Assembly (NCBI GenBank): GCA_029068555.1
Contig: JAIECJ010000011.1
Location: forward strand, 1-42,284
Direction of reading: 5' to 3'
Length of the DNA stretch: 42,284 bases
Source: Lachnospiraceae bacterium
Lineage (GTDB): Bacteria > Bacillota > Clostridia > Lachnospirales > Lachnospiraceae
In this document: positions 1 to 42,284 of the stretch, in pieces
Position numbering within the stretch: the stretch's first letter is position 1
How the letters are laid out: each line of letters opens with the position of its first letter
The notes under the pieces: model-generated
Told to the model about the DNA's origin: nothing
Database searches by the model: none
What the model saw: only the letters and a program-made list of their open reading frames with translations
Position numbers and translations under genes: made by a program

Positions 1-1
1 C

Positions 2-50
2 AAAAATCGCTGCGCCCCAGTAAATACAAGGTATACAGCGATTTTTTTTA
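2..50. terminator. Intrinsic terminator of a gene left of the window
   Basis: An 11-bp perfect stem (AAAAATCGCTG at 2-12 pairs with CAGCGATTTTT at 36-46) is followed by a T-run. It most simply ends a plus-strand gene lying off the left edge; the A-run on its other side would also let it work from the minus strand. Confidence 0.8.
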
Positions 51-217
51 TTTCCAACTGTCAAAGATGGGATTATACATAAACGTTTAAAATTTGTCAA
101 CAGTATTCATTCAATTTTTTTATACAGTTTTTCTGGGTTTTTTTGTTTCTTCATGATATTATATACTATATGTCCACAAAAAATCAACAAACATTTATTC
201 CAGAGAGGGGATATTCC

Positions 218-1465
218 ATGAATGTTACTGCTGTAATCGCAGAATACAATCCTTTTCACAACGGTCATCTGTACCAGCTTCAGTCAATTCGCGAACATGG
301 AGCCGACTACATCATTATAGTTATGAGCGGAGACTTCATGCAGCGCGGAATACCAGCCATCGTCAACAAATACGAGCGCTGTCGGACGGCGCTTTTAAAC
401 GGCGCGGATCTTGTTTTCGAGCTCCCTGTCTACTCTGCACTTGGCAGCGCAGAATACTTTGCACAGGGTGCAGTGTCCATGATTGATAAGCTGGGTGTTG
501 TTGACTTTCTGCACTTTGGCAGCGAATCTGGTGATATCTCACTGCTTACTGAATCCGCAAAAATTGCTGCTAATGAATCCGATATATACAAAAAATTGCT
601 CAACAACTATCTCAGACAGGGTATTTCCTTTCCTGCTGCAAGAAGCAGGGCACTGTCAGACATATTTCCTGACAGAGATATCCAACATATTATAAAAACG
701 CCCAACAATATCCTTGGCATGGAATACATTAAAGCGCTTATTCAAAGAAACAGTTCCATAAAACCTGTAACGCTTACAAGAAAAGGCGAGGGGTATTCCT
801 CCAGTTCGCTTGTCTCAGACAGTTTTGTGTCTGCAAACGCTATACGGACTGCATGCTCTGCGAAAAAAAGCAGCACAGTCAAAGATTATATGCCTAAATC
901 TGTGTACAAAATGCTTGATCAGCAGCTTTTATTTACAAATGATTTTTCAGAAGCAGTTTTATGCAAAATGCTTCAGCTTTCCGGTGATAAAGATATCTTT
1001 GCAGGTTATTACGATGTCGGAAGTCAACTCTCACATACGCTGCACAACAATCTGTATCATTATACATCATTTGATGACTTCGCGCTGAGGAATAAGACCA
1101 AAAACCTGACTTTCTCACGTATCTGCCGTTGCCTTATGCACATTCTTCTGGATATGACACAGGCTAATGCAGAACGTTTTAGTCAAAACGACTATACACA
1201 ATACGCAAGGCTTCTCGGTTTTTCAAAACATGGTCAGGAACTTTTAAAATCAATCAAGTCAAATGCGTCCATCCCTGTTCTGACCAAACCATCCACCGCA
1301 CGAAAACAGCTCGCCGATACAGCGCTTATGTCACTTCAGACTGATATTTATACTGCATTGATTTACGAGAGTATCAGAAGCCAAAAAATCCAGCGTCTGT
1401 CAGGTTACTCTGCGAAAGAGTCTTTTCAGAATGAGTTAACTGCAGAAATAATAAAACTTCCATAG
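218..1465 (+). CDS. tmcAL: tRNA(Met) cytidine acetate ligase (TmcAL, YlbM family)
   Basis: The family activates acetate with ATP and acetylates the wobble cytidine of elongator tRNA-Met in the cytoplasm. The N-terminus has the nucleotidyltransferase signature VIAEYNPFHNGHLYQL with the HxGH-type motif, followed by a conserved VMSGDFMQRG segment. The 415-aa length fits the family. The frame is open from 143, but the ATG at 218 is preferred: GAGAGGGG lies at 203-210, seven bases upstream, and the conserved family start MxVTAVIAEYNPFHNGH begins exactly there. The gene stands alone on the plus strand, convergent with the UPF0210 operon, and its last codons form part of a terminator hairpin. The family assignment is firm; the exact modification is known from Bacillus subtilis and inferred here. 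Confidence 0.93.
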   Translation: MNVTAVIAEYNPFHNGHLYQLQSIREHGADYIIIVMSGDFMQRGIPAIVNKYERCRTALLNGADLVFELPVYSALGSAEYFAQGAVSMIDKLGVVDFLHFGSESGDISLLTESAKIAANESDIYKKLLNNYLRQGISFPAARSRALSDIFPDRDIQHIIKTPNNILGMEYIKALIQRNSSIKPVTLTRKGEGYSSSSLVSDSFVSANAIRTACSAKKSSTVKDYMPKSVYKMLDQQLLFTNDFSEAVLCKMLQLSGDKDIFAGYYDVGSQLSHTLHNNLYHYTSFDDFALRNKTKNLTFSRICRCLMHILLDMTQANAERFSQNDYTQYARLLGFSKHGQELLKSIKSNASIPVLTKPSTARKQLADTALMSLQTDIYTALIYESIRSQKIQRLSGYSAKESFQNELTAEIIKLP

Positions 1466-1487
1466 GAATTTACCTGTGGAAGTTTTT
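1457..1487. terminator. Bidirectional terminator between tmcAL and the UPF0210 operon
   Basis: CTTCCATAG (1457-1465, including the tmcAL stop codon) pairs with CTGTGGAAG (1474-1482) with one wobble pair, and is followed by TTTTT. On the minus strand the same hairpin is followed by TTTTATTATTT, so it can also end the long minus-strand operon. Confidence 0.78.
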
Positions 1488-1500
1488 ACAGATACACATT

Positions 1501-2865
1501 TTAATTCTTAAAGCTATGAATAGGCGCCGGTATTCTGCCGCCACGATTTACAAATGCGTCACAGGAATACCGATTTACAGGCATGATGGGTGCATGTCCG
1601 AGCAGCCCGCCAAACTCCGCACTGTCCCCAACTGTTTTGCCTATAACAGGAATAATGCGCACTGCTGTCGTCTTTTGATTAACCATGCCTATAGCAAGCT
1701 CATCCGCTATAATTCCGGCAATTGTAGTCGGCTTTGTATCACCAGGAATCGCAATCATATCAAGTCCAACCGAACAGACACAAGTCATAGCTTCAAGCTT
1801 CTCAAGCGTAAGCGCTCCCGCGTTGACTGCATCTATCATTCCCTGATCTTCACTTACAGGAATAAATGCACCGCTGAGTCCGCCCACATAGGAGGACGCC
1901 ATAACACCACCCTTTTTCACCTGGTCGTTCAGCAAGGCAAGTGCTGCCGTTGTTCCTGGAGCTCCAGCATATTCGAGACCAATTTCACACAAAATATCGG
2001 CCACACTGTCTCCGATTGCCGGTGTAGGTGCCAATGACAAGTCCACAATGCCAAAAGGAATGCCAAGCCGCTTTGATGCCTCCTGTGCAACAAGCTGCCC
2101 GACACGCGTAACTTTAAACGCTGTCTTTTTAATGGTCTCACAAAGTACTTCAAAATTTTCACCGCGAACGCTTTCCAGCGCATTCTTGACAACACCGGGA
2201 CCACTGACGCCGACATTTATGATGGCATCGGCTTCCGTTACACCGTGAAACGCCCCCGCCATAAACGGATTGTCATCAGGTGCATTACAGAATACTACAA
2301 GCTTGGAACAGCCGATGGAATCATTGTCCTTTGTGCGCTCAGCAGTCTCTTTGATGATATCCCCCATCAGTCTCACAGCATCCATGTCGATTCCTGTCTT
2401 GGTGGAGCCGAGATTGACAGAGCTGCACACCAGTTCTGTCTCTGCAAGCGCCTGTGGAATCGAGCGGAGCAAAAGTTCGTCTGCCTTTGTCATTCCCTTG
2501 GACACCAGAGCAGAATATCCGCCGAGGAAGTTCACGCCCACATCCTTTCTCGCCCTGTCAAGCGTCTTTGCTATTGACACATAATCTTCGGGTGTACTAC
2601 ATGCGGAACCGCCTATCAGGGCAATCGGGGTAACCGAAATTCTTTTATTTACAATAGGAATGCCAAATTCTTTCTCAATCGCCTCACCTGTGGCTACCAG
2701 ATTCTTTGCCACAGTCGTAATCTTATTGTAAATTTTATCATTTAATCTCTCCAAATCCGAGTCAATACAGTCAAGAAGACTGATGCCAAGCGTAATTGTC
2801 CTGACATCAAGATTCTCCTTCTCAATCATTTTGTTTGTCTCTAACACTTCATTTATATTTATCAT
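1501..2865 (-). CDS. UPF0210 / PFL family protein (DUF711)
   Basis: This 454-aa protein matches the conserved UPF0210 (DUF711, 'PFL family') proteins: N-terminal [17 protein letters not shown], the [16 protein letters not shown] segment and glycine-rich stretches such as [19 protein letters not shown] and [19 protein letters not shown], ending in a [13 protein letters not shown] tail. No secretion signal or membrane segment is seen, so it should be cytoplasmic. The biochemical role of the family is not established to my knowledge. The start has a good GGGAGGA site eight bases upstream. It lies 23 bp downstream of a small ACT-domain protein; this pairing is frequent in Firmicutes and suggests that the ACT protein is a ligand-sensing partner (inference). 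It is the last gene of a seven-gene minus-strand run. Confidence 0.9.
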
Positions 2866-2888
2866 ATCAAATGTCCTCCCAAATTACA

Positions 2889-3161
2889 TTACAGCCTGTG
2901 CATACTGTTAAATATTTCTTCTCTCTGACATCTGATAATCACGCCAATTTCCTCTCCTATCCTGTCAAGATCATCCGAGACTTCGCTGACTGATTTTGCA
3001 GCAGTACTCATATCAGCAATCATCATCATATTAAAGTAGTCATCCACAATGGTCTGCGAAATATCAAGAATATTTATCTTGTTTTCGGCAAGATATGTAC
3101 ACACTCTCGCAATAATGCCTACGGTATCTTTTCCTACTACTGTAATAATCGTTTTTTTCAT
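2889..3161 (-). CDS. ACT-domain protein (UPF0237 family)
   Basis: A 90-aa stand-alone ACT domain. The N-terminus MKKTIITVVGKDTVGIIARV is the characteristic beta1-alpha1 region (GKDTVGIIA) of UPF0237/GcvR-like ACT proteins, followed by YLAENKINILDISQTI. ACT domains bind small ligands, often amino acids, and usually dimerise; no enzyme domain is attached. It sits 23 bp upstream of the UPF0210 gene and 50 bp after the WalJ-like hydrolase. A GGAGC ribosome site precedes the ATG by seven bases. The family is clear; ligand and target are unknown. Confidence 0.9.
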   Translation of the reverse strand: MKKTIITVVGKDTVGIIARVCTYLAENKINILDISQTIVDDYFNMMMIADMSTAAKSVSEVSDDLDRIGEEIGVIIRCQREEIFNSMHRL

Positions 3162-3211
3162 AATCTAAGCTCCTATCTTCCTATTTTACTTTTATATTAC
3201 CTAATATTTTT

Positions 3212-4009
3212 CTAAATTTCAACTAATTGTGACATTTCACTCCGGTTCGCGACAAAAATAGGAAAATCATCTGGCTTATATGGATTTTCCGCCATGGAAA
3301 TTTCCAGCCGCACCGTCTCATATGCCAGTTCTGCCATATTATTTTCCTTACTTAAATGTCCAAGAAATACAGTTTTAAGATTGTCGTGCAGCAGCCTGCT
3401 GAGCAGTCTTCCTGAAAGCTCGTTTGACAAATGTCCCTTATTTCCAAGTATACGCTGTTTCAGGGCATATGGATATGGTCCTACCTGTAACATGTTAATA
3501 TCATGATTGGCTTCAAGCAAAAGGGCATCCATTCCACGCAGGCATTCAACTGTGTATTCATCATACGTTCCAAGGTCTGTTGCCACTGCCATACGCCTGC
3601 TTCCATACTGAAACCTGTATGCCACTGGCTGGACTGCATCATGGGATATTTTCATTGGGTTGACTGTTATATCCTTTAAGATAAACTTCTCATCCGCCTT
3701 GACCGCGCGAAAAAGTGAGTCATCTATCACACCGAGATTACTCACTTTCTTAATGGCTGTTATCGTTCCTTCTGTGGCATATATCGGTATACCAAATTTC
3801 CTGCACAGTACACCCAGACCACCAATGTGGTCTGAGTGCTCATGCGTGATAAGTATTCCGTCAATATCTTTTCCTGTAAGTCCAAGCTGGTTAAGCCCCT
3901 CCACAGTTCTCTTGCAGCTTATGCCTGCATCTACCAGAAGATGCGTGGCATCTGTACCGATATAGATACAATTACCACTGCTTCCGCTGGCTATACTACA
4001 CATCCTCAT
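3212..4009 (-). CDS. walJ: Metallo-beta-lactamase-fold hydrolase, WalJ/YycJ-like
   Basis: A 265-aa cytoplasmic MBL-fold protein. It opens with the family signature CSIASGSSGNCIYIG and carries the metal-binding ITHEHSDHIGG motif (HxHxDH). Later family blocks include ATDLGTYDEY, LLLEANHD and GHLSNE. In B. subtilis and relatives YycJ/WalJ is a 5'-to-3' DNA exonuclease proposed to act in mismatch repair and sits beside walKR; here it instead follows the FtsA-like gene by a short gap. Three in-frame ATGs occur within 16 bases (4018, 4009, 4003); AAAGGA touches the first and lies nine bases before the second, so 4009 is chosen. Family assignment is confident, exact substrate less so. Confidence 0.88.
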   Translation of the reverse strand: MRMCSIASGSSGNCIYIGTDATHLLVDAGISCKRTVEGLNQLGLTGKDIDGILITHEHSDHIGGLGVLCRKFGIPIYATEGTITAIKKVSNLGVIDDSLFRAVKADEKFILKDITVNPMKISHDAVQPVAYRFQYGSRRMAVATDLGTYDEYTVECLRGMDALLLEANHDINMLQVGPYPYALKQRILGNKGHLSNELSGRLLSRLLHDNLKTVFLGHLSKENNMAELAYETVRLEISMAENPYKPDDFPIFVANRSEMSQLVEI

Positions 4010-4029
4010 TCTATTCATTCCTTTATTTT

Positions 4030-6573
4030 TTATTTCCAGTATACCTCAATCTTGTCTCCGTTGTAAAGCTCTTGTGTATATTGAGCATCCTTTCCGTTTA
4101 CGAGTGTTGCTATGCCTGCCCCCTGCATTTTGCTTGTATCAAAATTGATATAATCAAATATATCGACAAACATATAGCTCTGTTTTCCTCTCATTACAAT
4201 AGGCTTCTGGTTTACGATGACAATTATTTTTTTACCCGTTTCCTCGGCAGCTTCCTGCTTTTTCTCTTTTGCCACATTCTCTTTCATGTTTTGAAACACA
4301 TGCGCCTTTTCCTGTCTGGAATCCTCATAAACCTTTTCCGTCTTTAATACTTTTTCCGCAGCTTTGGTGTATCCATTGTTCTCGACAACATCATCCTTTT
4401 CTGGTTCCTCCTCCAGAATCGTCTCAGTTCTGACCTCCGTTACTGTTTTTTCTTCTTCCCTGACTTCTTCCATTTCCGTCTTGACTGGATCTGCTATTGT
4501 CTGTTCTACGTCTTCCTCTGCGCTTTCCACAGCTGCTTCGGCTTCCTCTATCTTTATTTCTACTGCTTCTGCGGAAGAAACATTTTCTTCCTCTGCCTTA
4601 GCAGATTCTTCTTTTACTTCTTCATCCTTTACTTCTTCAGTAGTACTTTCATCTGCTTTGACCAGTTCTGTTTTTTCGTCCTCTTTCGCATTATCATTCT
4701 CATTTTCAACGGATTGTGCCTTCTCCCTGTCCGTTCCCTTAACTTCTTTTTTAGATTCCCTATGAGAATCCCTGTGCAGTTCTATATGTGATTCTTTATA
4801 GATTTCCTTCAGTTCATATTCTTTTCTGTTTTTTATTTCTATGACATCAGAAGTATGAATCTCTACATCACTATCTGCTTTTTCCCCATTAATAATCAAA
4901 ACCATATCTTCTGGTGAAAGCCCCATAAATTCAAGAAATTCATCACATGTATAGAACGTTGAAACCACTATGTCATCGCCATTCTGTATGGAGTATTCCT
5001 CTGTCACAGCTGTTCCGTTTACCTTTACAGGCTTTGGAAGCTGCATTTCATCACCGTTGACAGTTACTGTTATTTTTCCATTATAATCTACAAGATCTGC
5101 AATCTTTTCCTGTGCGGGTGTTCCAAGTGTCGATTCTTCGAGTGTGATGACATCATTGGACTTAATATTGTGGCTGAGATTTACCTCCTCACCGTTTACA
5201 TATACATGGGCGCTTTCACCATACTCACCCTTTGTCACACGGTTTTTACCATTCACTGTATATCGAAGTTCCTCCCCGCGTCTTGGGAAAAGTCCGTCAC
5301 GGGTAAAATCAGCCTGCATTGCTGCATCAGTAACCGTGAGCTTATTGTTGTCGTAGAGTTTGATTCTGTTTCCGTTGAAAGTAATATATATAAAATTATT
5401 ATACTGTTCGTAGTATGTGAGGCAAATTCCAATCGGCGTGATAATTGTTGAATCCTTCAGTGCCCCTTCTGGGAAGTCAACATCTTTCATGATTTCCTCT
5501 CCACGCAATGCAACACGCTTCGGGTCAAGCCCAAGTTCCGCAGCGACCAGCTCGTCAAATCCACTGATTTTTCCGCCTCCGCCAACAATAAATACAGCGC
5601 TTGGTGATGTACCACCGTTTAACTCCTTAATTGCATCCGCCGCAAGTTTTGACATTCTTTCTATCTCAGGCTGACATATTGCAATCACTTCTTTCGCTGA
5701 GATTGTCTGCTGCATACCCATTATATCCTCATACTCAATCTCGTCCTGCTGTGTAGCCGCAGTCTTAATCATCTCCGCCGTGGCAAAATCAATCAGACAG
5801 GTTTTTGCCAAAAGCTCCGTAAGTGTATCGCCGGCACATGGAATCATACCAAAAGCAATAACACTTCCGTCATCCGTTATTGAAATATCTGATGTACCTG
5901 CACCGACATCAATCATTGCAATATTCAGCAGCCTGAATTTTTCGGGAATGGCAACCCTGATTGCCGCAATAGGCTCCAATGTAAGATTGGCAACCTTCAG
6001 TCCTGCAAGTTCAACTGCACTGTAAAGACCATCCACTACATCATCCGGCAAAAATGTTGCAATCATGTCAGCCCCAAGATTTTTCGCCTTGTGATGCTCT
6101 GGCTGCCCCATCCACATACCATTCAGATAATATTTTACCACTGAATATCCAACACAGTAAAAATGAAGATCCGTATCATTTTTCTCCTGAAAATCAGAGA
6201 ATGCATGCTCAATTCCAAGCGAAATCAGGTTACTCATATCCTCCTTGGTAACATTTCGCTCTTTGTCAAGATCCATATCTACATGGACATTCATGGTTTT
6301 TAATACACGCCCAGCAGCTGCAATACATACTTCGTCCAACTTAATACCCATCTTCGCCTGCAAAGCTTGTGCGATATCCGCTATAATAGCTGCAACCCTG
6401 TTAATGTCATGTATCTGTCCATCAAGCATTGCACGCGTCTCATGCTGACGAATCTCCTGTGCCGCAACGACAAAACGAGCCCCCTGTCTGTACCCCACAG
6501 TACCTACAATACTCCTTGTTCCGATATCAAGTCCAAATACAAGTTCCTCTCCATTCACTTTCATTTCGTTCAT
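4030..6573 (-). CDS. FtsA/PilM-like actin-fold ATPase with beta-grasp-like repeats and Glu-rich linker
   Basis: An 847-aa protein, about twice the length of a classical FtsA. Residues about 10-385 form an actin-like ATPase: VFGLDIGTRSIVGTV (phosphate 1), MIDVGAGTSDISI (phosphate 2) and FIVGGGGKISGFDEL (adenosine motif). Residues about 390-582 hold repeated units of the type VNG(E)...I..GD.I.V, resembling beta-grasp/SLBB-like modules (VNGEEV at 459, VNGTAV at 518, INGEKA at 561). Residues about 583-780 are extremely Glu/Lys/Ala-rich and probably disordered. A last unit with the same pattern (VNGKDA at 825, GDKIEV at 839) ends the chain. No membrane segment or obvious C-terminal amphipathic anchor is visible. 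It starts three bases after coaE. A role in division, envelope assembly or as a cytoskeletal scaffold is inference; such long FtsA-domain proteins are typical of Lachnospiraceae and are distinct from canonical FtsA. Confidence 0.85.
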   Translation of the reverse strand: MNEMKVNGEELVFGLDIGTRSIVGTVGYRQGARFVVAAQEIRQHETRAMLDGQIHDINRVAAIIADIAQALQAKMGIKLDEVCIAAAGRVLKTMNVHVDMDLDKERNVTKEDMSNLISLGIEHAFSDFQEKNDTDLHFYCVGYSVVKYYLNGMWMGQPEHHKAKNLGADMIATFLPDDVVDGLYSAVELAGLKVANLTLEPIAAIRVAIPEKFRLLNIAMIDVGAGTSDISITDDGSVIAFGMIPCAGDTLTELLAKTCLIDFATAEMIKTAATQQDEIEYEDIMGMQQTISAKEVIAICQPEIERMSKLAADAIKELNGGTSPSAVFIVGGGGKISGFDELVAAELGLDPKRVALRGEEIMKDVDFPEGALKDSTIITPIGICLTYYEQYNNFIYITFNGNRIKLYDNNKLTVTDAAMQADFTRDGLFPRRGEELRYTVNGKNRVTKGEYGESAHVYVNGEEVNLSHNIKSNDVITLEESTLGTPAQEKIADLVDYNGKITVTVNGDEMQLPKPVKVNGTAVTEEYSIQNGDDIVVSTFYTCDEFLEFMGLSPEDMVLIINGEKADSDVEIHTSDVIEIKNRKEYELKEIYKESHIELHRDSHRESKKEVKGTDREKAQSVENENDNAKEDEKTELVKADESTTEEVKDEEVKEESAKAEEENVSSAEAVEIKIEEAEAAVESAEEDVEQTIADPVKTEMEEVREEEKTVTEVRTETILEEEPEKDDVVENNGYTKAAEKVLKTEKVYEDSRQEKAHVFQNMKENVAKEKKQEAAEETGKKIIVIVNQKPIVMRGKQSYMFVDIFDYINFDTSKMQGAGIATLVNGKDAQYTQELYNGDKIEVYWK

Positions 6574-6576
6574 TCT

Positions 6577-7167
6577 TCAATCCCCCATTATATGATTAAT
6601 CTGTTCGTAGGTTTCCTCTAAGCTGCCATTATTGGATATCACAACCTTGCAGTGTTTTCTAAATTCTTCTTCGCTTAACTGTCCTTTCATAATATCGGCT
6701 GTCTTTTGCGCACTATACTGCCTGCCCGCAGCCAGTCTTTCCTTCCGCAGTGCCTCATCCGAATGCACGTACCACATTTCATCCACTATCTGGTCATAAT
6801 GTTCCTCTATCAACAGCGCTGCCTCTATGAAAAAATAATCGGCCTCGCCTTTTTCTTTCTCATATGCTATCCGATCTAAGATATATTTTTTTACTGCTGG
6901 ATGAACAATTTTATTGACTCTATCCAACAGCACCTTGTCGCCAAAAATGAGAGCTGCCATTCTACCTTTATTGATAGTTCCGTCAGCATTTAATATTTCC
7001 TGTCCAAACAGCTCCACGAGCTTTTGGTAACACTCCTGCCCCGGCTCATACAATAAATGTGCTGTCTCGTCAGCCCTAATAATGCGGCACCGATAATGCG
7101 CTTCTATATAAGACAGTACTTTTGTCTTTCCGGCTCCGACTCCGCCTGTGATTCCTATAATCTTCAT
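6577..7167 (-). CDS. coaE: Dephospho-CoA kinase
   Basis: CoaE phosphorylates the 3'-hydroxyl of the ribose of dephospho-CoA, the last step of coenzyme A synthesis, in the cytoplasm. The 196-aa protein starts with the P-loop MKIIGITGGVGAGKT and has the family's ADE segment (IIRADETAH), the HPAVKKYI block and FIEAALLIE. Length is normal. It lies 28 bp after polA and three bases before the FtsA-like gene, so it is translated within the same operon; polA-coaE adjacency is common in Firmicutes. A GAGGGTGG site precedes the start. Confidence 0.95.
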   Translation of the reverse strand: MKIIGITGGVGAGKTKVLSYIEAHYRCRIIRADETAHLLYEPGQECYQKLVELFGQEILNADGTINKGRMAALIFGDKVLLDRVNKIVHPAVKKYILDRIAYEKEKGEADYFFIEAALLIEEHYDQIVDEMWYVHSDEALRKERLAAGRQYSAQKTADIMKGQLSEEEFRKHCKVVISNNGSLEETYEQINHIMGD

Positions 7168-7195
7168 TATCCACCCTCATGATTTCGTTCCCGCA

Positions 7196-9910
7196 CTATT
7201 TTGCCTCGTACCAGTCAGAGCCAGTGTGCAGGTCAATCTCAAGATTTACCGCCAGTTCACACGCGTTCTGCATTTCCCTCGACAGCACCTCCCTGACTTC
7301 TTCAACCTCGTCATTTCTGGTTTCTATCAACAGTTCATCATGTATCTGTAAAATCAGCTTTGACTTTAATCCCTTAGCCTTTAGCACATCATATACATGA
7401 ATCATGGCATACTTGATAATATCTGCCGCTGTTCCCTGTATCGGTGAATTCATGGCAACACGCTCTCCAAAAGAACGCTGGTTAAAATTTGTCGACTTCA
7501 ATTCAGGCACAGGTCTGCGCCTCCCGAAAAGTGTCTCACAGTAACCTTTGTCCTTTGCATCGTCCACCATCTTGTCCAGAAAACGCTTGATACCTGGATA
7601 AGTTTTAAAATACTCATCAATATATTCCCTTGCCTCTTTCGGGGTAATACTCAAATCCTGGCTTAATCCAAAGGAGCTGATACCATAAACAATACCGAAG
7701 TTTACAGCCTTGGCATTGCGTCTCTGCAAGTCTGTAACTTCCTCAAACGGTGTATGGAAAACCTTTGAGGCTGTGATTCGATGAATATCCTCCGACATTC
7801 TGTAGGCTTCAATCAGCTGCTTGTCATCGGACATATGTGCAAGGACGCGCAGTTCTATCTGGGAATAATCCGCATCCATAAAGATGCACCCTTCCTGCGG
7901 GATAAAAACCTTGCGGATTCGTCTGCCAAGTTCCATACGCATCGGTATATTCTGCAAATTAGGCTCAGTTGAACTCAGTCTACCTGTCGCTGTAATTGTC
8001 TGATTAAAATTCGTGTGTATTTTATTGTCATCCTTGATAAAAGCTGCCAGCCCCTCCGCATAAGTTGATTTTAACTTTGTCAGTCCTCTGTACTCAAGAA
8101 TATCCTTAACAATCGGATACGCTGGCGCAAGTTTCTCAAGCACATCTGCCGCTGTCGAATACCCCGTCTTAGTTTTCTTTCCTCCGGGCATCTTCATCTT
8201 GTCAAATAAAATTTCCCCAAGCTGTTTTGGCGAATTGATATTAAACACTTCACCCGCTTCTGCATGAATCGCATTCTCAAGTTCTTCGATTCTGCCGCTG
8301 AGTGCTTCCCCATAAACTTTAAGCTCCTCAGGTCTTACAAGAATGCCCTCTCTTTCCATGTCAAAGAGTACATAGGTAAGCGGCATCTCCAAATCTCTGA
8401 AAAGCTGCTCCATTCCATTCAGCCGCAGTGCTTTTTTAAGTATTGGCGCTGCCTTATATAAGATGTAAGTCTCCTTAGCAAAATAAGACAGACAATCTTT
8501 TTTGTTGTTTTTATACGCAGTTCCAATATCTGTTTTCCCAAAAATATCCGACCAGCCACACAGTTGAATATTCAGATATTCAACTGCCACATCTTCCACC
8601 TTATAGTCACTTTTCAGCGGATTTATCAAATATGCCGCAATTTTGCAGTCAAATATATTTCTGGTAACTTCATTTGACAACAACTTCCTGTGCTGATGCT
8701 CTGATACCATATTTTCATAATCATTTTTCGCATCAAATACGGAAATCAACATTTTTTCGGCTGACAACATGTTGTTTATACACTGCTTGATATATGCCTC
8801 AGGTATCTTATCCGAACTTTCTATCCAGTATATGTTTTCCTCTTTATCAGATCCGCCGCACACCATGCAGCCGAATATATCTTGTTCTTCGCCCAGCGGC
8901 AAAAAAAGCTGACCACTAGCTCCTGTCTTATAATCTCCTGCATTTCCAGCTTTTACACTCAGGATTCTAATTGCCGCATTTCCAGCCTTGACAGCAGCTT
9001 CAAAAACCTCTTTCGCATCTTCGGACGCGGTAACCGCGACTACTTTTACATCCTTGTTGATATCCACTTCCACGTTCTTGGACGACTGTCTGAATTTTAC
9101 CAAAATATTGTCTAATGAAAGCTGTTTTAATTGCGCATATGCCTCTGGAGTGTCAAGTTCTCCCATCTTTGCATTTTCAAGCGAAAAAAATAACTCCGTG
9201 TCGGTATCAATTACCCTGCTGCATTTGTATGAATTAATCTTTTCCCGATTACTACTGTCAGAAAGCGCTTCCCTGATGCACTTTTGGGGTATCTCGTCCA
9301 AATGTATATCTATATTTGCCATACTGCCATAAATATTCAGCAAATTCGCAGCTGTCTTCTCCCCGATTCCGTCAATCTGCATCAAAGCCTGAAGGTCTGC
9401 ATATTGTTCTGGCAAAACCCTGTACACTGTCTCAATATCTTTTCTGTGATATTCTATGATTTGTGTATTTTTGTTTCTTGTCTCTAAAAGTCTTACATTC
9501 ACTGTTTCAGACACAAGCTGCAGCAAATTTCTATCGCCTGAAACAATTGTAACTGATGTGTTATCACTTGCACAGCGGCTTGAAATCGTGCCAATCAGAT
9601 TCGCTGCCGTTGTTTTTTTACTGTCGATAACATTCACATTCATGGATGAAAGTATTTCCTTTACAACAGGTAACTGCTCATCAAAGCTCTCTGGCGTCAA
9701 CCTCAAAACACCATTATTTCCCTGTTGCATTTGCTGTCCAAACACTACTGTTATATATTCAGTTTTTTCTTCATCTGCCAGCATAAATAAAACATTCAAA
9801 AAACCATATATGGCATTTATGTGAAATCCCGCCGCATTGGTCTGTATTGGCACATTATAAAATGCCTTTTTTAGAATACTATTACCATCTATTACAACAA
9901 TTTCGCCCAT
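7196..9910 (-). CDS. polA: DNA polymerase I, with apparently inactive nuclease domains
   Basis: A 904-aa family A polymerase used in lagging-strand maturation and repair. The polymerase motifs are intact: motif A DYSQIELRVLAHMS (from residue 681), motif B RRNAKAVNFGIVYG (from 730) and motif C QIHDEL (Asp 858). The N-terminal 5'-nuclease fold is recognisable (VIDGNSILKKAFYNVP, VTIVSGDRNLLQL, DGIGEKTAANLL), but its acidic residues look lost: the usual AFD is VFG (residue 58), the YEADD block is KKTTAAN (about 98-104), GDRD is GDRN (128) and the GDSSDNIPG loop is missing before GIGEKTA. The middle 3'-5' exonuclease-like domain shows no DxE motif, as in many Firmicutes. It follows the zinc-finger gene by six bases. 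The enzyme is probably a polymerase only; primer removal would need another nuclease. Confidence 0.95.
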   Translation of the reverse strand: MGEIVVIDGNSILKKAFYNVPIQTNAAGFHINAIYGFLNVLFMLADEEKTEYITVVFGQQMQQGNNGVLRLTPESFDEQLPVVKEILSSMNVNVIDSKKTTAANLIGTISSRCASDNTSVTIVSGDRNLLQLVSETVNVRLLETRNKNTQIIEYHRKDIETVYRVLPEQYADLQALMQIDGIGEKTAANLLNIYGSMANIDIHLDEIPQKCIREALSDSSNREKINSYKCSRVIDTDTELFFSLENAKMGELDTPEAYAQLKQLSLDNILVKFRQSSKNVEVDINKDVKVVAVTASEDAKEVFEAAVKAGNAAIRILSVKAGNAGDYKTGASGQLFLPLGEEQDIFGCMVCGGSDKEENIYWIESSDKIPEAYIKQCINNMLSAEKMLISVFDAKNDYENMVSEHQHRKLLSNEVTRNIFDCKIAAYLINPLKSDYKVEDVAVEYLNIQLCGWSDIFGKTDIGTAYKNNKKDCLSYFAKETYILYKAAPILKKALRLNGMEQLFRDLEMPLTYVLFDMEREGILVRPEELKVYGEALSGRIEELENAIHAEAGEVFNINSPKQLGEILFDKMKMPGGKKTKTGYSTAADVLEKLAPAYPIVKDILEYRGLTKLKSTYAEGLAAFIKDDNKIHTNFNQTITATGRLSSTEPNLQNIPMRMELGRRIRKVFIPQEGCIFMDADYSQIELRVLAHMSDDKQLIEAYRMSEDIHRITASKVFHTPFEEVTDLQRRNAKAVNFGIVYGISSFGLSQDLSITPKEAREYIDEYFKTYPGIKRFLDKMVDDAKDKGYCETLFGRRRPVPELKSTNFNQRSFGERVAMNSPIQGTAADIIKYAMIHVYDVLKAKGLKSKLILQIHDELLIETRNDEVEEVREVLSREMQNACELAVNLEIDLHTGSDWYEAK

Positions 9911-9916
9911 CTAGTC

Positions 9917-10225
9917 CTAAACTCCTCCCAGCAAAAATATACAAAATATCATTGATGCCACTAAAAAAAGACCGGCTTTGAGCTGTTTGTATACCTTTTT
10001 TCGGTTTATGGTACGATTCAGCCTGTCTTCCAGTTCACTCTGCACATCAATATCATCTGCATTTTCAAGCCTGTTAATACCCTCTAGCAAAAGATATTCT
10101 ATTGTAAGTTCCTCCATACACTCAGTGCAGGAGTGTACATGCTCTACAAATCTGAACTCTGTATCCTCATCCAACTCATTCTTCAAAAACAAATGGATAC
10201 AGCGCTGTGTTTCCTTACAATCCAT
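9917..10225 (-). CDS. Zinc-finger (zf-HC2) anti-sigma-like membrane protein
   Basis: A 102-aa protein with an N-terminal zf-HC2 pattern: MDCKETQRC, then HVHSCTEC (HxxxCxxC), as in ZAS-type anti-sigma factors. A charged linker follows (residues about 45-80) and one C-terminal membrane helix (AGLFLVASMIFCIFLLGGV) with a negligible extracytoplasmic tail. ZAS proteins usually sequester a cognate ECF sigma factor encoded next door, but no sigma gene lies here; instead it is the first gene of the polA operon, six bases before polA. It could be an orphan anti-sigma factor or another membrane-tethered zinc protein. The start is supported by a GAGGGG site. Family fold is clear, partner unknown. Confidence 0.82.
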   Translation of the reverse strand: MDCKETQRCIHLFLKNELDEDTEFRFVEHVHSCTECMEELTIEYLLLEGINRLENADDIDVQSELEDRLNRTINRKKVYKQLKAGLFLVASMIFCIFLLGGV

Positions 10226-10405
10226 TTATCCCCTCTTAACCAATGTTACCATAACTTGTTTACTTTCATAATGATACACTATCTCTGGATAATTTGAAAG
10301 AGATAAATAAAATTTATTTTATAAATTATTGGAAAATATCACTTTTTAATAGTTTATTCTTTTGTTTTTTGTGAAAAACGACAAATTACTTACTTCTGTA
10401 TTTAC

Positions 10406-10451
10406 AGCAGAAAACAGCGGCTTACATACCTGTATACCGCTGTTTCCTGCT
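10406..10451 (-). terminator. Hairpin after the 68-aa gene
   Basis: A 15-bp stem with one mismatch (10406-10420 with 10437-10451, core AAACAGCGG/CCGCTGTTT) lies 25 bases after the stop of the small minus-strand gene. The T-tract on the minus strand is weak, so it may be a terminator or an mRNA-stabilising hairpin. The remaining bases up to 10225 are AT-rich; a possible promoter for the zinc-finger operon lies there (TTTCAA, 17 bp, TATCAT). Confidence 0.55.
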
Positions 10452-10475
10452 TTTCCTGGCTTTCAATTAAAATTT

Positions 10476-10682
10476 TCAGACAAAGGTATCCCCATCGCTG
10501 ATTTTCTGTATCAGCTGCTGCATTTCTTCCTTGCTTTTTACATTTTTGCTTTGTGCCAGAACCTTCTCCTTCTCATACTCTGTCATTTTACCATAATTGT
10601 TGACCGCCTGCTCGTCCATAGCCATTCCAAATGCAAGGCCAAGCGGCAAAACACTGCTCTGTAATCCATCTGAAAAATCCAT
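10476..10682 (-). CDS. Small conserved-looking hypothetical protein, 68 aa
   Basis: A 68-aa soluble, acidic protein beginning MDFSDGLQSSVLPLGLAFGM. The C-terminal half is helical and charged (YEKEKVLAQSKNVKSKEEMQ). No signal peptide or known domain is recognised. The frame also opens with a GTG at 10688, but GAGGT lies six bases before the ATG at 10682, so that start is used. It is flanked by its own hairpin downstream and stands apart from the glgX gene (135-bp gap) and the polA operon. The ribosome site, codon use and hairpin support a real gene; no function can be given. Confidence 0.7.
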   Translation of the reverse strand: MDFSDGLQSSVLPLGLAFGMAMDEQAVNNYGKMTEYEKEKVLAQSKNVKSKEEMQQLIQKISDGDTFV

Positions 10683-10817
10683 AATCACACCTCATATCTT
10701 CCATGCTGCTGCAAAATCCATTTTCAAAGGATTTGCTGTTTTAGCATTTCCTGCTTAAAGTGTTCTTATGCACTTTTTATCTATTTGTGCATTCTAGATA
10801 ACTGTCACTTTTTTCCT

Positions 10818-13028
10818 TTACTCCTGTTGTGAAATCTCCTCCGGCTGTACTTCTCCTTGTGCATTACACTGCTGAGAAATCTCCTCCGGCTGAACCCCTT
10901 CATTATGAGTCTTATGACAAATCTCCTGCTCTCCTGTCAGCACAACTACTGTTCGCGGCTGAATATTGATTTTACTTACATAGCCAGATTCCTTCTGATT
11001 CTCTGTTTCTTTTTTCTCCTCAAACGTATTCACACATAGCTTCCACTTCATCCCATTTGGAAGTTCCGGAAGCTGCATCTCAAGTGCTTCCCAGTATGCA
11101 TTCATGGCATAAAATACAATATCATCCCTTGCATCTGTTTCATCCCTGCCTGCATACATAATTCCAATCAACCTGCTGTCCCGCCTTGTATGTGCATTCC
11201 ATGGGTAACCATTGTGTATGCTGATTTCAGGCAAATCACTCTCAGCTTTTTTTGTTGTTTTTCGTAAAATTGCATGTTTTTTGCGGAATGCAATCATAAA
11301 CTTAAAAAATTGATAAATATCCTGATATTTTTCAAGTCTCGTCCAGTCAAGCCAGGAAATGCGGTTATCCTGACAATATGCATTATTGTTGCCAAACTGT
11401 GTATTGCAGAATTCATCCCCGGCAAGAAACATTGCTGGCCCCCTGCTGCACATCAAAGTCGCAAACGCATTTTTTACCATACGGCGACGCAGCTTTTCGA
11501 TTTCCGGATCATCCGTCTCGCCCTCCTCGCCACAGTTCCAACTGTTTCCATTATTATCTCCATCCGTATTATTCCACCCATTTTTTTCATTGTGCTTCAT
11601 ATTATAAGAGTACAAGTCATACAATGTAAATCCATCATGACAGGTCAGAAAATTGACAGATGCACTTTTTCCTCTGACAGAAGGATCGTATAAATCTTTT
11701 GATCCTGTAATTCTGGTAATCGCAATATCTGCCAGTCCCTCATCTCCTTTCAGGAAACGCCGCATATCATCACGATATCTGCCATTCCACTCTGACCACC
11801 TGTTATATGCCGGAAAATGCCCCACCTGATATAGTCCGCCTGCATCCCATGCCTCTGCAATCAACTTCACCTTCCCTAGAATAGAATCCCCTGCAATTCC
11901 CTGCAAAATAGGTGGTTCTGCCATCGGCGCGCCATTTTGGTCTCTTGTCAGAATAGATGCCAAATCAAAACGAAAACCATCTACACGGTATTCTGTCACC
12001 CAGTAACGCAGACAGTCAATGATAAAACGCCGTGTCATCGGATGGTTGCAGTTCAGGGCATTTCCGCATCCACTAAAATTATAATAATATCCGTCAGGCG
12101 TCAGAATATAGTAAATATTATTGTCAATTCCCTTAAAGGAAAAACATGGACCATCCTCATTTCCCTCAGCCGTATGATTAAACACGACATCCAGAATGAC
12201 CTCGATACCATTTTCCTTCAATTCATAAATTAACTGTTTTAACTCATCGCCTTCATGATTGTGTTCTACAACAGACGTATAGCCTGTATTCGGTGCAAAA
12301 AAACACACTGTATTATAACCCCAGTAGTTATAGAGCTGCTCTCCATCCACAACCCGAGCGCTCTCCATCTCGTCAAACTCAAAAATAGGCATCAGCTCCA
12401 CTGCATTGACTCCCAAGTCTTTTAAATAAGGAATCTTCTGCCGCAGACCCTCAAACGTCCCTTTCGCCGCCACGCCCGAAGTTTCATCCTTGGTAAATCC
12501 ACGCACGTGTACCTCATAAATTACCAAGTCCTCAAGCGGATATTCCAGCTGCTCCGTGTTTCCCCAATCAAAATTATTCTCCACAACACGCGCATGATAC
12601 ACAAAATTCTCTCCGCTCTCCGGACGCTCTCCCCATTTTCTCTGTCCGGTTACTGCCTTTGCATAGGGATCAAGCAAAATATTATTCTTGTCAAATAACA
12701 GTCCCTCCTTCTTATCATAAGGTCCATCCAGCCGGAATGCATATTCAAATTCCTGTATATTCAGACCAAACACCAGCATGGAATAGGTATTTCCAATGCG
12801 ATATGCCTTTGGAAATTCCAGCTCCGCATAAGGTTCCTTTTCCTGTGGTTTAAAAAGCAGCAGTGTACAACTCGTTGCACCAAAAGAATGAATTGTAAAA
12901 CTGACGCCATCCGATGACGGCGTGGCACCATCCTTATTGTAAAATCCCGGACGAACCTGAAATCCATTGATAATATCCAACGGCTGTAACTTTTCGCCAC
13001 GCTGTGGCATATGGTGTATAAAATTCAT
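10818..13028 (-). CDS. glgX: Glycogen debranching enzyme / isoamylase-type GH13
   Basis: A 736-aa intracellular GH13 enzyme that should hydrolyse alpha-1,6 branches of glycogen or its limit dextrins. An N-terminal CBM48-like domain (residues about 24-110) precedes the catalytic barrel. The nucleophile Asp is at 355 (VDGFRFDLAS), the acid/base Glu at 392 (LIAEAWDAGG) and the transition-state Asp at 465 (FLTCHDGFTLYD); VVFNHTAEG and ELMPIFEFDE are further GH13 blocks. No signal peptide. Length fits GlgX/TreX enzymes. The last 30 residues carry a near-perfect duplication (two copies of VQPEEISQQ) that looks like a recent tandem expansion. It is a single-gene unit with its own promoter; no glycogen synthesis genes are in the window. 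Confidence 0.9.
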   Translation of the reverse strand: MNFIHHMPQRGEKLQPLDIINGFQVRPGFYNKDGATPSSDGVSFTIHSFGATSCTLLLFKPQEKEPYAELEFPKAYRIGNTYSMLVFGLNIQEFEYAFRLDGPYDKKEGLLFDKNNILLDPYAKAVTGQRKWGERPESGENFVYHARVVENNFDWGNTEQLEYPLEDLVIYEVHVRGFTKDETSGVAAKGTFEGLRQKIPYLKDLGVNAVELMPIFEFDEMESARVVDGEQLYNYWGYNTVCFFAPNTGYTSVVEHNHEGDELKQLIYELKENGIEVILDVVFNHTAEGNEDGPCFSFKGIDNNIYYILTPDGYYYNFSGCGNALNCNHPMTRRFIIDCLRYWVTEYRVDGFRFDLASILTRDQNGAPMAEPPILQGIAGDSILGKVKLIAEAWDAGGLYQVGHFPAYNRWSEWNGRYRDDMRRFLKGDEGLADIAITRITGSKDLYDPSVRGKSASVNFLTCHDGFTLYDLYSYNMKHNEKNGWNNTDGDNNGNSWNCGEEGETDDPEIEKLRRRMVKNAFATLMCSRGPAMFLAGDEFCNTQFGNNNAYCQDNRISWLDWTRLEKYQDIYQFFKFMIAFRKKHAILRKTTKKAESDLPEISIHNGYPWNAHTRRDSRLIGIMYAGRDETDARDDIVFYAMNAYWEALEMQLPELPNGMKWKLCVNTFEEKKETENQKESGYVSKINIQPRTVVVLTGEQEICHKTHNEGVQPEEISQQCNAQGEVQPEEISQQE

Positions 13029-13129
13029 ATCATTCGTTCTCCCCTTTAATTATCCCTAATGTCAATCATGGAGTGTGTTTGAATTATCATTTCTGTCCTC
13101 TTTTTGTGTTTCCAAACAACACATATACA

Positions 13130-13157
13130 ATTATACAATACTTTCCTCAATTATCAA
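13130..13157 (-). promoter_or_regulatory. Promoter of glgX
   Basis: On the minus strand TTGATA (13152-13157) is followed after 16 bp by TATAAT (13130-13135), about 100 bp before the glgX start. Between this and the gene, at 13071-13095, lies a degenerate match to the end sequence of the 225-bp element found at 13905. Confidence 0.6.
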
Positions 13158-13236
13158 TCCAAATATAATCCATTCCATCATTTTAACACATTTCTATAAA
13201 TTATCAAAAAAATTTTTAAAATTTTTAAATATATAC

Positions 13237-13265
13237 TTGCCTCTGCTGTCAAAATATGATATTAT
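13237..13265 (+). promoter_or_regulatory. Promoter of tRNA-Leu
   Basis: TTGCCT (13237-13242), a 17-bp spacer and TATTAT (13260-13265) end 34 bases before the tRNA. The surrounding 150 bp is very AT-rich, as expected for a stable-RNA promoter upstream region. Confidence 0.55.
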
Positions 13266-13299
13266 ATCTATTGTCGTTATGACAGATATTTACAGAGTC

Positions 13300-13382
13300 G
13301 CCGGTGTGGCGGAATGGCAGACGCAGCAGACTCAAAATCTGCCGGGGGCAACCTCGTGCCGGTTCAAGTCCGGCCACCGGCA
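13300..13382 (+). tRNA. tRNA-Leu (anticodon CAA)
   Basis: A class II (long variable arm) tRNA. The acceptor stem GCCGGTG (13300-13306) pairs with CACCGGC (13375-13381) with discriminator A at 13382. The anticodon stem GCAGA/TCTGC encloses a CTCAAAA loop, giving anticodon CAA (decoding UUG). The T-arm GGTTCAAGTCC is standard and the variable arm is CGGGGGCAACCTCG. The 3' CCA is not encoded. Confidence 0.96.
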
Positions 13383-13385
13383 TAT

Positions 13386-13409
13386 AAAGGAGCAGTTAGC
13401 TCCTTTTTT
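13386..13409 (+). terminator. Terminator of tRNA-Leu
   Basis: AAAGGAGC (13386-13393) pairs perfectly with GCTCCTTT (13399-13406) around a five-base loop and runs into T's, four bases after the tRNA. Confidence 0.85.
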
Positions 13410-13589
13410 GCATATCCTTCTATTTTCTATCAATTTCTATCAACGTATTCAATGCTGTTGTTGTCAGTTTCTTCATGCCTGCATACTGTGCAAGGCCTTC
13501 CCATAAACTGCTCTGAGTTGTAAAACATCATGCAGTCCTTATCATACACTGTTCACATCAGTGAGAATGTTTTATTATTTATCCAGCCT

Positions 13590-13651
13590 TAGAGCGTATT
13601 TGAAAAATCATTCCTCCACCTGCATAACGACGCCAAAGCGTCGTAAAAGTA
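13590..13651 (+). mobile_element. Truncated left end of the 225-bp inverted-repeat element
   Basis: The sequence from 13590 matches the left end of the complete element at 13905 over about 60 bp (terminal TAGAGCGTATTTGAAAAAT and the internal hairpin ACGACGCCAAAGCGTCGT), then diverges. The interval 13410-13589 before it contains no convincing gene; a 33-codon minus-strand frame (13430-13531) is discussed among the rejected items. Confidence 0.7.
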
Positions 13652-13688
13652 ACATCTCCATTCAACAAGAAATTAAATAGAACTCTAA

Positions 13689-13904
13689 CTATATAGGCAA
13701 AATAACATTACTTTTACTTGTCAGCATCAGCTTTTTATACTGGCCATCCGATTCCAGCCTTTCCCGGCGTAAATAACCTCCCTGCTCCAGATTGTTGATC
13801 AGGCTGGTAACAGATGACCCCTTGATCCCCAAAAATCATTCCAAATCCTTTGGGAAAATATCCCTCCGCTCAGATTCTACAATTATATAATGAAAAACAA
13901 GTCC
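13689..13904 (-). pseudogene. MarR-family regulator remnant
   Basis: Reading the minus strand from 13904 gives a MarR winged-helix core: FHYIIVESERRDIFPKDLE, an in-frame TGA, then FLGIKGSSVTSLINNLEQGG followed by YLRRERLESDGQYKKLMLTS and a stop at 13689. The pattern (recognition helix, then wing with GYxxRE...D.R.K...LT) closely parallels the intact MarR protein at 23967-24515. The N-terminal part is absent, cut exactly at the end of the complete inverted-repeat element (13905), and the C-terminus is truncated shortly before the partial copy at 13590. It is a broken gene fragment trapped between two copies of the element. Confidence 0.75.
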
Positions 13905-14129
13905 TAGAGCGTGTTTGAAAAATCATCCCTGCCACCTGTATAACGACGCCAAAGCGTCGTATTCACCACTTTGCGTGATATTTGCACCAAATTCAGTCAC
14001 CGTAAGGCATTGCCCTTTATGCCTTTGACCCCTACGCCTCCTTCATCTGGCCAGTCATCTGTAAGATGATTGAATCTCCCACAAACTTTGACGCACATCT
14101 GGCAGAAAGCATTTTTCAAACACGCTCTA
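13905..14129. mobile_element. Miniature inverted-repeat element, 225 bp, TA target duplication
   Basis: TAGAGCGTGTTTGAAAAAT at 13905-13923 is repeated perfectly inverted at 14111-14129. If the outer TA on each side is the duplicated target, the element is 221 bp with 17-bp terminal repeats starting GAGCGTG. It encodes no protein. Inside are strong hairpins, for example ACGACGC/GCGTCGT just inside the left end. TA duplication and terminal repeats fit mobilisation by an IS630/Tc1-type transposase (inference). Partial copies or solo ends lie at 13071, 13590, 15398 and 16491. Confidence 0.78.
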
Positions 14130-14186
14130 ATCTGAATAAATCATAACGCAAATGTAAAGTCTGTTTCTTTCCTGATAATGATTTTA

Positions 14187-15362
14187 TTAATGATGGAACA
14201 ATCTGATACCAGTAAAGCACATTGCCATATTATATTTATTGCAGGTTTCGATAACGTTATCGTCCCTGATAGAGCCGCCTGGTTGTGCAATGTACTTCAC
14301 ACCGCTTCTGTGTGCTCTCTCCACATTATCACCAAACGGAAAGAATGCATCAGAGCCAAGTGCAACATCTGTCATCTGGTCAAGCCATGCACGCTTCTCC
14401 TCCCTTGTCAGCACATCCGGTTTTTCTGTAAAGAAATTCTCCCATGTGCCGTCTGCAAGAACATCCATATAGTCATCACTCATGTATACATCAATCGTAT
14501 TGTCCCTGTCCGCGCGCCCGATTTTTTCTTTAAACGGCAAGTTTAATACTTTAGGATTCTGACGCAAAAACCAGTTGTCAGCCTTGTTTCCGGCAAGTCT
14601 CGTACAATGAATACGTGACTGCTGACCCGCACCGATGCCAATTGCCTGGCCATCTTTTACATAACATACGGAGTTTGACTGTGTATACTTTAATGTAATC
14701 ATGGCAATGGCGAGATCCATCTTAGCCTGCTCTGGAATTTCCTTGTTTTCTGTCACAATATTTGCAAACAAGGCATCATCTATCACAAGTTCATTTCTCC
14801 CCTGCTCAAATGTAATCCCATAGACATCCTTTGTCTCTATGGAATTTGGCACGTAACCTGGATCAATCTGTATCACTGCATAACTGCCCTTTTTCTTTGC
14901 TTTCAGGATTTCAAGCGCTTCCGGCTCATATCCAGGTGCAATGATTCCATCCGAAACCTCACGCTTGATCAACTTTGCCGTATCTACATCGCATACATCT
15001 GACAATGCTATGAAATCACCAAAAGAGGACATTCTGTCCGCTCCTCTTGCCCTTGCATATGCACAAGCAAGTGGAGACAAATCACCCATATCGTCTACCC
15101 AGTAAATCTTCCGCTCGATATTACACAGCAGTAGCCCTACAGCAGCACCTGCAGGGGATACATGCTTGAATGAAGTCGCAGCAGGAAGTCCAGTGGCCCT
15201 TTTAAGCTCTTTTACAAGCTGCCATCCATTAAATGCATCCAGGAAATTGATATAACCAGGTTTTCCGTTCAATACTTCGATGGGCAGTTCTCCATCTTTC
15301 ATATAGATTTTGGATGGTTTCTGGTTTGGATTACAGCCATATTTTAATTCTAATTCTTTCAT
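14187..15362 (-). CDS. purH: AICAR formyltransferase, stand-alone (PurH C-terminal domain)
   Basis: A 391-aa protein equal to the AICAR transformylase half of bifunctional PurH, without the N-terminal IMP cyclohydrolase domain. It transfers a formyl group from 10-formyl-THF to AICAR (ZMP), the ninth step of de novo purine synthesis. Visible family blocks are FNGWQLVKELKRATGLPAA, the active-site KH pair at 66-67 (SFKHVSPAGAAVG), RLAGNKADNWFLRQ and the C-terminal RSGVKYIAQPGGSIRDD. The missing cyclohydrolase is supplied by the upstream purO gene, 52 bp away. A GGAG site precedes the start. The intergenic stretch contains a solo end of the inverted-repeat element. Transcription should be governed by the ZTP riboswitch upstream of purO, which senses the substrate of this enzyme. 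Confidence 0.93.
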   Translation of the reverse strand: MKELELKYGCNPNQKPSKIYMKDGELPIEVLNGKPGYINFLDAFNGWQLVKELKRATGLPAATSFKHVSPAGAAVGLLLCNIERKIYWVDDMGDLSPLACAYARARGADRMSSFGDFIALSDVCDVDTAKLIKREVSDGIIAPGYEPEALEILKAKKKGSYAVIQIDPGYVPNSIETKDVYGITFEQGRNELVIDDALFANIVTENKEIPEQAKMDLAIAMITLKYTQSNSVCYVKDGQAIGIGAGQQSRIHCTRLAGNKADNWFLRQNPKVLNLPFKEKIGRADRDNTIDVYMSDDYMDVLADGTWENFFTEKPDVLTREEKRAWLDQMTDVALGSDAFFPFGDNVERAHRSGVKYIAQPGGSIRDDNVIETCNKYNMAMCFTGIRLFHH

Positions 15363-15397
15363 ATGTTAAATACTCCTTAAACTTTGATTTCTCTCAG

Positions 15398-15416
15398 ATT
15401 TTTCAAACACGCTCTT
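15398..15416. repeat. Solo end of the inverted-repeat element between purO and purH
   Basis: ATTTTTCAAACACGCTCT at 15398-15415 matches the right terminal repeat of the element at 13905-14129 and overlaps the purO stop codon (TAA at 15417-15415). Only the end is present, so it looks like a decayed insertion inside the purine operon. Confidence 0.6.
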
Positions 15417-16128
15417 ATGCATTTTTATTGTAAATCTTTGACTCATATTTACCAGACTCAATGTCAATAAACCGGACAAACAGTGATACCTTATTGTCAT
15501 CATTCAGGCTGTTCCACACCATATCTCCAAACTCATCCATACCATTTGGGATATCCACAAGCTTAGGCTCACCCTCAAAGCTTGGAAGCGGGTTTCCATC
15601 ACCCATATAAGTGTGAATAAAATGTCCCTCTCCTGCCACAGGATTGCTGTATGCGAAAGTATAACGATTGCAGGCATCAGGATTCCCGTTGTTGCTTTTC
15701 AGTATAGACATTGCGTAATTGTAACTGCCATTCTCAATATGTAAAATGCCTGAAATTCGTGGTGTATAATTGGGCACATCCGGCTCAAACTCCCTTGTCC
15801 TGAGTGCCTGTTCAAACGTCTGCTGCTTGTCCATCAACTCATATATCGTGTCCGTCTGATCACCATTTGTCACAATCGTCTTGTTCCCAAGGACGCGGAC
15901 TGGCGCATAAATAATGAGACTTGGATCACTTAACTTAGACGGGTCAAATGCCTGTGTGCGAATGCCTTCGCCCTCCTCCACAAACACACGGTTTCTGCTG
16001 TTTTCGCTCCTGCCCATGATAAAATAAGCAATTGCCGCCTTTTTCCCATCCTTTGTCTTACCGATAACAATCCCTCTGCCTGGGTAAGCATTTCCTTTGA
16101 GCTCCTGCTCCAATGATAACATCTTCAT
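15415..16128 (-). CDS. purO: IMP cyclohydrolase, PurO-type
   Basis: A 237-aa protein of the IMP_cyclohyd (PurO) family, first known from archaea, which closes FAICAR to IMP, the last step of de novo synthesis. Family features are the N-terminal NAYPGRGIVIGKTKDGKKAA, AYFIMGRSENSRNRVF, and the later YTPRISGI and GNPDACNRYTFAYSNPVAGE segments. It is unrelated to the cyclohydrolase half of bacterial PurH, so the operon replaces one bifunctional enzyme with two separate proteins, an arrangement typical of Lachnospiraceae. GGAGGATGAG precedes the ATG. The leader of about 280 nt contains a ZTP riboswitch and a hairpin repeat. Its stop codon lies in a mobile-element end. Confidence 0.92.
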   Translation of the reverse strand: MKMLSLEQELKGNAYPGRGIVIGKTKDGKKAAIAYFIMGRSENSRNRVFVEEGEGIRTQAFDPSKLSDPSLIIYAPVRVLGNKTIVTNGDQTDTIYELMDKQQTFEQALRTREFEPDVPNYTPRISGILHIENGSYNYAMSILKSNNGNPDACNRYTFAYSNPVAGEGHFIHTYMGDGNPLPSFEGEPKLVDIPNGMDEFGDMVWNSLNDDNKVSLFVRFIDIESGKYESKIYNKNA

Positions 16129-16193
16129 CTCTCATCCTCCTATGTGATTAAAATGTGTATGAAAGTGCGTCCTGTTTTCAATTGAGCAAGGAA

Positions 16194-16267
16194 TGCTTTT
16201 GTTCCCTACTCACGCGCTGTACATCCGTCAGTTCTTATTAACATTTTTCCTTTGGATGCCATATACA
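16194..16267. repeat. Hairpin repeat unit, copy 1, in the purO leader
   Basis: This roughly 73-bp unit (starting near TTTTGTTCCCTACTCACGCG and ending GGATGCCATATACA) recurs at 29209-29279 and, more degenerate, at 29297-29352. CATCC and GGATG can pair as a stem; in the other copies the stem bases change in a compensating way. It lies between the riboswitch terminator and the purO ribosome site. Confidence 0.6.
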
Positions 16268-16268
16268 C

Positions 16269-16411
16269 AAAAAAACGTCTGGGCGCACAAGTATCATGCT
16301 GCCCAGGCGGTCGGCTTCTAAAATATTATACACTCCCTGTAGGTTCTCCTACCCAGCACCGTCTAATTCATCACAAAATCTCCTGATGCTGTCTCCGCCA
16401 GTTGTGTACCT
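16269..16411 (-). promoter_or_regulatory. ZTP/ZMP riboswitch (pfl motif) with terminator platform
   Basis: On the minus strand the leader contains the hallmarks of the pfl/ZTP aptamer: AACTGGCGGAGACAG (16389-16403) forming P1/P2, a GGGTAGGAGAACCTACAGGG hairpin region, and the invariant 3' domain GCCGACCGCCTGGGCA (16300-16315). CTGGGC in that conserved end overlaps a terminator (CTGGGC/GCCCAG, then seven T's at 16269-16275), so ZMP or ZTP binding should free purO-purH from termination. The class is known to sense AICAR ribotides, and the second gene consumes AICAR, so the logic is direct. The call rests on sequence and pairing; a covariance search was not run. Confidence 0.92.
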
Positions 16412-16417
16412 GTTTTC

Positions 16418-16446
16418 ATCATATATGATAAAATAGAATTTGGCAA
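16418..16446 (-). promoter_or_regulatory. Promoter of the purO-purH operon
   Basis: TTGCCA (16441-16446), 17-bp spacer, TATGAT (16418-16423) on the minus strand. The expected start near 16411 sits a few bases before the riboswitch aptamer. Confidence 0.8.
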
Positions 16447-16490
16447 GAGAAAGTTTTATATGCTGCAAAATTTTATTTCAGTTCAGCCCC

Positions 16491-16504
16491 TAGAGCGTGT
16501 TTGA
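16491..16504. repeat. Solo end of the inverted-repeat element
   Basis: TAGAGCGTGTTTGA matches the terminal 14 bases of the element at 13905. It is followed by CTCAGAAAG, whose inverted copy CTTTCTGAG lies at 16552-16560, so a larger decayed inverted structure may be present. No gene is seen between 16505 and 16563. Confidence 0.5.
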
Positions 16505-16563
16505 CTCAGAAAGAAAAAGAATAAATTGTGTAAATTATAAAAGCTTTATACCTTTCTGAGATG

Positions 16564-16602
16564 AAAAAACTGCTGTGTCTTCCACTATAAAACACAACAG
16601 TT
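16564..16602 (-). terminator. Terminator of the amylase operon
   Basis: AACTGTTGTGT pairs with ACACAGCAGTT (one mismatch; 16568-16578 with 16592-16602) and is followed on the minus strand by TTTTTTC, 12 bases past the amylase stop codon. Confidence 0.8.
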
Positions 16603-16614
16603 CTTCCTATATAA

Positions 16615-18390
16615 TTATATATTCTGCTTATTGCTCAAATATCTGATACACACGCCATTTGTATGAAGAACGTCCCCCTCCAGCCTTCTTGAGAACATGA
16701 TTTTGCTGTCGCTGTCTTTTAATACTTCAATGTCCTCGTCACTGCTGTTTACAATAACCTCCAGCGTTTCTCCCCAGCCCATTTTCTGGAATTGAATCAC
16801 TCTTGGATTTGCATAGTCCGCTGGAAAATGAAAATTTCTTTGACGCATCAATGGTTCTTCCTTCCGAAGTTTTATCAGCTGTTTGGTTATGGAAATCTGC
16901 TCATTGTACTTGCCCTGCTCGATATCTTCCCACGGCATACAACGACGGCAGTCTGGATCAAAGCCTCCCTCCATGCCGATTTCTGTTCCGTAATAGATAC
17001 ATGTACTGCCCGGCATTGTGAAAAGCAATGCGAACAGGCAGTTGTACTCATCCAGACCTTCTGTCACATTCCTGAGACGTATGGTATCATGTGAGTCAAG
17101 CATATTGAACAGCACGTCATTCGTCTGCTGCATGTAGTTAGTATAGCAGCGGTTTATCATAAACTCGAAATCTTCTCCTGTCAGGCTCTTATCGAGGAAA
17201 AAGTCTTTCATGCTGCCGGCAAGCGGATAGTTCATAACAGAGTCATACTCGTCTCCCCTAAGCCACGGCATCGCATCATGCCATACCTCCCCCAGAATAT
17301 AAATATCCGGTTTTATCGTTTTTAACGCAAGGCGAAGCTGCTTGCAAAATACATGGGACACTTCATTTGCCACATCCATACGGATGCCATCCACATCGTA
17401 CTTTTGAACCCAGTCACAGACAACCCCAATCAGGTATTCCCGCACTGCCTTATTGTTTGTATTAAGTTTTGGCATGGAATCAAAAAAGGCAAATGTATAC
17501 AGTTGTCCCTTTTTCGCCGCATCCCACTGGTTGGACAGCGGCCACTCATTAATCATAAACCAGTCAAAGTATTCGGAATCCCGTCCATTTTTCAGCACAT
17601 CCTGCCATGGCTTAAAGAAATAACCACTGTGATTGAATACTGCATCCAGCATAACACGTATTCCGCGCTTATGCGCCTGCTCCACAAAAGTTTTCATGGT
17701 CTCATCATCGCCAAAATTGTGATCAATTTTTTCATAGTCTGTCGTATCATATTTATGGTTGGACGGTGCTTCATTAATTGGTGTCGTGTAGATACCCGTA
17801 ATTCCTAATTCCTTCAGGTAATCAAGCTTGTCCATCATACCCTTTATGTCTCCGCCATAAAAATCATCATGACCGACACCACCCTCATATTTCCAGGGCT
17901 TTATATTTTCCGGATTCAGCGCCGGATCTCCATTACAGAACCGCTCCGGAAAAATCTGATACCAGACTGTGTCATTCACCCACCCTGGCACTTTATTGAT
18001 GTCAATCGGATTCATCCATGGCATGGTGAAGCACTGCCTGCTTCGTCCCTTAATCTGCATCTGTTCCTCACTGACAAATCCATCCTCAAAATAATACCAG
18101 CGCTCTGTGTCCGTCACCAGCTCAAAATAATATTTTAGTCGTTTAAATGCCGGCTTTATTGTTGTCGTCCACCAAAGCTGATATTTCAAGCGCTTCTTAA
18201 ACGGAATATTTGCCTTGTCGCCTGTCCATTCTTCCCCGCCGCCCAAAATGCCGTTTGCAAACGGATCCCCATAGACAATATTGACTTCCTTTACATCATA
18301 TCCTGTTTTGAGATTGATAATCAGCTGATTTTCATCAAGCATATAACAATAATTATCAACTGTTCTGTGATAAACTGACGCAAACTCCAT
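16615..18390 (-). CDS. Alpha-amylase family enzyme, neopullulanase/cyclomaltodextrinase type
   Basis: A 591-aa intracellular GH13 enzyme. A short N-terminal beta domain (residues 1 to about 115, with FKRLKYYFEL) precedes the catalytic barrel starting WVNDTVWYQIFPERFCNGDP, the pattern of GH13 subfamily 20 (cyclomaltodextrinase, neopullulanase, maltogenic amylase). Catalytic residues are Asp 339 (VDGIRMDVANEV), Glu 368 (ILGEVWHD) and Asp 435 (MLDSHDT); VMLDAVFNHSG is the first conserved region. No signal peptide, so it should act on imported maltodextrins or glycogen fragments. It is 42 bp downstream of the aldo/keto reductase gene and is probably co-transcribed with it and the TetR gene. Exact specificity cannot be read from sequence. 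Confidence 0.9.
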   Translation of the reverse strand: MEFASVYHRTVDNYCYMLDENQLIINLKTGYDVKEVNIVYGDPFANGILGGGEEWTGDKANIPFKKRLKYQLWWTTTIKPAFKRLKYYFELVTDTERWYYFEDGFVSEEQMQIKGRSRQCFTMPWMNPIDINKVPGWVNDTVWYQIFPERFCNGDPALNPENIKPWKYEGGVGHDDFYGGDIKGMMDKLDYLKELGITGIYTTPINEAPSNHKYDTTDYEKIDHNFGDDETMKTFVEQAHKRGIRVMLDAVFNHSGYFFKPWQDVLKNGRDSEYFDWFMINEWPLSNQWDAAKKGQLYTFAFFDSMPKLNTNNKAVREYLIGVVCDWVQKYDVDGIRMDVANEVSHVFCKQLRLALKTIKPDIYILGEVWHDAMPWLRGDEYDSVMNYPLAGSMKDFFLDKSLTGEDFEFMINRCYTNYMQQTNDVLFNMLDSHDTIRLRNVTEGLDEYNCLFALLFTMPGSTCIYYGTEIGMEGGFDPDCRRCMPWEDIEQGKYNEQISITKQLIKLRKEEPLMRQRNFHFPADYANPRVIQFQKMGWGETLEVIVNSSDEDIEVLKDSDSKIMFSRRLEGDVLHTNGVCIRYLSNKQNI

Positions 18391-18432
18391 ATTCGTACCT
18401 GTTCCTTTCCATATGACATCGTTTGTTATATT

Positions 18433-19467
18433 TTAATTACTGACGCTGACTCTGCCAGCCAGAACATTCTCATAATCCTCAAGATTTTTTTCCAGAAGTT
18501 TCGGCGTGTCAAGTCCGTATGGGCACTTTGACGCACAGCTTCCACAGTGTATGCACTCTTTGATTTTCGCCATCTCCGCCTGCCACTCCTCACCTAACCA
18601 GTTTGCAGAAGGGGAACGACGCAGAAGTTGTGAAATACGTGCACAATTATTGATTTTAATTCCTTTCGGACACGGCATACAATAGCCGCATCCACGGCAA
18701 AAATCACCTGCAAGCTCTTTCAGATCTCTCTCATAGACTGCCTTCATCTCCTGATCCATCTCAGGCATCTTGTCCTGATAGGACAAAAATTCTGCAAGTT
18801 CTGATTCCCTCTGCACTCCCCACAACGGTAAAACAGCATTATGCTGGCAGGCAAACCAATAACAGAGTCTCGAGTTTGTCAGCAATCCACCTGCAAGCCC
18901 TTTCATGCCCAGAAAGCCCATTCCTGCATTTTCACATTTTTTGACAAGCGCAAGCTCTTTAGCAGAAGATATATAGGCAAACGGAAACTGCAAAGTTTCA
19001 TACAGCCCGCTCCCAATCGCATCTTCCGCCACATTAAGCAAATGAGCCGTAATCCCAATATGCTTAATCTTTCCCTCTTTTTTTGCCTTTAATACTGCAT
19101 CATATACACCGTCCTCATCCCCAGGCTGAAAACATTTGGGGGCACAGTGCAGCTGATAGATATCAATATAATCTGTTTTCAGCAGATTTAATGAGGTTTC
19201 CAAGTCTTCAAAAACTTTATCGCCTGTCTGAGCGGCTGTCTTTGTGGCAATATAATATCTGCTCCTTTCAACACCCTCAAGGGCAATGCCCAGCTTCTTT
19301 TCGCTGTCACTGTAAGCCCTTGCTGTATCAAAAAAATTTATGCCTCCGTCAAGCGCCATATGTATCAGTTTTACTGCACTTTCCGTATCAATCCGCTGAA
19401 TCGGAAGTGCCCCAAATCCATTCTTATTGGCAATGATTCCAGTGTTTCCCAGTTTAACGGTTACCAT
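18433..19467 (-). CDS. Aldo/keto reductase with C-terminal 2[4Fe-4S] ferredoxin-like domain
   Basis: A 344-aa protein. The N-terminal TIM barrel has the AKR catalytic set: Asp/Tyr in FFDTARAYSDSEKKLG, Lys in YIATKTAA and His in YQLHCAPK. The C-terminal 100 residues carry two cysteine clusters, CRGCGYCMPCPKGIKINNC and CIHCGSCASKCPYGLD, typical of the iron-sulfur AKR subgroup common in anaerobes, so electrons may pass through Fe-S centres. The frame extends to a TTG at 19494, but GGAGG lies six bases before the ATG at 19467 giving MVTVKLGNTGI, the usual family start. It follows the TetR gene by 34 bp, suggesting control by it. The physiological substrate is unknown. Confidence 0.9.
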   Translation of the reverse strand: MVTVKLGNTGIIANKNGFGALPIQRIDTESAVKLIHMALDGGINFFDTARAYSDSEKKLGIALEGVERSRYYIATKTAAQTGDKVFEDLETSLNLLKTDYIDIYQLHCAPKCFQPGDEDGVYDAVLKAKKEGKIKHIGITAHLLNVAEDAIGSGLYETLQFPFAYISSAKELALVKKCENAGMGFLGMKGLAGGLLTNSRLCYWFACQHNAVLPLWGVQRESELAEFLSYQDKMPEMDQEMKAVYERDLKELAGDFCRGCGYCMPCPKGIKINNCARISQLLRRSPSANWLGEEWQAEMAKIKECIHCGSCASKCPYGLDTPKLLEKNLEDYENVLAGRVSVSN

Positions 19468-19501
19468 TTTCATCCTCCATTCCTGCAAAAACAAAAAACA
19501 T

Positions 19502-20104
19502 TCAGCCTTCGGCCTCCTGCTTTGGTTTCATATATGATGATATTGCCTCCACTCCGTACAGCATAGTATTTAGACCATCCTGATATTTATAATTAACATT
19601 TGCCGCAAGTATGCCGCTTATTCCCGTTGTAATAATCCAGATATTCTCTGCCGCCTTATAACTGTCCGCTTCTGCACACACATCGCCTGCCGCCTTTCCA
19701 GCCTCAATCATCTCCATAATTTCCTGCAGTATTTCGTTTCTCACTCCGTTGTCTGTAACCCGATACAGCGCAGTATAGTGTTGAAAATGGGAATTTTTTT
19801 CATAGATATAATTAAATGCCGCCTCGATAAGCGTAGAAAGTCTGTCAAAAAAAGAATTATGAGGATCCACCGCTGCCTTCGCTTTCTCCATAAGCTCCTC
19901 GTTACACCGCTGCGCGACAATCAGATTGATTTCATCTATATCCCGAAATCTGTTGTAAATAACTCTCCTGTCACAGTTCAATTCCCGACAGAGCCTTGTG
20001 ACAGTCAGAGCATCCGCACCCTCTTTACAGCCAATGTTTACAGCAAGGTCAACAATCCGCCTGCTTGTCTCGTCTTCAATTCTCTTTCCTTTTGAGAATG
20101 CCAT
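19502..20104 (-). CDS. TetR-family transcriptional regulator
   Basis: A 200-aa protein with an N-terminal helix-turn-helix (residues about 14-60: ALTVTRLCRELNCDRRVIYN followed by RFRDIDEINLIV) and a helical C-terminal ligand domain. YNRF is the variant of the usual YYHF at the end of the recognition helix. It heads a minus-strand unit with the aldo/keto reductase and amylase genes. Its own promoter overlaps a strong imperfect palindrome (20129-20163), a likely autoregulatory operator. The effector is unknown. Confidence 0.88.
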   Translation of the reverse strand: MAFSKGKRIEDETSRRIVDLAVNIGCKEGADALTVTRLCRELNCDRRVIYNRFRDIDEINLIVAQRCNEELMEKAKAAVDPHNSFFDRLSTLIEAAFNYIYEKNSHFQHYTALYRVTDNGVRNEILQEIMEMIEAGKAAGDVCAEADSYKAAENIWIITTGISGILAANVNYKYQDGLNTMLYGVEAISSYMKPKQEAEG

Positions 20105-20128
20105 CTATCTCACCCCAATCATACATGG

Positions 20129-20199
20129 AGCACTATCGGCAACAGAATGTTTCCGATAGTACTCATATATATTTTATCAGTTATGAACATAGATATCAA
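20129..20199 (-). promoter_or_regulatory. TetR promoter with adjoining operator palindrome
   Basis: On the minus strand TTGATA (20194-20199), 17 bp, TAAAAT (20171-20176). Just downstream, 15-base half-sites AGTACTATCGGAAAC and GTTGCCGATAGTGCT (20129-20163) form an inverted repeat with two mismatches around five bases. A protein bound there would block transcription start, fitting TetR autoregulation; it could also form an RNA hairpin. Confidence 0.7.
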
Positions 20200-20235
20200 G
20201 AAAATTGTCAGAAACTTTTGGCAATCCATTCACTT

Positions 20236-22149
20236 TTAGTTTGCCGCAATCGCATTTCCAGTATATAGCTGATAATATTTGCCCTGTGCCTCTATCAGTT
20301 CATCATGCGTGCCGCGCTCAATAATTCTTCCCTGTTCCAGTACCATGATGCAGTCGCTGTTCTTGACCGTAGAAAGCCTGTGCGCAATTACAAAAGTAGT
20401 TCTGCCCTTCATCAGTTTATCCATACCATCCTGCACAATTTTCTCTGTACGCGTGTCAATGGAACTTGTTGCCTCGTCAAGTATCAGTGCCGGCGGATCT
20501 GCAATCGCCGCCCTCGCTATGGCGAGCAGCTGCCGCTGACCCTGGCTCAGGTTCGCACCATCCCCGGTCAGCAGTGTATTGTAGCCATCCGGAAGTTTCT
20601 CAATAAACTCATGTGCATTGGCAAGTTTTGCCGCCGCGATAACCTCCGCATCTGTAGCATCCAGCTTTCCATACCGGATATTTTCCATCACTGTAGCTGT
20701 AAACAAGTGTGTATCCTGCAATACAATGCCGAGAGAACGCCGCAAATCAGCTTTTTTTATCTTGTTGACGTTAATATTGTCATACCGAATCTTACCATCT
20801 TGTATATCATAAAAACGGTTAATCAGATTTGTGATGGTTGTTTTTCCTGCACCTGTAGATCCCACAAACGCAATCTTCTGTCCTGGCTCTGCGAACATCT
20901 TGATATTGTGAAGCACAATCTTTTCGTCTGTATATCCAAAATCCACATCATCAAACACAACACCGCCCTCAAGCCGCTGGTATGTCGTTGTGTCACTGTC
21001 CTTGTGATAATGCTTCCACGCCCACATTCCTGTATGCTTCTGTGTTTCCTTCAGTTCACCATTGACTTCCTCTGCATTCACAAGGGAAACATATCCGTTA
21101 TCCGCCTCTGGTTCCTCATCAAGCATTTTAAAAATACGATCCGCACCTGCAAGCGCCATCACAATTGAATTAAACTGCATGCTCACCTGATTAATCGGCA
21201 TGTTAAAACTCTTGTTGAATGAAAGGAAGCTTGCAAGACCGCCAAGCGTAAGCCCTCCAATATTGCCAAGCGCAAGCATACCGCCCACAATTGCACACAT
21301 TACATAACTCAGGTTGCCAAGCTGCGAATTGATAGGACCGAGCATATTGGCAAACTGGTTGGCGTTGTACGCACTCTCAAAAAGTTCTTCATTCAATTCG
21401 TTAAAACGCTCCATGCTTTCCTGCTCATGACAGAACACCTTTACAACTTTCTGCCCTTCTATCATTTCCTCCACGAAGCCATTCACTGCTCCGATAGATT
21501 TCTGCTGTGCCACAAAATATTTTCCAGAAAGCCCTGTCGCCTTTTTTGTAATAAAGAGCATAATGGAAACCATTACAAGTGTTGTGATCGTAAGTGGAAC
21601 ACTCAGGACAATCATGCTAATCAAAACGCTGACAATCGTGATGGCGCTATTCAGACACTGCGGCATACTCTGGCTTATCATCTGCCTTAAAGTATCAATG
21701 TCGTTTGTGTACCTTGACATAATATCACCGTGTGGATGTGTATCAAAATACTTAATCGGCAGTGATTCCATCTTGTTAAACATCTCGCTTCTGATATTGC
21801 GCATCGTCCCCTGGCTTACATTAATCATGATTCTATTGTAAAGATAAGATGACAGCACACCTATGGCATAAAAACATGCCACTCGAAAAATCGCGTGCGC
21901 CAGTCCTGAAAAATCAGGATTCTCTATTCCAAGAAGCGGTACAATATAACTATCAATCAATGTCTGCATGAACAGCGTCCCCTGAATATTTGCAAACACT
22001 CCTACAAAAATGCATATGACAACAATGATTACATGTGGTGTATAGTTTTTGAGCACATATCCCATAAGCCTTCTAAAAAGCTTTCCTGGATTTTCAATTT
22101 TGGGTTTTGCTCCCCTTGGTCCTCTCATCGGATGTCCTGGTCCTGGCAT
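20236..22149 (-). CDS. ABC exporter half-transporter (canonical NBD)
   Basis: A 637-aa fused membrane/ATPase subunit of the multidrug-type ABC exporter family. The membrane domain (residues about 40-330) has six predicted helices; a roughly 35-residue linker insertion (about 355-390) precedes the ATPase domain with Walker A GSTGAGKTT, signature LSQGQRQ and Walker B ALILDEATSSID, which keeps the catalytic Glu. The start codon overlaps the stop of the upstream partner (TAATG). With that partner, whose Walker B ends in Asp-Asp, it should form an asymmetric heterodimer of the BmrCD/LmrCD type. The MarR gene upstream is the likely regulator. The substrate is unknown. Confidence 0.92.
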   Translation of the reverse strand: MPGPGHPMRGPRGAKPKIENPGKLFRRLMGYVLKNYTPHVIIVVICIFVGVFANIQGTLFMQTLIDSYIVPLLGIENPDFSGLAHAIFRVACFYAIGVLSSYLYNRIMINVSQGTMRNIRSEMFNKMESLPIKYFDTHPHGDIMSRYTNDIDTLRQMISQSMPQCLNSAITIVSVLISMIVLSVPLTITTLVMVSIMLFITKKATGLSGKYFVAQQKSIGAVNGFVEEMIEGQKVVKVFCHEQESMERFNELNEELFESAYNANQFANMLGPINSQLGNLSYVMCAIVGGMLALGNIGGLTLGGLASFLSFNKSFNMPINQVSMQFNSIVMALAGADRIFKMLDEEPEADNGYVSLVNAEEVNGELKETQKHTGMWAWKHYHKDSDTTTYQRLEGGVVFDDVDFGYTDEKIVLHNIKMFAEPGQKIAFVGSTGAGKTTITNLINRFYDIQDGKIRYDNINVNKIKKADLRRSLGIVLQDTHLFTATVMENIRYGKLDATDAEVIAAAKLANAHEFIEKLPDGYNTLLTGDGANLSQGQRQLLAIARAAIADPPALILDEATSSIDTRTEKIVQDGMDKLMKGRTTFVIAHRLSTVKNSDCIMVLEQGRIIERGTHDELIEAQGKYYQLYTGNAIAAN

Positions 22150-23897
22150 TAGTTGTCACCTCCGTTCTGATCAAAATCCGCATTGCCGCCTGTCTGTGAT
22201 TCATAAACCTCACTGTAAATCGGACTTGTTTTTAACAGTTCATCATGCGTTCCAAATGCCGTAACAATGCCATTATCCATGACAATAATGCGGTCCGCAT
22301 TCTGTACGCTGCTTACTCTCTGTGCTATAATCAGTTTTGTCGTATCTGGTATTTCCTCTGCAAATGCCTTTCTGATTTTAGCATCAGTGGCAGTATCTAC
22401 CGCACTGGTGCTGTCGTCAAGAATTAAAATTCTCGGCTTTTTCAGCAATGTCCTTGCGATACAGAGCCGCTGTTTCTGTCCACCCGACACATTTGTACCT
22501 CCCTGCTCAATGTAAGTGTTGTATTTGTCAGGCATTTTCTGTATAAACTCATCTGCGCAGGCGAGTTTGCATGCCCTGATACATTCCTCCTCAGAAGCTT
22601 CTTTGTTTCCCCAGCGGAGGTTTTCCAGTATTGTTCCGCTGAAAAGTACATTTTTCTGCAATACGACCGCCACCTGGTTTCGAAGCGCTTCCATATCATA
22701 CTTGCGCACATCAAGTCCGCCCACCAGAAGCTCTCCTGATGTAACATCATACAAACGGCTGATAAGATTGACAAGACTTGATTTCGCGCTGCCTGTGCCG
22801 CCGATAATACCAATTGTCTCACCTGATTTAATATCCAGATTGATATTGTTCAAAACTGGCTTGCTATCCTTGTTATAGGAAAACGATACATTATGAAAAA
22901 CAATGCTTCCATCCCTGACATCCTCCGCCGGGTTCTCCGGATTGCTAAGGTCTGTCCTCTCAGTCAGAACCTCGGCAATACGTTTTGCGCTGGCATAGCT
23001 CATGGACAGCATAACAATAATCATGGATACCATCATAAGGCTCATCAGAATATTCATACAGTATGTCAGAAGGCTCATCATTTCGCCTGTTGTAAGACCA
23101 CCTGCAACAATTGTCTTTGCACCAAGCCATGAAATTAAAAGGATGCAGCTGTATACGGTTGCCTGCATAAGGGGCATATTGATAACGACAAGCTTCTCCG
23201 CTTTCAGAAACATATTATAGATATTCTGGTTTGCTTTTGCAAACTTATCCTTTTCGTAATCTTCACGCACATACGCCTTTACAACACGTATTGCCGATAC
23301 ATTCTCCTGAACACTTGCATTCAAATCATCATACTTTTCAAACACCTGCCGGAAATATGTGTTTGCTCTCGGCAGAATAAATGAAATGCAGATAGCAAGA
23401 AATATTACGGCAACAAGGTAAATACTGGCAAGTCTGGCGTTAATCGAAAATGCCATTACCATAGCAGTAATCATGGACGCCGGCGCCCTCATTGCCATAC
23501 GCAGAACCATCTGATAAGAATTCTGCATATTTGTCACATCTGTTGTGAGTCTTGTTATCAGGCTTGATGTAGAGTATTTATCAATATTCGAAAACGAAAA
23601 TGTCTGAATATTTTCATACATTGCCTTTCTGAGATTTCTTGCAAAGCCTGTGGAAGCCCTCGCTCCGAACTTTGCCCCCATAAGTCCTGCCCACAACCCG
23701 ATAAGCGCCATTACAATCATAACTCCACCGACTTTGTAAATGTGGTTCAGGTTTCCTGCATTGACACCATCATCAATAATGGATGCCATCAGCAACGGGA
23801 TAATCATTTCCATGATAACCTCTAAAATCATGAAAACAGGCGTAAGGATGGAATCTTTTTTAAATTCCTTAATTTGCGCGCCCAATACTTTTAGCAT
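22149..23897 (-). CDS. ABC exporter half-transporter (degenerate NBD)
   Basis: A 582-aa ABC exporter subunit: six membrane helices (residues about 15-300) and an ATPase domain with Walker A GGTGSAKSS, signature VSGGQKQR and Walker B ILILDDSTSAVD. Asp in place of the catalytic Glu after Walker B is the usual mark of the non-canonical site in heterodimeric exporters. The frame opens at ATG 23903, but AAGGAAG gives better spacing to the ATG at 23897. It is translationally coupled to the second subunit by a one-base overlap and follows the MarR gene by about 70 bp. Confidence 0.92.
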   Translation of the reverse strand: MLKVLGAQIKEFKKDSILTPVFMILEVIMEMIIPLLMASIIDDGVNAGNLNHIYKVGGVMIVMALIGLWAGLMGAKFGARASTGFARNLRKAMYENIQTFSFSNIDKYSTSSLITRLTTDVTNMQNSYQMVLRMAMRAPASMITAMVMAFSINARLASIYLVAVIFLAICISFILPRANTYFRQVFEKYDDLNASVQENVSAIRVVKAYVREDYEKDKFAKANQNIYNMFLKAEKLVVINMPLMQATVYSCILLISWLGAKTIVAGGLTTGEMMSLLTYCMNILMSLMMVSMIIVMLSMSYASAKRIAEVLTERTDLSNPENPAEDVRDGSIVFHNVSFSYNKDSKPVLNNINLDIKSGETIGIIGGTGSAKSSLVNLISRLYDVTSGELLVGGLDVRKYDMEALRNQVAVVLQKNVLFSGTILENLRWGNKEASEEECIRACKLACADEFIQKMPDKYNTYIEQGGTNVSGGQKQRLCIARTLLKKPRILILDDSTSAVDTATDAKIRKAFAEEIPDTTKLIIAQRVSSVQNADRIIVMDNGIVTAFGTHDELLKTSPIYSEVYESQTGGNADFDQNGGDN

Positions 23898-23966
23898 AAT
23901 CATCTTCCTTTCCTGTAATACTTTAATTTATTCATAACCGCAAAGTATATACAATATGTTTTCCGG

Positions 23967-24515
23967 TTATTGACTCATATTTGCTATCAATTTTTCTGCA
24001 ACTTCAAGAAAAGCTGATAACTCCCTTTCTCCGATACCTTCTGTCAGGTTCTTCTCCATATTATCAATCATGGACTTTGTCCTCTCGGCAGTTTCCATTC
24101 CCTGCTGCGTAAGAACAATCCTTTTCAGTCTGGCATCACCAGCTACTGCTTCCCGTCTGATATATCCTTTCTTCTCCATAAGCTGTAGTATCGTTGTCAC
24201 AGTAGAACGCCGGATATTAAATTCCGACTCAATTGTTTTTTGATATATCTCCCGATCCTGATTGTGATGCAGGTAGCCCATAATCCAGCCATGCATCAGT
24301 GTCACTTCATCAAGTCCAGCCTTCGTCCCACTATTTAGGAACATCTTTCTGAATGCACTGTTCAATTCCTTTATGATATGTCCCACTTTCCTGCCATCAG
24401 ACCCATCATAATTATGTTTTTTATAGTTCTCCGTATCACCCTCACCACCCTTCCATAGTATATCATTTGACAAAACATTAGTTTGTTTGACTTTGAACTG
24501 TTCGTGTGCTAACAT
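23967..24515 (-). CDS. MarR-family transcriptional regulator
   Basis: Winged-helix regulator; the core is IIKELNSAFRKMF, VTLMHGWIMGYLHHN, the recognition region YQKTIESEFNIRRSTVTTIL and the wing GYIRREAVAGDARLKRIVLT. It heads the operon of the two ABC exporter subunits, a standard MarR-ABC-ABC layout, so it probably represses drug or peptide export genes. The longest frame starts at ATG 24515 (182 aa), but this ATG overlaps the -10 box of a strong promoter, so translation probably starts further in, for example at TTG 24473 or GTG 24386. The first 40 residues are poor in conserved features, which supports a shorter protein near 140 aa. Confidence 0.85.
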   Translation of the reverse strand: MLAHEQFKVKQTNVLSNDILWKGGEGDTENYKKHNYDGSDGRKVGHIIKELNSAFRKMFLNSGTKAGLDEVTLMHGWIMGYLHHNQDREIYQKTIESEFNIRRSTVTTILQLMEKKGYIRREAVAGDARLKRIVLTQQGMETAERTKSMIDNMEKNLTEGIGERELSAFLEVAEKLIANMSQ

Positions 24516-24542
24516 TCTATTCTATACAAAAAAAATAGTCAA
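24514..24542 (-). promoter_or_regulatory. Promoter of the MarR-ABC exporter operon
   Basis: On the minus strand TTGACT (24537-24542), a 17-bp spacer and TAGAAT (24514-24519). A partial dyad (ACAAA/TTTGT, 24470-24486) about 20-40 bases downstream of the predicted start could be a MarR operator. Confidence 0.65.
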
Positions 24543-24609
24543 CACATTTTTTGTTTTTTCACAAATTTTACACATTTTTTATTTCTCTCCTGCGTCCGTA
24601 TACAGTCAT

Positions 24610-24652
24610 GCAGGGCAGATAAATGATATTTTTTATCATTTATCTGCCCTGC
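24610..24652. terminator. 19-bp perfect hairpin overlapping the ABC-F stop codon
   Basis: GCAGGGCAGATAAATGATA (24610-24628) is perfectly inverted at 24634-24652 with a five-base loop. The minus-strand arm encodes the last residues and stop codon of the ABC-F gene. There is no T-tract on the minus side, so it may terminate weakly or protect the mRNA 3' end. Confidence 0.65.
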
Positions 24653-26487
24653 GCTGCAATTTTTTCCGCCAATTCCTGCAAATACATCCAACGTTCCATT
24701 TTTTCCTCGAGTAGAAGCTCTGTCTCCTCTTTTTCTTTTGCAAGTTCATTCAGTTTAACAAAATCTCTTGCATTTTCTGCCATATCGCTTTCAAGTTTTT
24801 TTATCTTTTCTTCGAGCCCTGCAATTTCTGCATCTATCGTGTCGTACTCCCTCTGCTCTTTGTATGAGAACTTCAGTTTTTCCTGACGGCTCTTTATCTT
24901 TTTCAGGGTTGTGCCATCCGCAGCTTCCTTAACCTGAACCTTGGTTTTCGTTTCCGCCTCTATTCCGCCAGCGCCCTCTTCCTCCTGTACTTTTGCCTGA
25001 TAGTCCGTATATCCGCCTTCGTACTGCCTGATCGTTCTGTCCTGAAAGACAAAGATACGTCGTACAACCCTGTCAAGAAAATACCGGTCATGGGAAACCA
25101 CAATCACAATCCCGTCAAAGCGGTCAAGGTAATCCTCCAGAATAGTAAGCGTCTGTATATCCAAATCATTTGTTGGCTCATCAAGAATGAGCACATTGGG
25201 CGCTTCCATAAGAACGCGCAGAAGGTTCAGCCTGCGCCTTTCCCCGCCTGAAAGCTTTCCTAACTGTCCATACTGCTTTTCAGGCGGAAACAAAAAACGG
25301 TCAAGCATAACAGATGCCGAAACGGAACCGTCCACAGTCTGCACATACTCCGCAGTATTCCTGATATAATCAATGACACGCATGTCAGGTTTCATATACG
25401 CAAGTCCCGCACCTTCGTCATTTCTAATTTCCTGCGCATAATAACCTATCCTAATTGTCTGTCCTGTCACCATCTCGCCTGAATCAGGCTGCTCCATACC
25501 ACATATGATTTTCATAAGCGTCGATTTTCCGCATCCATTTTCACCGATAAATCCAATTCTGTCATTTTTCAAAAATAAATAGCTAAAATCATCAATCAGA
25601 TTTTTTCCGTCATATCCCTTTCTTATATTTTTGAGCTCCACTGTACGCTTTCCCATACGGGCTGACACTGAGCTTAATTCAAGCTGCGCATCCCGCTGTG
25701 GTCCGCTCTGTGCAGCCAGAGCCTCATAGCGCTGTATATGTGCCTTTTGCTTTGTGCTTCTCGCGCGTGCTCCACGCCTCATCCACTCTAATTCCACGCG
25801 CAGGATACTCTGCCGCTTGCGCTCTGTTGCAAGCTCCATATCCTCGCGCTGTGTCTTCAGCTCCAAAAAACCCGAATAATTTGTCTGGTAGCTGTATATT
25901 TTTCCTTTGTCTATCTCGACAATCCTGTTAGACACACTGTCAAGAAAATACCGGTCATGTGTAACCATGACGAGTGCTCCCCGGTAATTTTTCAGATAGT
26001 CCTCAAGCCAGTCTGCCATGGCAGAATCCAGATGATTTGTCGGTTCATCGAGCACCAGTATATCCGCTATCGACAATAATGTATTGGCTAGTGCTATTCT
26101 CTTGCGTTGTCCGCCCGACATTGTAGCCACTTTCTGCCCATATTCACGGATGCCAAGTTTTTGCAGTATCATCTTTGCATCGCTCTCCAGTGACCATTCA
26201 TTGTCATGTGTGCGGTTTCCTTCCATGACTGCCTCAAGCGCGGAGATACCTTCCTGAAAAACGGGATTCTGAGAAAGATATCGGATTACCACATGGTTTG
26301 CCCTTGTGATTGTCCCCGCATCGGGTTCCTCAGCACCAATCAGCATTTTCAGCAAAGTAGTCTTTCCTACGCCGTTGATACCTATAATTCCCACTTTTTC
26401 CTGCTCATCCACTGTAAAAGATGCATTGTCAAAAAGTGGCGTATCTGTGTAGTATTTTGTAATGTTTTCAATGTTTATCAGGTTCAC
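24640..26487 (-). CDS. ABC-F family ATPase (Uup/YdiF-like)
   Basis: A 615-aa soluble protein with two ABC ATPase domains and no membrane segments: Walker A GINGVGKTT and GENGCGKST, signatures MSGGQRKR and LSGGERRR, Walker B LVLDEPTNHLD and LILDEPTNDLD. An inter-domain ABC-F linker (about residues 230-290, rich in Arg/Lys) and a C-terminal coiled coil (about 525-615) follow. ABC-F proteins act on ribosomes, rescuing stalled complexes or shielding them from antibiotics. The C-terminal coil favours a Uup/YdiF-like housekeeping role over a resistance type. The frame opens with TTG at 26493; the GTG at 26487, eight bases after AAAGGA, is preferred. The stop lies in a perfect hairpin. Confidence 0.92.
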   Translation of the reverse strand: MNLINIENITKYYTDTPLFDNASFTVDEQEKVGIIGINGVGKTTLLKMLIGAEEPDAGTITRANHVVIRYLSQNPVFQEGISALEAVMEGNRTHDNEWSLESDAKMILQKLGIREYGQKVATMSGGQRKRIALANTLLSIADILVLDEPTNHLDSAMADWLEDYLKNYRGALVMVTHDRYFLDSVSNRIVEIDKGKIYSYQTNYSGFLELKTQREDMELATERKRQSILRVELEWMRRGARARSTKQKAHIQRYEALAAQSGPQRDAQLELSSVSARMGKRTVELKNIRKGYDGKNLIDDFSYLFLKNDRIGFIGENGCGKSTLMKIICGMEQPDSGEMVTGQTIRIGYYAQEIRNDEGAGLAYMKPDMRVIDYIRNTAEYVQTVDGSVSASVMLDRFLFPPEKQYGQLGKLSGGERRRLNLLRVLMEAPNVLILDEPTNDLDIQTLTILEDYLDRFDGIVIVVSHDRYFLDRVVRRIFVFQDRTIRQYEGGYTDYQAKVQEEEGAGGIEAETKTKVQVKEAADGTTLKKIKSRQEKLKFSYKEQREYDTIDAEIAGLEEKIKKLESDMAENARDFVKLNELAKEKEETELLLEEKMERWMYLQELAEKIAAQGR

Positions 26488-26512
26488 TTGCAATGTCCTT
26501 TCACAATCTGTT

Positions 26513-27016
26513 TTAAAACTTTCTTAGCGCAATCGAATCGTCATCTGGCGTATTCACTACCGACTTAACCACCACATCATAGCCAAAATCACTGTTCACC
26601 TGCACGTGGACTATGTCACCGCACTTATGCCCAATTAGTGATTTTCCTATCGGCGATTCAATGCTGATAAGTCCCTGCAGCGGATTGTTTCGCACCGTCG
26701 TTACCAGACGATATGTCTCAACCGTTCCGTCTTCCACAAACTCCACTTCGACTGTCTTGTTCAGACCGATTTCATCCTCTTCTGTGTCATCCTCTATGAT
26801 TTGCGCAGTCTTTATCATTCGCTCAAGATACCGGATACGGCTTTCATTCTGATTCTTGTATTTTTTTGCCGCATAATACTCAAAATTTTCGCTCAGGTCA
26901 CCCTGCGCCCTTGCCTCTTTCACTGCCTCCAAAGCTTCCTTGCGTATGACGAGTTTTCTATGCTCAATCTCCTCCTCCATCTTCTTGATATCATTTCTTG
27001 TCAGTTTGTCATTCAT
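26513..27016 (-). CDS. greA: Transcription elongation factor GreA family
   Basis: A 167-aa GreA-type factor that stimulates transcript cleavage by backtracked RNA polymerase. The N-terminal coiled coil has the acidic loop signature KEARAQGDLSENFEYYAAK (Asp-Leu-Ser-Glu-Asn), followed by the FKBP-like C-terminal domain (ISIESPIGKSLIGHKCGDIV). The open frame extends 20 codons further upstream, but GGAGG lies six bases before the ATG at 27016, giving MNDKLTRNDI. It precedes the ABC-F gene by about 25 bp and is likely co-transcribed with it. The C-terminal tail is a little longer than in E. coli GreA. Confidence 0.92.
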   Translation of the reverse strand: MNDKLTRNDIKKMEEEIEHRKLVIRKEALEAVKEARAQGDLSENFEYYAAKKYKNQNESRIRYLERMIKTAQIIEDDTEEDEIGLNKTVEVEFVEDGTVETYRLVTTVRNNPLQGLISIESPIGKSLIGHKCGDIVHVQVNSDFGYDVVVKSVVNTPDDDSIALRKF

Positions 27017-27054
27017 GTAAATCCTCCCTATGGCCAATGATCTGTACAAAAGAG

Positions 27055-27083
27055 TTAGGGCGTGTATTCCATACACGCCCTAA
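27055..27083 (-). terminator. Hairpin after the formate/nitrite-type channel gene
   Basis: TTAGGGCGTGTAT (27055-27067) pairs perfectly with ATACACGCCCTAA (27071-27083) around TCC. On the minus strand it is followed by CTCTTTTG, a weak T-tract. It separates the channel gene from greA. Confidence 0.75.
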
Positions 27084-27096
27084 TACCGTTATACTA

Positions 27097-27948
27097 CTAT
27101 TTCGTTTTGTTGACGATTTTACTTCTGTGGATTGCATACAACGGTAATGCGATAAATACCATACCGCCAAGCATATTTCCTATCGTAACTGGTATCAGGT
27201 TTGATACAAAACCACCTATATTCAGATTTGCCGCGATTTGATTGGCAGTAATACCATACAATTCCTCCGCTTTTGCTGCATAATTGCCATTCATGCCTGC
27301 AAAAATTCCAGCGGGAATATAAAACATATTGGCTACACAATGTTCCCATCCGCCAATAACAAATGCACAAATCGGAAAGAAAATAGCCCATACCTTACCC
27401 GCAATGTCCTTTGCCGCAGTAGCCATAAGTACTGCCATGCACACAAGAATATTACAAAGAATTCCTGAACATACTGCCTTAAATGGCGTTATTGTCGTTT
27501 TACCATAAGCCACTTTAATTGTAAATGCACCAAGCGCTCCATCTGTGTAATCCAGTAGTCCACTGAAATATACAAGTGCCGCAATAATAACTGCCCCAGC
27601 CATATTACTGAAAAAAACAATAAGAAGTGTTTTAATCATGGCAAGTACACTAAACTTCCTGTCAACCACGCCTGCTATCATCAGACAGTCGCCTGTAAAA
27701 AGCTCTCCACCTACAAAGACAATCATCATCAGACCTACTGGGAATATGCATCCTGCGAGCGTCTTGGAAAGTCCCTGATTTGCAATATTATGTACTGCTG
27801 CATTGCTTGATGCACCGCCAAACGCTATAAATGCACCTGCCATCATGCCGAGCAGTATGCACTTTAGCAAAGGAAGCTTTGCCTTGCCTTCTCCTGCCCT
27901 CATATTTGCGTCCAGCACTTGTGCCGGTGTGTTAAATGCATTATCCAT
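27097..27948 (-). CDS. Formate/nitrite transporter (FNT) family channel
   Basis: A 283-aa inner-membrane protein with six predicted helices and FNT hallmarks: GGELFTGDCLMI in the second repeat region and GGWEHCVANMFYIPAG, which has the conserved central His of the pore. The C-terminal repeat has NLIPVTIGNMLGG. Members (FocA, NirC, HSC) move formate, nitrite or hydrosulfide as pentamers. The ATG at 27948 with AAAGGAG nine bases upstream is chosen over the first ATG at 27978. It is a single gene divergent from the lacI-type regulator. No pyruvate-formate lyase or nitrite reductase gene is near, so the anion is not fixed; formate is likely in a fermenter (inference). Confidence 0.9.
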   Translation of the reverse strand: MDNAFNTPAQVLDANMRAGEGKAKLPLLKCILLGMMAGAFIAFGGASSNAAVHNIANQGLSKTLAGCIFPVGLMMIVFVGGELFTGDCLMIAGVVDRKFSVLAMIKTLLIVFFSNMAGAVIIAALVYFSGLLDYTDGALGAFTIKVAYGKTTITPFKAVCSGILCNILVCMAVLMATAAKDIAGKVWAIFFPICAFVIGGWEHCVANMFYIPAGIFAGMNGNYAAKAEELYGITANQIAANLNIGGFVSNLIPVTIGNMLGGMVFIALPLYAIHRSKIVNKTK

Positions 27949-28015
27949 TTTTATGTACTCCTTTTCATTCTTTTGCATCCGCTGTTATGTTTTTCTCGCT
28001 TTTCTTACATGTACG

Positions 28016-28044
28016 ATTATACCGCATAAAACATATTTTGCAAA
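28016..28044 (-). promoter_or_regulatory. Promoter of the FNT channel gene
   Basis: On the minus strand TTTGCA (28039-28044), 17 bp, TATAAT (28016-28021). Around the -35 lies an imperfect inverted pair TTTGCAA ... TTGCAAA that could bind a regulator. Confidence 0.65.
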
Positions 28045-28130
28045 TAGCTTTATTGGTAATTGCAAATGTTTTTGTAACATTTTTATCATAATTCACCCAT
28101 ATTTTTAGTAGATGTTTTTAATCTAATTGG

Positions 28131-28159
28131 TTGAAAACGTTTTCATTATCATGTAAACT
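28131..28159 (+). promoter_or_regulatory. Promoter and LacI-type operator of the regulator gene
   Basis: TTGAAA (28131-28136), 17 bp, TAAACT (28154-28159). The -35 overlaps a perfect 14-bp palindrome TGAAAACGTTTTCA (28132-28145) with the central CG typical of LacI/CcpA-family operators, pointing to autorepression. Confidence 0.78.
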
Positions 28160-28200
28160 TATTTTTATAGAACGAATTTGTGCGAAAGAGAGTTACTATT

Positions 28201-29253
28201 ATGATAACAATTAAGGACATCGCAAACCGACTGGGTATCGCTCCCAGTACGGTTTCTAAGGGACTAAACGACGCCAACGATATCAGTCCTGAACTAAAAA
28301 AACTGGTTCTTGACACTGCAATTGAAATGGGGTATGTCACCAAGAGGATGAAAAAGGAGACACGAAAACGCCTGTGTATTTTTGTCGAAAATATGCAGTA
28401 TGAACTGCCTGGAGATTTCGGATTTGATATTATACTGGGATTTAAACAGGCAGCAGTGCGTGACAACTGGGAGGTTACGATTATGCCCATGACACCACTA
28501 TTGCAGCTGCACGACCCATATGACAGGTACATGGTCAGAAATAATTTCCACGGTGGATTCCTGATAGGATTTGCACTGAAAGATCCATGGATGACACAGC
28601 TTGAATCCACCACTATCCCAACCGTTCTTTTTGACAATTACATCAGAAAAAATCCAAATGTTGCCTACGTAGGAACAGACAGCTTTGAGGGCATTGACTT
28701 GGCAATTGACCATTTAACCAAATTAGGCCACACAAAAATTGCACTTTTAAATGGATCTCCTGACTCAATGGTCACAGTCAACAGATATGACGCCTATGTC
28801 AACAGTATGCAGAGCCATGAACTTGAAATCGACGAAAATCTGGTCGCCTATGGTTATTATGTTGAAGACAGCGCAAAATACCATCTGCCCGCTCTTATCA
28901 AAAATGGCGCTACTGCCATATTATGCGGCAATGACCTGCTTGCGGTCGGCGTTATCAGGGAATGTGAAAAACTCAATATCAGAATTCCACAGGAGTTGAG
29001 TGTCGTGGGCTTTGATAACCTACCTATTGCTGAGGAAATATCGCCCTCCCTCACCACAATAAACCAGAACAGAATAGACCTTGGACGCAATTCTTATGCG
29101 TCACTTTACTGGTTAATCGCAAAAGTTCCTATATCTAGGTCATTATTAAGGCCAAGTCTTGTTGTGCGCAGCTCCACAGGCACTCTTATGACGAATCAGG
29201 CAGAAACGATTTCTTCCCCTACGCGCGCGCCAGGCACCCGTCAGCTTTGTTGA
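28201..29253 (+). CDS. LacI-family transcriptional regulator
   Basis: A 350-aa regulator with an N-terminal LacI helix-turn-helix (MITIKDIANRLGIAPSTVSK) and a periplasmic-binding-protein-like sensor domain (KRLCIFVENMQ, TVLFDNY, AILCGNDLLAVGVI, SVVGFDNLPIAEEISPSLTT). The frame extends to a GTG at 28180, but the family start METIxDIA corresponds to ATG 28201, with AAAGAGAG upstream. The operator over its promoter suggests autoregulation. The sugar ligand and targets are not evident; neighbours are the divergent FNT gene and a convergent lysA-like gene. The last 15 or so residues (from about ISSPTRAPGTRQLC) are encoded by a repeat unit that recurs elsewhere in the window, so the original C-terminus seems to have been replaced. 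Confidence 0.9.
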   Translation: MITIKDIANRLGIAPSTVSKGLNDANDISPELKKLVLDTAIEMGYVTKRMKKETRKRLCIFVENMQYELPGDFGFDIILGFKQAAVRDNWEVTIMPMTPLLQLHDPYDRYMVRNNFHGGFLIGFALKDPWMTQLESTTIPTVLFDNYIRKNPNVAYVGTDSFEGIDLAIDHLTKLGHTKIALLNGSPDSMVTVNRYDAYVNSMQSHELEIDENLVAYGYYVEDSAKYHLPALIKNGATAILCGNDLLAVGVIRECEKLNIRIPQELSVVGFDNLPIAEEISPSLTTINQNRIDLGRNSYASLYWLIAKVPISRSLLRPSLVVRSSTGTLMTNQAETISSPTRAPGTRQLC

Positions 29254-29352
29254 CAATCTTTCGCCGGATGCCGTATACAATCGAGTAGGGAAAAGTTTTC
29301 CCTACTCACCGCGCCCCCATGCGCCGCTTCTGCAGCATACTTCCTTTGCATG
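29209..29352. repeat. Two hairpin repeat units after (and within) the lacI-type gene
   Basis: A first unit (29209-29279) aligns with 16194-16267, sharing CTACxCxCGCG, CCGTCAG, TTxACA, TTTC and GGATGCC(A/G)TATACA. A second, more degenerate unit follows (29297-29352). Between them lies a palindrome GAGTAGGGAAAA/TTTTCCCTACTC (29283-29307). Stem bases vary in a paired way: CATCC/GGATG in copy 1 and CATGC/GCATG in the second unit here. Confidence 0.6.
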
Positions 29353-29363
29353 GGGCTGCGCAT

Positions 29364-29393
29364 AAAAAACGGGCAAACTTTCTTACCCGTTCC
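29364..29393 (-). terminator. Terminator of the lysA-like gene
   Basis: AACGGG pairs with CCCGTT (29386-29391 and 29368-29373) and on the minus strand runs into TTTTTA, just past the decarboxylase stop codon. Confidence 0.7.
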
Positions 29394-29400
29394 ATATACT

Positions 29401-30672
29401 CTAAAATCGAAATTTGTTGTAAATGTCAAAGCAGTCGAATGTGGCAAAATAATCTTTTGGCGTCTCGGCACGCCTGATTAACTGCACACTTCCGTCCTCC
29501 TTTAATAAAAGCTCTGCTGATTTGAGCTTTCCGTTATAGTTATACCCCATTGCAAAACCATGCGCACCTGTATCATGAATGACGAGATAATCACCCATAT
29601 CAATCCGGGGCAGCATTCTGTCCACAGCAAATTTATCATTGTTCTCACATAAAGAACCTGTTATATCATATTTGCGTTCACAAGGCTCATTCTCCTTCCC
29701 CAGTACTGTAATATGATGATATGCCCCATACATGGCAGGTCTCATAAGATTTACCGCACAGGCATCCACACCAATATATTCTTTATGTGTATGTTTTTCA
29801 TGAATCGCTTTTACTACAAGATGACCGTACGGAGCCATCATAAAACGTCCAAGCTCTGTATAAATCGCTACATCTCCCATACCCGCTGGAACAAGCACTT
29901 CCTCATAAACCCTTCTCACACCTTCGCCAATCACCTTAATGTCGTTCGGCTCCTGATCTGGTCTGTACGGAACGCCGATACCCCCAGACAGATTGATAAA
30001 CTTTATATCCGCACCTGTGTCATTTCTTAATTTTACAGCCACTTCAAACAAAGTCTTTGCAAGTGTTGGATAATACTCATTTGTAACTGTGTTGCTTGCC
30101 AAAAACGCATGGATTCCAAAGTTCTTTACTCCCTTTTCTTTCAGAATCTTAAAGCCCTCAAACAGCTGCTCCGTTGTAAAACCGTACTTTGCATCTCCTG
30201 GGTTGTCCATAATGTCTGTTGTGATCTTAAAAAGTCCGCCCGGGTTATAGCGGCAGGAAATGGTTTCCGGCAGTTTACCGATAATTTCCTCCAGAAATTC
30301 AATGTGCGTAATATCATCCAGATTGATTGTCGCACCTATCTTTGCAGCATATTCGAATTCTTCCGCCGGCGTATCATTGGAGGAAAACATGATATCCTCA
30401 CCCTTTACCCCCATTGCATTACTCAGCATAAGTTCAGTCATGGAAGAACAGTCACAGCCACAGCCATACTCCCGAAGAATGTCAATTAAAAATGGATTAG
30501 GGGTTGCTTTTACTGCAAAATACTCCTTAAACCCCTTGTTCCAGGAAAAGGCTTCTTTCAGTGCCTGCGCATTCGCCCGGATTCCCTTTTCATCATAAAT
30601 GTGGAACGGCGTCGGATATGTCTTGACGATTTCCTCAATCTGCTCTTTTGTTACAAATGCCTCTTTATTCAT
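29401..30672 (-). CDS. lysA: PLP-dependent decarboxylase, LysA/diaminopimelate decarboxylase-like
   Basis: A 423-aa fold-type III PLP enzyme. Lys 55 in the EYFAVKATPNP block is the PLP Schiff-base lysine; GGIGVPYRPDQEPND is the glycine-rich phosphate loop, and the C-terminal catalytic Cys lies in GSLCENNDKFA. Diaminopimelate decarboxylases form L-lysine from meso-DAP. Two family motifs deviate: the usual HIGSQ is HAFLASN and the usual CESGD is CENND, so another substrate is possible. It follows the TrmB regulator by 38 bp and is probably co-transcribed with it. The strongest GGAG site is 14 bases upstream, which is long. The enzyme class is firm, the substrate tentative. Confidence 0.82.
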   Translation of the reverse strand: MNKEAFVTKEQIEEIVKTYPTPFHIYDEKGIRANAQALKEAFSWNKGFKEYFAVKATPNPFLIDILREYGCGCDCSSMTELMLSNAMGVKGEDIMFSSNDTPAEEFEYAAKIGATINLDDITHIEFLEEIIGKLPETISCRYNPGGLFKITTDIMDNPGDAKYGFTTEQLFEGFKILKEKGVKNFGIHAFLASNTVTNEYYPTLAKTLFEVAVKLRNDTGADIKFINLSGGIGVPYRPDQEPNDIKVIGEGVRRVYEEVLVPAGMGDVAIYTELGRFMMAPYGHLVVKAIHEKHTHKEYIGVDACAVNLMRPAMYGAYHHITVLGKENEPCERKYDITGSLCENNDKFAVDRMLPRIDMGDYLVIHDTGAHGFAMGYNYNGKLKSAELLLKEDGSVQLIRRAETPKDYFATFDCFDIYNKFRF

Positions 30673-30710
30673 TTTTCGTATTCATGCTCCTTTCACTGTC
30701 TGCAAATTTG

Positions 30711-31430
30711 TTATTCCCTATTTGTTCGTTCAATCAGCTTTATTTCGTTTCGCAGTGAATCCTTAAATACATTCACAAAATTTTTCTGACCACAATACAG
30801 GCAGCTGTCTGCCACATCACCTGTCAGCTCACCGGTAAGTACATAACTGGAGTCTACAATCAGTCTCAACTGCCTGTCTTTTTTCTCAGTCAGATATATA
30901 GTGCATCCCTGTATTTCGTCAACAGGAAGCTCACTAATAAGAAGTACCACTTTTTTCCCTTCTGATATCAGCTTCTCCAGATTCATTCTGAACCGCTCAA
31001 GATATTCAACGGGAATGGATAAGTACACCCTGTATTCTACATGTTCAAGCATATTATATATTTTATCCATTATATGGCGGTGGCCGCTAATTGTGATATA
31101 GCCTTCCGAATTATTCCCTATCTGTGGAGCCTGTGACACAAGCTCCTGTTTCAGTCTGGTAAGCTGACGAATCCTGTTCTCACAAAAATCAGCTGCCGAA
31201 ACCGCTGTGTATTTATTTGGCTCTCCCTCCAATAAGTATGCAGCACCTTCCTCCACTAAACCAGCAAGTGCTCCATACACGTTAGAGCGCGATATTCCGG
31301 TAAGCTTTGACACTTCATAACCTGACAATTCCTTATTTCTCAACAAACAAAGGTATATGACTGCCTCCTGTCTTGTTAACCCGAATTGTACCAGCTTTTC
31401 TGTCAAAGCCCCCAATGCAGCATTATCCAT
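30711..31430 (-). CDS. TrmB-family transcriptional regulator
   Basis: A 239-aa protein with an N-terminal TrmB winged helix (residues about 8-75: LVQFGLTRQEAVIYLCLLRN, LSGYEVSKLTGISRSNVYGA) and a C-terminal PLD-like/TrmB effector half (VYLSIPVEYLERFRMNLEKL, VVLLISELP). TrmB proteins usually sense sugars, mostly in archaea but also in Clostridia. It is the first gene before the LysA-like decarboxylase. A CxxC pair (SCLYCGQ) near the C-terminus could bind metal. Its promoter is a near-perfect SigA site. The ligand is unknown. Confidence 0.88.
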   Translation of the reverse strand: MDNAALGALTEKLVQFGLTRQEAVIYLCLLRNKELSGYEVSKLTGISRSNVYGALAGLVEEGAAYLLEGEPNKYTAVSAADFCENRIRQLTRLKQELVSQAPQIGNNSEGYITISGHRHIMDKIYNMLEHVEYRVYLSIPVEYLERFRMNLEKLISEGKKVVLLISELPVDEIQGCTIYLTEKKDRQLRLIVDSSYVLTGELTGDVADSCLYCGQKNFVNVFKDSLRNEIKLIERTNRE

Positions 31431-31489
31431 TTTTTCACCACCAGTAGTAGTTTTTATTCGTGATTTTATTAGTAGTATTCTTCGGAAAC

Positions 31490-31518
31490 ACTATACTATG
31501 GATTATCGGAAATGTCAA
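31490..31518 (-). promoter_or_regulatory. Promoter of the TrmB/lysA-like operon
   Basis: On the minus strand TTGACA (31513-31518), 17 bp, TATAGT (31490-31495), about 60 bp before the TrmB start codon. Confidence 0.8.
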
Positions 31519-31541
31519 CCCTCTCTCAATTAAAACCAATA

Positions 31542-32153
31542 TTAAACTTTTATTTTCACTCCGCCACATGCGCGGACTATAAGCGATGCTGTGAGTACAA
31601 GAGACAGACCTGCGCACATTCTGTACCTTATCCTCTCCGGATAAATTTCACGGATTATATACTCGTCACAAATCTTTTCCTCCGCCTCGCCTGCACTTCC
31701 GAACGTAACCGATTTATCCCAAAAGGCATAATTCCGGTCATATTTTGTTCTCTCTGCTTTTCCGACAAAGAACGCACCGCTCCCTACTCCCTGGTCATAT
31801 GATTTCAGTATGTCCTGGATCGCCCCATCGTCGATTAATAACTCAACATATTTCCCATCAGCTGCCGGAATCGTATAAACCTCATAAAATGTAAACCCAT
31901 ATGCCCTTGACGCGCTTACCCCGTTAAACGCAGTTCCTCCAATTGTTTCTATATCCCTGCCCGCATATTGTGTTATTTCGCCCTTTACATATTTTCCAAG
32001 CCGCAAATCTTCCGTGTCAAGCCTTGATATACTTAATGCTGCACGAAGTTTTATCCATGAAAATACACCGCACAGCAAAAGAAACATTCCCAATCCCAAC
32101 AGAATAAATGCCACAACATGCCATTTTGATAATTCTATCACTCTTTTTTTCAT
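31542..32153 (-). CDS. Hypothetical membrane protein, 203 aa
   Basis: Not recognised with certainty. An N-terminal membrane helix (residues about 11-35, WHVVAFILLGLGMFLLLCGV) is followed by an about 140-residue soluble domain (with LGKYVKGEITQY, YEVYTIPAADGKYVELLIDD) and a short C-terminal hydrophobic stretch (about 180-195, MCAGLSLVLTASLIVRAC). The topology suggests a domain held outside the membrane between two helices. It resembles small uncharacterised membrane proteins of Lachnospiraceae. It follows the HAD gene by 47 bp on the same strand and is probably co-transcribed. Confidence 0.75.
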   Translation of the reverse strand: MKKRVIELSKWHVVAFILLGLGMFLLLCGVFSWIKLRAALSISRLDTEDLRLGKYVKGEITQYAGRDIETIGGTAFNGVSASRAYGFTFYEVYTIPAADGKYVELLIDDGAIQDILKSYDQGVGSGAFFVGKAERTKYDRNYAFWDKSVTFGSAGEAEEKICDEYIIREIYPERIRYRMCAGLSLVLTASLIVRACGGVKIKV

Positions 32154-32200
32154 TTGACCTTCCTACACTCTCTCATTTCAATTGAATCTGTCCTCTTTAA

Positions 32201-32824
32201 TTATCCTTCCTGCCCATCTTTTATATGAATACCCTTTTCTCTCATAAAGTTCCTAAGTTCCCACACATCGCCATAATACACGCAACCGTCCATGCCAAGA
32301 TTTCTGGCGGCCTCTACATTTGCAGGCTTATCGTCTATAAAAAAACACTCTTCTGGCCTAAGGGAAAACGTTTTAAAAAAATCAGTATATGCCGCCGGTT
32401 CCGGTTTTAACAGCCCATGCTCACAGGATATCCATATGCCTTTCATATACGCAATGGATTTTATATTCCTGCTGAATGTTCGAAAACGATGCGAAGTATT
32501 TGAAAGAAGATATAAGTCATAACCATTTTGGGATAACTCTGCCACCAACGCTTCCATAGGCGGATTGGGCGGCTGTATCATCCTGTACTCCCTTATAAAT
32601 CGCTCCACTGTGCCATGCAGATGTGTAGGCATCCTTTTACATACAGATGTAATAGCCGCATCATCTGAGATGGTTCCCCTGTCCATCTGAAGCCACTCTA
32701 CTGATGCACAGAGATGATTTTTTATCCATTTGAAATCATCCTCATTGTCCACGTAACCATATATGTACTCCCGCTCACTATATATAGTAAGAACATTTCC
32801 CATATCAAAGACAATATTTTTCAT
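32201..32824 (-). CDS. HAD-superfamily hydrolase (HAD-IA type)
   Basis: A 207-aa cytoplasmic HAD hydrolase. Motif I is FDMGNVL with the nucleophilic Asp but without the usual second Asp two residues on (Gly instead, as in the FDxGNVL subgroup of HAD-IA proteins). Motif II is LLSNTSHRF, the motif III Lys lies in GLLKPEPAAY, and motif IV is FFIDDKPANVEAAR. Members dephosphorylate or dehalogenate small metabolites. The frame starts with GTG at 32839, but GGAG gives normal spacing to the ATG at 32824, which starts the conserved MKNIVFDMGNVL. The substrate is unknown. Confidence 0.87.
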   Translation of the reverse strand: MKNIVFDMGNVLTIYSEREYIYGYVDNEDDFKWIKNHLCASVEWLQMDRGTISDDAAITSVCKRMPTHLHGTVERFIREYRMIQPPNPPMEALVAELSQNGYDLYLLSNTSHRFRTFSRNIKSIAYMKGIWISCEHGLLKPEPAAYTDFFKTFSLRPEECFFIDDKPANVEAARNLGMDGCVYYGDVWELRNFMREKGIHIKDGQEG

Positions 32825-33259
32825 TTTATGAATCTCCACTTTTCACACTAACCGCTATATCGCAGCCTCGCTGCGACTTTATTTCCAATCATTTAACAGT
32901 ACGCACTCCTCATCTGCCCGCTTTGGCAGGTCAGATAAATCAGGATAGTAAAATTTTTATTTTACACTAAAATACCCCCATGAAAAACGGGGGATTAAAC
33001 GTAACATTAGCTATTTGTCAATGGTGGATGCATCTCCCTTTTCAGAAAAGTGTTCCCAATGTATAACATCCAACTACTCTATTCTCTTAAACATCACAGA
33101 AACATCATCCTTGCTTAACCCTGCCTTGTGTCCTGCTCACCCCGTCCCAGTAACATGTAAAAATCCATGCAAAATTTGCTTCGCAAATGGATTTTTACTT
33201 TCACGCGTCACATTTTCACACGGACTTGGCAGTAGATGTTAAGTCCTGTGAACAGTAAT
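32825..33259. other. 435-bp intergenic stretch with hairpins, no credible gene
   Basis: Several short stem-loops are seen: CGCAGCctCGCTGCG-like near 32863, CCCCC/GGGGG at 32976-32994, and a longer one with AAAATCCAT/GGATTTTT at about 33159-33198. On the minus strand two short open stretches separated by stops (33000-33150) look like decayed coding sequence but match nothing I recognise. A plus-strand 75-codon frame (33015-33242) lacks a ribosome site. Confidence 0.5.
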
Positions 33260-33329
33260 CATTATATCATATAAAAAACACAAAGTCTATTACTGCATCT
33301 ATCGCAGGACAAAATTATATGATATAATG
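33260..33329. promoter_or_regulatory. Perfect 15-bp inverted repeat with opposed -10 boxes upstream of kduD
   Basis: CATTATATCATATAA (33260-33274) and TTATATGATATAATG (33315-33329) flank 40 bp. The right copy contains TATAAT (33323-33328) facing kduD; the left contains TATAAT facing left. A -35-like TAGACT lies at 17-bp spacing for the leftward box only. Each copy is also itself palindromic (TTATAT-N-ATATAA), so they may simply be two operators. Confidence 0.6.
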
Positions 33330-33361
33330 AAAAAATATAAAATACGAAAGGAATGAATAAT

Positions 33362-34129
33362 ATGCCACAGAATCTAAATATGTTCTCACTTGAAGGAAAA
33401 ACGGCCCTTGTAACAGGGGCAAATACAGGATTGGGTCAGGGGATTTGCACCGCGTATGCTGCCGCAGGCGCAAATGTCATCGGAGTCGCAAGGAGAAGCT
33501 GCCAGGAAACTGCCGAAAAAATCTCTTCTCTCGGCGGAAACTTTACAGAACTTATCGCGGATCTCTCCGATATCAATGCAATTCCGCACATTGTACAGGA
33601 AGCTGCCACAGCATACAGCCGTGTTGACATTCTTGTTAACAATGCTGGAATTATCAAAAGATGTGATGCGACAGATGTCTCAATAGCAGACTGGGATTCT
33701 GTCATTAACATCAATGAAAAAATGGTATTTTTCCTCTCACAGGCATTTGCCAAAAATTGGATTGCAGATAAGAAAGGCGGTAAAATTATCAATATTGCTT
33801 CTATGTTAAGCTATCAGGGAGGAATTCGTGTGCCTTCCTACACGGCAAGCAAGAGCGCTGTCATGGGGCTTACCAGAGCGCTTGCTAACGAATGGGCAAA
33901 ATACAACATTAATGTCAATGCAATTGCACCTGGATATATGGCAACAAACAATACCCAGAATCTGAGAAACGACGAGCAGCGGAGCGAAGAGATTTTGGAC
34001 CGCATCCCGGCAGGCCGCTGGGGTACTCCAGAAGATATTACCGGAGCAGCAATTTTTCTTGCCTCTGACGCCGCCTCGTATGTACATGGATTTACACTCG
34101 CAGTCGATGGCGGATGGCTGGCAAGATAA
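33362..34129 (+). CDS. kduD: SDR oxidoreductase, 2-deoxy-D-gluconate 3-dehydrogenase / KduD-like
   Basis: A 255-aa short-chain dehydrogenase with the cofactor loop TGANTGLGQG (residues 18-27), NNAG, catalytic Ser in IINIASMLSYQGG and the YTASK Tyr/Lys pair. The sequence LVTGANTGLGQG, GIIKRCDA and the ending HGFTLAVDGGWLAR match KduD, which interconverts 2-dehydro-3-deoxy-gluconate forms in pectin and uronate degradation. No kduI or other uronate genes are adjacent, so the role is less sure. Start: the ATG at 33353 touches the AAAGGA site, while the ATG at 33362 lies nine bases from it and is chosen. It is a single gene ended by a strong terminator. Confidence 0.87.
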   Translation: MPQNLNMFSLEGKTALVTGANTGLGQGICTAYAAAGANVIGVARRSCQETAEKISSLGGNFTELIADLSDINAIPHIVQEAATAYSRVDILVNNAGIIKRCDATDVSIADWDSVININEKMVFFLSQAFAKNWIADKKGGKIINIASMLSYQGGIRVPSYTASKSAVMGLTRALANEWAKYNINVNAIAPGYMATNNTQNLRNDEQRSEEILDRIPAGRWGTPEDITGAAIFLASDAASYVHGFTLAVDGGWLAR

Positions 34130-34149
34130 CACCTTAAAAACTGCTTTAT

Positions 34150-34192
34150 TATATGAAAAAATCGAGTTTCCTACACTCGATTTTTTCATATA
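34150..34192. terminator. Bidirectional terminator between kduD and lepB
   Basis: GAAAAAATCGAGT pairs with ACTCGATTTTTTC inside a longer near-perfect stem (34150-34167 with 34175-34192). The A-run and T-run flanks make it suitable for both convergent genes. Confidence 0.88.
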
Positions 34193-34219
34193 CTGCTTAT
34201 TTAAATTGATAGCATACTT

Positions 34220-34732
34220 CTACTTCAGCACTTTCATCTCAGGATAATATTCAAATTCTGCTTTCCCCACAATATCGTCTATGTGTACAAATTTATTCAT
34301 CCAATATCTGGAATCCCATGAATTACTGCGATTGTCTCCCATCATAAAATAACAATCTTCTGGAATAGAATAAGGACCAAAATCCTCATAAAACTCTTTA
34401 GTGGTATAGTCACCAATTTCCTTTCCATCAATATATACCTTGCTATCAATACCTTCGATCTCTTCCCCCGGAAGACCTATTACGCGTTTTAGGTACAATG
34501 TTTTTCCGTCATCAGGATAGTAAAAAGCAACTATATCTCCTCTCTGTGGTGTATCATATAGATAAGCAAGCCGATTGATTACAATTCTGCTCCCAGCCAT
34601 TACAGTCTCCTCCATGGAGCCTGTCGGTACCAATGCGCTTGCAACAACATAGTTTTTCAACCCAAACGCAACTGCCAGAGCAAGCAGAATCAGTTTTGAC
34701 CATTCATAAACGCCTCTTATAGCTTTTTTCAT
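34220..34732 (-). CDS. lepB: Signal peptidase I
   Basis: A 170-aa type I signal peptidase that removes signal peptides from exported proteins at the outer face of the membrane. One N-terminal membrane helix (residues about 10-32) is followed by the catalytic Ser 39 (VPTGSMEETV), Lys 82 (YLKRVIGLPGE) and the late-domain blocks GDIVAFYYPDD and MMGDNRSNSWDSRYW. Size and single helix fit the Gram-positive SipS type. It follows the 68-aa membrane protein by 24 bp, with AAAGG before the start, and may be the last gene of the opp transcript. Convergent with kduD. Confidence 0.95.
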   Translation of the reverse strand: MKKAIRGVYEWSKLILLALAVAFGLKNYVVASALVPTGSMEETVMAGSRIVINRLAYLYDTPQRGDIVAFYYPDDGKTLYLKRVIGLPGEEIEGIDSKVYIDGKEIGDYTTKEFYEDFGPYSIPEDCYFMMGDNRSNSWDSRYWMNKFVHIDDIVGKAEFEYYPEMKVLK

Positions 34733-34756
34733 AATGTGAACCTTTCTTTATCCAGT

Positions 34757-34963
34757 TCAGATAAATCTGCCAAAAAACAGCCAGATAATAAGTAAAAAAA
34801 ATCCAATCACCAGCAATAATGCAGGAATAAACACAATAAACGCTGCTATCAGCATAGCAGGACGATCCGCTTTCTCAAGCTCTAGGCCTTCCATCTGTTG
34901 TTCAAACTCTGTCTCTGATTTTTCCACATCCAGCACACGTTTTATCTTGCTATTAAAAAACAT
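34757..34963 (-). CDS. Small membrane protein, 68 aa
   Basis: Not recognised. A charged N-terminal half (FNSKIKRVLDVEKSETEFEQQ) is followed by about 30 hydrophobic residues (MLIAAFIVFIPALLLVIGFF onward) that can span once, or twice as a hairpin. GGAG is found eight bases before the ATG. It lies 24 bp after oppF and 24 bp before lepB in the same direction, so it is expressed with one or both. It could be an accessory subunit of either neighbour (inference only). Confidence 0.7.
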   Translation of the reverse strand: MFFNSKIKRVLDVEKSETEFEQQMEGLELEKADRPAMLIAAFIVFIPALLLVIGFFLLIIWLFFGRFI

Positions 34964-34987
34964 ATTGCATCTCCAATTTGACTACCT

Positions 34988-36022
34988 TTATTTTTCCAGC
35001 GGATAGTGGCATGCTACCATATGATTATTCCCCATATCAGTCATCACAGGCACTTCCTTTTTGCACTTTTCCTGGCACATATAACATCTTGTGTGGAATT
35101 TGCAGCCTGTCGGTGGATTGACAGGGCTGGGAATATCACCCTCCAGCAGGATTCTGTCACGCTTCTTATCATTCACGTCTGTTGTAGGTATTGCTGACAA
35201 CAGTGCCTTCGTGTAGGGATGCAGTGTACGTTCAAACAACTCCTCTGTGCTCGCCAGCTCCACCAGATTTCCCAGATACATTACACCGATTCGATCGCTG
35301 ATATATTTTACCACACTCAAATCGTGTGTAATAAACAGGTATGTGAGATGTTCCTGTTCCTTTAAATCCGACAACAGATTCAAAATTTGTGACTGTATCG
35401 AAACATCCAATGCGGATACAGCTTCATCACAGACTACAAACCGCGGCTTTAACGCAAGGCTTCTCGCGATACCGATTCTCTGACGCTGACCGCCGGAAAA
35501 CTGGTGCGGATAACGTCCAAACATATAGGTATCAAGTCCGCACTTTTTCATTACATCCATGACATAATCGCGAAGTGCCGTATCACCCTTTTTATAAATG
35601 CCATGAGCTGTCAATCCCTCCCCGATAATCTGACCTGCTGTCATTTTAGGGTTCAGGGAAGAATACGGATCCTGAAAAATCAATTGCATTTCACGCCGCA
35701 ATGCGCGTAGTTTTTCGGCCGGCTGTTTTTTAAGATTGATCATCTCCCCATCTTTTTCAAAAAAAATATCACCATGTGTCTGCGGATAAAGCTGTAAAAT
35801 AGTTCTGCCAAATGTGGATTTTCCACACCCAGACTCACCTACAAGTCCTAATGTCTCTCCCTCATAAATGTCTAGGGAAATTCCATCATTTGCCTTTACA
35901 TACTTTTGTTCTTCACGAAAACTTGATTTTTTGACAGGAAAATATTGTTTGATATCGCGAATGCTAATCAATACCTTTTTATTTTCCGTTTTATTATTAC
36001 CAGTTTTATTATCAGTCTGCAT
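34988..36022 (-). CDS. oppF: Oligopeptide ABC transporter ATP-binding protein OppF
   Basis: A 344-aa ATPase subunit of a peptide importer. Walker A GLVGESGCGKST, signature FSGGQRQR, Walker B FVVCDEAVSALD (Ala where Pro is usual in DEP), H-loop ITHDLSVV. The C-terminal oligo_HPY region has the conserved Cys cluster (CKFHTRCYMCQEKC), possibly an Fe-S site as described for some OppD/DppD proteins. The ATG at 36022 after GGAGG is preferred over 36034, which overlaps that site. It overlaps the 3' end of oppD by 11 bp, so the two are translationally coupled. Confidence 0.93.
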   Translation of the reverse strand: MQTDNKTGNNKTENKKVLISIRDIKQYFPVKKSSFREEQKYVKANDGISLDIYEGETLGLVGESGCGKSTFGRTILQLYPQTHGDIFFEKDGEMINLKKQPAEKLRALRREMQLIFQDPYSSLNPKMTAGQIIGEGLTAHGIYKKGDTALRDYVMDVMKKCGLDTYMFGRYPHQFSGGQRQRIGIARSLALKPRFVVCDEAVSALDVSIQSQILNLLSDLKEQEHLTYLFITHDLSVVKYISDRIGVMYLGNLVELASTEELFERTLHPYTKALLSAIPTTDVNDKKRDRILLEGDIPSPVNPPTGCKFHTRCYMCQEKCKKEVPVMTDMGNNHMVACHYPLEK

Positions 36023-37031
36023 GATGTCCTCCATTCTGAAGGGGTGTTTCCTTCCTGACAGCCTTTTCTGCGTAGAAACATCTTACCTGATGATTTGCTT
36101 CCACTTCCAGAAGTTCTGGTTCCTCCTCCATACACTTTTTCGTACAATACTTACAGCGCGGCGCAAACTTACATCCTTTCGGCAGGTAAAGCGGGTTTGG
36201 AACTGCCCCGTCAATCGGATCCAGACGAACCCCTTTGGGCGTGTCCAGTCTTGGAATAGAAATCATCAGCCCCTCTGTATATGGATGGGAATAAACACCG
36301 TCTGTAAAAATAGTCTTTGCATCTGCCATCTCTACAACCTGCCCACAATACATAACAGCAACCTTATCTGCCATTTCATTAATTACGCCGAGATCGTGCG
36401 TGATAAATAAAATGGCCGTTCCCATCTTTTCCTTCAAATCGTTCATCAGCTTCAAAATCTGTGCCTGAATCGTAACGTCAAGCGCTGTAGTCGGCTCGTC
36501 CGCAATCAGAAGCTTTGGCTTGCATGCAAGTGCCATCGCAATCATGACACGTTGCCGCATACCACCAGAAAGCTGGAACGGGTACTGCTTTGCCACACGC
36601 TCGGGATTCGGAATTTTGACTTCCGAAAGCATATGCACCGCCTCGGCCTTTGCCTGTTTTTTCGTCATTCCCTGGTGCACACGGAACACCTCGCCTATCT
36701 GTCTCTCTATCGTAAACACCGGATTGAGCGATGTCATAGGTTCCTGAAAAATGACTGATATCTCATTTCCACGGATTGCATACATCTCCTTCTGCGAGCA
36801 GTTCACTACATCCTTGCCATTAAAGGAAATCGTTCCACTCTCAACATAACCGTTTCCATCCAAAAGCTTTAAAATGCTCATGGCAGAAACACTTTTTCCG
36901 CTGCCGCTCTCACCCACAATTCCAAGAGTCTCTCCCGGCTCCAAAGAATAGGTGACATCATTAACTGCTTTTACCACACCGCGCTTTGTCTTGAAAAAAG
37001 TACGCAGATGCTTTACTTCCAGTAAACTCAT
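36012..37031 (-). CDS. oppD: Oligopeptide ABC transporter ATP-binding protein OppD
   Basis: A 339-aa partner ATPase. Walker A GIVGESGSGKS, Q-loop VIFQEPMTSLNP, signature LSGGMRQR, Walker B LLIADEPTTALD, H-loop ITHDLGVI, and a C-terminal oligo_HPY region with cysteines CKFAPRCKYCTKKC. OppD and OppF together energise the OppBC pore. It starts eight bases after the oppC stop and overlaps oppF. Confidence 0.94.
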   Translation of the reverse strand: MSLLEVKHLRTFFKTKRGVVKAVNDVTYSLEPGETLGIVGESGSGKSVSAMSILKLLDGNGYVESGTISFNGKDVVNCSQKEMYAIRGNEISVIFQEPMTSLNPVFTIERQIGEVFRVHQGMTKKQAKAEAVHMLSEVKIPNPERVAKQYPFQLSGGMRQRVMIAMALACKPKLLIADEPTTALDVTIQAQILKLMNDLKEKMGTAILFITHDLGVINEMADKVAVMYCGQVVEMADAKTIFTDGVYSHPYTEGLMISIPRLDTPKGVRLDPIDGAVPNPLYLPKGCKFAPRCKYCTKKCMEEEPELLEVEANHQVRCFYAEKAVRKETPLQNGGHHAD

Positions 37032-37039
37032 ACAATTAC

Positions 37040-38830
37040 CTACCTTTCCTTGGACTTAGGATCTACGGCATCCCGCAGACCATCACCGATACAGTTGATA
37101 CTAATCGTACTGATTGCCAGAACGATAGACGGGAACACCCATCTCCACCAGTATTTTTCAATTACCGTAGCATTTCTGGCACTGTTTAACATATTTCCCC
37201 ATGTTGCGTTCGGCTCCGTTACGCCAAATCCAATAAAGGACAATGACGATTCTGTCAGCATACAGGTTGCGAAATCCAGTGTCGCATTCACAATAATAAC
37301 CGTTATAACATTGGGCAAAATATGGCGGAAAATAATGCCCCATTCTTTCACGCCAAGTGCCTTTGCCGCTGTAACAAACTCCTGTTCTCTCTCCGCCAGA
37401 ACACTGCCTCGCACCAGTCTTGCTATACCCGGCCATGAAAGAAATCCCAGAATAACCATGATCATGATAATTCGCTGTGTTTCTGTAATACTGTTTCCAA
37501 TAATTGCCGATAAAATGATAGCAAACGGTAAAAATGGCAAAGAAGATACAATTTCAGTCAGACGCATCATAATATTATCAATCTTTCCGCCCTTGTATCC
37601 TGACACACCACCAACAACCACTCCAATGATGGTAGAGATAATTACAGCAATTGCACCGACTGTCATTGTCATACGGCCACCCTTGAGCAATCGTCTAAAT
37701 ACATCGCGTCCGAGGTCGTCTGTCCCCATCAAATAACCATCAAGTCCCCAACTGTATACAGTATTACTCTCTCCAATTGCATAATTTCCATAGTAACCCG
37801 CACTGATTTTTTTCACCGGTTCGTTGATTGATGGAACCTGATTCTGTCCAAATGTACCATCGCCCCATGAGACAACCGATCCGTCATCAAGAAGAACCGT
37901 ATAATGATACCTTCCGCCCTCGATAACCTTTACATGTCCCTGAATTTCCTCTGGAATATTACATGTCTTTTTTATATTATTTCCCCATGCGTAAACACGT
38001 CCGTCCTCCGTGACAGCAGCAACACTCTCGTCCGACATTGCCATATCAACTGCATGTCCCGACACAGCGTCAGGAACTTTCGAGTATGCTGTAGATTTTT
38101 TCGTAAGCGGAACCACTTCCTTGGAATCTGTAAGTGCAATGACAATATCATTGTTTGCATCAAAAGATGTAATATGTCCCTGAACACCATCCGGAAATTT
38201 GATGTCTACAATGTAGCTGTTTCCCCAACTATAAAGTCTGCCCCTATCCGTGAGTGCAAGCGACATCTGATACCCCGCGTACACCTCCACAGGCTTCTCA
38301 CCCATGCGAAGCTCCACCGGAATCGCCTCTAGTCCCATACGGTCATTTCCCCATGTAATAACTTCATCATTTTCATTTATGGCAAGAATATGGTCAAGCC
38401 CTGCCGACACCTGCGTCAGCCTTCCCATATCCTTAGGGAGTTTTTTGAGCTTGTCTGTCGGAAAGTTTCCCCATTCATAGACATGTCCTTCGTTGTCTAT
38501 GCCAACGGAAAATGTACTTCCCAGACTAAGCTGTCCGGCATCTGTCGAAAGCGCTTTTGGTACTTTGAGCATACCAAAACCAGGCTCTACATTTGACTGC
38601 GTTACATCTTGATAATACATATCTATCGGAAAAAATATTGGCAGTATCATACAGCATGCAAATATAAACAAAAAGCAGAAAACACCTACCATGGCAATTT
38701 TGTCTTTAATGAAACTGAAAAATACCATTTGTATCGGAGTCAGTACTGCTTCCTGTTCTTCCGACATCATACCGCCTACAAGCATTCGCTGTGTCGCTTT
38801 TCCCATAGTGGATTTTTTATTTTTTTTCAT
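37040..38830 (-). CDS. oppC: OppC-like permease with inserted RCC1-like beta-propeller
   Basis: A 596-aa protein, almost twice a normal OppC (about 300 aa). Residues 30-70 hold the usual cytoplasmic N-terminus and first membrane helix (about 46-69). Residues about 100-363 form an insertion of roughly 40-residue repeats of the RCC1 type, each with a VxAGxxHxxAL-like strand and a WGN/WGD turn: WG at 120, 160, 202, 282, 322 and 361, with a degenerate turn near 240, giving seven blades. The permease then resumes at the canonical LMGTDDLGRDVF (368), with five further helices and the EAA loop AAKALGVKEWGIIFRHILPN (488-507). Since the loop after helix 1 is outside in this family, the propeller should sit on the extracytoplasmic side, near the binding protein (inference). 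No frameshift or stop marks the joints, so it is a true domain insertion. Confidence 0.92.
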   Translation of the reverse strand: MKKNKKSTMGKATQRMLVGGMMSEEQEAVLTPIQMVFFSFIKDKIAMVGVFCFLFIFACCMILPIFFPIDMYYQDVTQSNVEPGFGMLKVPKALSTDAGQLSLGSTFSVGIDNEGHVYEWGNFPTDKLKKLPKDMGRLTQVSAGLDHILAINENDEVITWGNDRMGLEAIPVELRMGEKPVEVYAGYQMSLALTDRGRLYSWGNSYIVDIKFPDGVQGHITSFDANNDIVIALTDSKEVVPLTKKSTAYSKVPDAVSGHAVDMAMSDESVAAVTEDGRVYAWGNNIKKTCNIPEEIQGHVKVIEGGRYHYTVLLDDGSVVSWGDGTFGQNQVPSINEPVKKISAGYYGNYAIGESNTVYSWGLDGYLMGTDDLGRDVFRRLLKGGRMTMTVGAIAVIISTIIGVVVGGVSGYKGGKIDNIMMRLTEIVSSLPFLPFAIILSAIIGNSITETQRIIMIMVILGFLSWPGIARLVRGSVLAEREQEFVTAAKALGVKEWGIIFRHILPNVITVIIVNATLDFATCMLTESSLSFIGFGVTEPNATWGNMLNSARNATVIEKYWWRWVFPSIVLAISTISINCIGDGLRDAVDPKSKER

Positions 38831-38849
38831 GTATAATTTCCACCTTTCC

Positions 38850-39833
38850 TTAGTTTTCCAGCTTCACCCTTGGATCCACAAGAGTATACGCGATATCCAT
38901 CAGAACATTTCCGGCAAGCGACAAAATAACATAAAACATCTGCATCGCAAGCACAACTGAGAAGTCTCTCTGGTTCAGCCCCGAAATCATCATCTTTCCA
39001 AGACCGTCCCATACAAATATCGTCTCAATTACAACAGATCCGCCAAACAACCCGATAAGCCACCATGTAGTCACAGTTACTACGGGTATTAATGCATTGC
39101 GGAATGCGTGCACATAAATTACCACCTTTTCACGCAGTCCTTTTGAACGTGCTGTCCTGATATAATCCATGCGGAGCGCCTCAATCATGGATGCCCTCAC
39201 ATAGCGTGTAATACTTCCTATACCACCGACAGACATGACAAGAACAGGAAGTGCCATATGCTTTGCCGTATCAACAAACGCATCAAAACCCGTTCCCGTA
39301 AAGCCTGCAGTTCTGACGCCGCTAATCGGGAAAAGAGGAATGCGTATCGCAAATATATAGATGGCAAGCAGTGCAATGACAAAGCTCGGTATACTGTATC
39401 CAACAATCGTCACAACCTGCACAACCTTATCTAACATGCTGTTCTTCTTAACCGCCGTGGTAATGCCAAGCGGTATAGAAATTGCAAACACCAGAATCAT
39501 TGAAAATATATTTAAAAGCACCGTGTTGCGCATCGGCACACCGATGACATCCTTCACAGGTCTTCTGTATTCAGTAGAATAGCCAAAATCCCCCCTAAGC
39601 ATATTGGTAATCCATTTCACATATTGCACAGGAATGGGCTTGTCAAGTCCAAGCATCTCTCTCATATTGTCATACTGCTGCTGATAAACCTCTGGCTTTA
39701 TATTGCCCTGCAGCATCATTTTCACCGGATCGCCCGGCATTGCCTTATAAATGGCAAACATTAAAATAGAAATTATAAAAAAAACAAAAATAATATAAAC
39801 CAATCTTTTTAATAAAAATCTTCCAGTCCGCAT
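38850..39833 (-). CDS. oppB: Oligopeptide ABC transporter permease OppB
   Basis: A 327-aa inner-membrane permease with six predicted helices. The start MRTGRFLLKRLVYIIFVFF and the P-loop-like PGDPVKMM segment are typical of OppB/DppB, and the EAA motif (RTARSKGLREKVVIYVHAFR) contacts the ATPases. Unlike its partner OppC it has normal length and no inserted domain. A GGGGGA site precedes the ATG. It is 122 bp after oppA, with a strong hairpin in the gap, and 19 bp before oppC. Confidence 0.94.
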   Translation of the reverse strand: MRTGRFLLKRLVYIIFVFFIISILMFAIYKAMPGDPVKMMLQGNIKPEVYQQQYDNMREMLGLDKPIPVQYVKWITNMLRGDFGYSTEYRRPVKDVIGVPMRNTVLLNIFSMILVFAISIPLGITTAVKKNSMLDKVVQVVTIVGYSIPSFVIALLAIYIFAIRIPLFPISGVRTAGFTGTGFDAFVDTAKHMALPVLVMSVGGIGSITRYVRASMIEALRMDYIRTARSKGLREKVVIYVHAFRNALIPVVTVTTWWLIGLFGGSVVIETIFVWDGLGKMMISGLNQRDFSVVLAMQMFYVILSLAGNVLMDIAYTLVDPRVKLEN

Positions 39834-39858
39834 ATTAGGAGTCCCCCTATATCTATTA

Positions 39859-39895
39859 ATAATAGGGAAGTACCGCTTTCATACTTCCCTATTAT
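39859..39895. repeat. 14-bp perfect stem-loop between oppA and oppB
   Basis: ATAATAGGGAAGTA (39859-39872) is perfectly inverted at 39882-39895 with a nine-base loop and no T-tract on the minus strand. Such a hairpin after a binding-protein gene usually protects its mRNA or partly terminates, giving more OppA than permease (inference). Confidence 0.7.
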
Positions 39896-39955
39896 CATTT
39901 TATGCTTAATGTGTAATGCCGTTTATACTTCGTTGCTGTTCACTCCGTCCAGCAA

Positions 39956-41914
39956 CTACTCTTCTACCCATGCCTCAGTCACAGCAGTGCTCCAATCCCA
40001 GATGGATGAAGTATCCCAGTCATGAACCTTATTGGTGTAGAAATCATGGTACTCATTTGAGTAAAGAGGAACCACTGGCAGCTTCTCATTCCATGTTTTC
40101 TGGAATGTGCGCCATGCATCAAGCCATGCATCATTATCATCAAAAGGAATCGACTTTAAAGCCACTGCTGACGCTTCAAGTTCCTTATCCTTAATCCAGC
40201 TGGCGTTATAGCCGCCACCCATCCACTTATCATCACATGAATAGTAGTACCACGGTGAATGCTGCAAAGAAAAGCCTGTAGCCAGATTGTACATATTATA
40301 TATTGTCTCACCTTCATGATCCATTGCTGTCAAAAGTGTCGGGAAATCTGTTGTGGTAGTCTTCAACTCCATGCCTGCATCCTTCATTGCTTCTGGCAGC
40401 ATGGTATTAAGAAGATCTGACACTGGATTTCCCTCAGTGTTACACCACTGAATCTCAAGCGGCTTGAGTTCTCCATCCACATCTTTATAACGTGTTCCAT
40501 CGCCATCCTTATACTCGCCGCCATCCTTATTGAGCGTCCATCCGTCAGCTGCAAGAACTTCCTTTGCTTTTTCAATGTCTTTATCATATGTATTTAAGTT
40601 TTCATCAATCCAGTCCTTGGAATCAAGGTACTCCCACTGTGAAAGTCCATACTCACCATGCACTACAGTAGCATATCCGCCACTGAACTGTCTCGCAAAC
40701 TCATTTCTGTCAAGACAGTATGCAACTGCCTGACGTACACTCTGTGAATCTGTCGGGAACTGTGAGCAGTCAAAACGAATCAGACCATAGCCATAACGGA
40801 AATATGTATGCTTCTGCACGATTCCTTCGTCTACCAGATCAAGTCCGGGCTCAATACCCTCCGCGTCACCGATTTCATACAACAAATCAACAGTACCCGC
40901 CTTCAACTCATTAATCTGTGTCTCGCTCTTTACAGTCTTGATTATCAAAGTCTTGATCATCGGCTTAATTCCTGCATAATTGCCGACATAATTCTCATTT
41001 ACCTCAAATGTGCCCTGTCTGCTTGACGCATCATAGCTTACGAGTTTGTAAGGTCCACATGTCACCTGAGGATTATAACGGTATCCTGTGTCCGGATCAC
41101 CGATCGTCTTTAACAATACATCTGTTGTAAACTCACCCGTAATTGTTGCACCTTCCTCTGTGTCTTCAATATCACAATCCGGGGCAATGACAGCAATTGG
41201 TCTGGGCGTTACAGCTGCATAAGCAAGGTCATAGTGGTATGGAAGTTCTTCTGCCTTGACTGTAACAGAGAATGTCTTATCATCAATCAGATGTACACCC
41301 TTAAGAACCTTTGTGTCGCCAGCGTTAAATTCATCATATCCATCTATATATGTATATCTTGTAGCACTATAATTATCCACTCCCATCATCTCCGGTGAGG
41401 ACTCAAGCAGCATGGCAAATGCATAGTCCTTTGCAGTGATAGCTGAGTTATCGCTCCACACCAGACCATCATTTAATGTAAGTGTGAACGTCTTTGTACC
41501 ATCCTCGTTATCTGCCGCATTCAGATCTGCGACAACCATAGGATCTGTAATCCACTCTCCGTCTTTTGTTGTGATAACTGTAGTATAACCATGTAAAACA
41601 TTCTCAGTTATCTTATAGTTTGTAGCACTGCTGTTGTATGTAGGATCATAAAAATCCTGTTCCAAATCTGTTGTTGTGCCAAGTATCAGCTGTCCTTGCG
41701 GAGTTGTAGGCCGCTCGCCTGCCTGTTCGTCATCAGCTGCCTCTGTTGAAGGTTCCGCTGCATTATCCGTTCCATCTGACGCCTCTGTCTGAGCCTGCGT
41801 CTGCGGCGCCGCATCTTCGTTGTTTGTGACCGCACCATCATCATTGCTTCCGCATGCTGTCAGTGAGACAAGCATTGAAGAAGCCAAGAGTACGGACAGT
41901 AACTTTCTTTTCAT
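39956..41914 (-). CDS. oppA: Oligopeptide-binding lipoprotein (SBP family 5)
   Basis: A 652-aa extracytoplasmic solute-binding protein. The lipoprotein signal MKRKLLSVLLASSMLVSLTAC ends in lipobox LTAC with Cys 21, followed by an acidic Ser/Thr/Ala/Gln-rich tether (about 22-75). The body has SBP_bac_5 features: LNDGLVWSDNSAITAKDYAF, VRQAVAYCLDRNEFARQF and a C-terminal KLPVVPLYSNEYHDFY. It is somewhat longer than typical OppA proteins (about 540-600 aa). GGAGG precedes the ATG. First gene of the opp operon, with a long structured leader. It should capture peptides for OppBCDF; other ligands of family 5 cannot be excluded. Confidence 0.94.
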   Translation of the reverse strand: MKRKLLSVLLASSMLVSLTACGSNDDGAVTNNEDAAPQTQAQTEASDGTDNAAEPSTEAADDEQAGERPTTPQGQLILGTTTDLEQDFYDPTYNSSATNYKITENVLHGYTTVITTKDGEWITDPMVVADLNAADNEDGTKTFTLTLNDGLVWSDNSAITAKDYAFAMLLESSPEMMGVDNYSATRYTYIDGYDEFNAGDTKVLKGVHLIDDKTFSVTVKAEELPYHYDLAYAAVTPRPIAVIAPDCDIEDTEEGATITGEFTTDVLLKTIGDPDTGYRYNPQVTCGPYKLVSYDASSRQGTFEVNENYVGNYAGIKPMIKTLIIKTVKSETQINELKAGTVDLLYEIGDAEGIEPGLDLVDEGIVQKHTYFRYGYGLIRFDCSQFPTDSQSVRQAVAYCLDRNEFARQFSGGYATVVHGEYGLSQWEYLDSKDWIDENLNTYDKDIEKAKEVLAADGWTLNKDGGEYKDGDGTRYKDVDGELKPLEIQWCNTEGNPVSDLLNTMLPEAMKDAGMELKTTTTDFPTLLTAMDHEGETIYNMYNLATGFSLQHSPWYYYSCDDKWMGGGYNASWIKDKELEASAVALKSIPFDDNDAWLDAWRTFQKTWNEKLPVVPLYSNEYHDFYTNKVHDWDTSSIWDWSTAVTEAWVEE

Positions 41915-42033
41915 AATGTTTCCTCCTTTAAGAAATTTTATGTAACTACTCTTACCTTCATAGCTACTGTTTTGTATCTATATAAATACCATCAAGGCAT
42001 CTATACCAGTACTTCATTCATGTATATATCTTT

Positions 42034-42130
42034 TAAAAAATAAAAAGTGCACATGAACGCCCTTGTTCACTGCACTTACTTACCATTTTAATATAAGCAT
42101 GTGCCCCTCATGCTAAAATATGCTTATATT
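42034..42130 (-). promoter_or_regulatory. opp leader with two hairpins, the second a strong terminator
   Basis: Starting seven bases after the predicted transcript start, an 11-bp perfect stem forms (42120-42130 with 42090-42100). A second hairpin (AAGTGCA...TGCACTT plus six inner pairs, 42077-42045) is followed on the minus strand by TTTTTATTTTTT. An AGCAT segment at 42096-42100 can pair with ATGCT at 42110-42114 or at 42120-42124. The arrangement suits an attenuator or a short RNA of about 100 nt. No known riboswitch class is recognised. Confidence 0.65.
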
Positions 42131-42143
42131 TACGACATATTTA

Positions 42144-42172
42144 ATTATACTTATAAACAAAACGTTTGTCAA
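42144..42172 (-). promoter_or_regulatory. Consensus SigA promoter of the opp operon
   Basis: On the minus strand TTGACA (42167-42172), a 17-bp spacer and TATAAT (42144-42149), a perfect match to consensus. The predicted start near 42137 gives a leader of about 220 nt before oppA. Confidence 0.85.
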
Positions 42173-42242
42173 TAGTTTCAAGCACTGTTATTTTTGGCAT
42201 AACTACAATTGGTTACTGTTCAGAGGCCAACTTGACCTAAAG

Positions 42243-42284
42243 AAACCGATGATATAGACTAATCTCAGTCAGAACCATCGGTTT
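42243..42284. terminator. Terminator-like hairpin at the right edge
   Basis: AAACCGATG (42243-42251) pairs with CATCGGTTT (42276-42284); on the minus strand it is followed by CTTT. It probably ends a gene to the right of the window. No coding sequence is seen from 42173 to 42242. Confidence 0.6.

Follow-up and report, generated by a model that had tools for sequence, protein, structure and literature searches.

The window analysed here is a stretch of 42,284 nucleotides from a Lachnospiraceae bacterium and belongs to contig C13 of a 4.14 Mb assembly in 242 contigs. On its minus strand it carries the genes oppA, oppB, oppC, oppD and oppF in this order (Table 1), with 122, 19 and 8 bases between oppA, oppB, oppC and oppD and an overlap of 23 bases between oppD and oppF. 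The oppC gene is a single, uninterrupted frame of 596 codons, as the first-pass annotation had described without naming the strand, and codes for an OppC permease with a built-in propeller. A 228-codon open frame on the plus strand (37050-37736), opposite the OppC core, is probably meaningless. PADLOC identified 0 defence families at an E-value of 0.01, which gives no support to a reading of the locus as a defence system.

Table 1. Genes of the opp operon in the window and parts of the OppC protein, with the basis of each assignment
Feature	Position	Strand	Basis
oppA, peptide-binding protein (SBP_bac_5)	39956..41914	-	frame, Pfam/NCBIfam families
oppB, permease	38850..39833	-	frame, Pfam/NCBIfam families
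oppC with RCC1/BLIP-II-type propeller, 596 aa	37040..38830	-	frame, Pfam, AlphaFold2
oppD, ATPase	36012..37031	-	frame, Pfam
oppF, ATPase	34988..36034	-	frame, Pfam
Transmembrane helix 1 (TM1), residues 44-66 in model	38633..38701	-	AlphaFold2, hydrophobicity
Linker from TM1 to propeller, residues 67-97	38540..38632	-	alignment
Seven-bladed propeller, residues 98-362, three strands per blade	37745..38539	-	Pfam, AlphaFold2, Foldseek
Blade 1, residues 98-121	38468..38539	-	AlphaFold2
Blade 2, residues 138-161	38348..38419	-	AlphaFold2
Blade 3, residues 180-203	38222..38293	-	AlphaFold2
Blade 4, residues 220-241, degenerate, without WG turn	38108..38173	-	alignment, AlphaFold2
Blade 5, residues 260-283	37982..38053	-	AlphaFold2
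Blade 6, residues 300-323	37862..37933	-	AlphaFold2
Blade 7, residues 339-362, short link to TM2	37745..37816	-	AlphaFold2, alignment
Junction and conserved G-Y-x-M-G-T-D-x-x-G-R-D segment, residues 363-376	37703..37744	-	alignment
OppC permease core, TM2-TM6, residues 377-596	37043..37702	-	Pfam, AlphaFold2, hydrophobicity

Domain composition, predicted fold and topology of the OppC protein

Two Pfam families, both above their curated cut-offs, place the protein in the OppC type: OppC_N (PF12911) at residues 31-83 (E 2.1e-8; 34.4 bits, cut-off 23.9) and BPD_transp_1 (PF00528) at residues 403-593 (E 3.1e-35; 122 bits, cut-off 26.4). Between them lie six stretches of RCC1_2 (E 1.1e-36; 124.2 bits, cut-off 22), and this match to RCC1 repeats is far beyond chance. 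Two other families fall under their cut-offs, namely PF25390 (WD40_RLD, RCC1-like domain) with 129.9 of 150 bits and the NCBIfam Opp4C equivalog NF045476, the best family listed, with 320.6 of 350 bits in two stretches. Apart from the window OppC, no RCC1_2 protein was found in its genome, and 14 control genomes searched in the same way yielded none.

AlphaFold2, supplied with an alignment of 17 homologues, predicted the protein with a mean pLDDT of 81.6. Residues 98-362, where the value is near 90, were modelled as seven three-stranded blades, and a long helix starts at residue 377. In a Foldseek comparison with the PDB the first five ranks are BLIP-II chains (TMt 0.84-0.87), followed by E. 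coli OppC (TMt 0.73), and a profile of the propeller alone likewise has BLIP-II as its first match (E 1.5e-51). The RCC1_2 score and the predicted seven-bladed fold, which matches solved members, assign the segment to the RCC1/BLIP-II lineage of propellers. The repeats bear out the kinship with RCC1 proposed in the first-pass annotation; by fold, the modelled propeller stands nearest to BLIP-II, a secreted protein binder, and not to eukaryotic RCC1. The two are grouped together, with BLIP-II as a secreted binder, in the available part of a propeller survey (PMC9218822), and BLIP-II blades are described as three-stranded in the available part of a review (PMC6121496).

Pfam, AlphaFold2 and Foldseek agree with the earlier placement of the propeller between the first two helices, and a seven-bladed propeller is almost certainly built into OppC between TM1 and TM2. 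The WG turns previously placed at residues 120, 160, 202, 282, 322 and 361 are all present, as is the degenerate blade near 240; the motif LMGTDDLGRDVF begins at residue 367, one residue off the earlier value of 368. The core has an EAA coupling loop at about residues 484-507.

A hydrophobicity scan gave seven windows above 1.6, two of them overlapping, which were taken as six helices; the highest value inside the propeller is 0.69 and no helix window occurs there. In 55 of the 58 fused proteins the N-terminus carries a net positive charge; the propeller, with 22 lysines and arginines against 35 aspartates and glutamates, is acidic. If the EAA loop is placed in the cytoplasm, helix parity indicates that the TM1-TM2 loop should lie outside. 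E. coli DppC, solved by cryo-EM, has six transmembrane helices and a periplasmic TM1-TM2 region according to the available text (PMC12136057). From parity, charge and this homologue we infer that the propeller is probably extracytoplasmic, as the first-pass annotation had assumed.

Distribution, origin and selection

The fused OppC was found in 64 genomes with 16 family codes within the phylum Bacillota, counted over the union of taxon samples that overlap and each include the window genome. The design described in the first-pass annotation, which had called for a profile search for RCC1 together with BPD_transp_1, is confirmed and is not unique to the window genome. It is present in 2 of 38 genomes of the same genus and 16 of 397 of the same family. 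In the order, 23 of 392 genomes were matched at E 1e-30 and all 23 are fused (frames were read for 22, and the last, G642, is represented by locus L189). In the class 17 of 19 matched genomes (391 searched) and in the phylum 14 of 19 (398 searched) are fused, and the remaining matches in these two samples include RCC1 proteins without a permease core. The nearest named relative found is L001, from the MAG Lachnospiraceae bacterium UBA7205, whose fused OppC is 96% identical. Single-contig genomes with the fused gene include G268, G301, G381, G774 and G791. GTDB contigs were also scanned for exact peptide patterns taken from the window OppC, a method that can miss distant members. Of the 27 loci obtained, L001 alone matched over the full query length and proved on reading to be fused; several matches with long ranges are, in the frames read, plain OppC of about 300 residues, and L021 and the RCC1-only loci L023-L027 lay outside the frames read. 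Among 72,556 plasmid records 3297 were matched, and 0 had one place covering 80% of the query.

Variants of the repeat architecture also occur. Large RCC1-repeat proteins without a permease core are encoded at L117, L130-L132, L134 and L135 in related genomes. The fused OppC of L166 (2184-4814) has 876 residues, with an RCC1 region of about twice the length and, by eye, about fourteen modules. L093 (1255-3399) and its kin L090-L092 and L094 have fused OppC proteins of 692-714 residues; in L093, the one read of these, blades 2 and 3 are separated by a long loop that is acidic and rich in threonine.

Phylogenetic analysis was performed on the permease core only, with the propeller left out of the columns. 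The 154 frames gave 119 different cores; removal of 9 that were either near-copies at 97% or too short left 110. All 59 fused rows lie on one side of one branch with an SH-aLRT of 98, rising to 99 after the removal of six long or far rows. This single clade fits one old insertion, and on the simplest reading of the core tree the propeller apparently entered OppC once, long ago. The fused set came mostly from a propeller query, so members of the clade that have no propeller could be missed; no propeller-free row fell inside the clade among 30 loci from a core-only search of 116 genomes. Neither the propeller nor another large insert is present in 41 of the 110 rows. Plain OppC rows near the fused clade are L139, L142, L147 and L148, and a further neighbouring group outside it comprises ten plain rows and a six-row clade with an unrelated insert. 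By eye, the plain loop of L002 and L003 resembles an RCC1 hairpin, a possible seed of an insertion.

Two further types of insert occupy the same TM1-TM2 loop. The second type (L030, L031, L150-L152 and L155) adds roughly 170-260 residues; no Pfam domain was found in the insert of three tested proteins, and it is predicted to form alpha/beta repeats and no propeller (pLDDT mostly 61-88 in the insert blocks, mean 62 overall). The third type, of about 100 residues, belongs to an OppC clade of L006, L161, L164 and L165. As the propeller and these two inserts stand in separate OppC clades, it seems that the loop received an insert on three or more occasions, one of them being the entry of the propeller.

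These inserts bear on an explanation of the propeller as a ligand-free spacer or stabilising cap, which would fill or brace the outer face of the translocator or set the height of OppA in the cell wall. Two inserts of different sequence in the same loop of other clades, one of them with a predicted non-propeller fold, suggest that bulk may outweigh fold, and in one case the fused OppC has expanded to 876 residues. The conservation of the propeller speaks against this explanation, which we regard as improbable. Across 58 fused proteins, a set without the 876-residue form of L144 and L166, every member has the WG-turn glycine in blades 1, 2, 3, 5, 6 and 7, and the tryptophan of these blades is retained in 80-100% by weight; the blade 4 tryptophan is missing in 17 of 17 aligned homologues. 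The propeller is under purifying selection: between the window and L063 its dN/dS is 0.039 at a dS of 0.75, the core having a dN/dS of 0.005 (for L064 and L065 the comparison with the window approaches or exceeds saturation). The same strong selection in the pairs tested argues against a mere spacer, as do square-root branch rates, which over all branches link the propeller significantly to OppA and OppB and not to the core or OppD.

Selection and spread also answer the suspicion of an artefact, either a fusion by misassembly or a pseudogene with a functionless insert, for which the division of the window genome into 242 contigs might be cited. The presence of the gene in 64 genomes, several of them in a single contig, its open frame, its dN/dS of 0.04 and its single clade rule out artefact, chance and pseudogene, and we give such an origin practically no credence.

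Conserved positions are further found in the linker (73-91), where N80, P83 and P91 reach a weighted conservation of 83, 97 and 98% in the 58 proteins, and in the junction (361-376). Conservation averages 0.64 for the core against 0.48 for the propeller, with the lowest value, 0.385, in the inter-blade loops. No strongly conserved surface patch was found in the 58 fused proteins beyond the fold residues, the linker and the blade 7 loop.

Operon partners and possible functions of the propeller

The operon context is well preserved. At 62 fused loci OppB is present in 62, OppD in 60, OppA in 59 and OppF in 59; six loci miss an Opp member. Five of these lie at contig ends; the sixth, L190, which is a second copy within its genome, shows neither OppD nor OppF in the 5.3 kb of downstream sequence retrieved. 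From six of the 17 loci read first, seven nearby proteins were selected by eye, and Pfam identifies each of them as a peptidase: M3 in L068, L069, L072 and L077, M24 in L070, and M20 and M29 in L074. With these neighbours and an OppA of the SBP_bac_5 family, peptides are the likely cargo of the fused importer. No further partner gene common to the first 17 loci was seen by eye. At L071 (12081-14033) a second OppA gene adjoins the operon's own. OppF has at least 430 residues in 42 of 59 fused operons (for example L066:9427-10995, L069:9676-11085 and L168:7833-9404), and the three OppF proteins read from before Walker A contain a long charged, helix-like insert between motifs that are presumably Walker A and the Q-loop; judged by length, OppF of the window (348 residues) and of the plain sister operon L167 (341 residues) have no such insert.

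The gene codes for OppC, a permease subunit of OppABCDF, which is an ABC importer of type I for peptides. The propeller would stand on the outer face of the translocator, joined to TM2 by the short link after blade 7 and to TM1 by the conserved linker, and would hold OppA on the OppB/OppC gate as MalF P2 does for the maltose-binding protein. By this analogy the propeller may serve, on the extracytoplasmic side, to dock or guide OppA, one of the functions put forward in the first-pass annotation. We favour this docking role tentatively, at not quite even confidence. The domain matches, the seven-bladed model, the single clade, the low dN/dS and the Opp operon context are consistent with it, as are the hydrophobic windows that fit six helices with none in the propeller and the net positive N-terminus in 55 of 58 proteins. 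A precedent is the scoop motif after TM1 of DppB, reported to bind the DppA cleft in E. coli (PMC12136057, in part). On the other side, solved OppC and DppC proteins (287-302 residues) are too short to contain a propeller, 41 of the 110 tree rows are insert-free, and the surface of the propeller has no strongly conserved patch beyond the positions named above.

Covariation of evolutionary rates was compared in three sets. A distance test with 15 operons showed no link between propeller and OppA (partial r 0.004), but with 49 of 57 operons the partial r is 0.475-0.50, reached in 0 of 1000 permutations; in this set both proteins are fast, with a mean distance of 1.42 for OppA and 1.42 for the propeller. 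The branch-rate test used 51 of 56 operons and one fixed topology with 99 branches, which are not fully independent, and each pair was controlled for the other four proteins. The propeller-OppA pair has a partial r of 0.39 (p 1.1e-4), third of 15 pairs; the values are 0.65 for OppD-OppF, 0.49 for core-OppB, 0.30 for OppA-OppB, 0.23 for core-OppA, 0.21 for propeller-OppB, 0.11 for propeller-core and 0.05 for propeller-OppD. The counterparts of OppD-OppF, core-OppB and OppA-OppB touch in the Dpp structure, as far as the available text describes it (PMC12136057), and three touching pairs among the top four lend the ranking some credit.

Without up to 20 of the longest branches the propeller-OppA value is 0.36-0.44, and that of OppA-OppB drops to 0.20 and is not significant. 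Rank correlations for propeller-OppA are lower (0.22-0.26; Spearman over all branches 0.26) and the bootstrap interval is 0.09-0.59. Some subsets and transforms are non-significant: on terminal branches r is 0.22 (p 0.15) with square roots and a significant 0.43 with logarithms, and on inner branches 0.39 (p 0.009) and 0.28 (p 0.063), respectively. With logarithms propeller-OppB (0.33) equals propeller-OppA (0.33), and on the tips propeller-core reaches 0.34 (p 0.02), so the link of the propeller is not exclusive to OppA. Shared exposure of OppA and the propeller outside the membrane, together with their fast rates, rather than contact, could also give the covariation, and the phylogeny of the Opp operon may differ from the species tree.

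The small distance test without an OppA link would suit a different role, in which the propeller is an outward binding head for another ligand such as the cell wall, a surface or secreted peptidase, a host protein or a signal. Such a role is possible, though in our estimation doubtful. BLIP-II, to which the propeller is closest in fold, is secreted and binds proteins tightly according to the parts of the literature available (PMC6121496, PMC9218822), the inter-blade loops are variable and the propeller evolves fast, and the neighbours seen by eye in six of 17 loci are peptidases. The larger rate tests, which tie the propeller to OppA, weigh against it, as does the lack of a further partner gene common to the first 17 loci, by eye. 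Were it right, it is conceivable, with the same reserve, that the head places the importer at a source of peptides or senses that source.

A wider proposal joins these elements: a TM1-TM2 slot filled at least three times, a protein-binding propeller head that keeps OppA permanently captured and perhaps also holds a source of peptides such as a peptidase or a cell-wall protein, and hence a previously unrecognised kind of tethered type I importer spread across a bacterial phylum. We consider it rather unlikely as a whole. If the propeller does bind a protein, the permease subunit of a well-studied importer class would bring its own protein-binding domain, and substrate delivery in these bacteria would be organised unlike that of textbook Opp and Dpp systems. 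The spread over many Bacillota families would then bear on peptide uptake in the phylum, and the OppC TM1-TM2 loop is pointed to as a recurrent site of domain insertion. The OppC-propeller importer is real, widespread and, as far as searched, undescribed: in agreement with the first-pass annotation, no description of the architecture was found among the matches listed in open-licence literature, a scope in which subscription papers are mostly not included. The domain combination may already be listed in domain databases.

Compared with solved relatives (E. coli OppBCDF 8z21 and DppABCDF 8z1y, M. tuberculosis OppABCD 8j5q), the window OppC shares the OppC_N helix, six transmembrane helices, the LGTDxxGRD segment, the EAA loop and an operon with OppA, B, D and F, and is 43% identical to E. 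coli OppC (8z21_B) over the core; it differs from these proteins of 287-302 residues by 265 residues of propeller in the TM1-TM2 loop. With BLIP-II (1jtd, 3qi0), the best match in sequence and fold, it shares seven blades of three strands each and RCC1-like repeats, but BLIP-II is a free secreted beta-lactamase inhibitor whereas the window propeller is part of a membrane permease frame. MalF P2 of MalFGK2 is an extracytoplasmic domain inserted into the permease subunit of a type I importer, as the window propeller probably is too, but of a different fold and permease family and in a different loop. It contacts the binding protein MalE (PMC3150292, in part), a contact that the window propeller may make with OppA. 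The DppB scoop motif of E. coli DppABCDF is an extracytoplasmic region after TM1 that reaches the binding protein, as the window propeller may do, but it comprises about 30 residues of the B subunit, in contrast to a whole propeller in the C subunit (PMC12136057, in part). Finally, CRINKLY4/ACR4 (7a0j, 7a0k) is a membrane protein whose ectodomain has an RCC1-like propeller (PMC4617170, in part); it is a plant receptor kinase, whereas the window protein is a transporter.
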